From: Novipirellula herctigrandis
GTDB lineage: Bacteria > Planctomycetota > Planctomycetia > Pirellulales > Pirellulaceae
Assembly (NCBI GenBank): GCA_007859835.1
Contig: SJPJ01000002.1
Span: 142,744 to 206,743, forward strand
DNA: 64,000 nt
Direction: 5' to 3'
Under the pieces are notes generated by a model. That model was not told where the DNA came from and did no database searches. It worked only from the letters and a program-made list of their open reading frames with translations. The position numbers were made by a program, and so were the translations under genes. Below, piece by piece: positions 1 to 64,000 of the stretch. How positions within the stretch are numbered: position 1 is the first letter of the stretch; every line of letters starts with the position of its first letter.

Positions 1-1912
1 TCAAAGCCGCCGTGTAGAGACGTAGATCATTTACGCGAGCATCGGTATTCTTCGCGCCCGGCGTACGACGCAATATCGTCAAAGGCACCTCGGTACGAAT
101 TGTCTTCGCTTCCAACGTTTCGTTAAGTATCTGTCGATTCGTTTGCTCTATTCCGTTCACATAAAGATGAACACCATCGGCTTTTCCGAGTCCGTCATTG
201 ACAACGGCCACATGACTCCACTGATTCACCGGCAACGCATCTCCCGCCGCAATCTTGATCGCATTCTCAGGCCAATCGTGAATAATGTGAGTTGCGACTC
301 GGCCATTGTCGAACCAAAGATCCCATCCACGATGCTTCTGCGATTCGTCCATCCGTGCGACGATGGCTCCGCTCAGCTTTCTGCTTTGAGGATAAACCCA
401 AACGGCAGCGGTGAATGGGTCTTTGAACTCAAAGTCACCGGCGTCGTCAATTACAAATAACGCCTCATTGGCACCCGCGAAAGCTTTGGTTTGTGTATAA
501 CCGTCATTCCAAAGAACAGTCCCCTTAGCCGAGACGGGGTGCAATTGCCCAGCAAACAAAACATTGGTCGTGTTGCCAACACCTTCACCAAGAGGCGCAT
601 GAAGGACGAGTTGATTTTGCATCGGAAGCCCCGCCGCAACCTCCGATGCAACGATAGGGAGTGTTGACAATTCGGCTTTGGTACGATTACGAATCGCAGA
701 CAGATTCGCCTCATGCGTCGAGATGGCTTCGAGGAGTTCCCCCACTCGTTCGCGGTCCTCCGCAATCGGCACTTCGATCACAGGCGGCGTATTCGAAACA
801 TTGCCGTCACGAACCGCTTGCGTCGTGTTATTGAAAAACGCGGAAAGGGAATAAAACTCTTTTGCAGAAACGGGATCAAACTTATGGTCGTGACATACGG
901 CACAACCAACCGTCAAACCAAGCCAAACTGCGGCTGTCGTTTCGGTACGATCCCGGGCGTACAAGACCGCGTATTCTTCATCAATGATGCCCCCTTCGTT
1001 TGTCGTCATGTTGCAGCGGTGAAAACCGGTTGCGATTTGCTGTTCAAGAGTGGGCGCATCGAGCAAGTCGCCTGCAAGCTGCTCGATACTGAATTGATCA
1101 TAGGGCTGATTGTCGTTGAATGCTGAAATGACCCAATCGCGATACGCCCAAATTTCGCGATAATTGTCAAAGTGAATTCCGTGTGTATCGGCATAACGAG
1201 CGTAGTCAAGCCAATAGCGGGCGCGGTGTTCGCCCCAAGTCGGTTCGGCCATCAAACGATCGATGTATTTCTCGTACGCATCGGCAGATTCATCGCTCAT
1301 GAACGTGTCGACCCATTCAGGCAATGGAGGCAATCCGGTGATATCAAGCGCAACACGCCGAGCCAACGTTTGGCGGTCGGCATCCGGAGCTGGCGAAAGA
1401 CCATTGGCTTGCATTCGGGCAAGAACAAAACGATCAATAGGATTTCGAATCCAATGGGAATCGCTCGTTACCTCCGGAAGACTTGCTCGCTCCGGTGCAA
1501 TGAACGCCCAATGAGGTTGATAGACAGCCCCACCATCGATCCAACGCGAAAGCGTCTTCTTTTCCTCGCCTGACAATTGTTTATGCGACGAAGTTGGAGG
1601 CATCAAACCGTCGTCATCGTCAGCCAAATAGATGCGTGAAATCATTTCACTCGCTTCGGCCAACCCCGGTTCGATCGCTCCGGCACCGACCGCTTCATCG
1701 CGAATGTCAAGCCGCAATCCGGCTTCGCGAGTTGCACTATCCGCGCCGTGACAAGCGAAGCACTTGTCGGCAAGAATCGGGCGAATGTGTTGGTTGTAAG
1801 TGAGGACATCGGCGTCACTTCCCATGGCGGGTCGTGCCGAAAAACAACCAAGAAAAGAAGCGATCGCCAGGACGAAAATCGCGGGGGCAATCTGCGGGGA
1901 CAAATATCGCAT
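1..1912 (-). CDS. Planctomycete cytochrome c (PSCyt1) / DUF1549 / LamG protein, 3' end missing
   Basis: Reading on the minus strand from the ATG at 1912 gives an open frame to the window edge, about 637 codons. The start has a hydrophobic leader ending in a possible lipobox (FLGC, Cys23), so the product is exported. A single heme site follows (CFACH, Cys51/Cys54/His55) with the GLRLD sequence typical of the PSCyt1 domain. The middle fits DUF1549, and the part read from about 460 down to 143 is a LamG/concanavalin-type sandwich (FTAAVWVYPQ, NQWSHVAVV, LYVNGIEQT). The usual architecture continues with DUF1553 (PSD1), which would lie off the left edge. These proteins are abundant in Planctomycetes; proposed roles are in binding or oxidising complex polysaccharides, but no reaction is established. 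Seen: leader, heme motif, LamG. Inferred: export and role. Confidence 0.85.
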   Translation of the reverse strand, partial: MRYLSPQIAPAIFVLAIASFLGCFSARPAMGSDADVLTYNQHIRPILADKCFACHGADSATREAGLRLDIRDEAVGAGAIEPGLAEASEMISRIYLADDDDGLMPPTSSHKQLSGEEKKTLSRWIDGGAVYQPHWAFIAPERASLPEVTSDSHWIRNPIDRFVLARMQANGLSPAPDADRQTLARRVALDITGLPPLPEWVDTFMSDESADAYEKYIDRLMAEPTWGEHRARYWLDYARYADTHGIHFDNYREIWAYRDWVISAFNDNQPYDQFSIEQLAGDLLDAPTLEQQIATGFHRCNMTTNEGGIIDEEYAVLYARDRTETTAAVWLGLTVGCAVCHDHKFDPVSAKEFYSLSAFFNNTTQAVRDGNVSNTPPVIEVPIAEDRERVGELLEAISTHEANLSAIRNRTKAELSTLPIVASEVAAGLPMQNQLVLHAPLGEGVGNTTNVLFAGQLHPVSAKGTVLWNDGYTQTKAFAGANEALFVIDDAGDFEFKDPFTAAVWVYPQSRKLSGAIVARMDESQKHRGWDLWFDNGRVATHIIHDWPENAIKIAAGDALPVNQWSHVAVVNDGLGKADGVHLYVNGIEQTNRQILNETLEAKTIRTEVPLTILRRTPGAKNTDARVNDLRLYTAAL

Positions 1913-2317
1913 AGGGCAAGAAACGAACGAGGGAGGATATTGGCATGCTAGAGTTGGAGGCAGAGCCTAACGAGATTGTAATAGAAACCCCGACCCCAAG
2001 TGCGGCCGAATCCACTGCGTGTTTCTTTAAAAAACATTAACATTTGCGTAATACGCCGTGACCAGTGAAAACTCAAGATTTACTTCCAAACCCTCCGATA
2101 TTGTATGACATTACCGCAATGTCACCTTTTGGGAACTGCACCATTCATCGCGGCGGTGTCCAAAACTCTGAATGAACCCGATTATTCACATCTGCATTTA
2201 ATTCTGCTGCCAATGCAGGACGATCTTTGACGTAGAAACGGTTGATCATTCGCTGCTGGGGCAGAAGCGTGTGACCATGCTCCATTGATTCGCTCGACTT
2301 TTTAGCAAGCTGCCCTC
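1913..2317. other. Intergenic region upstream of the HD-GYP gene
   Basis: About 400 bases between divergent genes without a convincing ORF or RNA gene. The only structure I see is a perfect 7-bp dyad (see 2106-2124). Promoters for both flanking genes should lie here, but no clear -35/-10 pair could be assigned. Confidence 0.4.
2106..2124. promoter_or_regulatory. Dyad, possible operator
   Basis: Perfect inverted repeat TGACATT-accgc-AATGTCA, about 195 bases before the HD-GYP start. Its size and symmetry suit a dimeric repressor site, but no regulator gene is adjacent and no second copy was found nearby. It has no T-run, so a terminator is unlikely. Confidence 0.25.
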
Positions 2318-3598
2318 ATGACGAAACAACGCAAACTACCGATTGGCTCCTTGGTCGAAGGCGCGAAACTTACGTCGGATATTCCTGACCCAGAAAACAC
2401 CCGCGTGAAGCTTCTCACGGCAGGGACAACAATCACCAAAGATTTTCTGGAGAACCTTTATTCTCGCAACATCAATGGGCTAGTTGTGTCCGAGAAGGAC
2501 ATTGCCGTCATGTCGGCCTTCAAGCCACAGGGACGCAGTGTTTCGGTTCCGCCAACACACCAATACGTGTCATCGCATGCGATCAATCAAGAGACGCTCA
2601 TGCTAGATGAACGGATTGAAAACACGCTGACCGCCTCACTTGCCCCTCAAGGGAGTCCCTTTGATTCAAACATCAGGAAAATTACGAATCGTCCTTATGA
2701 CAAAGAGCTAACTCTCGCTTGGGCCGCCGATAGCGGTGAGTCAATCGACCAAATCGAAACGATATTTAGCGAAGCGGTAACTTCCCAATCCAGCAGTGCG
2801 ACATCGCTTCACCAAGCTTGCCAGGCAATATTAACGTGGATGATTGAGGACATTGATGCCGCTGTCTGCATGGCATGCTCACCGTTCGAAACACAGTACC
2901 CTGCGCGACATGGTTTTCATTTTGCACAATTGGCAATGGCGATCGGCATGCAAATGAAATTGGATCAAGCGACCCTCATCGATCTGGGAATAGGGTGCAT
3001 GATCCATGACGTCGGTATGAAAGCAGTCGGCGTCGGAATGTTTGGCAATGATCAAATGCTAAGCCCCGGTCAATTGAAGTTGCTCGCCGATCACCCCATT
3101 CGCGGAGCGGAGGTGATTGCAAAATTTGGTGAACAGATTTCGATGGACTCAAAAATGGTCGCTTACCAAGTCCATGAACGATGTGATGGAAGTGGATACC
3201 CGCGAGGCAGGAGGGGACCGGAAATCCATGCATTGGCAAAGATCGCATCGGTCGCCGATGCCTATATCGGCATGGTCACCAATCGGCCGCACCGCGTCGC
3301 GATACTTGGCTATCACGCCATGGTACATATTCTGAACGAAATGAAGGTTGGCAAGTTTGATCCCCATGTCGTGCGTGCCTTGTTGGAAATAACCTCGCTC
3401 CATCCACTTGGAAGTTTTGTGGAATTGAGCAACCACTGCATCGGACGGACGATTCGTACCTCGGGGGCTCACTATGACAAGCCGATCATCGAAATGTGGT
3501 CGGGTTCTTCGCTTGCGTCCAAACCAGTGATAGTCAACCTTCAAGAAGACCCCAGCATCAGCATTGTTCGCATCAAGAAATCGCCGGCCGCAGCCTAG
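2318..3598 (+). CDS. HD-GYP domain protein (cyclic-di-GMP phosphodiesterase family)
   Basis: 426 aa, no signal peptide, so cytoplasmic. The C-terminal half (about 165-390) is an HD-GYP phosphohydrolase domain: HD doublet at His230-Asp231 (MIHDVGMKAVG), His259 in the HPIRGAEV helix, and the HE..DGSGYPRG signature at 286-296, followed by the SVADAYIGM segment (309-319) around Asp314. HD-GYP enzymes hydrolyse c-di-GMP to pGpG/GMP at a two- or three-metal site. The usual HHE triad reads VHE here, so one metal ligand may be missing and activity could be altered. The N-terminal 160 residues resemble the small domain that often precedes HD-GYP but have no receiver phosphorylation motif that I recognise. 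The gene stands alone; the next gene begins 95 bases downstream. Confidence 0.85.
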   Translation: MTKQRKLPIGSLVEGAKLTSDIPDPENTRVKLLTAGTTITKDFLENLYSRNINGLVVSEKDIAVMSAFKPQGRSVSVPPTHQYVSSHAINQETLMLDERIENTLTASLAPQGSPFDSNIRKITNRPYDKELTLAWAADSGESIDQIETIFSEAVTSQSSSATSLHQACQAILTWMIEDIDAAVCMACSPFETQYPARHGFHFAQLAMAIGMQMKLDQATLIDLGIGCMIHDVGMKAVGVGMFGNDQMLSPGQLKLLADHPIRGAEVIAKFGEQISMDSKMVAYQVHERCDGSGYPRGRRGPEIHALAKIASVADAYIGMVTNRPHRVAILGYHAMVHILNEMKVGKFDPHVVRALLEITSLHPLGSFVELSNHCIGRTIRTSGAHYDKPIIEMWSGSSLASKPVIVNLQEDPSISIVRIKKSPAAA

Positions 3599-3692
3599 CA
3601 CTGCCGCCAAAAGCGACACTTGCGGCGAGGATCGGCTTTCGTGACAATGGGCGCGGTCTCGATTTGGCTCGCCCCTATTTGCGTTCGGTACG

Positions 3693-6600
3693 ATGCATTC
3701 TTATTTCCGCTGCTATTCTCTTCTCATTTGTGTGCTGGTTCATTCAAACGCCTTGGCGGAATTCCCGCCTCTTTTCAATACGGAAACCGAAGCGTCTAAG
3801 CCCGCGATGGATGCGACCACGGCTGCCAAATCGTTTGAATTGCCTGATGGTTTTAGAGTATCCGAATTTGCATCCGAACCCGACGTGATGAACCCAATCG
3901 CGATGGCCTGGGACAGTCGCGGACGACTTTGGGTTGCGGAAAACTTCACTTACGCAGAACGCTCGCAGCGGTTTCAACTCGATCTACGCGACCGTGTCGT
4001 TATCTATGACAACACCGACGGCGACCATTTCAAAACGCGAACGGTGTTTACCGATGAAGTTCAGATGTTGACCGGCATCGAAGTCGGCCACGGCGGCGTT
4101 TGGTTAATGTGCCCACCCAAGTTAATTTTCATTGCGGACAAAGATCAAGACGATGCTCCCGATAGCCCAGGACAAGTCATGCTTGATGGCTTCACCGTTG
4201 CGAACCAAAACTATCACAACTTTGCCAACGGCCTCCGCTTTGGACCGGACGGTTGGCTCTACGGACGATGCGGAGGATCGTGTCCAGGGAAGATTGGAAA
4301 ACCAGGCACACCCCAATCCGAACGAGCAGCACTGGAAGGGGGAATTTGGCGATACCATCCCACCAAAGGTCTGTTTGAAACATTGACAGCCGGCACCACC
4401 AATCCGTGGGGACATGATTGGAACGACGTTGGTGAATTGTTTTTCTGTAACACGGTCATTGGACATCTATTTCACATGACCCCCGGCGCTCACCACCCAC
4501 GACCGTTTACGCTTGACCCAAACCGACGCACCTACGAGATGATCGATTTCCATGCGGACCATTGGCATTTCGACACCGGACAAGATTGGCGTAAGTCACG
4601 CGATGGCGCTGCCAACCAATACGGTGGAGGGCACGCCCATTGTGGCACGATGATCTACCAATCGGATCGTTGGCCCAAGTCTTACCGCGGAAAGCTCTTT
4701 ACCCTCAATTTCCACGGTCGCCGAGCAAACGTGGAACGGATTGAAGAAGAGGGTAGCGGATACGTGCTCCGGCACGACGACGACGCATTCTTATCCGGCG
4801 ATCCATGGTTCCGTGGCATGGACCTTTGCCCGGGCCCGGACGGAAACGTCTTTGTCATCGATTGGTCGGATACAGGCGAATGTCACGAACAATCGGGCGT
4901 TCACCGCGAAAGTGGCCGAATCTTCAAAATCGCTTACGGGGATACCCCGCAACCACCGCTAATGGATCTGCGAACATGGACCGAACGTGACTTGGCCGAC
5001 GCTCACAACGACGGAAACCAATGGAAACGTCGTCAAGCTCGCTTGGAATGTATCCGCCGATCGGCTGCGGGAGTGGATTTATCGGAAACCTTCGAATTGC
5101 TACAACGCAATCTTGGTGACGAGCAATCGGATGCGTCGGTGGCCGTTCAATCGCTCTTGACTCTGCATGTCTGCGGTGCCGCTAATCGTGACTACCTTAC
5201 CGAAAAACTCAATCACACCAATCCTTATGTACGATGTTGGGCGATCCGCTTATTGACTGAAACTTGGCCCATCGACGATTGCTATGGCCCCGATTGGAAA
5301 GGCAATACGAACGACATATCGGTCCATGAGCAGTCAACGGATCTACGAAAGCATTTCCTCCGAATGGCTCGTGAAGAAGATGCCAGCCAAGTTCGTTTGG
5401 CGCTCGCGTCAGCCCTTCAGAGGCTCGCCGTTGCTGACCGTGCTTCGCTAGCCATCCCGCTGGTCGCCCATGCCGAAGATGCTTCGGACCACAATTTGCC
5501 ATTAATGATTTGGTACGGATTGATTCCGGTTGCCCAGCACGATGCGACCGATTTAGTCCCCGTTGCAATGCAATGCCAACTGCCCACTACACTTCGGTTG
5601 ATTGCTCGTTGTTTGGCCGAAGAGATCGAGCGACAACCCGAAGCGTTGGAGTCGCTGTTATCACAGGTGGCGAAAATCGATTCAACTCAAAAGCAGCAGA
5701 CGGTTTTAGAGGGCGTCGCCGAAGGGTTGCGTGGTTGGAAAACTGCACCTCAACCGAGCGCTTGGGTCAAGATCGCGGCTTTGGAATCACCCCAACTTCA
5801 GTCTTTGATTCGCGAATTGAGTGCTGTTTTTGGCGATGGCCGCACGCTTGAGAGCTTACGGAAAATCGCGATCGGAACGTCTGAGAACCCGGACCAGCCG
5901 TTGTCTTATGACATCCGATTGTCAGCGCTTCAAAGCTTGATTCAAAGCGAAGATGAAGCAGTGCAATCGATCTGCGAAAAATTGCTGTCTGACGCGCGCA
6001 TGAATGTCCTTGCCGCGACAGGCTTGGCACGCTTTGACGACCCCCAAATTGCAAAACGCCTGATTGGCCGGTACAACGCCTTTCGCGGCCCCGATCGCCC
6101 ACAAATCATCTCGCTATTATCGAGCCGCAAATCGTTCGCAAGCGAATTGCTCGATGCGATCGACAAAGGAAAAATCCCACGCAGCGATCTATCCGCATTC
6201 CAGGTTCGCCAAATCCAAAGCATGCGTGACGAAAGCCTCAACCAACGACTGGGCGAAGTTTGGGGCCAAGTTCACGACACGCCGGAAGCGAAACGAAAAC
6301 AAATCGAAGACGCTAAACAGTTGCTGACGCCTGAGCATCTCGATTCCGCAGATCTTGTCCATGGCCGATCGCTGTTCGTTAAACATTGCCAAAATTGCCA
6401 TCGACTCTTTGGCGAGGGAGGGAATGTCGGCCCCGACATGTCGGGGGCTGACCGCTCGAACCTTGACTACTTGCTTAGCAATATTGTCGATCCCAGTGGC
6501 GTGGTGGATAAGAATTATCGGATGACAATCGTGCTGCTGGACGACGGGCGAGTGATCAACGGATTGGTGACCGATCAATCGGACCGAACAATGACAATTC

Positions 6601-6746
6601 ACACCAATACTGAGTCAATGACCATCGATGTAGATACGATCGAGTTTCAAAAATTGACCGACAAATCACCGATGCCTGAGGGGTTGATCGAAACGCTTAC
6701 GGCAGATGAAGTCCGGGATCTCATTGGTTACCTCAGTCGCTCGTGA
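3693..6746 (+). CDS. Secreted PVC-type membrane-bound dehydrogenase with HEAT repeats and C-terminal heme domain
   Basis: 1017 aa. A signal peptide (about 1-23, ending SNALA) precedes a six-bladed beta-propeller of the PQQ/sugar-dehydrogenase-like type (about 45-415; motifs MAWDSRGRLWVAENF, RFGPDGWLYGRCGG, PGPDGNVFVIDWSD). The middle (about 440-860) is alpha-helical with HEAT-like repeats. A mono-heme cytochrome c domain closes the protein: CQNCH at Cys899/Cys902/His903, then VGPDMSG and the VLLDDGRVINGLV tail typical of the 'Pirellula/Verrucomicrobium' heme-binding family. The family is restricted largely to PVC bacteria and is presumed to pass electrons from oxidation of a sugar or alcohol in the periplasm; the substrate is unknown. 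The stop overlaps the first possible aroB start, but the real aroB start lies 75 bases further on. Confidence 0.85.
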   Translation: MHSYFRCYSLLICVLVHSNALAEFPPLFNTETEASKPAMDATTAAKSFELPDGFRVSEFASEPDVMNPIAMAWDSRGRLWVAENFTYAERSQRFQLDLRDRVVIYDNTDGDHFKTRTVFTDEVQMLTGIEVGHGGVWLMCPPKLIFIADKDQDDAPDSPGQVMLDGFTVANQNYHNFANGLRFGPDGWLYGRCGGSCPGKIGKPGTPQSERAALEGGIWRYHPTKGLFETLTAGTTNPWGHDWNDVGELFFCNTVIGHLFHMTPGAHHPRPFTLDPNRRTYEMIDFHADHWHFDTGQDWRKSRDGAANQYGGGHAHCGTMIYQSDRWPKSYRGKLFTLNFHGRRANVERIEEEGSGYVLRHDDDAFLSGDPWFRGMDLCPGPDGNVFVIDWSDTGECHEQSGVHRESGRIFKIAYGDTPQPPLMDLRTWTERDLADAHNDGNQWKRRQARLECIRRSAAGVDLSETFELLQRNLGDEQSDASVAVQSLLTLHVCGAANRDYLTEKLNHTNPYVRCWAIRLLTETWPIDDCYGPDWKGNTNDISVHEQSTDLRKHFLRMAREEDASQVRLALASALQRLAVADRASLAIPLVAHAEDASDHNLPLMIWYGLIPVAQHDATDLVPVAMQCQLPTTLRLIARCLAEEIERQPEALESLLSQVAKIDSTQKQQTVLEGVAEGLRGWKTAPQPSAWVKIAALESPQLQSLIRELSAVFGDGRTLESLRKIAIGTSENPDQPLSYDIRLSALQSLIQSEDEAVQSICEKLLSDARMNVLAATGLARFDDPQIAKRLIGRYNAFRGPDRPQIISLLSSRKSFASELLDAIDKGKIPRSDLSAFQVRQIQSMRDESLNQRLGEVWGQVHDTPEAKRKQIEDAKQLLTPEHLDSADLVHGRSLFVKHCQNCHRLFGEGGNVGPDMSGADRSNLDYLLSNIVDPSGVVDKNYRMTIVLLDDGRVINGLVTDQSDRTMTIHTNTESMTIDVDTIEFQKLTDKSPMPEGLIETLTADEVRDLIGYLSRS

Positions 6747-6820
6747 GATCCCTTTTGTCAACAGACGACCGATCGTGTAACCTTCCTTCTTCGCACTCTT
6801 TGTCCTACCGGAATTTTTTT

Positions 6821-7948
6821 ATGCCTTCGCCTTCCTCTGAAGTCCATTCAATTGACGTTTCTCTAGGTGACCGTAGTTACAAGATCGAAATTGGCACTGA
6901 AAGTATTGATACTTTTAGCGATTCGATCCTCGCTTCACTCGGTGACCTGACGCACGCATTGGTTATCGCTGACGCGGCGGTCGAGAATCCTTGGGCGATG
7001 ACGATCGCTTCTTCAATAGCAAAACAAAAAACGCCCTCAGGCGATGACATCCGAGTCAACTTGATCGCGGTACCATCAGGCGAAACGAGTAAATCGATCG
7101 GGCAACTCGATACGCTTTGGCAATGGATGCTTGAAAGTTCCGCCGACCGCCGCAGTGTGGTAATCGCCATCGGCGGCGGCGTCATTGGCGACCTTGCGGG
7201 CTTTGCCGCTGCCACGTTCACTCGCGGGATTCGGTTTATTCAAGTTCCAACGACACTATTGGCGATGGTCGACAGCAGCGTTGGGGGCAAGACCGGGATT
7301 AATTTGCCTACCGCGAAAAACATGGTCGGAGCGTTTTGGCAACCTTCGCTTGTCCTAATCGACACGTCCGTTCTTTCAACGCTCCCCGACCGCAGTTACA
7401 TCAGCGGACTTGGAGAAGTCGTTAAATATGGCGTGATTGACGATGCACCGTTTTTTGAGTGGCTCGAAGCGAACGCGGGAAAGTTACTCGACCGAGACGA
7501 TAATGCGGTACGATATGCAATCGCTGAAAGTTGTCGCTCGAAAGCGAATGTCGTAGGAGAAGACGAACGAGAAACCAGCGGGCGGCGAGCAATACTGAAC
7601 TATGGCCACACGTTCGCGCACGCCATTGAAGCAACCGCCGGATACGGACAAGTGCTACACGGCGAAGCCGTCGCGATCGGCATGCAAATGGCAGCCCATT
7701 TGGCGATTGAGTTAGAGCTTTGCGATGCTGAATTGCTCAAGCGTCAAACGGCACTACTCAAGGCATGCGGTCTACCAACGACCTACGCAGCGGCAGACCC
7801 CGATGCAATGTTGCCCGTAATGAAACGAGACAAAAAGGTCTCTCACGGCAACCTGCGGTTCGTGCTTCCCGAACGGATCGGCTCGGTGACGCTTCTTGGC
7901 GACATCAAAGAACCCAATGTGACAAAGGCCATTTTGGCTTGTTGCTGA
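6821..7948 (+). CDS. aroB: 3-dehydroquinate synthase
   Basis: 375 aa from the ATG at 6821; the frame is open from 6743 but that would overlap the preceding gene and add 26 residues with no family match. Converts DAHP to 3-dehydroquinate, the second step of the shikimate pathway, with NAD+ and a divalent metal. Seen: the glycine-rich NAD motif AIGGGVIGDLAGFAAATF (116-133), the PTTLLAMVDSSVGGKTGIN block (143-161), the metal ligands Glu in SGLGEVVKYG and His in NYGHTFAHAIE and LHGEAVAIGM. Length and motif order are normal. It faces the glycyl radical enzyme tail-to-tail with 20 bases between stops. Confidence is high. Confidence 0.95.
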   Translation: MPSPSSEVHSIDVSLGDRSYKIEIGTESIDTFSDSILASLGDLTHALVIADAAVENPWAMTIASSIAKQKTPSGDDIRVNLIAVPSGETSKSIGQLDTLWQWMLESSADRRSVVIAIGGGVIGDLAGFAAATFTRGIRFIQVPTTLLAMVDSSVGGKTGINLPTAKNMVGAFWQPSLVLIDTSVLSTLPDRSYISGLGEVVKYGVIDDAPFFEWLEANAGKLLDRDDNAVRYAIAESCRSKANVVGEDERETSGRRAILNYGHTFAHAIEATAGYGQVLHGEAVAIGMQMAAHLAIELELCDAELLKRQTALLKACGLPTTYAAADPDAMLPVMKRDKKVSHGNLRFVLPERIGSVTLLGDIKEPNVTKAILACC

Positions 7949-7968
7949 GTCCCGCCTAATCGTCTCCA

Positions 7969-10329
7969 CTAAAACGACTCGTGTTCGGTTCTCGCGATAA
8001 TTTCGTCCTGTAACGCTTTCGACAAATCGCAAAAATAATCACTGTAACCAGCCACACGTACAATCAAATCGCGATGCGACTCGGGGTTGGCTTGTGCTTT
8101 GCGAAGCAACTCAACATCCACCACGTTAAACTGGACGTGGTGGCTATCCATTTTGAAATAGCTGCGAATCAAATGGGTCATGTGCTCGATGCCTTGATCG
8201 CCTTTTAACAAATCCGGCGAGAACTTCATATTCAGCAGCGTCCCACCCGTTTTGACATGATCCATCTTTGCCGCGGATTTAAAAACCGCAGTAGGCCCGA
8301 TCCGATCGGCACCTTGCACCGGAGAAATCCCTTCCGATAGAGGCATCCCAGCTCGGCGGCCATCCGGACTTGCGCCCGTGACCGCGCCAAAGTAAACGTG
8401 ACAGGTCGTCGGCAACATATCAATGTGATACTCGCCACCACGACTGTTTGGCCGACCATCGATAGATTGGAAAAACGCGTCAAAACAACGCACCATGATT
8501 CGATCGACTTCGTCGCAGTCATTGCCATACTTGGGCGTTTTGTTCAGTAGCGTTTGACGAAGCTTCTCACCGCCATCAAAATCCCGTGACAATTGCGCGA
8601 GTAACTCGTCCATGCTGACCGTTTGGTTTTGATAAACATGCATATCAATCGCCGCGAAACAGTCGCTTAGGCTGCCAATACCAACACCTTGGATATAGCT
8701 CGTGTTATAGCGAGCACCGCCGGCGTTATAATCTTTTCCTTTTCGTATACAGTCATCGGTAATGACCGATAGAAACGGAGCCGGCGCATTTCGTGCGTAC
8801 ATCTGCTCGAAAATGTAGTTGCCTTTTAGTTTAAGCTCGGCAAAGTGATCGACTTGTTGTTGCCAAGCCGAGAACAGTTCGTCAAAGGTGGTAAATGATC
8901 GCGGATCACCAGTGGTGGGTCCAAGCTGCTTTTTTGTCCGCGGGTCAAAACCGTTGTGAAGCGTTAATTCTAGAATTTTCACCAGGTTAAAGTAGCCGGT
9001 TAAAACGTAAGCCTCTTTACCGAATGCTCCCGATTCGACGCAACCGCTTGTTCCACCCTCCCTGGCATCCTCAACACTTTTGCCTTGTCGCAGCAATTGC
9101 TCGACCACGCCGTCGGCGTTAAATACCGAAGGAAATCCGTAGCCTTTGCGGATTACTTTCGCTGCTGCTTTGACAAACCGATCGGGATTTTTTCGCGACA
9201 ACTGGATATTGTTGCTCGGTTGCAAGACATGCATCTCGTCAATCACTTCCAGCAACAAGTAGGAAACATCATTGACGGCATCGCTGCCATCCCGACGTAT
9301 TCCGCCAAGATTGATGTTTGCAAAGTCGGTGTAGGTCCCGCTTTCGGCTGCCGTCACGCCCACTTTGGGCGGCGCAGGGTGGTTATTAAATTTGACCCAC
9401 CAACACTCCAAAAGCTCTTTTGCGGAATCACGATCGAGTGTTCCGCTGGCGAGTTCGCGCTGGTAAAACGGCCAAAGGTGGTGATCCAAATGCCCTGGAT
9501 TAAAGGAATCCCATCCATTGAGTTCCGTGATTACCCCAAGGTGATAAAACCAATAAGCTTGCAGAGCTTCATAGAAATTACGCGGTGCATTTTCAGGAAC
9601 GTGATCACAGACCGTCGCGATTCGTTCCAATTCGGCTTTTCGCGTTGGGTCGGTCGATTGTTCCGCCAATTCGCGAGCCAAGACGGCGTGACGCTTTGCA
9701 AATAGAATTGCTGCATCGGCTGCGATTGTCATGGCCGTCAACTGCTCACGTTTTTCAAACGCCTCCGTATCGTTCAAATAGTCAAGACACGACAAGGACT
9801 CGGAAATTTCTCGTTGGAAGTCGACAAGTCCTTTGGTGTAAAGTTTTCCATCCGCAACCGTATGCCCCGGAGCTCGTTGCTCCATAAATTCGGTAAAAAC
9901 GCCCGCCTCATAAGCATCATGCCACGAATCAGGCAATAGCGGGAAGACACGATCACGGATCGACCGGCCTCGCCAATACGGAATCACTTCATCGCGGTAA
10001 GCATTGATCGCTTCCGGGGGAACACCGTAGCTTGTCTTTTCACGCGAGTTGAGAATTTGCAGATCTTCGATGCTATGGCAAGTAAGTTCGGGAAATGTCG
10101 GTGTCACCGATGGCTGCGGTCCACGCTCGCCAACAATCAATTCCTCCTCGCCAATGTAGATGGTCTTGTGCTCACACAAGTATCGGAAAGCCATCGCTCG
10201 CAAGACCGGAACGGAATGCTTCCCCTCATTGGCCCGATAGAATTGAGTCAATAACTGAGCCCGCTCGGCACTGATACGGGGTCTCGCTTGGACACTCTGC
10301 TCTCTTAGTCGCCGCACGCGTTCATTCAT
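7969..10329 (-). CDS. hypD: Glycyl radical enzyme, probable trans-4-hydroxy-L-proline dehydratase
   Basis: 786 aa. The glycyl radical loop is RVAGYSDYF with Gly761 near the C-terminus; the thiyl cysteine is Cys430 in GTSGCVESGAFGKEAY, giving the CxE pair (Cys430, Glu432) of radical dehydratases/lyases rather than pyruvate formate-lyase's CC. Residues I recall as lining the HypD active site (His160, Asp278, Ser334, Phe340, Cys434, Glu436, Tyr450, Thr645) are all present at a constant offset of -4: His156, Asp274, Ser330, Phe336, Cys430, Glu432, Tyr446, Thr641. HypD removes water from trans-4-hydroxyproline to give 1-pyrroline-5-carboxylate, which ProC reduces to proline. The gene overlaps its activase by 8 bases, so the two are co-translated. 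The enzyme is oxygen-sensitive, implying anoxic use. The substrate assignment is inference from residues; propanediol or choline lyase is less likely. Confidence 0.82.
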   Translation of the reverse strand: MNERVRRLREQSVQARPRISAERAQLLTQFYRANEGKHSVPVLRAMAFRYLCEHKTIYIGEEELIVGERGPQPSVTPTFPELTCHSIEDLQILNSREKTSYGVPPEAINAYRDEVIPYWRGRSIRDRVFPLLPDSWHDAYEAGVFTEFMEQRAPGHTVADGKLYTKGLVDFQREISESLSCLDYLNDTEAFEKREQLTAMTIAADAAILFAKRHAVLARELAEQSTDPTRKAELERIATVCDHVPENAPRNFYEALQAYWFYHLGVITELNGWDSFNPGHLDHHLWPFYQRELASGTLDRDSAKELLECWWVKFNNHPAPPKVGVTAAESGTYTDFANINLGGIRRDGSDAVNDVSYLLLEVIDEMHVLQPSNNIQLSRKNPDRFVKAAAKVIRKGYGFPSVFNADGVVEQLLRQGKSVEDAREGGTSGCVESGAFGKEAYVLTGYFNLVKILELTLHNGFDPRTKKQLGPTTGDPRSFTTFDELFSAWQQQVDHFAELKLKGNYIFEQMYARNAPAPFLSVITDDCIRKGKDYNAGGARYNTSYIQGVGIGSLSDCFAAIDMHVYQNQTVSMDELLAQLSRDFDGGEKLRQTLLNKTPKYGNDCDEVDRIMVRCFDAFFQSIDGRPNSRGGEYHIDMLPTTCHVYFGAVTGASPDGRRAGMPLSEGISPVQGADRIGPTAVFKSAAKMDHVKTGGTLLNMKFSPDLLKGDQGIEHMTHLIRSYFKMDSHHVQFNVVDVELLRKAQANPESHRDLIVRVAGYSDYFCDLSKALQDEIIARTEHESF

Positions 10330-11269
10330 CGCCGTTACCGTCTATCACTTTCAAATTTCGAGCGAGGAACGGTTCGGCCGCCCGCACGATTTGTTCTTTG
10401 CTCGGTGGATCAAGATCCTTCAATCGGTACCCCTCTTTAAAGTGTCGATGTTTATCGCTTCCGATCCGATGATAAGGCAACAAGTAGACGGGATAGGATG
10501 GGCGGTCAAGCGAGGCGACGAAATCCGCCGTGGCTTCCATATTGGCTTGGTCGTCGTTGATACCTGGAATCAACGGCACCCGAATCCAAATGTTCGCATC
10601 GAGATCGGAGAGTACTCGCAGGTTGTCCAAAATGGTTTGGTTGCTGACGCCAACATACTTTCGATGCCTCTCGTCATCCAACAATTTCAGATCGTACAAG
10701 AACAAATCCGTTAGCGGTGCGACTGCCTGAATCGTTTGCGACGTTGTGAATCCGGCCGTATCGACGGCGCGATGGTATCCTCGCTCACCACATGCTTGAA
10801 GGCACGAAATCAAAAATGCGGCATTTTGTCGCGACCCAAGTGGATCGCCACCCGAGAACGTTACTCCGCCACCTGATTCGTCGTAGAAGACCTGATCTTT
10901 GTCAATCTCTCGCATCAATGCATCGACGTCGTAAGCGTTGCCAACGATCGTTCGAGCGTCCGTTGGACACTGATCCGCACACGTTCCACAAAGAGTGCAT
11001 TTCAATGGATCGGCAAGCCCGGCGGGGTTCCAATCGAGTGGTTCGGCAACGTCTTCGGGACAGACCTTCAAACAGGTTTCGCAGCCGATACACCGATCGG
11101 CGAACATAAAAATCGCAGCTTTTCGATCGCGACTTTCAGGATTATGGCACCACCAACAATCGAGCGGGCACCCCTTCATAAAAATGGTCGTACGGATTCC
11201 GGGCCCATCGTGGATGGAATAGCGTTGAATATTGAACACGATCGCCGAAGCGACGTTGGCGTTATTCAT
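10322..11269 (-). CDS. hypE: Radical-SAM glycyl-radical activating enzyme (HypE-like)
   Basis: 315 aa. Installs the glycyl radical on the partner enzyme using S-adenosylmethionine and a 4Fe-4S cluster. Seen: the radical-SAM CxxxCxxC motif at Cys34/Cys38/Cys41 (KGCPLDCWWCHNPE) after the DGPGIRTT signature; two extra ferredoxin-type clusters with ligands Cys60/63/66/70 and Cys91/94/97/101, which mark the dehydratase/lyase activases and separate them from the short PflA; the GGG..SGGDP block follows (GGGVTFSGGDPL). The ATG at 11269 gives MNNANVAS with no leader, so it is cytoplasmic. It is translated just ahead of the glycyl enzyme and overlaps it, which supports a dedicated pair. Confidence 0.88.
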   Translation of the reverse strand: MNNANVASAIVFNIQRYSIHDGPGIRTTIFMKGCPLDCWWCHNPESRDRKAAIFMFADRCIGCETCLKVCPEDVAEPLDWNPAGLADPLKCTLCGTCADQCPTDARTIVGNAYDVDALMREIDKDQVFYDESGGGVTFSGGDPLGSRQNAAFLISCLQACGERGYHRAVDTAGFTTSQTIQAVAPLTDLFLYDLKLLDDERHRKYVGVSNQTILDNLRVLSDLDANIWIRVPLIPGINDDQANMEATADFVASLDRPSYPVYLLPYHRIGSDKHRHFKEGYRLKDLDPPSKEQIVRAAEPFLARNLKVIDGNGDE

Positions 11270-11327
11270 GGAATGATAAGAATCCTAAGACCGTATTTGA
11301 TAATACAATCTTAGCGAAAAATTCACC

Positions 11328-13169
11328 CTATTGGGACGCACGAAGCGCATGCGAAGCAATAATGTGCGGAGTATTCAAGCCTCGCAGGTACGTTTGCACG
11401 CCTTGAACTTGAATCTCGCTATTCAGGTGCATCCGCAAATTGACCCCGGGCGTAGGAGTCACGTAGGCAATCGTTCGGCCACCGTTGTCAGTCAGTGCAA
11501 AGGGCGGACTGTCTTTTCGTGCCGAGTAAACCTGGACTAAGAAACCGCTTTGAGTCAACTGGTTTGGGGCCGCTGGTACACCAGTCTCCGAGCTTGGGGC
11601 AATCGAAGGGACGCCCAGCGATACGGGTGCTACACCAGATACAGGTGCTACAGGAATCGCAGGCGCGGTTCGGCCACGAACGACGGTGTTTCCGTCACGT
11701 CGCTCGGCAACGCGTCGATATTGCTCAGCTCGCTCAGCCAGCAATCGTGCCCGTCCACCAACGACTTGATCGGGCGTGGACGCGGCAAGCGTTTGTGCAG
11801 CTTGCGAAAGCGGCCATACCTCCGCTGCCGAAGCGCTTTGTGCCATCATACGAGACAACATCAAACTCAGCTTTTCGATATCCGCCCCGCGCACTTCGGA
11901 TTCCACTTGGGTTACCAAATTGGCATCGACATAGCGAGTCGCCAAAGGTTGGTTGTTGACGTTCGGTTGCCGCGGCTGAATCGCCGGTTGCGAGATTGGT
12001 AGCGTAATCGGTTGCTGATTCGAAACTTGTGCCACCGTACCGTTTGAGCGGCCATGTAGCGAACCGATCACCCAATTCTCGTCTCCCGCCTGAGCAATGC
12101 CGCTCGGGGCCGTCGAACGTCCCGCTGCGGTCGGCTCTAAGAGTCCTTTGCCAATTTGACGTACGCCCGCATCAATGTCCTGAAATCGCGGCCGACCGAT
12201 GAACTCGGCTGAAGAAAGCGATGGGCCCACCCCTTCGCTAGTTGGATTCGATTGCCACTGCTGGTTTAGACCACTGCCGATCGGTTCGACGCCAGTACCG
12301 TGTTCTGCATGCGAAAGCCCCGGAGCATCGCGAAGCATCGGTGTGTCTTCGTATGAAACGGGTGACAAGTTTCGGTTCCGCTCGGTTCGTCGAGATGACG
12401 ATCGAGACGATTCATTTGAAAAATCATCCGATGCAATTCGGTCGTCTGCTCGTCGTGAATCCTCGCTGCGGGCATCAACATCTCGCGGAGGCGTCGGAAC
12501 GGTTGCAATCGCTGCGTTTGCAATCGCTGCGTTTGCAATCGAATCGTCACGATGATTCGATCCCCCGGGCAAAAACTCGATGTCGCCATTTTCGCTTTCT
12601 TCGGCTCGCCGAACCGCTGCGACCAACGCTTCAGCGCTTGCTGCGACTTGCTCGGTATGGACCCAACGGAATTCCCCTGACGGTGGCACGACGCGGTACC
12701 ACAATCGTGGTCCATCGGGCCCTTCACGTTCGCTGCGTCCGATGATCGTGAGCGGCTCTCCTTTGGCCAATTGAACTTGCCAACGGTATTGACGAGCGCG
12801 CCCCAAATGCGTGCCAATCCAAGCCACCGTCCGGTCTTCGATTACGACCCCGGTCTCGCTATCGGAAGCCAATTCGATCGCGTCTGCGGGCACCCAACAG
12901 AAGCTGTTTTCGGGAGGACGAACGCCAAGCCAACCATCGGCAGTTTCAACGTAGACTTCCAATTCTTGGCCATATCGCAACGGATCCGTCCGATAGTATT
13001 CGTCCGAAGGCCCGCATCGGGTGTAGGCTTCTTCTTGAGCAACAAACACCACGAATGGCTCGGTCGCCAAGCTACCGTCATCGGCTGTGACCGGCTTGGA
13101 AAAGCCAAACGCGATGGCGAGAGTGACAGTCAAGAAGGCGAGGACGCGAGTGCAAATCTGCGATCCCAT
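11328..13169 (-). CDS. Secreted protein with bacterial SH3-like domains, unknown function
   Basis: 613 aa from the ATG at 13169 (MGSQICTRVLAFL), chosen because the longer frame to 13265 would place 32 residues before an otherwise clean signal peptide ending in VTADD. The N-terminal quarter carries two SH3-like modules (about 35-105, with YTRCGPSDEYYRT and GWLGVRPPENSFCWV, and about 110-190, with GPRLWYRVVPPSGEFRWV). The rest is Ser/Pro/Gln-rich and of low complexity, with a helical stretch around 440-530 and a short C-terminal domain (GRTIAYVTPTPGVNLRMHL). Bacterial SH3 domains bind peptidoglycan or peptides. A short in-frame duplication encodes IANAAIANAAIA. It is followed 59 bases on by the activase gene, but no functional link is evident. 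Confidence 0.7.
   Translation of the reverse strand: MGSQICTRVLAFLTVTLAIAFGFSKPVTADDGSLATEPFVVFVAQEEAYTRCGPSDEYYRTDPLRYGQELEVYVETADGWLGVRPPENSFCWVPADAIELASDSETGVVIEDRTVAWIGTHLGRARQYRWQVQLAKGEPLTIIGRSEREGPDGPRLWYRVVPPSGEFRWVHTEQVAASAEALVAAVRRAEESENGDIEFLPGGSNHRDDSIANAAIANAAIATVPTPPRDVDARSEDSRRADDRIASDDFSNESSRSSSRRTERNRNLSPVSYEDTPMLRDAPGLSHAEHGTGVEPIGSGLNQQWQSNPTSEGVGPSLSSAEFIGRPRFQDIDAGVRQIGKGLLEPTAAGRSTAPSGIAQAGDENWVIGSLHGRSNGTVAQVSNQQPITLPISQPAIQPRQPNVNNQPLATRYVDANLVTQVESEVRGADIEKLSLMLSRMMAQSASAAEVWPLSQAAQTLAASTPDQVVGGRARLLAERAEQYRRVAERRDGNTVVRGRTAPAIPVAPVSGVAPVSLGVPSIAPSSETGVPAAPNQLTQSGFLVQVYSARKDSPPFALTDNGGRTIAYVTPTPGVNLRMHLNSEIQVQGVQTYLRGLNTPHIIASHALRASQ
12505..12541. repeat. 15-bp tandem repeat within the SH3 protein gene
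   Basis: Two perfect copies of GCAATCGCTGCGTTT plus a partial third (12505-12519, 12520-12534, 12535-12541). They encode the IANAA repeats in the linker region and keep the frame. Confidence 0.8.
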
Positions 13170-13287
13170 TGGGATATCTCTCTGAACGAACACGAAATTT
13201 CGGTAGTTAGAGAGTGCTTCGTAGCTTGTTTTTGCCACCCAAGACAAGAGCGAAACAGGCAGCATCCGAGATTAGTAGACCAACAGG

Positions 13288-13680
13288 CTACTTCGCAACC
13301 GCTGTTCGCATTCCGCGGTTTTCTGCACGATTTCGCAGAAACGAAACGATACTGCAGAGTAGAAAGACCAAGCACAGTACCGCCGCGGAAAACACAATTC
13401 GCAGTGCAATCGGATTGACGGCAACCCCGTGCATGATTCGCGTCATACTCAATACCGCGTTGCTACCACCGGTGAGCATCCCTACAGCGGCGATCATCGC
13501 AGCGACTTGCATCGACACGCGGCGACGATGAGGGTTCAGCCCCACCACGCCACAGAACAGAATCGGTACCCCCAACATCATCGGGAAGAACTGTGAAGGC
13601 ATCTTGTGGATCGAAACGATCAACCCAGCGATGGTCAAACCGCACAGTAGCAAACCGAAAACAATCGCAACGCGAGACAT
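13288..13680 (-). CDS. Small membrane protein, unknown function
   Basis: 130 aa, strongly hydrophobic. Four membrane segments can be read: about 4-24 (VAIVFGLLLCGLTIAGLIV), 33-50, 58-78 and 92-115, with a basic loop HRRR between the second and third. I recognise no named family. It lies 119 bases ahead of the SH3 protein on the same strand and could share its transcript. ATG at 13680 is the only reasonable start. The even spread of hydrophobic segments makes a real gene likely. Confidence 0.6.
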   Translation of the reverse strand: MSRVAIVFGLLLCGLTIAGLIVSIHKMPSQFFPMMLGVPILFCGVVGLNPHRRRVSMQVAAMIAAVGMLTGGSNAVLSMTRIMHGVAVNPIALRIVFSAAVLCLVFLLCSIVSFLRNRAENRGMRTAVAK

Positions 13681-13782
13681 AAAAGATAGAATTCCTAACG
13701 AGATAATCAGCCGTTTTCGCTAACAGCCATTCACTGCCATGAATCCTAGCCTCGCAAGGGAACCAATGGAACGTGGGTATAC

Positions 13783-13824
13783 AAAAAAGAAGCCGGACGT
13801 GCCTCAACTCGGCGCACGTCCGGC
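13783..13824 (-). terminator. Rho-independent terminator
   Basis: Perfect 11-bp GC-rich stem (13792-13802 with 13814-13824, GCCGGACGTGC / GCACGTCCGGC), 11-base loop, then on the minus strand a T-rich tail (TTCTTTTTTG). It would end a minus-strand transcript coming from the tiny ORFs or the amidotransferase gene. Confidence 0.85.
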
Positions 13825-13846
13825 CTCATTGTCAGCCGTGACAATT

Positions 13847-13894
13847 TCATTTAGTCAAAGTTTCAATCCAATGGTCTCGTTGCTTCCGATGCAT
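13847..13894 (-). CDS. Possible 15-residue peptide with strong ribosome binding site
   Basis: ATG at 13894 is preceded by GGGAGGTGA at ideal spacing, an unusually strong Shine-Dalgarno for this window. The frame encodes MHRKQRDHWIETLTK and stops 22 bases before the terminator stem. No family is recognisable at this length. The position (last frame before a terminator) and ribosome site make translation plausible; it could also be a chance match. Confidence 0.3.
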   Translation of the reverse strand: MHRKQRDHWIETLTK

Positions 13895-13897
13895 AAG

Positions 13898-13960
13898 TCA
13901 CCTCCCGTCCTGGCAGGCGATTGCCAAATGTTTCCATTCCCACTCAAAACGTCGAGACAT
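13898..13960 (-). CDS. Possible 20-residue peptide overlapping the next ribosome site
   Basis: Frame MSRRFEWEWKHLAIACQDGR with AAGAGG just ahead of its ATG. Its last codons GGG AGG TGA are the ribosome binding site of the following tiny ORF, so translation of one would affect access to the other. No homology can be claimed. Confidence 0.25.
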   Translation of the reverse strand: MSRRFEWEWKHLAIACQDGR

Positions 13961-14196
13961 CTTGCCTCTTATTAGTCGCGAATCCATCCGCGTGATTTGA
14001 GTGATTCCTGAAAAAATTGGCACTCCAATGAGTTGTTACTTTTCCTAACTGACACATCCATGTGTTCGGTTACAGAAAACAGAAAGCGATTCCGTGCGTC
14101 TGTTTTCATCCTCGGCTTCGGCGTTGTCAAGACCACTGTGTCTTGACAATGCGACCCGATCCTCCATTATTTTTATCATTCAGAGCAAAACGATTA
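13961..14196. other. Non-coding stretch with hairpins after the amidotransferase gene
   Basis: Holds two inverted repeats: a 12-bp stem with one G-T pair at 14121-14152 (TTGTCAAGA / TCTTGACAA core) and a 5-bp stem at 14016-14029 followed on the minus strand by six Ts. The second could be a weak terminator for the amidotransferase. No ORF with family features. Confidence 0.4.
14121..14152. repeat. Inverted repeat, 12-bp stem
   Basis: GCGTTGTCAAGA pairs with TCTTGACAATGC across an 8-base loop. It lies 45 bases beyond the amidotransferase stop. There is no T-run on either side, so it may be an RNA 3'-end stabiliser or a factor site rather than a classic terminator. Confidence 0.5.
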
Positions 14197-14949
14197 TTAA
14201 GCAACCAGGCGGAGATCTTCCGCATTCATGCGGTCACGAACGCCGTCAATGAACTCTTCAAAAATGCGAATATCCAATGCCGAAGCGGCACTACACTCAG
14301 GATGGAATTGAGTTCCCAGTGCGAACCAATCCATCATCTCGCTCTCGATCGCTTCGATCACGCCATCAGGACATTTTGCGGTCACGCGGAATCCAGGTGC
14401 GACTTCGTCGATAGCCATGTGATGTCGGCTACTGACACGAATTTCGCCGTCACCGTAAACACGTCCGATCAGGGAATCGCTTTCGACGCTCAAGGTGTGA
14501 CGATGGTTTGGATCCTGAGGATCGTGATGTGGTACGGCACTAGGAAGGTCTTCCTTGATGTGCAAGAACAGGTTGCCACCCTGATGCACGTTGAGTAGCT
14601 GCATTCCTGTGCCAATTCCGAGCACAGGCAATCTTCGTTCGGCAATATCAGCGATCAAAAGTCGGTCGCTGGTTTCACGGAGCGAATCCAACGGTCGTAC
14701 CGAAGGATGTAACATAAAACCATCGTTTCGCGGATCTAAGTCCGCCCCCCCAATCATGACAAAGCCATGGAGCGCATCCAAAGCCGTTCGAATCGATTCG
14801 GGATCATCCATCGGGGGAAGCACCACGGGAATCCCTCCCGCTGCAATAATCGACTGAAAGTATCCTGCAGCAATGTAACTGTACGCGGGCACGTTACGGG
14901 CAGCAGCACGGAAGTCAGCATTCAAGCCGATTAATGGTTTACACGTCAT
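14197..14949 (-). CDS. Class I glutamine amidotransferase-like protein (peptidase C26 / PuuD family) lacking the catalytic cysteine
   Basis: 250 aa, normal length for the gamma-glutamyl-GABA hydrolase family, which cleaves gamma-glutamyl amides with a Cys-His-Glu triad. The fold is plain: IGLNADF at the start, GFVMIGGADLDP (62-73), and the LNVHQGGNLFLHI block (118-131). The nucleophile elbow, GICRG in active members, reads GIGTG here (111-115), so Cys is Gly113; the codon is GGC and the surrounding frame is intact. His216 and Glu218 of the triad remain in GTQFHPE. The protein is therefore probably not a hydrolase by the usual mechanism and may bind a gamma-glutamyl ligand or act as a regulator. 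Cytoplasmic. A 71-codon frame overlaps its start but has no visible features. Confidence 0.8.
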   Translation of the reverse strand: MTCKPLIGLNADFRAAARNVPAYSYIAAGYFQSIIAAGGIPVVLPPMDDPESIRTALDALHGFVMIGGADLDPRNDGFMLHPSVRPLDSLRETSDRLLIADIAERRLPVLGIGTGMQLLNVHQGGNLFLHIKEDLPSAVPHHDPQDPNHRHTLSVESDSLIGRVYGDGEIRVSSRHHMAIDEVAPGFRVTAKCPDGVIEAIESEMMDWFALGTQFHPECSAASALDIRIFEEFIDGVRDRMNAEDLRLVA

Positions 14950-15219
14950 CCGAAAGGTCCTCTTCGAAGTTCGCGAGTAATAAGAAATCCGTTGCGAGAA
15001 TCTGTTCGCATTGGAGGTTGACGGTAAGCAAACGAGAGAAAGAAAAAGAGAACTTCGCCCAATGCAACAAATGCGACAGCGACTCTGGGGTCAACCGGCA
15101 TGTTCGTGCGAAGCGAATCGAGGAGAGGTCAGTGAGCGCCATCTTGGCTTTCAACCCATCTTGATGTTTCGACGATTCTTAGCAGCGTTAATCGCTCACT
15201 CCGGTCGCCGTTGCTTTAC

Positions 15220-15251
15220 CGCCATTGGTGATACACGATGTGTCACCGGCG
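15220..15251. repeat. Bulged hairpin
   Basis: CGCC..GGTGA..CAC pairs with GTGTCACCGGCG around a GAT loop; 12 base pairs with two small bulges. May be part of a small RNA that ends at the terminator downstream. Confidence 0.4.
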
Positions 15252-15308
15252 ATGCGAAGAAATGTAAGACCGTTGAGTTATCCGTCAAACATTCTTTGCT
15301 ACGTAGTG

Positions 15309-15358
15309 AAAAAACGCGTCCGCTAGCACTACCCACAGTGCTAGCATTGGCGTTTTTT
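15309..15358. terminator. Strong bidirectional rho-independent terminator
   Basis: Outer stem AAAAAACGC (15309-15317) / GCGTTTTTT (15350-15358) encloses a perfect 9-bp stem GCTAGCACT (15322-15330) / AGTGCTAGC (15337-15345) with a 6-base loop. The T-run works on either strand. It sits 96 bases before the ketosynthase start. Confidence 0.8.
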
Positions 15359-15453
15359 GCTAGCAAGCTCGCTATTGAGGATGGTTCTCAATCAGCCACT
15401 AAATCGATATAAATGGCGTCAACATCAACGCAGACAACGACTTAGGACCAAGG

Positions 15454-16539
15454 ATGCAATTCACCAACGTATGCCTAGAATCCATTGGGACGGAGATTCC
15501 CAATGAAATTTGGACGAGCGAACAAATTGAGAAAAAACTATCACCTCTTTATTCGCGTCTCAAACTGCCCGAAGGCCGGCTAGGGTTGATGAGCGGAATC
15601 GACGAACGACGCGTTTGGGCACCCGGTACGATGCCAAGCGAGCCAAGTATTCGCAGTGCCAATCGCGCCATCGAGGCAGCCGGATTGGACCGAAGTCGGA
15701 TTGGTTGCTTGATCCACGCCAGTGTTTGCCGAGACTTTCTTGAACCAGCCACGGCGTCACGTGTTCATCACGAAGTCGGTTTGCCTCGCGATTGCTGGGT
15801 CTACGACGTTTCGAACGCTTGCCTTGGATTGATCAACGGCGCTGTCCAAATCGCGATGATGATCCAAGCGGGCGTGATCGAAGCAGGGATCGTTGTTGGA
15901 ACCGAAAACAGTCGTCCGCTGCTTGAGCAAACCATCGCCCAATTGAATGCCGACACGACATTGACTCGAAAGAGTGTCAAACCCGCGTTCGCGTCATTAA
16001 CGATCGGTTCAGGCAGCTGTGCATGGCTGTTGACGCATCGCAGCCTCTCCAAATCGCAAACCGGCATTGAAACGTCCGTAGCCGAAGCGAGGACCGAATT
16101 CAACGATTTGTGCCGCAGCGACCAAGATTCCGCGGGTTCGGGCATGCAACCGTTGATGGACACCGATTCAGAGCGTTTGATGGCCGAGGGAATCGCGACG
16201 GGTGTCGCTGCCTTAGAACGACTGTTAGCGGAATCGAAATGGACTCGCGACCAAATCGACCGCACCGTTTGCCACCAAGTCGGTTCGCGTCACCGCGTAG
16301 CGATGCTCGACGCAATGGGTTTGCAAACCGGTACGGATAGTGTGACGTTTCCAAAATTAGGCAACACCGGGTCGGTCGCCTTACCGTTAACACTCGCCGC
16401 TGCGGCCGCGCGCCGCGAGCTTTCTAGGGGTGATCGCGTAGCGATGCTTGGAATCGGCTCGGGTATTAACAGTGTAATGCTGTCAGCAAAATGGGGCGAA
16501 ACCGCTCTTAGTGGGAACATCAGCGACATTGACAAGTAG
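15454..16539 (+). CDS. Beta-ketoacyl synthase III / OleA-like thiolase-fold enzyme
   Basis: 361 aa. Seen: nucleophile Cys123 in SNACLGLING, His274 in VCHQVGSRH and Asn304 in LGNTGSVAL, the complete FabH-type Cys-His-Asn triad. The N-terminal region (PEGRLGLMSGIDERR) and SVCRDFLEPATASRVHH (with Glu97) look more like OleA-type acyl-CoA condensing enzymes than housekeeping FabH. OleA joins two fatty acyl-CoAs head-to-head as the first step to long-chain olefins, with OleB, OleC and OleD downstream; none of these follows here. FabH proper would condense acetyl-CoA with malonyl-ACP. Which donor is used cannot be told from the sequence. Cytoplasmic, single gene, preceded by a strong terminator so it needs its own promoter. 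Confidence 0.8.
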   Translation: MQFTNVCLESIGTEIPNEIWTSEQIEKKLSPLYSRLKLPEGRLGLMSGIDERRVWAPGTMPSEPSIRSANRAIEAAGLDRSRIGCLIHASVCRDFLEPATASRVHHEVGLPRDCWVYDVSNACLGLINGAVQIAMMIQAGVIEAGIVVGTENSRPLLEQTIAQLNADTTLTRKSVKPAFASLTIGSGSCAWLLTHRSLSKSQTGIETSVAEARTEFNDLCRSDQDSAGSGMQPLMDTDSERLMAEGIATGVAALERLLAESKWTRDQIDRTVCHQVGSRHRVAMLDAMGLQTGTDSVTFPKLGNTGSVALPLTLAAAAARRELSRGDRVAMLGIGSGINSVMLSAKWGETALSGNISDIDK

Positions 16540-16554
16540 TGCTCCGTCCCGAGT

Positions 16555-17982
16555 TTACTGCGGCTGATAACCGAAATAACGCCTCGACTTGATCACGTCG
16601 GCGACGCAGGCGGGGACCATGGTTTCCCAGCGATCATCCGCTTGCTTGATTCGTTCCAAAACGTCCCGAGAGAAGATCGACAAACATTCGGGTGAGTAGT
16701 TATCCAGAGCAACGATGCCGCCTCGATCCTTCAAGTAGCCGTAAAGCTGTTGAAGCTCTGGCTTGATTTCCAGATTGTCACAGGTGGTCAATTCACCCGT
16801 TTGTCGATTCAGTAGCGGATAACAGTAGACCTTCAAGTCTTTCTTAAATAATCGCCCAAACGACTCCAATACGCCGCCGGCCAGATTGGTGTAGTACTTT
16901 TCATCAAATAGATCCAACAGACTCGCAGCCCCCATCGCGATCGCGATCGTTTCTTTCGTACAACGCGACAAATAGGTAGCTAGCCGATAGTACTGAAAAT
17001 AATCCGAGATCAGCACTGGCATGCCGCACGAGGCCATTGCGTCGGCTCGAGCGAGAAAATCACGCATGTCGATCTCACCTTCTGATTTTAAATTATTCAT
17101 CGTGATCTCCATCACCTGGATCAATTCCTTTCCCTTCACACTTGGAAGTTCAGTGAACTTTTCGCGGGCGCAGCGGAGCATGTCCAAATTGACATTGCAA
17201 ACCGGACGAAAGCTGCCGCGTTCGACCAAGATTGGTTTGCGATAGAAAAACTCTGACGGTTGTAGGACGTCGCCATCCGCCGAAAACATCGCAGCCCCCG
17301 TCAGACCACGTTCGACCAATTTCAGACTCATTAGACGGTTGTCGACATGCCGAAACTCGATCCCCGAGAACTCGATCATGTCGATTTCAATTCGTGAAGT
17401 CGACAAACCATCTAGCAGTGAATCGACCAACATTTCGGGTTCGTGGTGTAGGTTGAACGCTCCATACACCAAATTGACCCCGACAATCCCGAGTGCTTCT
17501 TGTTGCAGTGCCGCTTCGACATCCAACATCCGAACATGGATAATGATTTGGCTGTCTTCGTCGCGCGGATGGGCTTGGAATTTAATCCCCATCCAACCAT
17601 GGCATTCGTTGGACCCTTGGAAATTTCGAGCCGAAACCGTGTCCGCAAACGCAAAGAAAGTGGTTGTGTCGCCTCGCGCGTCGCGGAGCCGATCAATATT
17701 CAATTCATGCTCGTAGTCGAGCATCGCCTGCAACCGTTCTCGACAAACGTACCTCGATGCTCGGCCATAGATCGCGTCGCTGACCTTCATGTCATACGCC
17801 GAAATACTCTTGGCAATTGTCCCGGCACCACCGCCAACGCGAAAAAACCACCGGACGACCTCCTGGCCCGCACCAATTTCCGCAAACGTGCCGTATCGCC
17901 GGGGGTCTAAATTGACATCGAGCGCCTTCTTATGTGTGTCGATAACTTCAATCGTTTGGTTGACAGACGAGCTTCGTTGCAT
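16555..17982 (-). CDS. Conserved protein of unclear function (often labelled nicotinate-nucleotide adenylyltransferase or TonB-dependent receptor)
   Basis: 475 aa from the ATG at 17982 (MQRSSSVNQTIEV); the frame continues to 18117 but would overlap the next gene and adds basic residues without family likeness. The core is highly patterned: GAGQEVVRWFFRVGGGAGTI (about 37-56), AKSISAYDMKVSDAIYG, FADTVSARNFQGSNECHGWMG, then a long alpha/beta part with FRHVDNRLMSLKLV and VLISDYFQYYRLA. I know the family from Planctomycetes, Bacteroidetes and cyanobacteria, where labels conflict; I see neither an HIGH nucleotidyltransferase motif nor a beta-barrel or TonB box, so both labels look wrong. No signal peptide. 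Its start lies 92 bases after the stop of the ATP-grasp gene on the same strand, suggesting one transcript. Confidence 0.6.
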   Translation of the reverse strand: MQRSSSVNQTIEVIDTHKKALDVNLDPRRYGTFAEIGAGQEVVRWFFRVGGGAGTIAKSISAYDMKVSDAIYGRASRYVCRERLQAMLDYEHELNIDRLRDARGDTTTFFAFADTVSARNFQGSNECHGWMGIKFQAHPRDEDSQIIIHVRMLDVEAALQQEALGIVGVNLVYGAFNLHHEPEMLVDSLLDGLSTSRIEIDMIEFSGIEFRHVDNRLMSLKLVERGLTGAAMFSADGDVLQPSEFFYRKPILVERGSFRPVCNVNLDMLRCAREKFTELPSVKGKELIQVMEITMNNLKSEGEIDMRDFLARADAMASCGMPVLISDYFQYYRLATYLSRCTKETIAIAMGAASLLDLFDEKYYTNLAGGVLESFGRLFKKDLKVYCYPLLNRQTGELTTCDNLEIKPELQQLYGYLKDRGGIVALDNYSPECLSIFSRDVLERIKQADDRWETMVPACVADVIKSRRYFGYQPQ

Positions 17983-18073
17983 GACGTTGCATCCTAGAAT
18001 AGGGCGATGAGAAAAACGGCGGAAGCGAATTCTAGGTTGCCAATGAAACAAGCACAATTCGGCCTCTTGGGGA

Positions 18074-19288
18074 CTACCCCTGTTGAACCGAATCACGAAT
18101 CGATCTCGCTGCACCAATCGTTTCTTTCACCCGTCGAAGGGACGAGATTTCTGACCACGGAACAATTAGGCTCACGATTGGCGAGCCTTTCTCAACGTGA
18201 GTTCCCTCTTTGGGCAGGTCACGAATTTGCATCGGGTTGGGTAGCCGCATAGTCACTCTGCCGCTTCGAAACACCCCCGAATGACTCGCAAAGACCACTT
18301 TTTTGAGCATTGTTCTCTGCTCCGTTTGCCCCTCAAGGGTTTGACCAACTTGCTTTATCCGATCTAGTAGGGATGCTTTATTGTCCGCCGAGATTGTTTG
18401 CATCGCATGAACCCATCCAATCAACGATTCATCATCGCCCCAAATACCTCGCCGCGACAAATCCCACTCGATCAATTCGGTCGAAGCCGTCCAGCGAGCA
18501 TTGATTTCCAGTAGCCATAACTCACCGTGTGAATCAATCACAATGTCCGCTCCAAATAGCCCTTGATACCGTGTCCGATTCACAAAATGGTCCCCAAGGC
18601 ACCTCAACCGCTGACGAATCGGTTCCGGCAACGCAACGGGCCCGAACGATCCTCCGTATACAAAGGGCAAGCTCCCTTTCCGCGTATGCAGCGACCTACC
18701 CCCCCCGAGCAACACGGCCTCTCCTGCGACGCTGAAATAGGTAATGCCGTATCGGCGCCCTGCGATCCACTGTTGGACATACTGGTTGTTTGAATCCGCC
18801 CCCGAGGACGAAGTCCACCGAACGCCAAGCCCACCGGACCGGTGCCATTGTTTCACGAGCCATCGCCCATGCCCGACTTCGCTCTTCAATACTCTTTCAA
18901 ACGATCCACTGGACGGTCGAATCGTTTTGGGGAAACGCATTCCCACATCGTCAGCCAACGACCGCAACCAGACCGGATCACGCCAATCCCCATTTACCAC
19001 ATCCCCCTCCGGTCGGTGTCCAAGCTTTAGCCGTTCAAGAGTAACCTCCGTCTGAAAGCCACCCACGACATGAATCGGCACTCCGGGATATTGCCGCGAC
19101 ATTTCAATCAGCGTCAAATCGAGTGATCGCTCAAGGTCGTCCAGCAAATGAAATGCCTCGCAACACTGCCTGCAATCGACATCGCCGAATTGGTCGACAC
19201 CGATGACGCCGAGCCCTGCTTTTTTTGCCGACTCGGCTGCCGCGCGAACGGACGCCCCGACCAAAATGATTCGCGAGGCATTCGTCAT
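18074..19288 (-). CDS. ATP-grasp domain protein, probably linked to tetrahydromethanopterin cofactor synthesis
   Basis: 404 aa from the ATG at 19288 (MTNASRIILVGASVRAAAESAKKAG); an earlier ATG at 19336 adds 16 residues that do not look like a domain. An N-terminal Rossmann-like pre-ATP-grasp domain is followed by an ATP-grasp fold: RWLVKQWHRSGGLGVRW (Lys binding ATP phosphate), YVQQWIAGRRYGITYF, FGADIVIDSHGELWLLEINARWTASTE (metal-binding Glu and Asn). ATP-grasp enzymes join a carboxylate to an amine through an acyl phosphate. H4MPT gene clusters of methylotrophs carry an ATP-grasp gene (OrfY); the position directly divergent from fae and mtdB suggests the same job here. Substrate unknown. Confidence 0.75.
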   Translation of the reverse strand: MTNASRIILVGASVRAAAESAKKAGLGVIGVDQFGDVDCRQCCEAFHLLDDLERSLDLTLIEMSRQYPGVPIHVVGGFQTEVTLERLKLGHRPEGDVVNGDWRDPVWLRSLADDVGMRFPKTIRPSSGSFERVLKSEVGHGRWLVKQWHRSGGLGVRWTSSSGADSNNQYVQQWIAGRRYGITYFSVAGEAVLLGGGRSLHTRKGSLPFVYGGSFGPVALPEPIRQRLRCLGDHFVNRTRYQGLFGADIVIDSHGELWLLEINARWTASTELIEWDLSRRGIWGDDESLIGWVHAMQTISADNKASLLDRIKQVGQTLEGQTEQRTMLKKVVFASHSGVFRSGRVTMRLPNPMQIRDLPKEGTHVEKGSPIVSLIVPWSEISSLRRVKETIGAARSIRDSVQQG

Positions 19289-19478
19289 AGTATTGGGTCT
19301 GAAAACGAAGGGAGGGTTGCATCGAGTGGTGGTCAACAGCGAAGGGATCTGGTATCGTTTTTTGAGTTGGTTGCGGCCCTGTCAACCGTATTCCACCGAT
19401 GCGGAATCGAACCGCACGGTTCAAATCGTGGCCCTTTCTTCACAACCCATTGATTCTCACTCACGGAGTTTTCCAATT

Positions 19479-19976
19479 ATGCAGTTTAACATTGGTGAAG
19501 CGTTAGTCGGCGACGGAAACGAAATCGCTCACATCGACTTGATGATCGGAAGCAAAAACGGCCCCGTTGGAATCGCGTTTGCCAATGCATTGTCAACGCA
19601 AAGTGAAGGGCACACCAACTTGTTGGCTGTTTTGGAACCCAATGTCGCCGTCAAGCCGTCGACCGTGATGATCACGAAAGTCACGATCAAGGGCATGACG
19701 CAAGCCGTACAGATGTTCGGACCTGCTCAATCGGCCGTCGCGAAGGCAGTCGCCGACGCAGTCAGCGAAGGCATTATCCCGAAGGATCAAGCCGAAGAAT
19801 TGGTATGCGTTTGTGGTGTCTTCATTCACCCGGAAGCCGAAGACAACGAGAAGATCTACAACTACAACTACCAAGCGACCAAAGAAGCACTTGCCGCAGC
19901 GATGGCTGGCAAACCAACCGCGGATGAGATGTTGGCTAAGAAAGATTCGGCCGCTCATCCGTTTAAAGGTTTCTAA
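19479..19976 (+). CDS. fae: Formaldehyde-activating enzyme
   Basis: 165 aa from the ATG at 19479; the open frame reaches back to 19203 but those residues run across the divergent promoter region and do not match the family. Fae condenses formaldehyde with tetrahydromethanopterin to methylene-H4MPT, the entry to formaldehyde oxidation and detoxification. Seen: the N-terminal signature GEALVGDGNEIAHIDLMIG with the catalytic histidine (His18, equivalent to His17 of Methylorubrum Fae), the GPVGIAFANAL segment and the conserved VKPSTVMITKVTIK and YNYNYQATK stretches. Length is normal. mtdB starts 27 bases downstream, so the pair is an operon. Cytoplasmic. Confidence 0.95.
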   Translation: MQFNIGEALVGDGNEIAHIDLMIGSKNGPVGIAFANALSTQSEGHTNLLAVLEPNVAVKPSTVMITKVTIKGMTQAVQMFGPAQSAVAKAVADAVSEGIIPKDQAEELVCVCGVFIHPEAEDNEKIYNYNYQATKEALAAAMAGKPTADEMLAKKDSAAHPFKGF

Positions 19977-20003
19977 ATCGAGCAAAGAACGATTCCCCCC
20001 ATC

Positions 20004-20870
20004 ATGCCGAGCAAAATCTTATTGCAACTCGACGCTGACGATTACGCCAGCAGTTTTGATGCGGTGGTGGCCTATGACGCCGGCGTCGAACATTTGCTCA
20101 CCTACGCTGGTGTTCACACCGAATGTGTAACACCGTTGGTCCATGGAGCGATGTTTACTCGCGGCGGCGACAAACTAAGGCATACCGCCATCTTTGTTGG
20201 CGGATCGAATGTGGATCAAGCCGAAGCGATCCTGCGACAGGTCCAAAGTTGTTTCTTTGGACCCGTACGAGTATCGGTGATGCTCGACGCAAACGGCTGC
20301 AACACTACAGCCGCTGCTGCGGTCGTCAATGCAGCACGTGAAGTCGAACTTCGCGGTACCAAAGCCGTCGTGCTTGGTGCGACTGGCCCCGTCGGCCGAC
20401 GTGTCACCCAGTTGCTCGCCCATGATGGGGCAAACGTGATCGCCACAAGCCGCTCGCTCGAAAAAGCGACCCGCGCGTGCGAGCACATTCGCGGAACGTC
20501 CCCAAGTGGAACGGTCGAGCCCGCTTGTACCAAGGACGGAAATGCGATGGGACGAATCCTGGACGGCGCGTCAATCTTAATTGCTTGTGGTGCGGCAGGT
20601 GTGCAATTGATTGACAAAGAAACGTTGCGGAAATGCCAATCGCTCAAAGTGGCCATCGATCTTAACGCCGTCCCACCAACGGGCATCGAGGGAATCGAAG
20701 TGACCAACCGTGCAACCAAGCTAGGGGACGTTGTCACCTACGGAGCGATTGGCGTGGGCAGTTTAAAAATGAAAACGCACAAAGCGGCGATCAAATCATT
20801 ATTCGAAACGAACGATCGAGTGCTCGATTTCGCAGAGATCTACCAGATCGCCCAATCCGTCGCGACGTAA
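20004..20870 (+). CDS. mtdB: NAD(P)-dependent methylene-tetrahydromethanopterin dehydrogenase
   Basis: 288 aa. Oxidises methylene-H4MPT to methenyl-H4MPT with NAD(P)+, the step after Fae. Seen: N-terminal substrate domain (ILLQLDADDYASSFDAVVAYD), the VSVMLDANGCNTTAAAAV segment (90-107), and a Rossmann nucleotide site VVLGATGPVGRRV (122-134). After the second strand the sequence continues with SRSLEKA, a Ser/Arg-containing loop that allows NADP use. Length is right for MtdB/MtdA. No mch or fhc genes are in the window, so the remainder of the pathway must be elsewhere. Confidence 0.92.
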   Translation: MPSKILLQLDADDYASSFDAVVAYDAGVEHLLTYAGVHTECVTPLVHGAMFTRGGDKLRHTAIFVGGSNVDQAEAILRQVQSCFFGPVRVSVMLDANGCNTTAAAAVVNAAREVELRGTKAVVLGATGPVGRRVTQLLAHDGANVIATSRSLEKATRACEHIRGTSPSGTVEPACTKDGNAMGRILDGASILIACGAAGVQLIDKETLRKCQSLKVAIDLNAVPPTGIEGIEVTNRATKLGDVVTYGAIGVGSLKMKTHKAAIKSLFETNDRVLDFAEIYQIAQSVAT

Positions 20871-21443
20871 GGATCTTGGTGTTCGGGTCTTAGCCGTGCG
20901 ATGCGTGCAATGCAATGAACCTCTCTGCGAAAACCTGATGCCGGTAGTTGATGCAGCGACTGCTTGACCGCACAATACCAAGAAAGAAAACCGAAGCCGA
21001 AGCGAAGGCATCGGCATGGAGTCTTGGAGTCATGGGGTGAAGAGGCCGATCAGATTTCGAACAGTCATTTCCAGGTTAGATTGGTTTATCGTCAAATCCC
21101 GTTGTCGAAGAAAACTCAAACGAGGTAGGTGAGTTATGAGTGGATGTGAGAATTGCTGGTTTCGCGCGAAGTACGATAAAAACCCAAGATCACTTCTGGG
21201 AAGGATGTGGCGGTGGCATATCGGTTTCTGTCCCGGGTGGAAGAAACATTTCCGAGGCCTTTCGGAAGAGAAGCAACAGGCCCTGTCACTCCAATACAAA
21301 CTAAAAGCGAAGTAAAGAAGGGTGTCGTCCCGACAGCCGAACGCGCGGGGGTCTGCACAATTCAACGTGATCGCTGAAAATCGTGATCGCTGAAAATCGT
21401 GATCGCTGAAAATCGTAGACGCCTGAATTAGGGGCCTGGTGAA
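20871..21443. other. 570-base intergenic region with a tandem repeat
   Basis: Short frames on both strands show no family features. The only clear structure is the 3 x 16-bp tandem repeat ending 27 bases before the ycaQ-like start. It marks the boundary between the C1 genes and a block of accessory-looking genes. Confidence 0.4.
21369..21416. repeat. Three perfect 16-bp tandem repeats
   Basis: GATCGCTGAAAATCGT occurs three times without change (21369-21384, 21385-21400, 21401-21416), 27 bases before the next gene's ATG. It overlaps where a promoter or ribosome site would be expected. Confidence 0.9.
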
Positions 21444-22637
21444 ATGACGGATTCTCTCTCCATTGATCAGGCCAGGAAGCTTGTCTTGCTGTCCCAGAGG
21501 CTGCCACCGGCGAGGCAAACCGGCAGTGCGATCGCGGCCACGCTATCCGCGATTGAACACCTTGGTTACGTCCAGATCGATACGATCTCTGCGGTTCAGC
21601 GTGCCCATCACCACACCCTTTGGAACCGCAACCCTCGCTACAAGGCCGCCCACCTCGATCAGTTGATCGCCGACAAGCAGGTCTTTGAATACTGGTCTCA
21701 TGCTGCGGCCTATTTGCCGATGCGCGACTACCGTTACAGTTTGCCGCGCAAGCAGGCAATAGCAAGCGGTGCTCAAAGTCACTGGTACGAGCGTGATGAA
21801 AGGCTGATGAAAGCAGTGCTCCATCGCATTGCGACCGAAGGCCGCTTGATGGCCAAGGACTTTGAGCACACCGACCGAAAAATCGGTGACTGGAGAAGCA
21901 AACCCGCCAAACGCGCGTTGGAGTGCCTGTACATGCAGGGCGAACTCATGGTTCCTTGTCGGGTCAATTTCCACAAAGTCTATGACCTCACCGAACGGGT
22001 GCTACCCGAAGGCACCGACACCACTCTGCCCAATCCCCAGGAGAATGCTCGCTTTCTAATCACCCGATACCTGAAGGCAAACGGACTGGGAAAGTCGGCC
22101 GAAATTGCCTACCTACTAAAGGACACTAAACCGCTGGTTGCAGACATCTTGCAGGAAATGGAATCTAGCGGCGAGTTGCTACAGATCCAAGTCAGCGGCA
22201 ATAGCTACTATGCGTTACCGACTTCGCTGGAACTGTTGAACAAACCGCTGGCTCGCAGCAAGCTAAAGATACTCTCGCCGTTCGACAATCTGCTCATCCA
22301 GCGTAAACGCATTCAGGCGTTGTTCGGCTTTGACTACTTAATCGAATGCTATCTCCCGGAGGCGAAACGGCAGTACGGCTATTTTTCTTTGCCTGTCCTT
22401 TGGAATGGCGGACTTGTTGCGAGAATGGACTGCAAAGCCGAGCGAAAGAAATCACTGCTTCATATTCATCATCTTGCACTGGAACCATCGCTCGCGGACA
22501 CCGACGCTTTTGCGTTTGCCCTATGCGAAGAACTAGCAATCTTCCTGCAGTTTAACAATTGCAGTCATCTCCGATTGCACAGAACGACCCCTGCAAAAAT
22601 CAAACCGGTGCTGCAAACGGCATGGACTCGCCTGTAA
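21444..22637 (+). CDS. ycaQ: YcaQ/AlkX-family DNA glycosylase (winged-helix, crosslink repair)
   Basis: 397 aa. The HTH_42 family unhooks DNA interstrand crosslinks or excises alkylated bases. Seen: YVQIDTISAVQRAHHHTLWNR (42-62), which contains the catalytic Gln44-x-Asp46 pattern of the YcaQ/AlkX branch (the AlkZ branch has QxQ), then the FEYWSHAAAYLPM segment and the C-terminal ILSPFDNLLIQRKR and FGFDYLIECYLPEAKRQYGYF blocks typical of the family. Length is normal. No signal peptide, cytoplasmic. It is followed by two small-enzyme genes on the same strand. Confidence in the family is high; the exact lesion cannot be told. Confidence 0.85.
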   Translation: MTDSLSIDQARKLVLLSQRLPPARQTGSAIAATLSAIEHLGYVQIDTISAVQRAHHHTLWNRNPRYKAAHLDQLIADKQVFEYWSHAAAYLPMRDYRYSLPRKQAIASGAQSHWYERDERLMKAVLHRIATEGRLMAKDFEHTDRKIGDWRSKPAKRALECLYMQGELMVPCRVNFHKVYDLTERVLPEGTDTTLPNPQENARFLITRYLKANGLGKSAEIAYLLKDTKPLVADILQEMESSGELLQIQVSGNSYYALPTSLELLNKPLARSKLKILSPFDNLLIQRKRIQALFGFDYLIECYLPEAKRQYGYFSLPVLWNGGLVARMDCKAERKKSLLHIHHLALEPSLADTDAFAFALCEELAIFLQFNNCSHLRLHRTTPAKIKPVLQTAWTRL

Positions 22638-22844
22638 ATTAAGTACCTGAACCGTCTATTGGCGAGTTGGTTAAGTCTCATCGTTCAAAAAACTATTGGC
22701 GTGCTTTCGTGTGACGCAAACCGCTTGCGTTTCTACCTCGGCAACCTTAACTTCTGAATATCGAGCGACGTGATTCTTGAGAAACACTCCAATTGTTTTT
22801 TGAGCGTTCGGCGCCACACCTTCGATAAGCGACAGGAATCTCAA

Positions 22845-23384
22845 ATGGTGAATTGTGTCTTCATTGCAACCAGTCTGGACGGGCACATTTCGGACCGCGA
22901 TGATGGATTAGATTGGCTGCAATCGGTCCCCAACCCGGACAATCAGGACATGGGGTGGGTCGTCTTTATCAATCGCATTGACGCCATCGTGATGGGGCGT
23001 AAAACGTTCCAAAAGGTTTGTAGTTTCGACTGCCCGTGGCCTTACCCCGTACCGGTCTTTGTTCTGAGCAACTCATTGTCGTCGTTGCCAAAGGAATATA
23101 CGGGAAAAGCCGAACTGATTAACGGTTCACTTTCCGATGTACTGGCTGTGATCCACGAAAGGGGACACCAAGAACTCTACATCGACGGCGGCACGGTAAT
23201 TCAGAACTTCCTGAATGAAGACTTGATCGATGAGATGACCATCACGGTCTTGCCCATTCTGCTCGGCGGCGGTTCGTCTCTGTTTGGCGAGTTAGATGAA
23301 CCACTTGATTTCGAGCACGTCAAGACCGAAGTTCTGCTCAACGCCATCGTTCAAAATCATTACCGCAGAAGAAGAGTTATTTAA
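22845..23384 (+). CDS. Dihydrofolate reductase-family protein (RibD C-terminal domain)
   Basis: 179 aa from the ATG at 22845 (MVNCVFIATSLDGHISDRD), preceded by AGGAATC; the earlier frame start at 22770 lacks family likeness. NADPH-dependent reductase fold: SLDGHISDRDDGLDWL near the start, DAIVMGRKTFQKV in the nucleotide region, and ELYIDGGTVIQNFL followed by TITVLPILLGGG, which are the YwjB/YyaP-type DHFR-like signatures. True folate reductase activity is doubtful, as these proteins are usually of unknown substrate. It lies 21 bases before the VOC gene, so the two form an operon. Confidence 0.82.
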   Translation: MVNCVFIATSLDGHISDRDDGLDWLQSVPNPDNQDMGWVVFINRIDAIVMGRKTFQKVCSFDCPWPYPVPVFVLSNSLSSLPKEYTGKAELINGSLSDVLAVIHERGHQELYIDGGTVIQNFLNEDLIDEMTITVLPILLGGGSSLFGELDEPLDFEHVKTEVLLNAIVQNHYRRRRVI

Positions 23385-23405
23385 ACAATATCACTGAGAA
23401 AGACC

Positions 23406-23795
23406 ATGTACATCGAACACGTTGCCATCTGGACCAAAGACATTGAACGGCTCAGAGCATTCTACGAAATGTACTTTGAGGTCCAGACGGGCGAGAAGTA
23501 CGTTAATCCGAAAAGAGGATTCGAGTTTTACTTCCTGCAATTCGTGTCAGGACCGAGGCTGGAACTCATGTCGCTGTCTACGATTCCGCAAACCAGGGAC
23601 AACATTGATTGGCAATTCACCGGGATCATTCACCTAGCATTTTCGGTAGGATCAGAACCGCAAGTCGATCAGTTGACTGAAAGATTGGATCGAGACAGTT
23701 ATCGTACTGTGGATGGTCCACGCCATACCGGGGACGGTTGCTATAAAAATGTCGTGTTCGCCCCAGATGGCAACCGGATTGAAATTACAACGTGA
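23406..23795 (+). CDS. VOC / glyoxalase-fold protein
   Basis: 129 aa, one vicinal-oxygen-chelate domain. Seen: IEHVAIWTKDIERLRAFYEMYF at the start (metal-ligand His within EHVAIW), ISFE-like strand LELMS, HLAFSVGS (second His), and GDGCYKNVVFAPDGNRIEI with the terminal Glu ligand. These give the His/His/Glu metal site of glyoxalase I, fosfomycin-resistance and lyase relatives. Substrate unknown. Cytoplasmic; shares a transcript with the DHFR-like gene. Confidence 0.82.
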   Translation: MYIEHVAIWTKDIERLRAFYEMYFEVQTGEKYVNPKRGFEFYFLQFVSGPRLELMSLSTIPQTRDNIDWQFTGIIHLAFSVGSEPQVDQLTERLDRDSYRTVDGPRHTGDGCYKNVVFAPDGNRIEITT

Positions 23796-23947
23796 GCCGG
23801 AATTGCCCACGAAAAACTGACAGTGGATTGAACGTTATGGAAAGTAAATGGTGGATCCTGGCGATCAAGATTCATCGACATTGATTTGCATTGCGACCGC
23901 TTGTTCAAAATCGAATGGACTATAGCAACATGTCTAACAAGCTAAAT

Positions 23948-26900
23948 TCATTCACGGCCGTCTGCGTCGTTTTTCCCGGACTTGCTGGGTCCATCTTCGT
24001 CCGAACAGGCGGGCAGTGCATTCACAAAACTCTCTTTGCCGAGCATATCGATGCGCGGATTCTGTTTCAGTCGTTCGCTTCCAACATGAATCGCTTTTAG
24101 GCTTTTCTGATAGTCGGGATCCGCCTTGTCAGCAAACACGGGCGATCCGTCCTGGTTCTTACAAAGACCGGCACCGCCGGATGCTTCCGATAGCGGGGCT
24201 TGCAACAACAAACTGTGCGACGGATGGGTCAGGTTGATTCGGAACTCGGGGCCCAACTTGTTAACTAAACCCCATTTGACCCCGAATCCATGAGAGGTCA
24301 ACGCTTTGTCACCCCACACATCGCTATAAACCTTCATGCGTTTGGGAATCAACCATGATTGGTTCAACGCATCGCGTTCATGACAGTCGGCACAGCGCCG
24401 ATCAAACACTTCTTGCAGGTCACCGGTTGCCCAGGTTGTGTTTGGATTTTCGGTTTCCCAGGCATCTCGCATTCCTAAGCCGCGTGGCCGGTCGTCGACC
24501 AGATTGGAATCATAGGTCGCATAGTAGGGGACGTTGGCGTCGATCCAACAATACACGCGAAAACGATCCGACCAACTGACCTCGGAACCGCAATGTTCTT
24601 TGGACAAATACTGGTCGATTTTGCTAACTTTTGCACCGACTGTGTTGGGAGTTCCCTCATCGTGATCGAGCGAAAATACCGAAAGGTGATCAACGATATC
24701 ACGATCAACCAGATGCTCGTAGGATTGGCTAAAGAAACGTGTCTTGTCATCCGTCATGTCAACACTCGCGTCTGGCAATGAACCGCTGTGGCATTCCACA
24801 CAGTGTTTATCCCAAACCGGCTGAACCACGGTCAGATAATCGATCAAGCCCTGTGTACCCCAGTCCTGTTTTTCAGGAGTCACCGGTGCCTTCTTAAGCG
24901 CCATAGGCAGTCCCTGCATCGGTGGAGCCGCACCGAAACCATGCTCACGCTGCTCATGGCATCCAATACAGCTAATGCTTTCACCTGGCATCACATGAAT
25001 GTCTGCTCCCATTCGCATCAGCGTTTTGCCTTCTCCGTCGAGCACATTGAGCGAAACGCTTCGCATCGCTGGAACCTTGAAACTCGCCGACCCATCGTCT
25101 TCAATTGGAACCAGTCCAACGAGTCGTCGGGCGTGCACGGTGCCACGACCGATAATCGGCGAATGCCCCCAAGCCTCGCCGCCTTGAAGAATGCGACTCT
25201 TCTGCACTTGCTCTATCACGGAAATGAATTTCGCTTCGCCCCGTTTTACATAACGGGAAATGCCTTGGTAGACATCCTGAACCATCATCGTTGCTGTTTG
25301 ATCCGCTCCCGCATCAGAGCGATTCATACTCTCGGGATCTTCGTAGGTCCAATTCAATGGCGAGATTTTATCAGGATATACGGGCGGCTTTTTCTTGGCC
25401 TCGACCGGCATCGCGTTGTAAACCGAAAGCCCATTTGGCGATTCATAGATCACCTTTTCGTTTCCATACGCGTCCAACAAAAGCAGCTTCAGCGGCGCCA
25501 TGGTCGATTCCGGTCGTCGGACCCATTTCTTCGTGGTGTTCGGTAGCGTCCATTCTGGTCGCTGCTTGAATCCTCCATACGAAACCAGGAACTGTTTTTC
25601 GTTCAGCGGATACGGAGTACGGTAACCATCGGGATACATTCGGTCGCCATAAACAGGAAACTCACGCGTGATCCAGCGGTAACCGGTACCTCGCGGTGAT
25701 TCCGGACCTTTGCCATCCCAAAGCAAACCGATCATCCCGGCATGATGATTGTGATGCGGACCAAAAACCGCCAAGATCTCTGGGCGATCCGGGATCGGAT
25801 GCGCCCACCAAAAGCCACCTGGATCTTCGATCGTGTTACCGAAAACAAGTTGAAACCCGGTCCCGTCGGGATTGACGGTCCAAAGCGCGTGTCGCGCAAA
25901 CACGTTTTTCTCGATGCCATAATCCCAACGAGTGAACATGATGCGTCCATCATTGGTCACGCGAGGCGAATGGTCACTATCGATGTTGGCTGAGATCAAC
26001 CGCACGTCCGATCCATTTCGGTTCATCGTAAACAGTAGCCCTGCGTACTGTGTCTGACATCCGACGAAGCTCTGTTTGCGCGTTGAGATAAACGCGATAC
26101 GACCATTTGGTAGTTCCACCGGGCTAATGTCAGCGGTATCGCCAGTCGTGATTTGTTTGAACCCGTTACCATCAATGCCGATTTCATAGATATTCCACGC
26201 ATAATCCATTGCCTCATTCTTCGCGGAGAAGAAAATGGTTTCCCCATCAAAGGAAAGGCTCATGTCATAGATGCGCATCTTTGGATCCGAGTAAATCACC
26301 GTTGGCTCAGCATCAGGTTTCGATGGATCGAGCAAACAAATTGCCGAAGGCAATGACCCCTTGGTTCGATAAGGAGCAATCGCATTTTGATCGTGCAGCG
26401 GCTTGGTAATGAACACGAGTGGCGGCAACGCTTTCACTTCGGTTTCCAACGCTGCCTTCACTTTGTCAGCCTGAGCCTTGACGTTCGCTGGTGTTCCTTC
26501 TGCCAAAACTTGACGGGTGGCTCGCTCCAACGCTACCAGCGTTCGGTCATACGCAGCCGCAGTCGGAGTTGCTGAATATGATGCCAACGATTCTTCAATT
26601 TCAAATCGCTCAGGCGAATACATCGGAATCGGTTCAGCCTTGAATTTGAATCGGTTTAGATACTGCTCGGGCGTCAATTTCTCGACGGTATGAATATCGA
26701 CATAGAACGGATCGGTGACATCGTGCATACCGTCGATGGCAAACGCAAATCCGTGTTCTGCCCAACGACTCACGTTTTTAACAAGCAATTGATTGATTCC
26801 CTTTTTCAAGGCAACCTTGTGGCGCATTGGACCTTGGTATCGACTTTGGCCCGTTAGCTTGTTGTGCCGGAAGACGGCTTCACCATTGATCCAAACCTTG

Positions 26901-27295
26901 AAAAAATCCTGCACGCGAAAATACATCGAAACCGTTTGATCGCAGTCAGACTCAATCGTGCGATACAAATAGACCGCTTCCATACGCGACGGTGCTGGGC
27001 CGCGAGGCAGAAGATTGTAGAAGCCATCTGCATAGTCTTGTCGAACTTTCCATCTCCGTTCCAAGTCAAGGTAACCCGGGAACTCCTTCATCAAGTAAGT
27101 TCTGGAGATGTCAATGTCGTTAGCGAGGGCATCCTTTTCGACCTCAAATTCATAGGCCAATGTTCGATCGAGGTTTCCGAACTCTTCGTCTTTGAACGGG
27201 CCAATGACGTGCCAATCACCCAGTTCAAGCTCGGCTGCATACGATGTTCCGAACATCGACAGCAAAACAAATCCAACGATCCACTGCATTTTCAT
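23948..27295 (-). CDS. Secreted triheme protein with hydrazine synthase alpha-like / PD40 propeller region
   Basis: 1115 aa with a signal peptide (about 1-20). N-terminal part (20-190) is a jelly-roll-like domain (VYLYRTIESDCDQTVSMYF). The middle (about 310-620) is a beta-propeller with PD40/TolB-like blades (RIYDMSLSFDGETIFFSA, ADISPVELPNGRIAFIST, DHSPRVTNDGRIMFTRWDYG). The C-terminal third has three c-type heme sites: Cys776-x-x-Cys779-His780 (CIGCH), Cys832 (CVECH), Cys968 (CADCH). This layout is what NCBI names 'HZS alpha domain' proteins in non-anammox Planctomycetes. True hydrazine synthase needs beta and gamma subunits, which are not here, so hydrazine formation is not claimed. Probable role: periplasmic electron transfer or oxidation of an unknown substrate. 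Stands alone. Confidence 0.8.
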   Translation of the reverse strand: MKMQWIVGFVLLSMFGTSYAAELELGDWHVIGPFKDEEFGNLDRTLAYEFEVEKDALANDIDISRTYLMKEFPGYLDLERRWKVRQDYADGFYNLLPRGPAPSRMEAVYLYRTIESDCDQTVSMYFRVQDFFKVWINGEAVFRHNKLTGQSRYQGPMRHKVALKKGINQLLVKNVSRWAEHGFAFAIDGMHDVTDPFYVDIHTVEKLTPEQYLNRFKFKAEPIPMYSPERFEIEESLASYSATPTAAAYDRTLVALERATRQVLAEGTPANVKAQADKVKAALETEVKALPPLVFITKPLHDQNAIAPYRTKGSLPSAICLLDPSKPDAEPTVIYSDPKMRIYDMSLSFDGETIFFSAKNEAMDYAWNIYEIGIDGNGFKQITTGDTADISPVELPNGRIAFISTRKQSFVGCQTQYAGLLFTMNRNGSDVRLISANIDSDHSPRVTNDGRIMFTRWDYGIEKNVFARHALWTVNPDGTGFQLVFGNTIEDPGGFWWAHPIPDRPEILAVFGPHHNHHAGMIGLLWDGKGPESPRGTGYRWITREFPVYGDRMYPDGYRTPYPLNEKQFLVSYGGFKQRPEWTLPNTTKKWVRRPESTMAPLKLLLLDAYGNEKVIYESPNGLSVYNAMPVEAKKKPPVYPDKISPLNWTYEDPESMNRSDAGADQTATMMVQDVYQGISRYVKRGEAKFISVIEQVQKSRILQGGEAWGHSPIIGRGTVHARRLVGLVPIEDDGSASFKVPAMRSVSLNVLDGEGKTLMRMGADIHVMPGESISCIGCHEQREHGFGAAPPMQGLPMALKKAPVTPEKQDWGTQGLIDYLTVVQPVWDKHCVECHSGSLPDASVDMTDDKTRFFSQSYEHLVDRDIVDHLSVFSLDHDEGTPNTVGAKVSKIDQYLSKEHCGSEVSWSDRFRVYCWIDANVPYYATYDSNLVDDRPRGLGMRDAWETENPNTTWATGDLQEVFDRRCADCHERDALNQSWLIPKRMKVYSDVWGDKALTSHGFGVKWGLVNKLGPEFRINLTHPSHSLLLQAPLSEASGGAGLCKNQDGSPVFADKADPDYQKSLKAIHVGSERLKQNPRIDMLGKESFVNALPACSDEDGPSKSGKNDADGRE

Positions 27296-27522
27296 ATTTG
27301 GTCCTCAAAAAAGCCTTTAGCGAGATTATTCGCGGGCAGTTCCAATTCAAACGTAGCGTGTAAAACGCAAACGTAGTGCCTACAGTATCTCAATCTGCGA
27401 CGTAGGTGGGGACCGTAGATGACATTTTTCTCTGAGCGAGTGGTGCGACCCGCAAGGTGTCGTCCGCGACACTACACGGAACGATAGCGGACGTCAAAAG
27501 TTGGTACATAAATAGCGGATTG
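27296..27522. other. Short intergenic region
   Basis: Upstream region of the triheme protein gene. No ORF or RNA feature stands out; a promoter for the minus-strand gene should be here but could not be assigned. Confidence 0.3.
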
Positions 27523-27720
27523 CAACATCGCCTCCATGAAGAAGCCGTTCAAGCTTTTGTGGCGACCTCGGCCTATGCAGATACTTAACTTAGACGCGTG
27601 ATCGACGTCTTGGAAAAGAATCCTTACAAGGACAACACAATCGTGGTGTTCTTGACAGATCATGGTTTTCATTTGGGCGAGAAACACAACTGGCAATGGG
27701 CGACCCTTTGTGAAAGCGTC
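27523..27720 (+). pseudogene. Sulfatase gene remnant
   Basis: One frame reads LHEEAVQAFVATSAYADT, a TAA stop at 27586-27588, then [20 protein letters not shown] and [20 protein letters not shown]. This is the middle of an iduronate/choline-type sulfatase (YxADxxxGRVLDALE..[14 protein letters not shown]), without the formylglycine region or the C-terminal part. It is a decayed fragment lying beside the IS element; a GTG-started 60-codon frame here is not a gene in its own right. Confidence 0.75.
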
Positions 27721-27821
27721 ACCGGTTTGTGGGTTGAGCGAGGATCAACGAGTGAAGGACGAATCGTCGGTTTGTGGTGACTGTTGACCTGATGATCGGC
27801 TAACAGGACAATTGCCGATGG

Positions 27822-29671
27822 ACTAGTCCTCAATCAAGCGACTGCTAAGTCGCGAATATTTTATAAAACTCGAAAACCCTTGGCGTTTTACGCGTCTATT
27901 GGAGGTTACTAAGACTTCAATCCACGCACGCTACAAGGGGTTTCGAGTGAACATCAGGGTACGTCAACAACTGCGAAAACGCAAACGGAGATTATTACGC
28001 AGAATTTCAGTCCAGCATGGAGCGTGGAAATCGCCCATGATTCGTCCTTCCACCACGAAACTCGAACTCGCCGAGAAACAGCAGGCGGTCTCCTGCGGCG
28101 GTATCGCAGTGATCCTCGAACTGATCAAGAAGCTTGGTCTGCGGAAGGAACTCAATCGTTCGGCAAAGGTATTCAAGCTCCACCTGCCCTACGACGAAAC
28201 TGACCACATTCTCAACATTGCCCTGAACCTGCTCGCCGGTGGAACGTGCTTGGATCACATCGAACAACGACGCAACGACGAAGCCTATCTCGATGCACTC
28301 GGTGCGGAGCGCATACCCGACCCGACTACTGCTGGAGATTTCTGCCGGAGATTCAGTCACCTCAAGCTGCTCATGGTCATGCAGGCAGTCAATCGCGTTC
28401 GGCAAACCGTTTGGAAGCAGCAAGAGGACAGCTTTCTCGATTGCGCCACGATCGAAGCAGACGGAACGATGGTGGAAACAAGCGGTGAAAAGAAATCCGG
28501 CATCGGCATCAACTACAAAGGCCAATGGGGCTACCATCCGCTGGTCGTCACGCTCGCGGAAACTCAGGAGCTGCTTTACCTGCACAATCGTAGCGGCAAT
28601 CGTACCAGCGAGGAAGACTCCGCATTTTTCTATGACTTGGCGATCCAACAATGCACACAGGCGGGCTTTCGAAAGATCGTTCTTCGTGGCGATACGGCCT
28701 TCTCGTCGACGGAGCACTTGGATCGCTGGGACAACTCAGGTGTGAAGTTCATTCTTGGCTATTCCGCTCATCGGAACCTCTGCCGCATCGCTGATTCGCT
28801 TGCAAAAACCGCATGGAAACGGCTTGACCGTTCGAGGCGAAGCACGCCGGACAAGGCAGAGCGTGCCTGCCGTCCGAACGAGAGAGAACGAATCGTCCAG
28901 ACCAATGGCTACAAGAATCAACGACTTACCGGAGAGAGTTACGCTGAATTCGAGTATTGTCCCACCGCATGCGAGAAGACTTATCGAATGATCGTTGTTC
29001 GCAAAGACATTGATGTAACCAGTGGGCAACAGCTACTGTTCTCCGAAGAGCGATACTTCTTTTATATCACCAATGAAACAGCAGGAACTTTGCCAGCGAG
29101 GGAAGTGATTCGCGGCAGCAACCAGCGTTGCGACCAAGAAAACACGATCAGCCAATTGAAAGCCTGTGGAGCCTTGACCGCTCCGCTGGATAACCTTGAA
29201 AGCAACATGGCGTACATGCTGTTCGCCTCCTTGGCTTGGACGTTGAAGATTTGGAGCGGGTTGCTGGTTCAAGTCAAGGGCAACGAAAGTCAGAAACGTG
29301 TTCGCCGGGAAGCTCGCAACCGAATTATTCGGATGGAATTCTGGACGTATTTGAATTCGCTGATCCTTCTTCCCGCTCAAATCATCCGTTCGTCACGGCA
29401 GCGCGTCTTCCGGTTGTTAACCTATCGCCCTACGGTGGACCTACTGATGACCCTACACGATCACATCCGCAAGCCACTGCGATGTTGACGACTCAGCACC
29501 AACGAAGCCGAGGTCTGGACGTCTCGGTACCGCTCAAACGCCTAACTCAAAGAACACGAGCCATGCGAAGATCAAGATCGAAAATCAAAAAGCCTGGCCA
29601 CCGGTCTGCTCGCATCGCACAAGCGAAAAACCCGAAAACGTCACGCGTGGATCGCTTGATTGAGGACTAGT
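27822..29671 (+). mobile_element. IS1380-family insertion sequence (first copy)
   Basis: Ends are CCTCAATCAAGCGA (27828-27841) and its reverse complement TCGCTTGATTGAGG (29652-29665), each flanked outside by ACTAGT (27822-27827 and 29666-29671). Because ACTAGT is its own reverse complement, it can be either a 6-bp target duplication or an extension of a 20-bp terminal repeat. IS1380 elements normally begin with CC, which favours a 1838-bp element at 27828-29665. It holds one transposase gene. Inserted beside a sulfatase remnant. Confidence 0.85.
27947..29488 (+). CDS. IS1380-family DDE transposase
   Basis: 513 aa if started at the GTG at 27947; a TTG at 27899 and an ATG at 28037 (483 aa) are alternatives. 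The basic N-terminal segment (RVRQQLRKRKRRLLRR) is typical of planctomycete members and argues against the ATG at 28037. RNase H-like transposase: first catalytic Asp in TIEADGTMVE, second in IVLRGDTAFSSTEHLD, then a Glu-containing helix with RGSNQRCDQENTISQLK. It cuts and pastes its own element. The frame is intact, so it may be active. Confidence 0.9.
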   Translation: MNIRVRQQLRKRKRRLLRRISVQHGAWKSPMIRPSTTKLELAEKQQAVSCGGIAVILELIKKLGLRKELNRSAKVFKLHLPYDETDHILNIALNLLAGGTCLDHIEQRRNDEAYLDALGAERIPDPTTAGDFCRRFSHLKLLMVMQAVNRVRQTVWKQQEDSFLDCATIEADGTMVETSGEKKSGIGINYKGQWGYHPLVVTLAETQELLYLHNRSGNRTSEEDSAFFYDLAIQQCTQAGFRKIVLRGDTAFSSTEHLDRWDNSGVKFILGYSAHRNLCRIADSLAKTAWKRLDRSRRSTPDKAERACRPNERERIVQTNGYKNQRLTGESYAEFEYCPTACEKTYRMIVVRKDIDVTSGQQLLFSEERYFFYITNETAGTLPAREVIRGSNQRCDQENTISQLKACGALTAPLDNLESNMAYMLFASLAWTLKIWSGLLVQVKGNESQKRVRREARNRIIRMEFWTYLNSLILLPAQIIRSSRQRVFRLLTYRPTVDLLMTLHDHIRKPLRC

Positions 29672-30021
29672 GCAATCGTTTTAGCGATGACGCCGATGAC
29701 GACTCGCATGGCATCATCAACTTGGAAAGCCTCATGTATCTCCGAACCCTCTGCTTGACCGCGTTTCGATATTCATTGCCGCGATTTGAGTCTGGACTTC
29801 GATGATGTCTGGATGATGGAACCCGAACACTGGCTTTCACCGGAACACTACTTCCACAGGATGGTGATTGCTGGCCGACGCAAACCATTGGAACAACAAG
29901 CTTTCGAAGACTTGCTTCGCAACGCCCACAGGAAATCCGACTGAACAGAAACACCCACTGATCGACTGGATCATGACATTGTGCCACAACACCTCGCCCC
30001 GACAGTATCAGAAACTTATTT
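29672..30021. other. Region right of the first IS with decayed coding traces
   Basis: Two frames look like former coding sequence: one reads SDDADDDSHGIINLESLMYL, the other is an intact 43-codon frame (29813-29944). No family can be named, and no complete gene fits. Confidence 0.3.
29813..29944 (+). CDS. Hypothetical 43-aa frame, possibly a gene remnant
   Basis: Starts MMEPEHWLSPEHYFHRM and ends HRKSD. The composition is protein-like, and the frame is open for about 50 bases before its ATG, suggesting the tail of a longer lost gene. No ribosome site is visible. Confidence 0.25.
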   Translation: MMEPEHWLSPEHYFHRMVIAGRRKPLEQQAFEDLLRNAHRKSD

Positions 30022-31302
30022 ATGAAAATCAATCAACCAGCTATCATCACGGCGTGTTTTTTTTTAGTCGGCCTGCCTGCGTTAGTACGTAGCGAAGAAT
30101 GGACTCAGTTCCGCGGACCCGATTTTGGTCGGACGTCAGAGACCAACATTGCCAAAACCTGGGATACGGAAGGTATCCAGTGGAAATCGCCACTTCCCGG
30201 CCGCGGGGCGTCTAGCCCTGTTGTCTTTGGCGACCATGTCTACATTACCGCATTTACCGGCTACGCGATCGACAAGCACAATCCAGGTGACCCAACTCAG
30301 CTTGTGCGACATCTTCTCTGCCTCGATGTGAACACCGGTAAAATGCTCTGGCAGAAGTCGGTCGCAGACGATTCGGTCAAGGATCCTTTTTCGACCTGGG
30401 GAACGGCGAAGGCCGGGTACGCTTCAAGTTCTGCTGCGGTTGACGCATCGGGCGTCTATGTGTTGTTCGGTGCGACTGGCGTCCTGGCATTCAGCCATGA
30501 CGGTGAAGAACGGTGGCGCACGTTGTGTGGCAACGATACCCACGAGTATCCCGCAGGGACCTCGCCTGTCCTGTACAAAGATTATGTGATCGTTAACGCC
30601 AGCTACGAGTGTGGTGACCTGATTGCGTTGCGAAAGTCCGACGGGTCCGAAGTTTGGCGACAGAAAGACGTCACTCAATCATGGAATACGCCGATCGTCT
30701 ATCAAAGTGTAAATGGAAAAGACGAGTTGGCTGTGTCCGCCGTTGACGAAATCCGCGCGATCGACCCGCTGACCGGAAACGGGCGCTGGACTTGCGACGG
30801 ATTCGACGAATACGTTTGCCCGAGTTTGATCGCCCAGGACGGTGTTCTATACGCGATCGGCGGACGCAAAGGCGAGGCGTTGGCAGTTCGCTCGGGCGGC
30901 AACGGCGATGTCACCGATTCGCACAGATTGTGGGAGATCAAAGAAGGTGCGAACGTCTCATCACCGGTGTATCATGACGGTTACCTTTTCTGGGCAAAGG
31001 ATAAAGGCAGTATCCTCTATTGTGTTCATGCTGAAACAGGTGAGGTCGCTTATGAGCAACGACTTCGGCCGTCCTGCGACGAGATCTATGCTACGCCGCT
31101 TCTGGCCAACGGGCGGCTTTACTACGTTAGCCGGGAAAATGGCATCTTTGTTGTCGATGCTACCCCAGAGTTCAAACTATTGGCTCACACGAAACTTGAT
31201 GGCGACGACTCGTTGTTCGCGGCATCACCTGTCCCACTTCTCGGCGGCGCCGTGCTGCTTCGTAGCGATCACTTTTTGTACCGAATGAAACCAGCGAAAT
31301 GA
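30022..31302 (+). CDS. Secreted PQQ-like beta-propeller protein (BamB-type fold)
   Basis: 426 aa with a signal peptide (about 1-24, ending LVRS). The mature part begins EEWTQFRGPDFGRTSE, the standard opening of planctomycete PQQ-propeller proteins, and has repeated blades: GKMLWQKSV, GEERWRTL, GSEVWRQKD, GNGRWTCDG, GEVAYEQRL. No heme and no PQQ-enzyme catalytic Asp-Glu pair is evident, so this is more likely a binding/scaffold propeller than a quinoprotein enzyme. A run of nine Ts (30058-30066) lies within the signal peptide codons. The gene converges on the giant split gene. Confidence 0.85.
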   Translation: MKINQPAIITACFFLVGLPALVRSEEWTQFRGPDFGRTSETNIAKTWDTEGIQWKSPLPGRGASSPVVFGDHVYITAFTGYAIDKHNPGDPTQLVRHLLCLDVNTGKMLWQKSVADDSVKDPFSTWGTAKAGYASSSAAVDASGVYVLFGATGVLAFSHDGEERWRTLCGNDTHEYPAGTSPVLYKDYVIVNASYECGDLIALRKSDGSEVWRQKDVTQSWNTPIVYQSVNGKDELAVSAVDEIRAIDPLTGNGRWTCDGFDEYVCPSLIAQDGVLYAIGGRKGEALAVRSGGNGDVTDSHRLWEIKEGANVSSPVYHDGYLFWAKDKGSILYCVHAETGEVAYEQRLRPSCDEIYATPLLANGRLYYVSRENGIFVVDATPEFKLLAHTKLDGDDSLFAASPVPLLGGAVLLRSDHFLYRMKPAK

Positions 31303-31408
31303 TCCAAGCGTCAAGCCAATAGCAATCATTGAAGTTCGGGCCATTTGCCCGATGCAAAGCTTGGCGTGTGGGTTAGCGGTGCGGCCATTGATCGTTTTTC
31401 GCAAGCGG

Positions 31409-31443
31409 GTTAGCTCCACTCTCATCCGGAAAGAGGAGCTAAC
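31409..31443. terminator. Hairpin between convergent genes
   Basis: GTTAGCTCC (31409-31417) pairs with GGAGCTAAC (31435-31443) across 17 bases, between the stops of the propeller gene and the giant gene. There is no adjacent T-run, though TTTTT lies on the plus strand 14 bases before it. A terminator or 3'-end stabiliser is likely. Confidence 0.45.
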
Positions 31444-31466
31444 ACAGGATCGCTGAACGGTTGGGT

Positions 31467-33485
31467 TCAAGTCAAAGACAAATCATCGAACTGCGTCCAA
31501 AACTCATCGACCGTGGCTTCATCGTCTAGTTCGCCATCGACCATCTCGTCAATGATCACATCGATGTCCGACAGTACTGCCTCGACGGCAGGCACGAAGG
31601 CAGGCACTTCTTGGTCCTCGACTACCGAGTCCATCGGTGCATCAGCAAGGACCTTTTCGTCCTCTGTCCAGACAGCATCCAGCGTGACCGTGGGGAACAG
31701 CAGTTGTTCCGGGGAGCTTTCATTCAACTCATTGATGACGAGCAACGCGTCAAGAGCGGTGACCCGGCTGTCGCGATTGACGTCGTTGGCAAGATCGATG
31801 AGTCGGGTTCCACTTTCCCCAGATGCGTCAGACGGATTGAGCGTGTTGATGATTTTTAATGCATCTAACGGAGTGACTTGGCCGTCAAGATTCGAGTCCA
31901 ATGCTGCGAGGGTTCCAGCAGGTGCTAAACCGATGAAGATTGGGACTGAGAATTCAGATGTGTTTCCATTTAGATCCGTTGCCGTCGCAACCAGCTGATC
32001 ACCTTCGGAGACCAATCCACCAACATCCAACATCGTGATTGAATTGGTGCTATCGGTCGATGTGTAGGTATCACTACCAAGATACACTTGACCTTCACCG
32101 CTTCCGTCGGACTTGAAGAACTCGACGGTTAAGTCGTAGGCGGAACTGGTTGTCGACGAATCAACAAAGTAGTTCAATTCCAAATCGCCCTCAGAGAGCG
32201 TCATTTGAGCCGCCATAACAGGGAAATTCTGCAACTGATTTGGGCCAACATCTGTATCATCGGTGTCGTTGGCGGTGATGCGATCGATACCCAGATTGAT
32301 GCCCAGTCCAGCATTGCTAAAGATCGAATTCCTCTGAATCGCATTGCCTGTGGCGTTCGCTCCTCGCACGTGCACGCCCTGTTGCTGGTTGCCTGAAATC
32401 ACGTTACCTGCTCCGGTCAAGGTGCCACCGATCGTGTTGCCTACGCCGTCATCAATCAGTACACCGCTCCTTAGGTTTCCGATGGCAGTCGTGCCGAAAG
32501 GATCCGTGCCGATATAGTTCCCTTGAACCGAATTTCCGGTGGCACCTATTCCCGATAGGTGTACGCCATAGTGATCGTTGCCTGAAATGACATTGCTTGC
32601 CGCCGGCGTGGTGCCTCCAATCGTGTTGCCGGGAGCATCGCCGACCTTCACACCGCTCCGTGAGTTACCTAGTGCTGCAGTGAATGTGGCGTCCACTCCG
32701 ATTAAATTCCCTTGTACTGAATTCCCAGTCGCACCTGCGCCAAGAATGTACACACCATGATAATCGTTGCCAGAGATTTGATTGCCCGGGCCTACGGCAT
32801 TTTGCGGTGCACCGTTTACCAACACACCATTCAGTGTGTTTCCTAGGTCCTTCTCGCCATGGATATCCGTGCCAATCGCGTTCATTTGAATGAGGTTCCC
32901 CGTGGCGCCGGCTCCTAACAAATACACACCATGTTGGTCGTTACCGGAGATCACGTTACCTGCGCCAACGTCGGTTCCACCAACGGTGTTGTTTGCCGCG
33001 GCATTAATCAATACACCGCTTCTTAAGTTGCCAAGGTCTGCTGTTCCGTTAAGATCCGTGCCGATGAGGTTCCCCTGAACAAGGTTCGCTGTGGCTTCGG
33101 TTCCTAACAGATACACGCCAAATTGATCGTTGCCGGAAATGACATTTCCGGCTCCTACGTCGGTGCCTCCAACCGTATTTCCCACGGCGCCGTTGACAAG
33201 CACGCCGCTCAGAGTGTTACCTAGGTCCAACGCGCCATCGAGATCCGTGCCAATCAAATTCCCTTGAACGAGATTCAATGTGGAGCCGGTTCCTAACAAA
33301 TAAATGCCATGGTGGTCGTTGCCAGAAATCAGGTTGCCCGTTCCGGTCAAAGTACCGCCAATCGTGTTACTTGCCGCGTCACTAATCAGCACGCCGCTTC
33401 TTAAGTTGCCAACGTCTGTGGTGCCATTAAGATCGGTGCCGATGTAGTTCCCTTGAACCGAATTTCCGGTGGCATCGGCTCCTAA
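31467..33485 (-). pseudogene. 3' part of the giant beta-helix/dockerin gene, cut off by IS insertion
   Basis: About 673 codons continuing the gene whose 5' part ends at 35219. The only ATG upstream (33494) lies in the IS terminal repeat, so the fragment has no natural start. It carries about six of the 63-aa beta-helix repeats (GNLIGTDLNGTADLGNLRSG type), a domain rich in beta strands (about 400-520), and a C-terminal dockerin-like pair of EF-hand loops: LDSNLDGQVTPLDALKIINT and DVNRDSRVTALDALLVINEL. The dockerin would anchor the protein to a surface partner. With the insertion removed the frame joins exactly to the 5' part (see findings). Confidence 0.88.
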
Positions 33486-35222
33486 CCCGAACATTGCATC
33501 CGCGGATTCAGCTTGCCCACTAGCGCGAAAGCCTTAGTCCTGATAGTCATTGGAGTTACCACACCTCAATTTCCACAGGCCCAAGGCTTTCTGCAATGAC
33601 AGATCGTAAACGAAAACGTCCTGCTCTGAAACGCCTACGTCGGCAAGCTGTTGATGCTGACTTCGACGGTGGAACGCTCACCTCCGATGGCGGCTTGGTG
33701 CTCCTTCGCGAAGTTGATCGGCGGCTCGATCTGATCCGAAGGGTCGATCAAGCCATCCCCGATCCGCGTGATCCGATCTACACCGCGCATCAGCAAGACG
33801 AGATCCTCATCAGCCGAATCTTCGGCATCGCCGCCGGTTACCAAGACGCCAACGATCACGACGCCTTGCGGCACGATCCCGCTTTTCAAGTGGCTGCCGG
33901 AAGGACGCCAGCAGAAAACGATTACAGCGAAGGCGCCTATCCGCTTGCCAGTCCCTCGACGCACTGCCGGTTTGAAAACCGAATCGACTCCAAGGCCATC
34001 TTCAAGCTTCACGAAGTCCTCGTCGATACCTTCCTGGATAGCTTCGACGAGCCGCCTGAAGAAATCATCCTGGACTACGACGCGACCGATGACACCGTCC
34101 ATGGCAACCAAGAGCGTCGGTTCTTCAACGGTTACTACGACAGCTACTGCTTCCTTCCGCTTTACGTTTTCTGCGGCGATCAGATTTTGGTTTCGTATCT
34201 GCGGCCCAGTAGTGTCGGAGCGGCTCATCATGCTCGGCCGGTTACCAAGTTACTGGTCCAGAAGATTCGTTCGCGTTGGCCTGACGTGAAGATCATCCTT
34301 CGCGGCGACGGCGGCTATGCAGACGAACCGCTGATGCGATGGTGCGACAAGAACGATGTCGGCTACATCTTCGGCTTACCCAAAAACAAGGTTTTGGTGC
34401 GGGAAATCGCTTGCGAAATGACTCGGGCGAGGATTCAGCAATCGTATCTCGGTGGCAAGCGAGCGTGCTTCAAATGGTTTCGCTATCGAACGTCCAGGAC
34501 TTGGGATCGTCATCGCTGGGTTGTCGGCAAGGCACAGTACACCGGCAAGGGAGCCAACCCGCGTTTCGTGGTCACCAACCTGCCCAGCGACGCGGGCATT
34601 GTTGATACGACAAGGCACCGGCCGATGGTCGACGGCAAGCGACAACCTTGGGAAGTCAAGGAAGCCGGGACACAGTGTAGCGTCGCTTGGAATCCGGAAG
34701 ACTTCTATCGCACGATGTACTGCATGCGTGGTGAGATGGAGAACCGGATCAAGGAACAGCAGTTGTGTCTGTTCGCCGACCGAACCAGTTGCACGCGATT
34801 CATGGCGAATCAATTTCGACTGATGCTCTCATCGCTGGCCTATGTGTTGGTTGATGGCCTGAGGCGACTGGCACTTTCGGGCACCGAGCATTCACGCCTG
34901 CGTGTGGACAGCATTCGCCTGCGACTGTTGAAGATTGCCGCTCGGGTCCAAGTGACTTCTCGCCGGGTGGTGTTTCATCTTTGCAGCCATTGTCCATCGG
35001 CGGCGCTATGGGACGACGTGATGCTGCGACTTTGCCGTAGCGATTAGCCTTGCCCATCGCCAGAGATAATTCGCAACCCGCGAGCCGATGGTCAACGTGG
35101 GGGAAGGGGGAACTCCGCGCCGCCAACAAAAAAGACGATCAAATCGATGCTCCAAAGTGGCCCATGCCATCCCAGCTAAACTCAAAAGCGTCTACCACAG
35201 GCGGATGCAATGTTCGGGCTAA
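33482..35222 (+). mobile_element. IS1380-family insertion sequence (second copy) with CTAA target duplication
   Basis: 1733-bp element at 33486-35218. Terminal inverted repeats are perfect over 18 bp: CCCGAACATTGCATCCGC at 33486-33503 and its complement at 35201-35218. A 4-bp direct repeat CTAA flanks it (33482-33485 and 35219-35222). It lies inside a repeat unit of the giant gene and runs opposite to it. Insertion plus duplication is 1737 bp. Its transposase and ends differ from the first IS, so the two are different IS1380 types. Confidence 0.95.
33596..35047 (+). CDS. IS1380-family DDE transposase
   Basis: 483 aa, ATG at 33596. Basic N-terminus, then LTSDGGLVLLREVDRRL, a common opening of this family. 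Catalytic Asp in EIILDYDATDDTVHG, second Asp in KIILRGDGGYADEPLMRW, and a Glu helix with MRGEMENRIKEQQLCLFADR. This matches the IS1380 groups spread in Planctomycetes and Proteobacteria. The frame is intact, so the element may still move. Only about 30% of positions look shared with the transposase at 27947 by eye. Confidence 0.93.
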   Translation: MTDRKRKRPALKRLRRQAVDADFDGGTLTSDGGLVLLREVDRRLDLIRRVDQAIPDPRDPIYTAHQQDEILISRIFGIAAGYQDANDHDALRHDPAFQVAAGRTPAENDYSEGAYPLASPSTHCRFENRIDSKAIFKLHEVLVDTFLDSFDEPPEEIILDYDATDDTVHGNQERRFFNGYYDSYCFLPLYVFCGDQILVSYLRPSSVGAAHHARPVTKLLVQKIRSRWPDVKIILRGDGGYADEPLMRWCDKNDVGYIFGLPKNKVLVREIACEMTRARIQQSYLGGKRACFKWFRYRTSRTWDRHRWVVGKAQYTGKGANPRFVVTNLPSDAGIVDTTRHRPMVDGKRQPWEVKEAGTQCSVAWNPEDFYRTMYCMRGEMENRIKEQQLCLFADRTSCTRFMANQFRLMLSSLAYVLVDGLRRLALSGTEHSRLRVDSIRLRLLKIAARVQVTSRRVVFHLCSHCPSAALWDDVMLRLCRSD

Positions 35223-38200
35223 TAGGTATACGCCATATTGATCGTTGCCTGAAATCACATTGCTGGCTGCTGGCGTAGCACCTCCGATCGTATTATCGGG
35301 GGCGTTGTTGACAAAGACACCACTCCGTAAGTTACCTAGTGCGGCCGTGCCGTTGCTATCCGTTCCGATAAGGTTCCCTTGAACGAGGTTGGCTGTGGCG
35401 TCGGTTCCTAACAGATACACGCCATGTTGGTCGTTGCCGGAAATCACGTTACCAGCTCCGACGTCGGTGCCACCAACCGTGTTGCTTGCCGCGGCATTGA
35501 TCAGTACACCACTTCTTAGATTGCCAATGTCGGCCGTGCCGTTAGGATCCGTGCCGATGTAATTCCCCTGTACCAAATTTCCAGTTGCGTCTGCTCCTGA
35601 TAGATAGACGCCACATTGATCGTTGCCTGAAATGACATTACTGGCTTCTACCGTGGTGCCTCCGATCGTGTTGTCGTGTGCATTACTAACCATGACTCCG
35701 CTTCGCAAGTTACCTAGCGTTTCGGTGCCATTGATATCCGTGCCAATCAGGTTCCCTTGAACAAGGTTGGCTGTGGCGCCGGCTCCTAACAGATACACGC
35801 CGAATTGATCGTTGCCGGAAATCACATTGCCGGCTCCTTCGTCGATGCCACCGACCGTATTGCCCACGGCGCCGTTGAGCAGCACGCCGCTCCGTGTGTT
35901 ACCAAGGTCCGTCTCGCCATCGATATCCGTGCCAATCAGGTTCCCTTGAACAAGGTTCGCTGTGGCGCCGGCTCCTAGCAGATACACGCCATGTTGGTCG
36001 TTGCCAGAAATCAGGTTACCAGCTCCGGTCAACGTGCCACCAACCGTATTGCTTGTCCCCGCATTAATCAGCACACCGCTTCTTAAGTTACCAATATCTG
36101 TCGCACCGTTTAGATCCGTGCCGATAGAGTTGCCTTGGATGAAGTTTCCGGTGGCACCAGTACCGGCGAGGTAGATGCCATACTGATTGTTCCCGGAAAT
36201 TGTATTGCCTTGACCTGCACCAGACCCGCCGATGGAGTTGTCAGCAGTGCTGGCGATGATCCCATTGGCCTGATTCGGCAGTGGGCTATATCCCCTGGCA
36301 TTGAGTCCGATGATGTTGTCGTGAACGATGGTTTGGACCGCTGTTGAACCCAGGATCGAAACCCCATTGCTGCCGTTACCCGAGATCACGTTACCTTGGC
36401 CGACAAGACCAATGATGGTATCGGGTGCGTTGATGATTGAAACGCCATTCTGACTGTTGGGGACGGCCGACGATCCGTCTGGCGAAGTTCCGATTTTGTT
36501 TGAGGTGATAACATTCGCGGTAGCTAAAACACCATTGACGATGATGCCCGTTGTGCCATTGGCCGCAATGACATTTGCATCGATGGTATTGTCACTGCTG
36601 TTCACAACATGAGCGCCCGACAGCCCGTTGCCCAACGCCATTCCGTTTGGATCGAGCCCAAGGAAGCAATCCGTAACCGTGTTTCCAGCGCCACCGTTGA
36701 ACTCGATACCGTCTCCACCAAAACCGTAGATTGCAAGCCCGATTAGGCTGCTACCCGCTGCGGTATTAGAAAATTGGAGACCATCAGCCGACAGACTGGA
36801 CGTAGCCCCTTCGAGCCCAATCAGAGGAGTGGACGCATAGCTGGGCTGTGTAGAGCCATCGACGAATATCGGATCAATAACCGTTGGTAGCGCATCGGAG
36901 AGTGATATAACCTGTGGTCCGTCACCGGGGATGTCGAATTGGATCACGTCAAGATTTGCTAAGAAGTTGGCTTCTTCAATTGCCGCACGCAAACTGGTAA
37001 ATCCGTCTCCGTCTAAGGCAATTCCGTCACCCAATAGCGCATCATGCGTGTCGCTGGTCGTATTGACAATAAATTGACGAAGATTGTTCGGCTGGTTCAG
37101 CGAGGCATAACCAACCGTGCCAAAGACGTCAGTTACGTATAGTTCAATAAAGTAGACTCCAGCCCCCAATCCTTGTGAATCGAGGTACACTTGAAGATCA
37201 AGCGAGCCGTCCGTTTCACTGGTGACTAGCAATCCGTCGACATACCACTCATAAGTGACATCGGGATCTTCGGTGACATCGGGAAGTTGTCCTAAGGAAG
37301 CGACAATCATGTCATTCGGTTGCGACTGGATGCTAACATCGATTTCGTATTCCAGTACGAGTTGCGAGTCGTACAAGGAGGCTGGTTTTTTGTCGCCTTT
37401 GATATAGACCGAGAAATCGAAACCTTCGGACAGCCAAGCACCATTGACGGTCAGGTAAGAAGTGGATCCACCGTCGTCTCGTGTAATCAAGGCTCCGCTG
37501 TCATCCACGGCAAGACGTTCATCGATGATCACGCCATTGAAATCACGCACGAGTCCGACCCAGTGGGTGCTTTCTCGAAGGTCGACGCCATTGTCCAATA
37601 CACCAGCACCATCCAACAAATTGATGATGGTGGTTGTATCACCACCAGTGGGATACTTGATGTTGTATTTCGTAAATGGGGGACGACTTTGGGGAATCAG
37701 TGGGATGTCGACGCCCGGCAAGTCCTGGCCGAATTTACCTGCCTGCAATCGCCAACGTGGTCCTGGCACGTTAAGCACCAAATATTCATCGTCAACATTA
37801 TTTACCGTTTCAAACAACTCACGTGCGTACTGGGCATTGGGTTCGAACGGATCACGATTCATCGTCGTAAACCATGCGTTGGTGAAACCACCCGTCAAGT
37901 CGGACGATATTCCATCCGGCTCAATCAACATTGAGTCACGGAAAATTGTCCCGTCAACAATTGTCGTGCTGCCATCGCTTAGTACAACCTCGATTTGGTT
38001 CTTGACACCAATTTCGTTGCCATTGAGGTCGTGGATAATCAGATCCTCTGGCGTCGCGTCCGTTGGCGGCACGATATTGCCGTTTTCATCGAGCAAGAAA
38101 TAGGATGGATAGTAGGTTCCATTCCCAGCGTAGTCATTCAGATCCGAGACCCACAGGAATTCACTCGCGTCGGCGGGATTGGCAACGACCTGGTAGTTGC

Positions 38201-41200
38201 CAATAACTTGGTATTCCGGTGTTCGTCCTGTGGCCTCTTCGTTTTCAAGATCCTCGGGACGAATCTGGTCATTGGGGTTGTTTGTGACCGCGTGGTTTAC
38301 TCGAAGGTTCGCAGTTGTTACGTGATAAGTCAGCCCCGTCTCTGTCCATGCTTGTGGTAACGGCAGCGAGGCATTTAGCCGGATATCATTAGGACGCTTC
38401 ACAGCAGTACCCCAGCGGTATAGCAATTTGCCATCATCTTTGAATGTCACCGAATAGATCGGAACATCTTCATCAACATCGAAGGCGACAAAGATATCCT
38501 TGAGAACAGAACTCTCGTTTGGTTCGATTAACCCATCATTGAAAGCGGCGACTAATTCGGCTCCGCTATAGGTGGTCCCATGAATTCCTTCCGTCGGTGT
38601 GTAAACTCCTGTCGCCTCATCGTAGGCCAAGTCGATTCGCACGAACGTATCATCCGAGGGAGACTCGTCAAAACCTAGGATGTCAGCCATCACTCGGTAG
38701 TGTTCTGTCGATGCCTTGACAGTGTCGCCACCCAATCCGGTCAGCCAAGTTCCTAATGGCAATCCCGATTTAAAGAGGACGGTATCAGCATCAGACAACT
38801 GCATGCCGATCGCATTTCCGTTGCCGTCATCCAAATTGCCGACCCAACCTTCGGTATAGATCCCATCGTTCACCTTTTCTTCACCACCAACAAAATCCAA
38901 GACGTGGAATCCGAAAGTGCTGTCGATGGGATAGAGCGTAACGCCTTCTTTCGTCACGATTGGCTCAACGTCACCAACACCCGCAGTATCGATGATCGAG
39001 GGGTCGTTAACGTACATGCCCCCGTCATATCCCCCAAGGACATCATCGATTGAGAATGTGTGGAGTTGCGAGATGTAGTCGGTCCCAATGTCTCCGTCGA
39101 ACTCCCCAATCGCTGGAGTGAGCCGTTGCAAGCCTGCGCCGGGTACTGCGTCACCGTCGGCATCTTGATTTCCACCCGAGCCGCCACCATCGCCTCCGTC
39201 ATCACCGGTCGACGGAGTGGGTGGGACGACTTCACCGATCCAATTGAAGTCGCCGACCATCACATTGGTCCAAACTTCATTTTGATTCCACGATCCGAAC
39301 GGCTGGAATTCGAAATCCATGCCGTCGGAAAGGCCGACGGTCCACTTAGCATCAACGTCATCACGGCCAGCGACATCGATCAATCCATCGCCATTAAAGT
39401 CGCCGCTGCACACGTCAACGAACGTACCACTTGTCGACCATTGACCGAAGGTCGCATTGCTGGACTCCGTTCCGTCGGCAACCTTCACCCACCATTGGTT
39501 GTTTATGTTTCGTGCGATAACGTCCTCATCGCCATCGGCATCGACATCGCCGATCATGACGTCCAAGATTGGCTCGTTCGGTATACTACCTCCCCAACCT
39601 TTTGTCTTGAACTGTTCACTCCCGCTATCGGAGATTCGCGACTCGGTCAATACCCAAGATCCGCTGCTGGCAATTCGAGCGACGATGTCATCGCGGCCAT
39701 CCCCGGTGACGTCACCTGTTAGCACGTGGCTGTAATTGGTTTGGTCATTGTCGATCAACGTTTCCCACGGTTCACTTCGAAAAACGTCGGTTCCTGTATC
39801 ATCGGCAGTATAGGAGATGACAACCCATTGGACTTTGTCTTCCCCATTGTCATCAATAATGTACCGCCGGCCAACGATATCTTCTCTGGCGTCGCCGTTG
39901 TAATCACCCACCATGATGTGCTCATAAACTTCACTCCACGGCACGTTGCTCATGTCATCCGTGAACGATCCGTCATAGGAAGCGAGATACCATGTCCCCG
40001 AAGCGTCGCGGCCCACGATTTCATCGATGCCATCGCCATTGAAATCGACGGGCATGGCATTGTCCCAAACTGCCGGTGGGCTGCCGGTTACGTTAAGCAC
40101 GGAATCATCAAACGACCATTGATCGTCAACATAGGTTGTGACGGAGGTCATCCAGTTTTGCGTCTCAGGATTCCAACCAACGATATCGTCTGCGCCTTCA
40201 CCATTCAGTTCGGCAACCATCACGTTCGTCCACTCAACTCCGTCGGTCCAACCGCCGTAGCGAGTTTCTTTGAACACGTCTCCGTCGGAGATGCTGACCC
40301 ACCACGATCCGTCCGTCCGACGACTGATGACGTCATCAATCCGATCCGTGATGCGGACTTGGTAGTCTTCGACTTCACCATAATGGAGAGTTTCATCACC
40401 CAATTCACCTGTGGGCAGGATTTGAATGCCCTCATCGGGTCCAACTGGACTTAGACGGAAACGAATGTATGATTCGCCCGCAACTGCTTCAGCAGGAATA
40501 AGCATCGCAATGTTCACAAATCCTCCGTCAGCCAATTGCAGCTGATCCACAACCTCCGTGACCTCAGGATCCTCTGTGGGAACTCGGAATTGAATTCGTT
40601 CTGCGTCAGGGTCGAATAGACCATCGAGATTCGCATCGATCCAAGCGTATAGATACCCACCGTCCGGATCGACTGTCGAATTGCCATCGGCTAAACGTAA
40701 ATAAGCGTCTACGTCAATCCGTGTGTCAGCACCGGGAATGATCGCACTATGAAAAACGATGCCTTCTTCATCATCGAGATTAACACCGTCATCTCCTAAG
40801 GCATCTTGTGTTGAAATCGCATTCGCTTCGGCATCGATCCCAATGTTTTCAGCGACGCCTAGGTAGTAGACGGGCGTGCCGGATGGGTCGACCAGAAGCT
40901 TAGCGCGAGCGGGTTCCGCGAGATCGTTATCAGGATCGCTTTCATAGGAAACGGGAGCATCGCCATAATCGAACGCATCCACACCTTCAGCCAATTCATA
41001 AGTCAGGATCAGTTGCGCATCAAAGAGGGTTGCCGGTTTTTGATCGCCTTTGACATAGAATGCAAAGTCGAACCCGTCGGTCAGTGGCAAACCATTGACG
41101 GAGACTCCATCATTATCTGGATCGCGTTCGTTGATACCCTCATCGTTAAGCACTGTGAACACCCAGTGATTGCTGTCTCGGAGGTCAACACCGTTATCCA

Positions 41201-42980
41201 GCAATCCAGCACCGTCAAGCAGGTCGATCGTCGTAACCGTTTCAGCGCCAACCTCATACTTGATATTATCGCTTTGGAAAGGAGGCTCGCTGCCAGGCTC
41301 TAGGGGGATTTCCATTCCCGGGATGTCTTGCCCAAACTTATTGGAAAGCAAACGCCAACGTGGTCCTGAGACGAGAGAGCCATCGTCGCCATAGTAGTAC
41401 TCGAACGGATCCCGATCCATCGTTGTATACCACTGCCACGTGAAACCTTCCACGATATCTTCTGAGATCCCTTCTGGGTTAGCGAGGGCGGTATCGCGAA
41501 ACGTCGTACCAACGGAGATGATCTCGGTAACCGGTGCTCCGCTGACGTCCTCGGTGACGACGACTTCCTTGTTACGCAAGCCGACCACAGCGACATCTTC
41601 CCCTAGTTCATTGGGCATTGTGATGAGTTGCGGATCGCCATCGACATCCGCAATCGGAGTTCCGGAATTGTCCGACGGAACGACGTAGACAAGATCGTCT
41701 AAGCTGAAGTCAGGATAACCCTCTGGGGCTTGAGGGTCACTTGCGTCGAGATAGACAACTTCCCCCTCGGCGTCTAACCATAGATAACTCGGCAAGTAAC
41801 TTCCGTCTCCTGAATAGTCGTTGCCATCGGCTCGCCATGCAAAACTTTCGTCCCAACCATCGACGCCCCAACTACTGGGGTCACTGACTGTAACGCGGTA
41901 AGAGGGAATGCGACCAGTTGCAATCTCGTTTTCCAAATCCTCTGGGCGAATTTGGTCGTTAGGGTTATTGGTAATGGTGTGACGAACTTGCAGTTCCGCT
42001 TGGGTGACGACATAGCCAGGTTGGCCATCCTCGACGGCAAGCCATTCTTCGGGAAGCGGTACATGGACCCCAATGCGAATGTCATTGGGGCGTTTCACCA
42101 ATGTGCCCCAACGGTACAACAGCTTTCCATCGTCCTTGAAAGTCACCGAGTAGGATGGCGATTCTTGGATTTCGCCGGTGTAGGGATCATGTTGATAGGC
42201 AACGAATAAATCGTTCATCACGGTGCTTTCGTTCGGATCAACGTCGCCATTTTCAAACATGCCCACTACGTCACTAACCGTCAGTGGAGTGTCCTGAACC
42301 TCGCCGTCGACAATCAATCGATACTCATCGTCAGTCGGATCTCCATCCAATCCAAGTAAGTTGGACATGACCACGTAGTGTTCGGTGGAAGCCTTCACGG
42401 TATTGCCACCAAGTCCGGCTGCCCAGGTACCGATCGGAAGCGTGGATTTGAAACCGTCTGTTTCGACATTGGAAATAACCAATCCAATTGGCTGGCCATT
42501 GCCGTCATAGGCGTTTCCTACCCAACCCTCACGAAAGACACCATCGTCCAAGGATTTTTCTTCCGCACCAACAAAATCTTCGACCACAAAACCAAATGTA
42601 CTATTGATCGGATAGAGAACATTGCCTGCCTTATCCAGAATCGCGGGTGTGTCGTCACCATGCAATTCAGGCGCATACACGCCTGGCTCCGCAGTGAAGT
42701 CAATGATGTCGACACTTTCTGTCTTATTCGTTGTGCCGACAAAATCCCCTGTAACCTCGACGTAGTCGTTGCCACCTAAGCCTGTATTCGGATCATGAAT
42801 CGAAAACTCAACCAGCGGCGAAAGATAGCTGATGTCTGCAGCTAAAAGTATTCGCTTTTCGATCGTTTCCAAACCCAGCTTCCGCAAGCGTACGTTTCTC
42901 GCACCGCGTTTCCTCTTGGCTAAATTGCGAGAAACTCTGGACAGCTGATGCACGAAGTTTTTGGTTGCTAGCTTACACAT
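35139..42980 (-). pseudogene. 5' part of a giant multidomain extracellular protein, disrupted by an IS element
   Basis: 2613 codons, of which 2587 are native and the last 26 are read-through into the IS before a stop at 35139. N-terminus: basic segment then LETIEKRILLAADISYL (38-53), a variant of the planctomycete LEPR-XLL export signal. Then a module of about 600 aa (55-660) rich in STFGFVVEDFVGAEEK and KASTEHYVVMSNLLGLDG, a GEVED region (DYGDAPVSYESDP ... GEVEDYQVRITD), about seven FG-GAP-like repeats (VGDYNGDAREDIVGRRY, SGDFNGDGLIDVAGRDD), a second copy of the first module (about 1300-1950), and parallel beta-helix repeats to the break. Expected location: cell surface or secreted matrix, possibly an adhesin. 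The truncated product would lack the dockerin anchor. Confidence 0.85.
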
Positions 42981-44428
42981 GGGATATTCCTAGAACGCGA
43001 TGCTAAAACTCCAATGCTCGAACCTCACGTGAGATCCAAACAAAGAAGCTCACTCCATCTTGCCAAGAGGGTGGAACGACTATGACGACAATTTGTCAGT
43101 TGCTACGCAGGGAAATCTTTGGTTTCAAAATGTGTTGCGGTATGCATATACGCTCACCCAAACTCGTTACGAGAAACGTCCAAAGCAAAAGCTTGATGCG
43201 AGCGTTGCCAGCCACGGATCCAAGCACCTACTGTGCCACACCCCCCCCTTTTTTTCTGCCACTGCAAAAGCAAGAAAATCTCTATCGCTGCACAAAGGCA
43301 ATTCAGCCAGCATTAACTCGGCTCAAACAAAGACGCAATGTCGCTGGCAAAGCCATAGTGACAATTCGGACAAGCTCACCGCTTCAAAACATCTCGCCAG
43401 TCTCAAGTGGTGTGTTCGATCCATACTGCACACTCAGTGCAACATGTTGTCACGTTCCTTAACTGTCATCGCCTCATGATTCACCCGAATGAACCAAACA
43501 CCACGCGCTAAACAGTCGCTTTGCTCAACAAAATCTTTACCCATACGTGTGCGATGTAGTCGCATAGACTGTGACCGTTCTCACAAGCAGCGTGCGTCAT
43601 CGACTCAATCCCGTTAACGATCGCGATACACAACTTACATTCGGTAAGGTCCGCTGAGCGACGTCGATCCGACTTGAAGTCGAACAGGATTGGTTTGATG
43701 GGTTGGACCATCGGGTGAGTACGGAGAAAGCATTCTTGCTACCGCTATTATCGCTTCCATCTTTTTCGATACCGAAGAGCTATTGTGACTCGGTCAATCC
43801 CCCATCATGAAGACGCCGCCGGAGCGAAGGGGAGGATCGAACAGTCGGAGCAAGCAGACAGCAAAACCACGCTTCAAAATGCCACGAGTTTGGTCGGCCA
43901 ATCGAAGCTCATCGATCGGCTAACTCGCTTAGACCACATGATGATTTGTTCAACATCTTGGATAAACTCTCTCTAAAGTCGAGGCTCCTCACGCCGAGCG
44001 TTGTGGAAAGCCAAATCCTTTGGACGACACATTACGATCGTGAGCCTGACGGTTAATTTTCTTGACCGTGCGAGTCAGAATAACGCGATATTTCTCAATC
44101 GGATCGAGAAACCCGTTTTTACTCGAGGCGAATCACCTCGTTCGACAGCGTCCCATTATTGGAAGTAGCTGCAGTGGTGCCCGCCGATCACATGGGGAGT
44201 CCGCATCAAGCATGAGGTGGTGAGATGATTCCGAGCGTGCTTGGGGCCTAGAATGGCCGACGAAGGAGATCTCAGCCTATCCGAGATTGCAACAGAAATT
44301 GCTCGCCGAATCTGAATACGACTTGCTTGTGGTTAACAAACGACCTCGTTCCGCCGTCCCTTTTTGCGGCGTGTCGGCTACTGTCGACGCTGATGCATGA
44401 GAAGATGAATTTAAAGCCATTTCTTATT
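42981..44428. other. Gene-poor 1.45-kb region
   Basis: Upstream of the giant gene and downstream of a sulfatase. Frames of 60-140 codons exist on both strands but none shows a domain, ribosome site or signal peptide. A short run of C then T (43241-43257) is the only low-complexity feature. A 67-codon minus frame at 43508-43711 is the most protein-like, with no family. Probably promoter sequence plus decayed genes. Confidence 0.4.
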
Positions 44429-46213
44429 TCATTCAAGGCTGACTCTCTCGAGGGTTAGCATTCGAAATTCCATCGCCTCGGCGCCGGGTATTGCAGTGGC
44501 ACGCAGGGTCAATTCTCCTTTGCCTTTCCTCAAATCGATCTCGCCAATACCAACTGGCCTGAAGTCTTTGACGTAGGATTCAGCCCGGGGATGGCGATCG
44601 TTTTCGGCTCCGCGTTCAGGCACGTCGTGTGCCTCAGCTATTTGAAAGCGTAGGCTCGCATCATTAAAACGAAGCGTACAGTCGGCACCGGCCTGCTTGG
44701 CTGCATAGTAAAGCACCACCTTGTATTTTCCAGTCGTGGCGACTTCGGCAACAAACGTGATCTTGTCGTCAGTGTTTTTCCAATTTTTGAAGTAGGAGCA
44801 ATTGGGGTATCGATTCGACCGCTCAATCCCACCGTGGGCAACGGCATCGCGAGCCGGCAGTTGAGTTAGGATCGAGTCTGGGTGAGCGATCACAAAAGGA
44901 CGATCGTCGACGAAATAGCCAGCCATGTGGGCTTCGCGATGTACCGTGACTTTTTCGACGAGCGAAGCAACAACATCCAGATGCTCTTTGCTGACATCTT
45001 TCCTCTGTCCAGGATCCGCGATCATGTCGAAAAGCTTACCCTGATTATCAAGTCGGAATTGTTGGCTGCGGGCGCTGATTTTGTCCTTCCAGTGGTTGAT
45101 CAGAATACGGTCGGGCCAGCCTTCGGAGTTTCCGATGAGTAGCGGTTTGAGGCTTACACCGTCTAGCGACTTCTCTGTCTCAAAGGAAATATCGGCCAGC
45201 TCGCAAAGAGTGGGCAGCAGGTCACGTGCACTCGTGATTTCTGGAATCTTGGTCCCGGGTTTGATAGCGTGTGGCCAGCGGACATAGAGCGGACTGCGGA
45301 CACCTCCCTCATCGGTGCTTCCCTTTTTACCTTTCATCCCGCCGTTCCATCGGGTTCCGTTGGGGCCGTTGTCATGAAACCAGACCACGATCGTATCGTC
45401 AGCGATGCCCAATGTGTCAAGTTTCTCTAGGACTCGGCCCACGTTCCAATCCAGGTTCTCACACATTGCCAAGGCGCTGCGTTTGTGACTTTGAATTTCC
45501 TTATTGGGTTGCTGTTCGTTTTTGAACTGCAAAGGTCGATCTGAAAAGCGTTTCCAAAATCGTTCCGGAACCTGCATGGGAGAATGAGGAGTGTTGTATG
45601 GCAGATATGCAAAGAACGGTTTCTTCTGATCGACCGACTTCTCCATAAAGGCTATCGCATTGTCAGTGAAGTCGTCGATGCAAAAACCTCTCCCGCGCAC
45701 GATGCGACCATTTCGCTCGAACATCGGGTCGAAATAGTTGCCCCAATGGCCACTGCAAAAGCCGTAGAACTCGTCGAACCCACGACCGTTGGGATGATAA
45801 GGGTACTGCATCCCGTTGTGCCATTTACCAAAAGCGCCAGTTCGATAACCTTCCGCTTTAAAAAGATCGCCAATCGTTACCTCGTCAAGATCCATGCGTT
45901 CGCCACCGGCAGAGGTCGAGTAGACGCCAGAGTAAGCATGATGACGACCGGTAAGGAATTCGGCACGCGTAGGAGAACATACTGGACAGACGTAAAAACG
46001 ATCGAAACTGGCACCGGCAGTGGCCAGCGAATCGATGTTCGGTGTTTCAAGATCGGTATTACCGCTGCTACTCAAATCACCCCATCCCTGATCGTCACTT
46101 AGAAAAACAACGACGTTGGGACGTCTTGCTTGTACTTCCGCGACCACTGGCACCGTAAACGCCGCAACCAAGGCACAAAATAACCATTGTACGATTTTCA
46201 AGTCTGTTCTCAT
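44429..46213 (-). CDS. Secreted arylsulfatase-type sulfatase
   Basis: 594 aa from the ATG at 46213 (MRTDLKIVQWLFCALVAAF), which gives a clean signal peptide; the longer frame to 46342 runs through a small tandem duplication and adds 43 residues without meaning. Sulfatases hydrolyse sulfate esters with a formylglycine made from Cys. Seen: [15 protein letters not shown] (metal Asp pair, 34-47), the activation motif CSPTRAEFLTGR with Cys79 (79-90), FGKWHNG, HDNGPNGTRWNGGMKGKKGS, and a C-terminal extension (about 450-594) of beta-rich sequence, probably carbohydrate binding. Needs a formylglycine-generating enzyme from elsewhere. Substrate is likely an algal or animal sulfated polysaccharide (inference). 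Confidence 0.9.
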   Translation of the reverse strand: MRTDLKIVQWLFCALVAAFTVPVVAEVQARRPNVVVFLSDDQGWGDLSSSGNTDLETPNIDSLATAGASFDRFYVCPVCSPTRAEFLTGRHHAYSGVYSTSAGGERMDLDEVTIGDLFKAEGYRTGAFGKWHNGMQYPYHPNGRGFDEFYGFCSGHWGNYFDPMFERNGRIVRGRGFCIDDFTDNAIAFMEKSVDQKKPFFAYLPYNTPHSPMQVPERFWKRFSDRPLQFKNEQQPNKEIQSHKRSALAMCENLDWNVGRVLEKLDTLGIADDTIVVWFHDNGPNGTRWNGGMKGKKGSTDEGGVRSPLYVRWPHAIKPGTKIPEITSARDLLPTLCELADISFETEKSLDGVSLKPLLIGNSEGWPDRILINHWKDKISARSQQFRLDNQGKLFDMIADPGQRKDVSKEHLDVVASLVEKVTVHREAHMAGYFVDDRPFVIAHPDSILTQLPARDAVAHGGIERSNRYPNCSYFKNWKNTDDKITFVAEVATTGKYKVVLYYAAKQAGADCTLRFNDASLRFQIAEAHDVPERGAENDRHPRAESYVKDFRPVGIGEIDLRKGKGELTLRATAIPGAEAMEFRMLTLERVSLE

Positions 46214-46956
46214 GTCCGTTCTCAGTACCAAAGCATCTTCATCATGAACGTGGGATGATCGTAAGCAAGAACCTGGCATGGCGCTGCGATGCCAAGCCGG
46301 GCATTGATCTAATCTAGTCGATGTCATAGTAGTCGATGTCATAGTCGATCGCTACAAAGCAACCACGACGCCGCTGGAAAACAGAACAGGTGAGGGCGTG
46401 GACAGCGAGTCGTTGAGTTTCGCGATTCATGAGCGGGCAGTTTAAATCCGATCGCCGCGGCAACGCCAAAGATGCCGTACTCGCGACTCGGGCAATGCAA
46501 CCGCCCACTCGTCAAGCCATGCCTGCCAGCAGCGTGAACTTGAGAACTGGGATCCAGGAGTACCTTTGGCCCCTATCCAAAGAGATGGAGATTGAGCGGC
46601 GAGCTTTGTGATTCGGCGAAATGAGACAGACACCGCGCTGCAGACCAATGATTTTGATCAACGTGGAAACCGGCGATACGCTGGGATGCAATACGAACGA
46701 CGTTGACGCGACACTCGTCGACACTAAAAATTGGGGATTTCGAGGAATCTGGCGTACACCGCGATCGCTCGCCATTTGTGGATGTGAGAGATTCTCTCAG
46801 CGGCCATGCATCCGTCGCTCACTGTCAATGACGATTTGAGAAAGTTGTCTATTGCAAACGGTACGGTATATTGATGCTCAACATCAGCGCACGCCACTGG
46901 TGAATCGTCCGGAAGTGATTGCAGACGCCACACAAACAACTCGCCCGAGAGCCCCC
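46214..46956. other. Divergent promoter region between two sulfatases
   Basis: 740 bases without a convincing gene. It contains a perfect 15-bp tandem repeat (46315-46344). Both sulfatase promoters must be here, which allows shared control; no specific sites could be identified. Confidence 0.35.
46315..46344. repeat. 15-bp tandem duplication
   Basis: TAGTCGATGTCATAG is present twice in direct succession (46315-46329, 46330-46344), about 100 bases ahead of the minus-strand sulfatase start. Confidence 0.9.
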
Positions 46957-48786
46957 ATGAGCCGACCTACCTGTTCCCTACTATTTGCCTTTGTGATCAC
47001 CGTGGTACCAGCGACGATACTGTTCGCGGCTTCACCGACACCTTCCAAAGCACCGAACGTCGTTTTTGTGATGACTGACGATCAGGGATGGGGGGACTTG
47101 GCCTGCAACGGTAACCCGTGGATCAAGACTCCGACAATCGATGCGTTGGCGTCACAAAGCACAATGCTGGCCAACTACCATGTCGATCCGACATGTGCGC
47201 CGACGCGATCCGCCTTGATGACGGGTCGCTATTCCGATCGAGTGGGTGTTTGGCATACGGTCCAAGGACGCAATCTACTGCGAACCCGTGAAACCACGAT
47301 GGCTAATGTTTTCTCAAACAACGGCTACGCGACCGGCATGTTCGGCAAATGGCATCTAGGCGACGCTTATCCGTTTCGCCCCCAGGACCGTGGGTTTGAG
47401 CATGTCGTTTATCACGGTGGTGGTGGCGTGATGCAAGCACCTGATTATTGGGGCAACGATTACTTTGATGACACCTACATTGTCAATGGTAAGCGTAAAC
47501 GTTTCAAAGGATTCTGCACCGATGTGTGGTTCGACGAAGCAATGAAGTTCATCAAATCGAACAAAGAGAAACCATTCTTTGCCTACATCGCTACGAACGC
47601 ACCTCACGGGCCACTCTATTGCCCAACGAAGTACACCGACCTCTACGAAGGCGACGAAAACGTTCCCTCCAAAGAGTTCTACGGCATGATTACGAATATC
47701 GATGATAACATGGCAAAGCTAATTGAATTTCTGCATCACGAAGGTCTCGAGGAGAACACGATCCTCGTGTTCACGACCGACAACGGCACTGCATCCGGAG
47801 TAGGCCGAGGTCGCGGTTACGATGGGGGCATGCGAGGAAAAAAAGGATCGCAATATGATGGTGGTCACCGCGTCCCATTCATGATGCGATGGCCAGACGG
47901 AAAAATCTCAACCGGAAAAAGCATCCATCGTTTGACAGCACACATCGATATTTTGCCGACATTCATTGATCTATGCAAATTGGACGCACCCGAGATTGAA
48001 TTTGATGGAACAAGTCTTCGCAGCTTACTCTATGGCGACCAGGACCTCTGGGATGATCGAAGTTTGGTCGTCGAGTCACAACGAGTCGTCGATCCCGTTA
48101 AATGGCGACAATCGGCGGTAATGACCGATCGTTGGCGGTTGATTAACGGCAAGGAGCTTTACGACATCAAGGCCGATCCAAAACAGAAAACAGATATCGC
48201 CAGCAACCACCCAGAGGTGTTCGAGCGACTACGGAATGAATACGAAAAGTTTTGGTCAGATGTGTCACGCGACCATAACTTAACGGGAACCGTGATCATT
48301 GGCTCAAAGGCACAACCGATCGTATCCTTTTCGTCACACGATTGGCTGGTCGAAAATGTTCCGTGGTACCAGCCTCATATCATTGCTGGCGACATGGCCA
48401 AACCCGCGCACTGGGCGCTCGAAGTAGCGCACGATGGCGAGTATGAAATCTCACTTAGACGATGGCCAGCGGAAGCCGACAAGGGCATCAACGATGGCAC
48501 CTATGGAAGAGCATTTCAGTTTGACCAAGCAAGATTGCGTATCGGCCAAATTGATGAAACCAAGCCGATTCCCGTCGGCGCAAAAGAAGTCACGTTTCAT
48601 GTAACGCTCAAAAAGGGAATCACCGAATTTTCGCCGTTGTTCATCGGTGGCGACCTCGAAGCAACGCCCTATTACGCTTACATTACCGACGCCATTGAAC
48701 CCGGTTGGCAAACGCCAGAGGGCATGGACATTCCGGTCTACGATCCCGACTACGGTCAACGTTGGCCTCAACGATCGAAGCGTTGA
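46957..48786 (+). CDS. Secreted arylsulfatase-type sulfatase
   Basis: 609 aa from the ATG at 46957 ([17 protein letters not shown]), with a signal peptide ending LFAAS; the TTG at 46852 adds 35 residues before it. Seen: [17 protein letters not shown] (34-50), activation motif [12 protein letters not shown] with Cys80 (80-91), [12 protein letters not shown], and [20 protein letters not shown]. The C-terminal part (about 470-609) has a different extension from the first sulfatase ([20 protein letters not shown]), a sugar-binding-like beta domain. It is divergent from the sulfatase at 44429 and converges with an ABC permease gene. Both keep the cysteine activation route, so they belong to the same oxygen-dependent maturation system. 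Confidence 0.9.
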
Positions 48787-48851
48787 ATTCACGGTGTATG
48801 CGAACCCTTGATTTTCGGGACGAGCCCGTTAGTCACTGATCCGGATGCTTT

Positions 48852-50501
48852 TCAAACGGCGGCCTTATTGGCTTGCCGTTCCTTCACCACTTGATCGGGT
48901 GTTGCCGTTTTGCGTGGCAAAACCACACGAGGCATTGTCACAAGGCAACCGATCAAAGCAATGGCAACGGCAGCAACGACCAAGAAGATGTCAAAAGAGC
49001 CAACCGCACCGCTTCGATTGCCAACTTCGCCCATCGTCCATACCCAATTGGTTATCTGCCAGCGTGAATATTGATAGGCTCGATAATCGTTCAAGTGCAT
49101 TCCGATTGAATAGGGGACCAGCGCCGCTAACACTAGCACTGCCACCAATGCCGCGATTCCGATTTCAACTCGCGGATGATTATTGACGCGCAAGATCGCC
49201 ACAATCCACCGGACACAAATCAATGCGGCGATCCAATACGCGGCAAACAATATTGCTACCTGTGTCATGCCTTGCAACTGCCGAGCGGCAAACGGTCCCG
49301 CTGTGGCCGCCATTTCGCTTAACCCATAGATCGCTACCGCTGTTAACACCACCACGTGTACCGCAGCAAACACCAAACCCGTCGCAGGGCCGGGGGTCAA
49401 CCATGTCAACATCATTCGTCCAAAGAAACTCTGAGGCAATTCGCGGCGAATCCGTGGCGTCATCACAGGCGACTCGGATACCATTAAACTGCCGCCAATC
49501 CCCCAGACAATCCCACATGCCATCGTGGCCACGACAAAAACCTCTTCCGCATCATTTCGTCCCATTGTCTCGATACTGTATACGGCAATCCCCAGCAACG
49601 TTGACGTGACGACCATCATCGAGAGTCGCAAATGGGTCGAACGATTTTCGCTTTCCGGTGTCAATTGCGCCGCCGTTGCAGCGACTAACAAATGCCCCAC
49701 CGTTATCGAAATCAACAATGTTGAAACCAAAGTGAACCAAACCATCGAGACCGGAAGCTGGAACCCGTATAGGATCATACTGATCACCAAGAAACCGATA
49801 CCATATTCCGCCAATACCAAGATCACCAAAAGCATCAACAACGTCACAATCCGTCCCGTGCGACTCGGAGAAAGGGGTGCCAGGAACAACGCGATTACTG
49901 TTAAATCCAAGGCCGCGACGAGCAAGATACCGACGATCAATAGAGTCGTTGGCAAATCAACGCCTCGGAGCGTATAAGCATACGCCATGCAGGGAAATAG
50001 AGCGACAAAATACAGCATCATCTGCAAAGACGCGCTCGCCAATTTGCCGAGCACAATTTGCCATGGGCTCAACGCCGTGATTGACAATAATTCCAACGTC
50101 CCGTCATCAATCTCTCCTTCAAGAGATCGGTAAGCCGCCAATGGAACGACCAATAACATTGGAATTGCCAAAACGATGTAGTAGCCGATCAACAATTTGG
50201 GGGCCGAAGGTGTCGTATAAATTTGCGGCATTTGCCACAAACTACCGACCACTGTCCAAGCCAATGCGGAAAATAGCAGCACCGAAAATGTCACTAAAAA
50301 TTGGCGACTCTTCAACGCTTGCCGGGTTTCTTTCACAAGAATCGGATTGAAATGGTCGCCCGCTCGCTCGCACCAATCGTCGATTCGTTCCCAAATCTCC
50401 GTTGCCCTACTGGCGGGCCGTTCCGATCCGTTTTGTGGCGATCGGCCTTGCGCCGGTGAGGCCTGCGTTTGCGAGTTGGGAAGAGAGATCGATTCACTCA
50501 T
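48852..50501 (-). CDS. ABC transporter permease
   Basis: 549 aa, about 11 membrane segments, with the large N-terminal cytoplasmic region typical of ABC-2 type permeases (KETRQALKSRQFLVTF, then EGEIDDGTLELLSITALSPWQIVLGKL, the coupling segment of the NatB/GldF class). The start overlaps the stop of the ATPase gene by 4 bases (ATGA), so they are translationally coupled. Transport substrate unknown. The C-terminus reads QVVKERQANKAAV. Confidence 0.85.
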   Translation of the reverse strand: MSESISLPNSQTQASPAQGRSPQNGSERPASRATEIWERIDDWCERAGDHFNPILVKETRQALKSRQFLVTFSVLLFSALAWTVVGSLWQMPQIYTTPSAPKLLIGYYIVLAIPMLLVVPLAAYRSLEGEIDDGTLELLSITALSPWQIVLGKLASASLQMMLYFVALFPCMAYAYTLRGVDLPTTLLIVGILLVAALDLTVIALFLAPLSPSRTGRIVTLLMLLVILVLAEYGIGFLVISMILYGFQLPVSMVWFTLVSTLLISITVGHLLVAATAAQLTPESENRSTHLRLSMMVVTSTLLGIAVYSIETMGRNDAEEVFVVATMACGIVWGIGGSLMVSESPVMTPRIRRELPQSFFGRMMLTWLTPGPATGLVFAAVHVVVLTAVAIYGLSEMAATAGPFAARQLQGMTQVAILFAAYWIAALICVRWIVAILRVNNHPRVEIGIAALVAVLVLAALVPYSIGMHLNDYRAYQYSRWQITNWVWTMGEVGNRSGAVGSFDIFLVVAAVAIALIGCLVTMPRVVLPRKTATPDQVVKERQANKAAV

Positions 50502-51436
50502 TGGACCAACCCCTCGGTGACTTGAAGGAAGACATCTTCAAGACTCTTTTTGTGCGAAACGACTTCGCTCACGCGATAGCCTCTTCCAACCAACCAGGCG
50601 ACTAAATCGGCTTGCGATTCGGCGTCGCCCTCAAATTCAAACCGAATTTGTTGACCATCAATGAGCGGTCTTCCAACGCCATCACGCGAATGGAGTTCGC
50701 CTGCAGCCTGGTCGGCTCGGTCGAGCACTCGTACCACCAATTCGCGGTGCTGCGCGCGTTGACGCTGGATCTCTTCGACACTGCCGGTGGCCAACAATTG
50801 CCCTTGTTCGATAATGCCAACCGAATCGCACATTTCGGCAAGCTCCGTCAGGATATGGCTGCTAATCAAGATCGTTTTGCCACGGTCAGCCAATTCGCGA
50901 ATCATCTTTCGCAAATCGATCCGAGCACGTGGGTCCAACCCCGAGGCTGGTTCGTCCAAAATCATGACGGCCGGATCATGGATTAGTGCACGGCCCAGAC
51001 AGAGCCGTTGCTTCATCCCTTTGCTTAATCCACGAATCGGCTTCTCAGCCATTCCACTGGTCCCGGTGAAATGGAGCACCCACTGTAACCGCTGGGTTCG
51101 CTGGCGACCGACGAGTCCGTTTGCTCTTGCAAAAAAATCGAGATACTCAGCACAGTTGACATCACGATACGTGCCAAACGAATCGGGCATAAAACCCAAT
51201 CTTCGTCGTACGAGTTCGGGATCATTCACGACCGAAAACCCATCGACGAAGGCATCGCCGTAGCTAGGCAAATCCAAGGTCGCCAAAATGCGCATGGATG
51301 TCGTTTTCCCCGCTCCATTGGGACCAATATAGCCAAAGACGTGGCCGCGTGGCACGGAGAACGAGACATCGTTAACCGCTTTGGTTTTTCCGAAAAATCG
51401 ATGCAAACGCCTCAGTTCAATGCAAGTGTCGCTCAA
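50498..51436 (-). CDS. ABC transporter ATP-binding protein
   Basis: 312 aa. Walker A GPNGAGKT (38-45), signature LSKGMKQ (137-143), Walker B with ILDEP (159-163), D-loop SGLDP, and a switch His in ILISSHI. It belongs to the CcmA/NatA/GldA-like group of ABC-2 exporters, with a C-terminal extension (about 220-312). It overlaps the 793-aa gene upstream by 4 bases and the permease gene downstream by 4 bases, which means one operon and fixed stoichiometry. Confidence 0.9.
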   Translation of the reverse strand: MSDTCIELRRLHRFFGKTKAVNDVSFSVPRGHVFGYIGPNGAGKTTSMRILATLDLPSYGDAFVDGFSVVNDPELVRRRLGFMPDSFGTYRDVNCAEYLDFFARANGLVGRQRTQRLQWVLHFTGTSGMAEKPIRGLSKGMKQRLCLGRALIHDPAVMILDEPASGLDPRARIDLRKMIRELADRGKTILISSHILTELAEMCDSVGIIEQGQLLATGSVEEIQRQRAQHRELVVRVLDRADQAAGELHSRDGVGRPLIDGQQIRFEFEGDAESQADLVAWLVGRGYRVSEVVSHKKSLEDVFLQVTEGLVQ

Positions 51437-53814
51437 GGTGCTTGCTCCACATTTCGCAGAGTCCCGAATACATAACGAACACTGTCGACCAATTGTGTTC
51501 CCTCGACCACGATCACATCTTTGGAAACATCCGAGATGGCAACAAAATGCGATTTGGGCAATTCAGCCTGTAATTTCAGGGTTTCGTTTAGCCAGAATTC
51601 AAACGATCCGTCCAAGACATTTTGGTAGGTACTCGAACGATCCAATGGAAAATCTTTTGCCTCGTTAATTGTCGTCACCAAATCATTCGTATAACGACGG
51701 GAGCGATTCGCATTGCGTTTGCGAGACGTCACCACCAAATCGATCGGACGAAATTCGTTATACAAATCCGAAATCGCTTGGGACGCCTCTTTCGACGTCA
51801 GCGGCAACATTAGGGTCAGACGGCGAGGATCGGATTCGACTCGCTCGGCTTGCCAATACTTTCCCGTGGAATCACGAATGACTAAGCCACGAAGATTCAT
51901 GCCAAGATCGTTCGATACCGATGCGGTCGAACCCACGTCATCCGAATTTTGAACATGGATACTTACTCCTCCGATGTCATGTCGCGGCCGATGGACGACG
52001 AATTGACGTTGTTGCCGCGAGGGCAAAAACGAACTATCGAATTGCTGTGAGTTTTCTGTCAAAGTAATGCGTCCGAGGATTTCGGGCGGTCGTGATTCGA
52101 GCTTTTCCAAGGATTCGGCTGATCCATCCGGATACCTCATCACTTCGCTGGTCGGCCCAAACGAAAGACCCTCCGATGGACGAAGACCAGCAAAGTAGGT
52201 CGATTGGATACGCTCACTTGCGTCGCCTGATGCTCCATCAACCCAGGTCAATTGTCGAACACGAGCGCTCGTGCCAAAGCCATCCGCAACGATCCCATAA
52301 GCGAACATGGTGACTGTCGTGACGATGGCTAGCACCGGTGCGATTAGGAACATCAAATAGCTTCGTCCGCGGCGGGCAGTCATTCGATACGCCACAGGGC
52401 CGACCAAAATTACAAACAACGTCAACAGCCCCATGAACGTATACACCGGCGGTTGAGCAACACCGGGCACCGTCCATCGAAAAAAACGTCGGTCACCGAG
52501 AATGGGATCGACACCACGCCTCAACGTGGGTGATGCTCGGTGTGAAACAATCCGATCGATAATTTTCCAGTAAACGACATTCTTAAAGGGATCATCCACA
52601 CTCGGAGCGAAACCGAACACCATTCCCATTCCGAGACGGCGCACCTGCAATTCGTCGATCCATTTGCGGTGCCCGACTCCCAGCACCCTACCCATTTCCT
52701 GATTTTGCGTTTGAAACCACTCTAATTGTGCTTGCGCCGAGTCGTCGATTGGCCGCTCGGCTGAATTCCAAGAAAAACCGGGTAAGGTTTCCAACGAACC
52801 GCTACGATTCGGTTTAAGAAGTTGGGCAATACCTTGCTCGTAAGTCGATCGAATGTTCTTTAATTCGTCCAGTGTGTAAGCCGTTTCTCGCTCCTTCACA
52901 GCGGTCAATTCGCTGGGCGTCTGCTCTGCAAGACCGAACAAATCGACAAACACTGCCTCAGAGGACGTTTCAGTGATCGCGATCGTGCCACCGGAGAGAA
53001 CAAAATCGCGAATTGCTTGGAAATGGCCGTTCGTTTTCGTTATTTCGAGACCAGCCTGGCTGATCACAATCAAGTCAGTTCCCAGGTAACCTCGCCAATC
53101 CGTCGGCAAATTGGCTTGACCAACGATCGATGCCAAGTGTCGATTTCTACTCGTTTGAAGAAACATATCCCAATACTGCGGTTGTTCCTTGGGCGCACGC
53201 GACGGATCCAGTGCAATGACTTGCCCACGAACCAACACGAGCGATCGGATATCAGGCAACGTCTCTATTTTCACCTGATCCGATTCAGCGATATAGGTCC
53301 AATTCAGTGCGTACTCGGCCAACATCGCATCGCGTCGTGAAACGATCTCGTTCTCGATTTTGGCATCGCAATTTTCAAGGAACCGAGCGTCCTCAAGCAC
53401 GCGAATATCATAACCATCGCCAAGGGACCACTTGGGCAAGTAACGAGTGATGTCGCTCTGCTTGGTCCCTTCCAATAAACTCACTGGAACATCCATTTCC
53501 AATCCATTGGCGACGGGGGCTTGGCCGTTGACTGAACTCGCAAACCGAAAAACAAGTTCCCGATCGGCTGGAAACGTGGTCGTAGAACGAACCACGATGC
53601 GGACCGGAACGGTCCCAACCAAGTCTCGCTCGGCGAGCGTGACCGATGCAACGAAGCCAAGTGTGTTATTCTTGGTCGTCGGAATCGTGACTGCTTCGCA
53701 CAACGGAGGGAGCAAGCCATCGCGCGGAGTCGCTTGGCCGAACACCGGCCCGAGACTCAGCAGCGCGACGCTTACCAGAGCAGCGATGACAATCATCAAG
53801 GCCGACCACTTCAT
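51433..53814 (-). CDS. Large membrane-anchored protein of the ABC operon, unknown function
   Basis: 793 aa. A signal or anchor segment at the start (MKWSALMIVIAALVSVALL), a long periplasmic part (about 30-450) with a Rossmann-like segment (VLSGGTIAITETSSEAVF), then two membrane helices (about 467-520: VYTFMGLLTLFVILVGPVAY, APVLAIVTTVTMFAYGI) and a C-terminal soluble part. The arrangement is like the auxiliary component (GldG/DUF4350-like) encoded with GldA/GldF-type transporters, though no motif proves this. Coupled by 4-base overlaps to both neighbours. Confidence 0.7.
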   Translation of the reverse strand: MKWSALMIVIAALVSVALLSLGPVFGQATPRDGLLPPLCEAVTIPTTKNNTLGFVASVTLAERDLVGTVPVRIVVRSTTTFPADRELVFRFASSVNGQAPVANGLEMDVPVSLLEGTKQSDITRYLPKWSLGDGYDIRVLEDARFLENCDAKIENEIVSRRDAMLAEYALNWTYIAESDQVKIETLPDIRSLVLVRGQVIALDPSRAPKEQPQYWDMFLQTSRNRHLASIVGQANLPTDWRGYLGTDLIVISQAGLEITKTNGHFQAIRDFVLSGGTIAITETSSEAVFVDLFGLAEQTPSELTAVKERETAYTLDELKNIRSTYEQGIAQLLKPNRSGSLETLPGFSWNSAERPIDDSAQAQLEWFQTQNQEMGRVLGVGHRKWIDELQVRRLGMGMVFGFAPSVDDPFKNVVYWKIIDRIVSHRASPTLRRGVDPILGDRRFFRWTVPGVAQPPVYTFMGLLTLFVILVGPVAYRMTARRGRSYLMFLIAPVLAIVTTVTMFAYGIVADGFGTSARVRQLTWVDGASGDASERIQSTYFAGLRPSEGLSFGPTSEVMRYPDGSAESLEKLESRPPEILGRITLTENSQQFDSSFLPSRQQRQFVVHRPRHDIGGVSIHVQNSDDVGSTASVSNDLGMNLRGLVIRDSTGKYWQAERVESDPRRLTLMLPLTSKEASQAISDLYNEFRPIDLVVTSRKRNANRSRRYTNDLVTTINEAKDFPLDRSSTYQNVLDGSFEFWLNETLKLQAELPKSHFVAISDVSKDVIVVEGTQLVDSVRYVFGTLRNVEQAP

Positions 53815-54185
53815 ACCTGGTTTTCTCTTGGTGGCAAGATCTGAGGCGGCAATTGCCCTTCCGCAAACGGGCTTCCTTGAAGCGTGTCCTCCGTGTTCGC
53901 CTCATACCAAATGGCGGAAACTGCCCATGACAAAAGAAACAGGATCACAAACAAGCCGAAACAAATGGCGGGAACAGCCAATGCAACGATCACGGCTTTG
54001 GCCAACGCAACACCACTGCCCGCACTGCGTGCAATCGCGTAAATAATGGCAGCAAACGTGGTAAGAACAAAAACAAAGCGAAAGGAGATACGCGGCAACA
54101 TCCGGCTGCGCAAAACCGGCTGCACCGACGCGGGAGCCGTACGCTTCTTTGATACCGATGAGGGCGAGGAATGGTGATCGCGCAT
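53811..54185 (-). CDS. Small two-helix membrane protein, first gene of the ABC operon
   Basis: 124 aa from the ATG at 54185 (MRDHHSSPSSVSKKR). The frame is open back to 54731 but that part runs through tandem repeats and the 3' end of the next gene. A basic, Ser-rich N-terminus is followed by two membrane helices (about 35-50 and 60-92) and a Pro-rich tail (GQLPPQILPPRENQV). No family recognised. It overlaps the following gene by 4 bases (ATGA), so it is part of the operon. Confidence 0.65.
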   Translation of the reverse strand: MRDHHSSPSSVSKKRTAPASVQPVLRSRMLPRISFRFVFVLTTFAAIIYAIARSAGSGVALAKAVIVALAVPAICFGLFVILFLLSWAVSAIWYEANTEDTLQGSPFAEGQLPPQILPPRENQV

Positions 54186-54565
54186 GGTGCCGATTGAAGC
54201 CAAATCAAGATGAAGACAAGTTTGATAACCGCTATGTCGATTGTAGCACGTCAGCCAAATCGTTGGGGTGTACAAGATTCCCAATTCAGTTCGCCCTGTT
54301 AATGACGCCCTGTTAATGGCCGTATTCATCATCGGAATCGCTGCCCGCGTGATACCACCATCAAGCAATCGTCTTAGGCGAAGGCCAAGTTGCTTCATCC
54401 CATCAGTAGCGGAAGTCGTCAAGACTTTCGGACTTCCAGCAGCGTATGCGAAACTCATGACGAACGATAGAAAAATGAGATGCCATGAGATGCCATGAGA
54501 TGCCATGAGATGAAACCGAATGGTCAATCTCTGCTCGCTAGTCGTTCTCAGTTCGCTAGTCGTTC
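54186..54565. other. Intergenic region with two sets of tandem repeats
   Basis: Between the acyltransferase stop and the ABC operon start. It carries 10-bp and 18-bp direct repeats (listed separately) and no gene. Confidence 0.5.
54476..54512. repeat. 10-bp tandem repeats
   Basis: TGCCATGAGA three times in a row (54481-54510), with partial copies on both sides. It lies about 55 bases past the acyltransferase stop. Confidence 0.9.
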
Positions 54566-54580
54566 TCAGTTCGCGAGTCG
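54536..54580. repeat. 18-bp direct repeats covering the acyltransferase stop codon
   Basis: CGCTAGTCGTTCTCAGTT occurs twice (54536-54553, 54554-54571), followed by a divergent partial third. On the minus strand the acyltransferase stop (TGA at 54566-54568) is in the first unit, so the duplications do not change its product. Confidence 0.85.
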
Positions 54581-55675
54581 TTTGCGCCAGCGACGAACCA
54601 ATGGCATAAGGTTCTTGTAGCTCGCCAACACCGCGCGGCCGCGCAAATTTTGGTTGGCTACCAGCATCCTTCCGACAGTATAGCTTCCCGGCCGAAAACG
54701 CGACGTCGCCTCGCTTAGTGGTCCAATACAATCGATCGTTTCTGCAAGGTTACGGTCAAGCAGTTTTTCGATGAGCAGATACATTGTAAATTGCCCAGGA
54801 GCGAATTTGGCAAAACGCTCATCAAAACCAACTTTGAACGAATGGTAAACCGACTTGGCCAGCCAGCCAAACTCGTAAGCAATGGCTTGCCCTTCGACTT
54901 CCAACAACGCGATCACCAACTCTCCGTGCTCAGCCAATAGGCGAGATTGGCACCGATAGTATTCGGCTAATCCTTCGGAATCTTCAATCGCAGTTCCTGA
55001 CTGAGCTTTCCAAGTCTTCTGGTCGACTTCGAGTACGCGTTGAAACAACGAGTCGACGTCGGCTTGAGCGATATTAGTGTGCAGATTTAACTCGTATTGC
55101 CCTTGTTCGGACAACCGCCGCGCCGAACGGCGAAGATCTTTACGAAAATTTTTCGACCAACTTTTCTCAAGATCCTGTAGAGTTGTCGTCGTTTCTAATA
55201 GACCGACGTTGAAACGCGGTTCACTGAAAACAGCAAGACCAGCCTCTTGGAAAACTCGCTCAAGCTGACTCCAGCGAGAACTCTCGATTCTCGCACCGTC
55301 AAGCCAAAGCAATGACCACGGCAATTGCTCAAAACCATTGGCAAGCCTACGAAGCACCGCATCCACGTCGGTCGCTTCATCTAGCAACAAATCGCCGCAC
55401 TGCGACCAATCATTCACCGGCAAATCGCCAGCGATCAAGAGCGGACCGAGCCGTTTGGGTACAAGTGGCAATGCAGCAAGAAGACGACCTTGATCTTCGA
55501 CCACCAACGCTCGAAATTCTCCATCCGATGCGAAACGTTCGACCCAACATGCCAACACTTCGGCACGGCAAGTGGGAGAGGAAGCGACACTGCGTGACCA
55601 GAGGTCATCCCAGTCGCCAGCGCAGGACCGCAGTTCGGAAAGACCAGTCAAGCAGCTGACGGTTCCACAAGGCAT
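54566..55675 (-). CDS. GNAT-type acyltransferase (BioF2/FemAB-like, CelD family)
   Basis: 369 aa. The Acetyltransf_6 family transfers acyl or aminoacyl groups and often appears near polysaccharide or cell-envelope genes. Seen: N-terminal domain with EFRALVVEDQGRLLAALPLV, the central helix KSWSKNFRKDLRRSARRL (about 168-185), and a C-terminal GNAT core with ELVIALLEVEGQAIAYEFGWLA and KFAPGQFTMYLLIEKLL. No signal peptide. The 3' end carries short direct repeats. Substrate unknown. The next gene starts 1 kb upstream on the same strand. Confidence 0.78.
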   Translation of the reverse strand: MPCGTVSCLTGLSELRSCAGDWDDLWSRSVASSPTCRAEVLACWVERFASDGEFRALVVEDQGRLLAALPLVPKRLGPLLIAGDLPVNDWSQCGDLLLDEATDVDAVLRRLANGFEQLPWSLLWLDGARIESSRWSQLERVFQEAGLAVFSEPRFNVGLLETTTTLQDLEKSWSKNFRKDLRRSARRLSEQGQYELNLHTNIAQADVDSLFQRVLEVDQKTWKAQSGTAIEDSEGLAEYYRCQSRLLAEHGELVIALLEVEGQAIAYEFGWLAKSVYHSFKVGFDERFAKFAPGQFTMYLLIEKLLDRNLAETIDCIGPLSEATSRFRPGSYTVGRMLVANQNLRGRAVLASYKNLMPLVRRWRKRLAN

Positions 55676-55736
55676 ATTAACTCGTTATCACAAAGACAGA
55701 AAAGGGGCCAGAAACGAATCACGCAATCGTTTGCCC

Positions 55737-56678
55737 TTATGTCTGCTGTCCCGCATAGCGAAGGCCACGGACGATCATTTCCTTTGCCGCTTCGTCATCA
55801 ACATCGATTGCAACTTCCATGTTCAATGGCCATTCGCGGCGCATTCGCTGGTCAAAAACGGTCATCCCGCGAGTCAATTCGCCTTTGGTTTCGACGCGTC
55901 CAGCCATATTTTCCCACTTAAACAGCTCCGGCTCGATCACGGCAAGTAATGTCGTGGCGTCATAGAGCGGAATCATTTCGCAGCCAAGCTGTTGGTGAGC
56001 GGCACGAAATGCATAGGAGAATATACGGTGCATAAAATCACCAGCGCGCGTGTTCTTGTTGGGCAATTTCTCCAACAAGTCCACGCCGAACCGCATTTTG
56101 TCAGTCACATCCAACGGCACCATACTTTTCGTTGTCGCCGATGCCAACACGTCACGGGCTCCTGCAGCGTCAAAAAACATGTTGAACTCAGCCGCCGTCG
56201 TGGCATTGCCAACTTGCGAGACCGATCCACCACTGATGACCACTTTGTCAATCAGCGGCAAAACAGAGGGATCGCGGCGACATAATTTTGCCAAATTCGT
56301 TAGCGGCCCAAAACAGACAACCGTCACTTGGCCTGGGTGCTTTCGCAGTAACTCTGCGATCACTTTCTCGCTCGGCAGCAAATGATGACGCCCGGTTTCT
56401 TCGAAATTGCATCCCCCCAACCCGTCGGGGCCGTTAAGATAGCGTTCGTCTGCCACGGGTGCATCTTCAGGAACCGCAGCTTTGCCAATCCGTGGGTATC
56501 GCGGCGGGTCAAGGTGTTGCAAAATAGCACCCACATTGCATGTCGCTTGGTCGGAGTCGACCGTCCCAGCAGTTGCCGTAATTGCCAATAAGTCCACTCG
56601 CGGATCAAACAGGGCCATGCAAAGCGCAGCCGCATCGTCAATCCCGGGGTCACAATCAATGATGATCTTTCGTGTCAT
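55737..56678 (-). CDS. Inosine-uridine preferring nucleoside hydrolase
   Basis: 313 aa. Splits the N-glycosidic bond of ribonucleosides to base and ribose for purine/pyrimidine salvage or carbon use. Seen: the calcium-binding N-terminus IIIDCDPGIDDAAAL with Asp8/Asp10/Asp14/Asp15, the VVCFGPLTNLAKL segment, GGSVSQVGNATTAAEFNMFFD (Asn and Asp ligands), and DATTLLAVIEPELF near the C-terminus. Length is normal. No signal peptide. Its stop is 61 bases beyond the acyltransferase start, so cotranscription is possible. Confidence 0.92.
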   Translation of the reverse strand: MTRKIIIDCDPGIDDAAALCMALFDPRVDLLAITATAGTVDSDQATCNVGAILQHLDPPRYPRIGKAAVPEDAPVADERYLNGPDGLGGCNFEETGRHHLLPSEKVIAELLRKHPGQVTVVCFGPLTNLAKLCRRDPSVLPLIDKVVISGGSVSQVGNATTAAEFNMFFDAAGARDVLASATTKSMVPLDVTDKMRFGVDLLEKLPNKNTRAGDFMHRIFSYAFRAAHQQLGCEMIPLYDATTLLAVIEPELFKWENMAGRVETKGELTRGMTVFDQRMRREWPLNMEVAIDVDDEAAKEMIVRGLRYAGQQT

Positions 56679-56805
56679 TTGAGTAGTCTAATTCTATTTG
56701 CCTGCAGTGACGAGACCGATCACGATACCCCACCCCATGAATTTAACCGATTTCGCCGCCCGTTTGTCCACCAAAACGGTGGCATTTACACGCTAAGAGC
56801 CAAAC

Positions 56806-57813
56806 ATGACAACATCGTTCGTATCAGCAATTAACCAAGCGACATCGGGAAAGGACCTTTCCGAACAGCAAACGAGTGAATTGATCGACGCGATGCTCGA
56901 TGGTGAAGCAGACCCAGACGAGGTTGCGGGATTGTTGTTGGCACTTCGTCAAAAAGGCGAAGCGGTTAATGAATTAGTCGGTGCTGCCCGAGCGATGCGG
57001 CGTCATATGACGCAAATCCCGCACCATCATGAGGTATTATTGGATACTTGCGGAACCGGGGGCAGCGGCAGTGGCACGTTTAACATCAGCACGGCGGTAG
57101 CAATCGTCGCGGCCGCCTGCGGAGTTGCTGTCGCCAAACATGGCAATCGCAAAGCGACTAGCCACACGGGATCGGCCGATGTACTCGAAGTGCTCGGCGT
57201 GCCGATCGAATCCGATGCCGACGCCGTCGCGCGACGACTTAAGCAAGATGGCATTTGTTTCTGTTTCGCAGCGAAATTGCATCCCGCGATGAAACATGTC
57301 GCCAGCGTCCGCCGGAAACTTGGAGTCAAAACCCTATTTAATTACCTCGGCCCACTCTGCAACCCCGCGGGGGCCACCCATCAATTGCTCGGTACGCCTA
57401 CGCTTGATACCCAGTCGATGGTCGCAATGGCGATTAACCAACTTGGAACAACACGATCATTCGTTGTCCATGCACTCGACGGACAGGACGAAGTTTCTCT
57501 AGAAGGGCCAACGCGAGTGATCGATGTCGATGCGACCGGCATGAAGACGTATCAATGGACGCCATCGGACTTCGGGTTGTCCTCCGCCAGTCGTGAGGCC
57601 CTTGCCGCAGCGGACCCGGCCGAGAGTGCAGCGATCATTCGCCACATTTTCGACGGAAAACCGGGACCGTGCCGCGACACCGTGGTCGCAGGTACCGCAG
57701 CGGCACTGCTGCTTGTCGGCAAAACCAACGACCTGAAGGAGGCCACTTTGTTGGCAGCCAAGACGATTGATTCGGGTTTAGCGAAAGCGAAATTATCCTC
57801 TTTGATGTCTTAA
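56806..57813 (+). CDS. trpD: Anthranilate phosphoribosyltransferase
   Basis: 335 aa. Joins anthranilate to PRPP in tryptophan biosynthesis. Seen: the PRPP loop CGTGGSGSGTFNIST (82-96), the KHGNRKATSHTGSADVLEVLG block, the metal and anthranilate region FCFAAKLHPAMKHVASVRRKLGV, and FNYLGPLCNPAGA. Length and motif order are standard. No other trp gene is nearby; it stands alone between a nucleoside hydrolase and a DUF1080 gene. Confidence 0.95.
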   Translation: MTTSFVSAINQATSGKDLSEQQTSELIDAMLDGEADPDEVAGLLLALRQKGEAVNELVGAARAMRRHMTQIPHHHEVLLDTCGTGGSGSGTFNISTAVAIVAAACGVAVAKHGNRKATSHTGSADVLEVLGVPIESDADAVARRLKQDGICFCFAAKLHPAMKHVASVRRKLGVKTLFNYLGPLCNPAGATHQLLGTPTLDTQSMVAMAINQLGTTRSFVVHALDGQDEVSLEGPTRVIDVDATGMKTYQWTPSDFGLSSASREALAAADPAESAAIIRHIFDGKPGPCRDTVVAGTAAALLLVGKTNDLKEATLLAAKTIDSGLAKAKLSSLMS

Positions 57814-57920
57814 AGTCGCTATACTCATACGAAACGACTCATATGAAACGCTTGTCGTTACTAGCTTGTTGTTACTACACGCCCACCTCACTTCCCCCCC
57901 TTTGGATTGGATACCTTCGC

Positions 57921-59255
57921 ATGAAAATTGCTGTTGCCCTTGTGCCGATGCTATGTGCTGCACTTTTCACTTCACTGACGACACAACTTCGGGCTGAGAG
58001 CCCTGTTGCACAGCCGCCTGAGAATTTCCGAAGCCTTATCGTCGGCGATTCACTTGAAGGTTGGCATGGCCGCCGGACAATCAATCCGATGGAATTGGCC
58101 AACATGTCGGATGAACAACAGGCGGCCCATCGTGAAAAGTTCGTCGAAGAAACCAACGCACATTGGACCGTCGAAAACGGCGAGATCGTGAACGATGGCA
58201 AAGGTCCATTCTTGGTGACCAACGAAGATTTCCGCGACTTCGAATTGTGCATCGAATACAAGACAGTCGCCAAAGCAGACAGCGGAATCTACTTAAAAGG
58301 GACTCCTCAAGTTCAAATTTGGGATCACACCAATGCCGCCGGCTTCGCACTCGGAGCGGATAAGGGGAGTGGTGGTCTTTGGAACAATAGCAAAGGCGCT
58401 ACGGGCAAGGATCCGCTGGTAATGGCGGACCGTCCATTTGGTCAATGGAACGCGTTTCGAATCGTCCAGGTCGGCGCACGGACGAGCGTTTGGCTCAACG
58501 ACCAATTAGTGGTCGATCATGCGATCATGGAAAACTACTGGGACCGTGATTCACCCTTGATCGTGAAGGGACCGATTGAGTTGCAAACACATGGTGGCGA
58601 AATTCGTTGGCGAAATATTTCCATTCGCGAATTCACCGATGAAGAAGCAAGCCAAATTCTACGGTCACACCAATCCGAAGGATTTGAACCAATTTTCAAC
58701 GGCACTGATTTGACCGGATGGATCGGAGCCGTCGATGACTACGAAGTTTCCGACGGTGTTATTAAGTGCAAACCCAATCACGGCGGCTTGCTGTTGTTTG
58801 GTAAAGAGTACGCTAACTTTGTCGCTCGAGTCGATTTTCGATTGCCGCCGGGCGGCAATAACGGATTGGCAATCCGCTCGCCCAGCAAGGGCGATACTGC
58901 ATACGCTGGGATGTGCGAGTTGCAGGTTCTCGATACCGAACATCCGAAATACAAGGGCCTTGATCCGCGTCAAGCTCATGGATCTGCCTACGGAATGGCT
59001 GCTGCTCGCCGCGGTTACCTACGTGATACCGGCAAGTGGAATACTCAAGAAGTCACCGTCAATGGTAGCCGGATCAAAGTAGAATTGAACGGCACCGTCA
59101 CCCTCGACACGGACCTGTCGCAAGTGACCGAATTCCTCGCTGGCCGCAAACACCCGGGCAAAGATCGCACTTCGGGTTACTTTGGCTTTGCCGGCCACAA
59201 CGACCCAGTCGAATACCGAAACGTTGCAGTAAAAGTATTGCCGGACAGTCCGTAG
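57921..59255 (+). CDS. Secreted protein with two DUF1080 (3-keto-disaccharide hydrolase) domains
   Basis: 444 aa from the ATG at 57921 (MKIAVALVPMLCAALFT), a clean signal peptide; the ATG at 57843 adds 26 residues. Two concanavalin-like DUF1080 domains in tandem: first about 40-220 (FRDFELCIEYKTVAKADSGI, QVQIWDHTNAAGF, IELQTHGGEIRWRNISIREF), second about 250-440 (FEPIFNGTDLTGWIGAVDDY, CELQVLDTEHPKYKG, HNDPVEYRNVAV). DUF1080 proteins bind or hydrolyse keto-disaccharides and are numerous in Planctomycetes. The gene ends 8 bases before a convergent gene stop. Confidence 0.88.
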   Translation: MKIAVALVPMLCAALFTSLTTQLRAESPVAQPPENFRSLIVGDSLEGWHGRRTINPMELANMSDEQQAAHREKFVEETNAHWTVENGEIVNDGKGPFLVTNEDFRDFELCIEYKTVAKADSGIYLKGTPQVQIWDHTNAAGFALGADKGSGGLWNNSKGATGKDPLVMADRPFGQWNAFRIVQVGARTSVWLNDQLVVDHAIMENYWDRDSPLIVKGPIELQTHGGEIRWRNISIREFTDEEASQILRSHQSEGFEPIFNGTDLTGWIGAVDDYEVSDGVIKCKPNHGGLLLFGKEYANFVARVDFRLPPGGNNGLAIRSPSKGDTAYAGMCELQVLDTEHPKYKGLDPRQAHGSAYGMAAARRGYLRDTGKWNTQEVTVNGSRIKVELNGTVTLDTDLSQVTEFLAGRKHPGKDRTSGYFGFAGHNDPVEYRNVAVKVLPDSP

Positions 59256-59263
59256 TCGGTTCT

Positions 59264-60283
59264 TTAGCGGCGATTTCGTGTCGTTCGACGAGATGCCATT
59301 TGTTGCTTCGGACGCAATAGGAACACCTTCGGATCATCGACGATGAACGTCGTGCTCCATCGGCGTCCGTCGTCGGCACTACAAACGTTATAGAAGAAAG
59401 TCCGGAAACGCTCGGCACGATAGCTGTATGGGAATTGGCTGGTGATGTAGTCGTCTTCGGTCAAATTATCAACGCCCGGCGATGCATAATAGTGAACCAT
59501 ACCATCGGGGGTCACGCTCATACCGAGTGTCCACCAACCGGTGGTCGTGATTTGTGGTCCACGGAAATCGCCACCTCGCTTGTCACTGCGAACTCGCAGA
59601 TAAGCGTAGTCGTATTCTTTCTTGGTTTCGTTTTTACTTTCGAATTCAACGAACAAACCGGGCCAATAGACTTCGTTGCCCATTTCTTCCTTGGTTCGTT
59701 TAAAAATCCCGATACCGACTTCCTTGTCCACCATCGCGGTCGTTTCCAATGCCAAACGGAATCCGAAGTGAGGTCCGCTGCGGTTTTCCCATTCGGCAAC
59801 CGGTGGCAAGAAGACCCGAGTGGTCACACTGGGGCATTCCGAAATATCGATCCGCCGTTTCAGTCGATATTGGACGTTGCAAATGAAGTCGTCTTGATGC
59901 ATCTTCCGTTCAGGGCGTCCAGGGATGCCGGTGAATTGGGACCGCATTAACAAAGCACCTCGGCTGCCGGGCAATCCGCCCGCAGGTGTCAGAACACGTT
60001 GGACCACATCGGGATGTCCGCGTTTGACTCCTTCGTACCATCGCCCATTGGTACTTCGGCCCATCGGAGCGCGTTGGTTCTCGTCAATGTCTTCGGTACT
60101 TTTGGGGTTATTGAAAACGTAAGACCAATTCGGGTCTTCGAAGTCATCCGCCACACCAACGACTTCCGAACCTGTTCCGGGAACAACAGCCCTCTGTGCC
60201 GAGGCGGTCTGGTGTGCCGACGCGGTTAACACAAGAAACGCCATTGCCGCAGTGGCGCGAAATAACGAGATACGCATTTTCAT
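59264..60283 (-). CDS. Secreted protein of unknown function
   Basis: 339 aa with a signal peptide (about 1-29, MKMRISLFRATAAMAFLVL ... TASAQ). The mature part reads DDFEDPNWSYVFNNPKSTED, QRAPMGRSTNGRWYEGVKRG, GPHFGFRLALETTAM and GWWTLGMSVTPDGMVHYYAS, which suggests a beta-sandwich of laminin-G/concanavalin type. I do not recognise a named family, but the pattern is that of conserved planctomycete secreted proteins. It ends with a basic tail RRTTRNRR. Convergent with the DUF1080 gene (8 bases between stops). Confidence 0.7.
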   Translation of the reverse strand: MKMRISLFRATAAMAFLVLTASAHQTASAQRAVVPGTGSEVVGVADDFEDPNWSYVFNNPKSTEDIDENQRAPMGRSTNGRWYEGVKRGHPDVVQRVLTPAGGLPGSRGALLMRSQFTGIPGRPERKMHQDDFICNVQYRLKRRIDISECPSVTTRVFLPPVAEWENRSGPHFGFRLALETTAMVDKEVGIGIFKRTKEEMGNEVYWPGLFVEFESKNETKKEYDYAYLRVRSDKRGGDFRGPQITTTGWWTLGMSVTPDGMVHYYASPGVDNLTEDDYITSQFPYSYRAERFRTFFYNVCSADDGRRWSTTFIVDDPKVFLLRPKQQMASRRTTRNRR

Positions 60284-60628
60284 TCATCCTTTTAGCTTCG
60301 CATCGTGGCTTGCCGGCTCTTCGTTTGACCGCCGAACAAGCTTCCGCTTGGCTTTCTTTTTTCCTGGAGGTTCTCTCGCACACGTAACTTGCGTGCACGC
60401 CGGTCCTCCTCCCTTTTGTTGCTACAATCGGCATAGTCGGCGCAGCCGCTAAAGAAAAACTGAATCGGATTGGAGGCATTCGCTCTAGACACCCCCCGTT
60501 TTTCTTGGTAATTCCACATTTCCATCTCAAAGATGCGTCACCCGCCTGCTTTGCTATCAACCGGCGTCCGGATTGACCCTACAAAGCAGACTACCATTGC
60601 CCTTCACCGATTTTCAGTACGTTCAGAC
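60284..60628. other. Divergent promoter region
   Basis: 345 bases between a minus-strand secreted protein and a plus-strand glycosyltransferase. It is pyrimidine-rich in parts, with no gene, repeat or hairpin strong enough to name. Confidence 0.35.
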
Positions 60629-62074
60629 ATGGATGCCACTCAACCTCGATTGCTGTTGTTCGATGACAACATTCGTTCGATTGGTGGACATTTTCTAGAA
60701 CTAGCCACCCTGTTGATGCACGGAGCAAAGGAGCTTGGTTACGCGCCAAAATTGGCGATGCATAGGAGCTTTGATGGCCTCAGTGCGATCGATCCGAGTC
60801 TCGATGTCGAACCTCATTTTCGCGCTCGGAGAATGGTTCACATGTCACTCGGTGTTGACGGGCATTCGACCGTTCGCCGTGATTTAGCAGGTCGAAACGT
60901 TGGGGGAAATTGGATTCAAAATCGTGCTCAAACGCTTTCGGATCGTTTGTCACGGCTAGATCGACGGCCGCGTTATCTACTGGATCGATGGGCCGACGAC
61001 TTTGCAGATCTGGTTTTCCGTTGGCACGTCAATGCGCGTGACACGTTGGTGATCAACACCGGGGACGATTTCGTTTTGCTGGCACTTGCCAATGCCTTGT
61101 CGCAATACCCGGGACTTGATCCCTTGACGATCCACGTGATCTTTCATTTTGCGATTTACGATTCAAAAACGAAAAGAGCACGAAAAAGACAATTTGGAGA
61201 ACAAGTCAACCAAGCGATGGCGGAAATTTCTCGACATCGAATTCAATTGCACGCGACCACTCGTTCGCTTGCAAAACAACTCAAACAAGTTGGCATCAGG
61301 GCCAATGCGATCCCCTATCCCACCCGGTGTTGGGACGCTCCGCTCGATCCTGTTTCAAAGAGCACCGTTAATTCACAGAACACCGTTAATTCACAGAACA
61401 CTACGAGACTATTTAACGGATCGAAATCCAAACCTGACGGTGGCTACAAGATCGTTTTGGCTGGAACGCCACGCGCCGAGAAGGGGCGTCGATTGATTCC
61501 GTTGCTTCTTTCTAAGATCTACCCAACATTACTGTCCGATGGCCGCTACCGTTTGTCGATGCAAATGCCTCCAATCCGGTGGAAGAGAATGATCCCAGCC
61601 GACGTGCGACCGGCGTACGAGGAAGCGTTGCAGGCAAACATGTCCGAACCGGAATCGCTTGAACTGGGGCCGTTCGAGATACGTTCGCCCGACATGCCAG
61701 CCCAAGATTACCATGATTGGCTCCACTCGGCCGATGTCGGTTTGTTTTTGTATGAACCCGAACGCTATGTCGCCCGCTGCAGTGGTGTTCTACTGGAAAT
61801 GTTCATTCGTGGCGTTCCCGTGATCGTTCCTGATCAGTGCTGGTTAGCCGACCAAGTTCACCATGCAAGCGAAGATGGCGATGTCGGCTATGTCTACCAA
61901 TCGATCGACGAAATACCCGAAATCCTATCGCAATTGAACACCGACTATGAGTCGATTCGACAGAACGCAATAAGACACGCTACGGTAATCGCAAAGCGGC
62001 ATCACCCGGTGAACACGCTGCGGCGAATGGGCATCGACGAAGTCATTACCACGACGCGGCGGATCGCTTCGTAG
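60629..62074 (+). CDS. Glycosyltransferase-like protein (GT-B, group 1 type C-terminus)
   Basis: 481 aa from the ATG at 60629 (MDATQPRLLLFDDNIRSIGG); an in-frame ATG at 60533 adds 32 residues that do not fit the fold. The GT-B C-terminal domain is visible: KIVLAGTPRAEKGRRLIPLL, DVGLFLYEPERYVARCSG, LLEMFIRGVPVIVPDQCWLA. No signal peptide. A perfect 18-bp duplication in the linker encodes TVNSQNTVNSQNT. A second glycosyltransferase-like gene starts 14 bases downstream, so they act in the same pathway, likely capsule or envelope polysaccharide. Sugar and acceptor unknown. Confidence 0.75.
   Translation: MDATQPRLLLFDDNIRSIGGHFLELATLLMHGAKELGYAPKLAMHRSFDGLSAIDPSLDVEPHFRARRMVHMSLGVDGHSTVRRDLAGRNVGGNWIQNRAQTLSDRLSRLDRRPRYLLDRWADDFADLVFRWHVNARDTLVINTGDDFVLLALANALSQYPGLDPLTIHVIFHFAIYDSKTKRARKRQFGEQVNQAMAEISRHRIQLHATTRSLAKQLKQVGIRANAIPYPTRCWDAPLDPVSKSTVNSQNTVNSQNTTRLFNGSKSKPDGGYKIVLAGTPRAEKGRRLIPLLLSKIYPTLLSDGRYRLSMQMPPIRWKRMIPADVRPAYEEALQANMSEPESLELGPFEIRSPDMPAQDYHDWLHSADVGLFLYEPERYVARCSGVLLEMFIRGVPVIVPDQCWLADQVHHASEDGDVGYVYQSIDEIPEILSQLNTDYESIRQNAIRHATVIAKRHHPVNTLRRMGIDEVITTTRRIAS
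61363..61398. repeat. 18-bp tandem duplication in the glycosyltransferase gene
   Basis: CACCGTTAATTCACAGAA twice in succession (61363-61380, 61381-61398); in frame, adds six residues to a linker. Confidence 0.9.
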
Positions 62075-62087
62075 ACGAGAGCATTTT

Positions 62088-63215
62088 ATGGAACTAAAGA
62101 ACATCGTCCGCTTTCCGATTGACATTCAGCGTGCGAATCGTCTTTTGGGTACCCGGAATCTAGCGATCCATTGTCAGGAAAACCAATCCAACCCGCTGCT
62201 TGTTTCCGATCCCAACCCTTCCCAGCGTCCGATCGTGTTGGACCTCTATACACCACAAATGCTGTTTGATTGTGGGCGTCATTTCGCATCATTGGCCCAT
62301 TTTTGCAATCAGATTGGATCGCGTTTTTTTGTGCGATCAAGCCGCATGGTTTTGGCGGGAATCGCCCGCAAAGTCCACGGTGCCGAAATGCTGGCCGATC
62401 CCAATGCCTATTGGATAGGCCCCGATAGCGATCTTCCCCACGACGCCTTCGTTTTATCGGATGCAGCGTACGAGAAACAAACACGCCCTGGCACACCACA
62501 CCACAGTCTAGAGATGTTAATCGGCCGCGATATTCCGCGAGATTTGCCGGTGATGCCCTACCCGATGCATCCAGCAACGCTACGGTGCTCCGACGATCTA
62601 TCGTCATTCAAACTCCGAGAACATCGTTCGCGCAGTGGAGTTCTTTTTGCTGGCAGCCAAAAGTCGAAATACGGCCACGACAAAATGCAACAACAATTTG
62701 GAGTCCTGAGCCGATTGGATCTCCTGAAAGTCATCCAGCAGTGGGCCGGGGACCGCGCGGACGGTTCGGTCCCGATTGTTTTACGCGATAGTGGTAAAGC
62801 CCCTATCGAGTCAAAAGATTGGTTACCGTTCTTGGCCAAACACTCCTTTTTTGTTTGTTGCCCCGGCGCCGCTCAACCGATGTGCCACAACCTGATCGAA
62901 GCGATGAGCGTCGGAACCATTCCACTCATTGAATATGGTGACCGGATGCGTCCCGAACTTGAAGACGGCGTGACAGCGGTTTGTTTTCGAGGTGCGGACG
63001 GATTACATGACGCGCTCGATCGGATCGATCAAATGCCCCCCAAACAAGTTGAAACGCTATCACGGTCGGTCGCCCAGTACTACGACCAACATCTTTGTGG
63101 CAAACGATTCCTGAAGTCGCTTCGAGACGAAACCATCGACGTCTCGCTAGGACAAGTGGTCATGCCGTTTCATAGCGAAAATTTCTATGGTCCGCTGCGA
63201 GCGTGGGCTGCCTAG
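62088..63215 (+). CDS. Exostosin/GT47-like glycosyltransferase domain protein
   Basis: 375 aa, ATG at 62088. The C-terminal half has the SGVLFAGSQKSKYGH opening of a GT-B second domain, then HSFFVCCPGAAQPMCHNLIE and EAMSVGTIPLIEYGDRMRPE, the nucleotide-sugar region of exostosin-like enzymes. The N-terminal half is less clear. No signal peptide, so it acts at the cytoplasmic side. It follows the first glycosyltransferase by 14 bases. Assignment to GT47 is inference from the C-terminal pattern. Confidence 0.62.
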   Translation: MELKNIVRFPIDIQRANRLLGTRNLAIHCQENQSNPLLVSDPNPSQRPIVLDLYTPQMLFDCGRHFASLAHFCNQIGSRFFVRSSRMVLAGIARKVHGAEMLADPNAYWIGPDSDLPHDAFVLSDAAYEKQTRPGTPHHSLEMLIGRDIPRDLPVMPYPMHPATLRCSDDLSSFKLREHRSRSGVLFAGSQKSKYGHDKMQQQFGVLSRLDLLKVIQQWAGDRADGSVPIVLRDSGKAPIESKDWLPFLAKHSFFVCCPGAAQPMCHNLIEAMSVGTIPLIEYGDRMRPELEDGVTAVCFRGADGLHDALDRIDQMPPKQVETLSRSVAQYYDQHLCGKRFLKSLRDETIDVSLGQVVMPFHSENFYGPLRAWAA

Positions 63216-63307
63216 CCGAAATTTCCAGCCTACCCATGAACGCCTGCAATATGGTATTCACACGCATCGACCATCCACTCCTACTATACTTCCTCCCCCA
63301 CTAATTG

Positions 63308-64000
63308 ATGTCATTGCTTCCCACGCGACTGACGCGATACATCCTGATTGAGATCCTCAAGATCTTTGTCGTTGCGCTCGTGGCAATGACGATGTTGATT
63401 TTGATGATCGGCGTGGGGCGAGAACTATTGCGACGAGGTTTGGGGATTGTCTCCGTCGTCCAGTTGTTACCGTACGTGCTTCCGATCGCGTTGCAGTTTT
63501 CGTTTCCTGCGACAGCATTGTTTTCGATATGTTGTGTCTATGGACGCATGGCAGCCGATGGCGAAGTGTCAACCGTTAAAGCGTCAGGAATCTCACCGCT
63601 AAAATTGCTTCAACCCGCGCTCATTTTCGCGGCATTACTGAGTCCAATAGCGGTCTACGTCTCGGACTTAGCCGTTTCGTGGGGCAAGCCGGGAATTAAT
63701 CGGGTCGTGTTGATGTCGGTTGAGGATATTGCGTATCGCGTCTTGCGCGCTCAGCATTCATTCACTTCTGACCATGGATTTTCAATTCACGTGCACGATG
63801 TGGAAGGCCAAACCTTAGTCCAACCAACAGTGACGGTTCATAACCGCGGCAGCGATGGGCCGATGAAATTGACCGCGCGTTCGGGGCGATTGAGCCTCGA
63901 TCCGGAAACATCCCATTTGGTGCTTCAAGTGGTCGACAGCCAAATTGAAACCGGACAAGGGATTCAAGGGATTGTGCCTGGAGAGATTGAATACAAAATC
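63308..64000 (+). CDS. LptF/LptG-family permease, 3' end beyond the window
   Basis: 231 codons to the window edge from the ATG at 63308 (MSLLPTRLTRYILIEILKIF). YjgP/YjgQ permeases form the inner-membrane part of the lipopolysaccharide export machine with the LptB ATPase. Seen: the first membrane helix (about 15-38), the second and third near 52-75 and 97-118 (LLPYVLPIALQFSFPATALF, DGEVSTVKASGISPLKLLQP, the LptB-coupling region), then the periplasmic jelly-roll beginning about 140. Its place after glycosyltransferases fits envelope assembly. Confidence 0.88.
   Translation, partial: MSLLPTRLTRYILIEILKIFVVALVAMTMLILMIGVGRELLRRGLGIVSVVQLLPYVLPIALQFSFPATALFSICCVYGRMAADGEVSTVKASGISPLKLLQPALIFAALLSPIAVYVSDLAVSWGKPGINRVVLMSVEDIAYRVLRAQHSFTSDHGFSIHVHDVEGQTLVQPTVTVHNRGSDGPMKLTARSGRLSLDPETSHLVLQVVDSQIETGQGIQGIVPGEIEYKI

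What the first reader, a model, noticed from the sequence alone, without database searches (positions are those of the whole stretch)
7969..11269. A planctomycete trans-4-hydroxyproline dehydratase system (HypD/HypE)
The glycyl radical enzyme has Gly761 and the Cys430/Glu432 pair, and every HypD active-site residue I recall (His160, Asp278, Ser334, Phe340, Cys434, Glu436, Tyr450, Thr645) occurs with a constant -4 offset. The activase overlaps it by 8 bases. HypD is known chiefly from anaerobic gut and soil bacteria; in a marine-type planctomycete it would mean anoxic use of hydroxyproline from collagen or algal cell-wall glycoproteins, alongside the sulfatases in this window.
Basis: partly seen in the sequence, partly recalled or inferred. 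Interest (0 to 1): 0.72.

Follow-up and report, generated by a model that had tools for sequence, protein, structure and literature searches.

The report
Hydroxyproline dehydratase pair in a planctomycete
A planctomycete bacterium carries a complete, ordinary-looking gene pair for an oxygen-sensitive enzyme predicted to turn hydroxyproline, an amino acid from collagen-like and plant or algal proteins, into a proline precursor, and its genome also seems to hold the oxygen-using route for the same food.

Summary
Window 7969-10329 (-) encodes a 786-aa glycyl radical enzyme and 10322-11269 (-) its radical-SAM activase, overlapping by 8 bases. The enzyme passes the curated HypD model (1277 bits, cut-off 1100), aligns without gaps to solved C. 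difficile HypD (6vxc; 54% identity), keeps 14 of 14 pocket residues taken from the crystal paper, and falls in the HypD clade. The activase scores below the HypD-activase cut-off (370 against 425), but so did 8 of 8 partner activases tested.

It is not rare: HypD relatives occur in many environmental phyla, in 13 of 392 sampled genomes of this phylum over the cut-off (own included) and in 3 of 3 held genomes of the genus. HypDs of the bacterial family do not form one clade, so repeated acquisition is likely.

More interesting: the same genome has ProC, a PutA-like protein, an oxygen-independent-type (class II) ribonucleotide reductase, and an epimerase / D-amino-acid dehydrogenase / deaminase-like cluster, which suggests separate oxic and anoxic hydroxyproline routes. 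Activity, substrate and anoxic use were not tested.

The parts
7969..10329 (-). [quoted passage not shown]
   Evidence: ORF and translation; NCBIfam NF043068 1277.3 bits over cut-off 1100; Pfam PFL-like and Gly_radical; phmmer best 6vxc; 14 of 14 pocket residues; tree; AlphaFold model's best PDB match 6vxc, TM 0.94.
10322..11269 (-). hypE: radical-SAM glycyl-radical-enzyme activase, 315 aa
   Evidence: ORF; TIGR02494 337.8 bits over cut-off 174.35, best hit NF043069 370.3 bits under its cut-off 425; CX3CX2C at residue 34 and two CxxCxxCxxxC motifs at 60 and 91; gene directly upstream of hypD in 72 of the 80 genome-contig loci.
10322..10329 (-). 8-base overlap of the end of hypE and the start of hypD (ATGAATGA)
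8047..8049 (-). codon of Gly761, the predicted glycyl radical residue
   Evidence: One search gives residue 761 in RVAGY; codon position computed from the ORF start at 10329.
9034..9042 (-). codons of Cys430-Val431-Glu432, the CXE motif
   Evidence: codon positions computed from the ORF start at 10329.

Best explanation
It is a two-gene hydroxyproline dehydratase unit. The activase (hypE) uses S-adenosylmethionine and its iron-sulfur clusters to make a radical on Gly761 of HypD. The radical passes to Cys430, which takes a hydrogen atom from C5 of trans-4-hydroxy-L-proline; water leaves from C4 with help of Glu432, Asp274, His156 and Asp335, giving pyrroline-5-carboxylate (P5C). P5C is then reduced to proline by the genome's ProC or oxidised to glutamate by its PutA-like protein. 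Shown here: the genes, the motifs, the family membership of HypD, and the presence of ProC, PutA-like protein, class II ribonucleotide reductase and a bd oxidase elsewhere in the genome. Taken from the C. difficile enzyme (PMC7077986): the chemistry. Inferred: that this protein does the same, that it works only without oxygen, and that the cell uses it during anoxic periods while an epimerase / D-amino-acid dehydrogenase / deaminase-like cluster elsewhere serves hydroxyproline when oxygen is present.
For: HypD model 1277.3 bits, cut-off 1100, the next NCBIfam model (a subfamily) 668.4 and below its cut-off. Solved structures: 6vxc 1035.9 bits, glycerol dehydratase 558.9, other hydroxyproline-type glycyl radical enzymes 488.0 (8id1), 483.1 (8iof), 429.2 (7vua) (their substrates named). 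Pocket: 14 of 14 residues; 99 of 120 aligned rows have all 14, and the 17 rows outside the HypD clade keep 3 to 6. Tree. Strong purifying selection: 81% amino-acid identity with saturated synonymous sites in both other genus members (dN 0.13 and 0.14). hypE-hypD adjacency in 72 of 80 loci. Genome: ProC and PutA-like (Pro_dh + Aldedh), class II ribonucleotide reductase, bd oxidase. Aminopeptidase P/M24 peptidase neighbours in some relatives fit peptide-bound hydroxyproline as the source.
Against: No activity was measured. The activase is under the curated HypD-activase cut-off. The AlphaFold model has pLDDT under 50 at 153-155, 324-332 and 640-662, which include pocket residues, so pocket geometry is untested, and other glycyl radical enzymes also match the model at TM about 0.9. 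No proC lies near hypD here or in any of 86 loci checked, unlike in C. difficile (PMC12899673, passages). The genome has no NrdD and this is its only PFL-like glycyl radical enzyme, so it is not an obvious anaerobe.
Confidence: 0.92

Rival explanations
1. [quoted passage not shown]
For: These act on close analogues and are homologous (429 to 488 bits).
Against: HypD scores 1036 bits, the curated HypD model is passed, and Asp278/Asp339/Ser334/Phe340 of HypD are all kept. The residues of HplG and the N-methyl enzymes were not compared one by one.
Confidence: 0.03
2. A HypD-like enzyme that has drifted to a different, unknown substrate.
For: 46% of residues differ from the only solved HypD; [quoted passage not shown]
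Against: All 14 pocket residues are unchanged here and the enzyme sits inside, not at the edge of, the HypD clade.
Confidence: 0.04
3. A horizontally acquired HypD pair that is intact but of little use to an aerobic host.
For: Patchy: 12 of 241 family genomes, own included, have HypD-like genes at 63% identity or more; family members do not form one clade; no shared flanking genes in the other two genus members; only glycyl radical enzyme of its PFL-like family in the genome.
Against: Present and intact in 3 of 3 genus genomes, with purifying selection and all catalytic residues kept.
Confidence: 0.08

Closest known systems
[quoted passage not shown] PMC7077986)
   Same: Full-length gap-free alignment, 54% identity, 14 of 14 pocket residues, Gly and Cys loops; top structural match.
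   Different: No proC beside it; in C. difficile one proC lies next to hypD (PMC12899673, passages). Host is a 9.5-Mb planctomycete, not a Stickland fermenter as far as was tested.
NCBIfam NF043069, HypD activase
   Same: Best-scoring model for the window activase (370.3 bits).
   Different: Below the curated cut-off of 425; 8 of 8 other partner activases tested are also below, so the cut-off seems tuned to a narrower set.
Aerobic hydroxyproline route (4-hydroxyproline epimerase, D-hydroxyproline dehydrogenase, deaminase)
   Same: Own genome C1 near 7681287-7684650 holds an epimerase-like protein closest to PA1268 (332 bits) with both Cys positions, a D-amino-acid dehydrogenase-like protein and a DHDPS-family protein matching 4mpq/2hmc/5czj at 430-441 bits against 70 for the next. 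That PA1268 is a hydroxyproline epimerase and 4mpq/2hmc/5czj belong to the hydroxyproline deaminase group is recalled, not from a call.
   Different: All three score under the NCBIfam cut-offs, and it is not linked to hypED in the genome.

Membership tests
[quoted passage not shown]
   NF043068 1277.3 bits, cut-off 1100.
[quoted passage not shown]
   Gly761, Cys430, Glu432.
[quoted passage not shown]
   Asp274 and Asp335; no row outside the HypD clade has both.
[quoted passage not shown]
   His156, Ser330, Phe336, Tyr446, Thr641.
[quoted passage not shown]
   102-row clade, support 100, including 6vxc; 1r8w and 16 other glycyl radical enzyme rows outside (FastTree).
[quoted passage not shown]
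   Needs an enzyme assay.
Glycyl-radical-enzyme activating protein (TIGR02494) | Score over cut-off, CX3CX2C radical-SAM motif, two extra 4Fe-4S motifs | tested here: met
   337.8 bits, cut-off 174.35; motifs at residues 34, 60 and 91.
HypD activase (NF043069) | Score over the curated cut-off | tested here: not met
   370.3 bits, cut-off 425. Not filed as a member of this model; it is called HypD activase by its place beside hypD. 8 of 8 partner activases also fail (these were read from the tblastn match start, so a few N-terminal residues are missing).
Stickland-type hypD-proC cluster | proC next to hypD | tested here: not met
   No ProC match (own ProC, E 1e-8) in 86 loci around hypD; own proC lies on another contig.

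The most novel reading that the evidence does not exclude
One planctomycete genus keeps two hydroxyproline routes: the radical HypD for anoxic hours and the flavin-dependent epimerase route for oxic hours, so that a surface-attached, otherwise respiring bacterium can live on cell-wall or collagen-like protein through day-night oxygen swings. HypD would then be an amino-acid salvage tool of aerobes with a class II ribonucleotide reductase, not only of fermenters.
Probability: 0.3. Interest if true: 0.5.

Novelty: new member of a known kind. Interest (0 to 1): 0.3.

Why it matters
It adds a well-supported HypD to a large planctomycete genome and shows the enzyme is part of a wide environmental pool, not mainly a gut trait. 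Co-occurrence with a likely oxic route in the same genome makes a testable case of paired oxic and anoxic use of one amino acid. No paper linking HypD to planctomycetes was found in the open-access library: searches gave 0 papers; some searches gave lists in which I saw none by title or abstract. Of the 2 papers I saw passages of both: the planctomycete mentions are a list of phyla and a reference title. The library lacks most subscription papers, including the HypD discovery paper.

Tried and rejected
Considered and rejected: pyruvate formate-lyase, glycerol or propanediol dehydratase, CutC, isethionate and sulfopropanediol lyases (all far below HypD). The low activase score as a sign of a mismatched partner: rejected as a specific signal because 8 of 8 partner activases score likewise. 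A shared mobile block around hypED: no window flank gene matched around hypED of G392 or G393, and the aroB regions of those genomes share only aroB with the window apart from one weak 30% HD-type match, so an empty site could not be aligned. GC content of the hypED stretch (0.49-0.52) is within the range of its surroundings (0.47-0.57), so gives no sign of recent import. Promoter and terminator scans were at chance level. A 13-pair inverted repeat before hypE looked like an operator, but nothing similar was seen by eye upstream of hypE in G393 or G392. The AlphaFold model could not test the pocket because the pocket loops have low confidence. In the family-level clade test I named the group after having seen the tree, used 37 of the 119 rows, and left out the partial HypDs of G427 and G463. 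The position of the genus's nearest relatives differs between the two trees (open fork with Krumholzibacteriia and others; Planctomycetota MAGs L002 and L004 at support 84), so the donor is unresolved. Rows dropped: of 134 loci, 5 repeats and 12 shorter than 600 residues; identical rows from different loci remained (114 different of 119).

Full report
Observation. The gene order is activase then enzyme. The enzyme has RVAGY with Gly761 and GCVES with Cys430 and Glu432. The activase has CX3CX2C at residue 34 and two CxxCxxCxxxC motifs.

Identity. [quoted passage not shown] the next model, a broad subfamily, has 668.4 and fails its cut-off. Among solved structures 6vxc (HypD of C. difficile) leads with 1035.9 bits, then glycerol dehydratase 1r8w with 558.9. 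The HypD alignment has no gaps over 781 residues; identity is 54%, against 37% to glycerol dehydratase.

Pocket. From the crystal paper (PMC7077986: outline and abstract, parts 1-4 of 11 of its main section, and found passages) I took Phe152, Arg156, His160, Trp277, Asp278, Lys326, Ser334, Asp339, Phe340, Cys434, Glu436, Tyr450, Thr645 and Gly765. All 14 are in the window protein at -4. In an alignment of 120 rows (117 loci, 6vxc, 1r8w, window), 99 have all 14; one more (L067) lacks a readable last residue; 3 differ only at Glu436; and the 17 rows outside the HypD clade keep 3 to 6. The paper reports no activity for variants changed at Cys434, Glu436, His160, Asp278, Asp339, Ser334, Phe340 and Gly765.

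Tree. With 119 rows (FastTree) the HypD clade has 102 rows at support 100, with 6vxc inside and 1r8w outside; the window protein joins the two other genus members at 100. Long branches among the non-HypD rows make their own order unsafe, as the tool warned, but this does not touch the HypD clade's inner rows.

Distribution. In a phylum sample 13 of 392 genomes pass the HypD cut-off, own included, and none of the 8 other same-family genomes of that sample has a match. All 3 held genus genomes have it. In the family, 19 of 241 genomes have some match; 12, own included, at 63% identity or more (two of these, G427 and G463, in pieces), and 7 only at under 30%. A test on 37 rows rejects one clade for the family's HypDs (log-likelihood 139.7 lower, p-AU 1.4e-50). 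Repeated acquisition, or old duplicates with loss, would explain this; donors are unresolved.

Neighbourhood. hypE lies directly upstream of hypD in 72 of 80 loci, downstream in 1, and was not found in 7, some of them at contig ends. In 86 loci a cluster of peptidase-like proteins recurs in 10 and a GntR-like cluster in 9; ProC in 0. Pfam confirms M24 peptidases in 5 of 5 tested (L009, L012, L018, L053, L076), of which 4 are next to hypED and one (L009) 6 kb away, and GntR-FCD in 2 of 2. In the window none of these is adjacent: one side has aroB, the other an SH3-domain protein. The window flanks are not shared with the two other genus members.

Activase. Best model NF043069, 370.3 bits, below its cut-off 425; the broader TIGR02494 is passed. 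The eight partner activases tested gave 326-379 bits to NF043069, all under the cut-off; it was the best model in 7 of 8.

Rest of the genome. The window lies in a 9.5-Mb genome in 23 contigs, on contig C2. It has one PFL-like protein (this one), ProC, a Pro_dh plus Aldedh protein like PutA, bd oxidase subunits, no NrdD (the control rang in 6 of 14 genomes) and a class II, B12-dependent ribonucleotide reductase. Class II enzymes do not need oxygen (recalled), so DNA precursor supply would not bar anoxic life.

A second hydroxyproline route. Two full-length proline-racemase-family genes were found. One (C1 about 7683514-7684650) has both catalytic Cys positions aligned to PA1268 and is followed by a DHDPS-family gene and an FAD D-amino-acid-dehydrogenase-like gene. 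The DHDPS-family protein matches 4mpq, 2hmc and 5czj at 430-441 bits and the next at 70. I recall that PA1268 is a 4-hydroxyproline epimerase and that this DHDPS subgroup includes the hydroxyproline deaminase; no call showed it. Scores stay below NCBIfam cut-offs, and the dehydrogenase's nearest solved relatives are glycine and sarcosine oxidases at about 80 bits, so its substrate is open. G393 has a racemase-family gene next to a similar FAD gene. Among 11 other family genomes with HypD, 4 have a full-length racemase-family gene (G392, G393, G578, G581); the rest have none or only partial 21-30-bit matches.

Model. AlphaFold2 with 24 rows gave pLDDT 82.0, pTM 0.86, but pLDDT under 50 at 153-155, 324-332 and 640-662. 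Foldseek ranks 6vxc first (TM 0.94, 53% identity), yet other glycyl radical enzymes reach about 0.9, so the fold adds little beyond sequence.

Ecology. A kelp-associated planctomycete (Crateriforma sp. HD03) raises nifH expression in the low-oxygen dark phase, though it failed to grow anaerobically (PMC12628686: abstract and found passages). This makes day-night oxygen swings a plausible setting, but that strain was not shown to be related to this genus or to have HypD.

Verdict. A sound new member of HypD; ordinary as an enzyme, moderately interesting as part of a possible two-route hydroxyproline metabolism.

Noticed in passing
L161:8428-10818 (-), L162:7948-10302 (-), L163:8277-10631 (+) (genomes G287, G311, G331): Three HypD-clade proteins of the same phylum have Cys-Val-Thr in place of Cys-Val-Glu; the other 13 pocket residues are kept and two of two tested still pass the HypD cut-off (1250 and 1184.1 bits). 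Glu436 is essential in C. difficile HypD. G311 and G331 show no activase-like ORF in the 19 kb fetched; G287 has one upstream. A possible change of function.
   Followed up: partly
L146:6288-9651 (own genome C1 about 7681287-7684650): Racemase-family, DHDPS-family and FAD D-amino-acid-dehydrogenase-like genes in a row, resembling the aerobic hydroxyproline pathway.
   Followed up: partly
L145:8990-10024 (own genome C1 about 4470989-4472023): A second racemase-family protein with Ser where the first Cys would be (GMSGHG) and Cys at the second site; function open.
   Followed up: no
L114:1504-3855 (G392): A second glycyl radical enzyme in a genus member, with ACVG instead of CXE at the Cys loop; best NCBIfam model HypD at only 458.7 bits.
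   Followed up: partly
window 11285-11314: 13-pair inverted repeat CTAAGATTGTATTATCAAATACGGTCTTAG between the SH3-domain gene and hypE; terminator or operator. One match in the window, none in shuffles, but the pattern was made from this site. Nothing alike seen upstream of hypE in two genus members.
   Followed up: partly
window 23948-27295: 1115-aa protein with a Pfam hydrazine synthase alpha middle domain match (67.2 bits), in a genome not shown to be anammox.
   Followed up: no
window 27899-29488 and 33596-35047: Two DDE transposases flanking a PQQ-repeat protein and a dockerin-domain protein.
   Followed up: no
L012:5804-6979, L018:618-1868, L053:10478-11869, L076:10428-11828: M24 (aminopeptidase P / prolidase-type) peptidase genes next to hypED in relatives, fitting use of peptide-bound hydroxyproline.
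   Followed up: partly
L138:7730-10354 (G581, same as L026): This HypD has an extra stretch of about 30 residues near residue 563 of the window protein.
   Followed up: no
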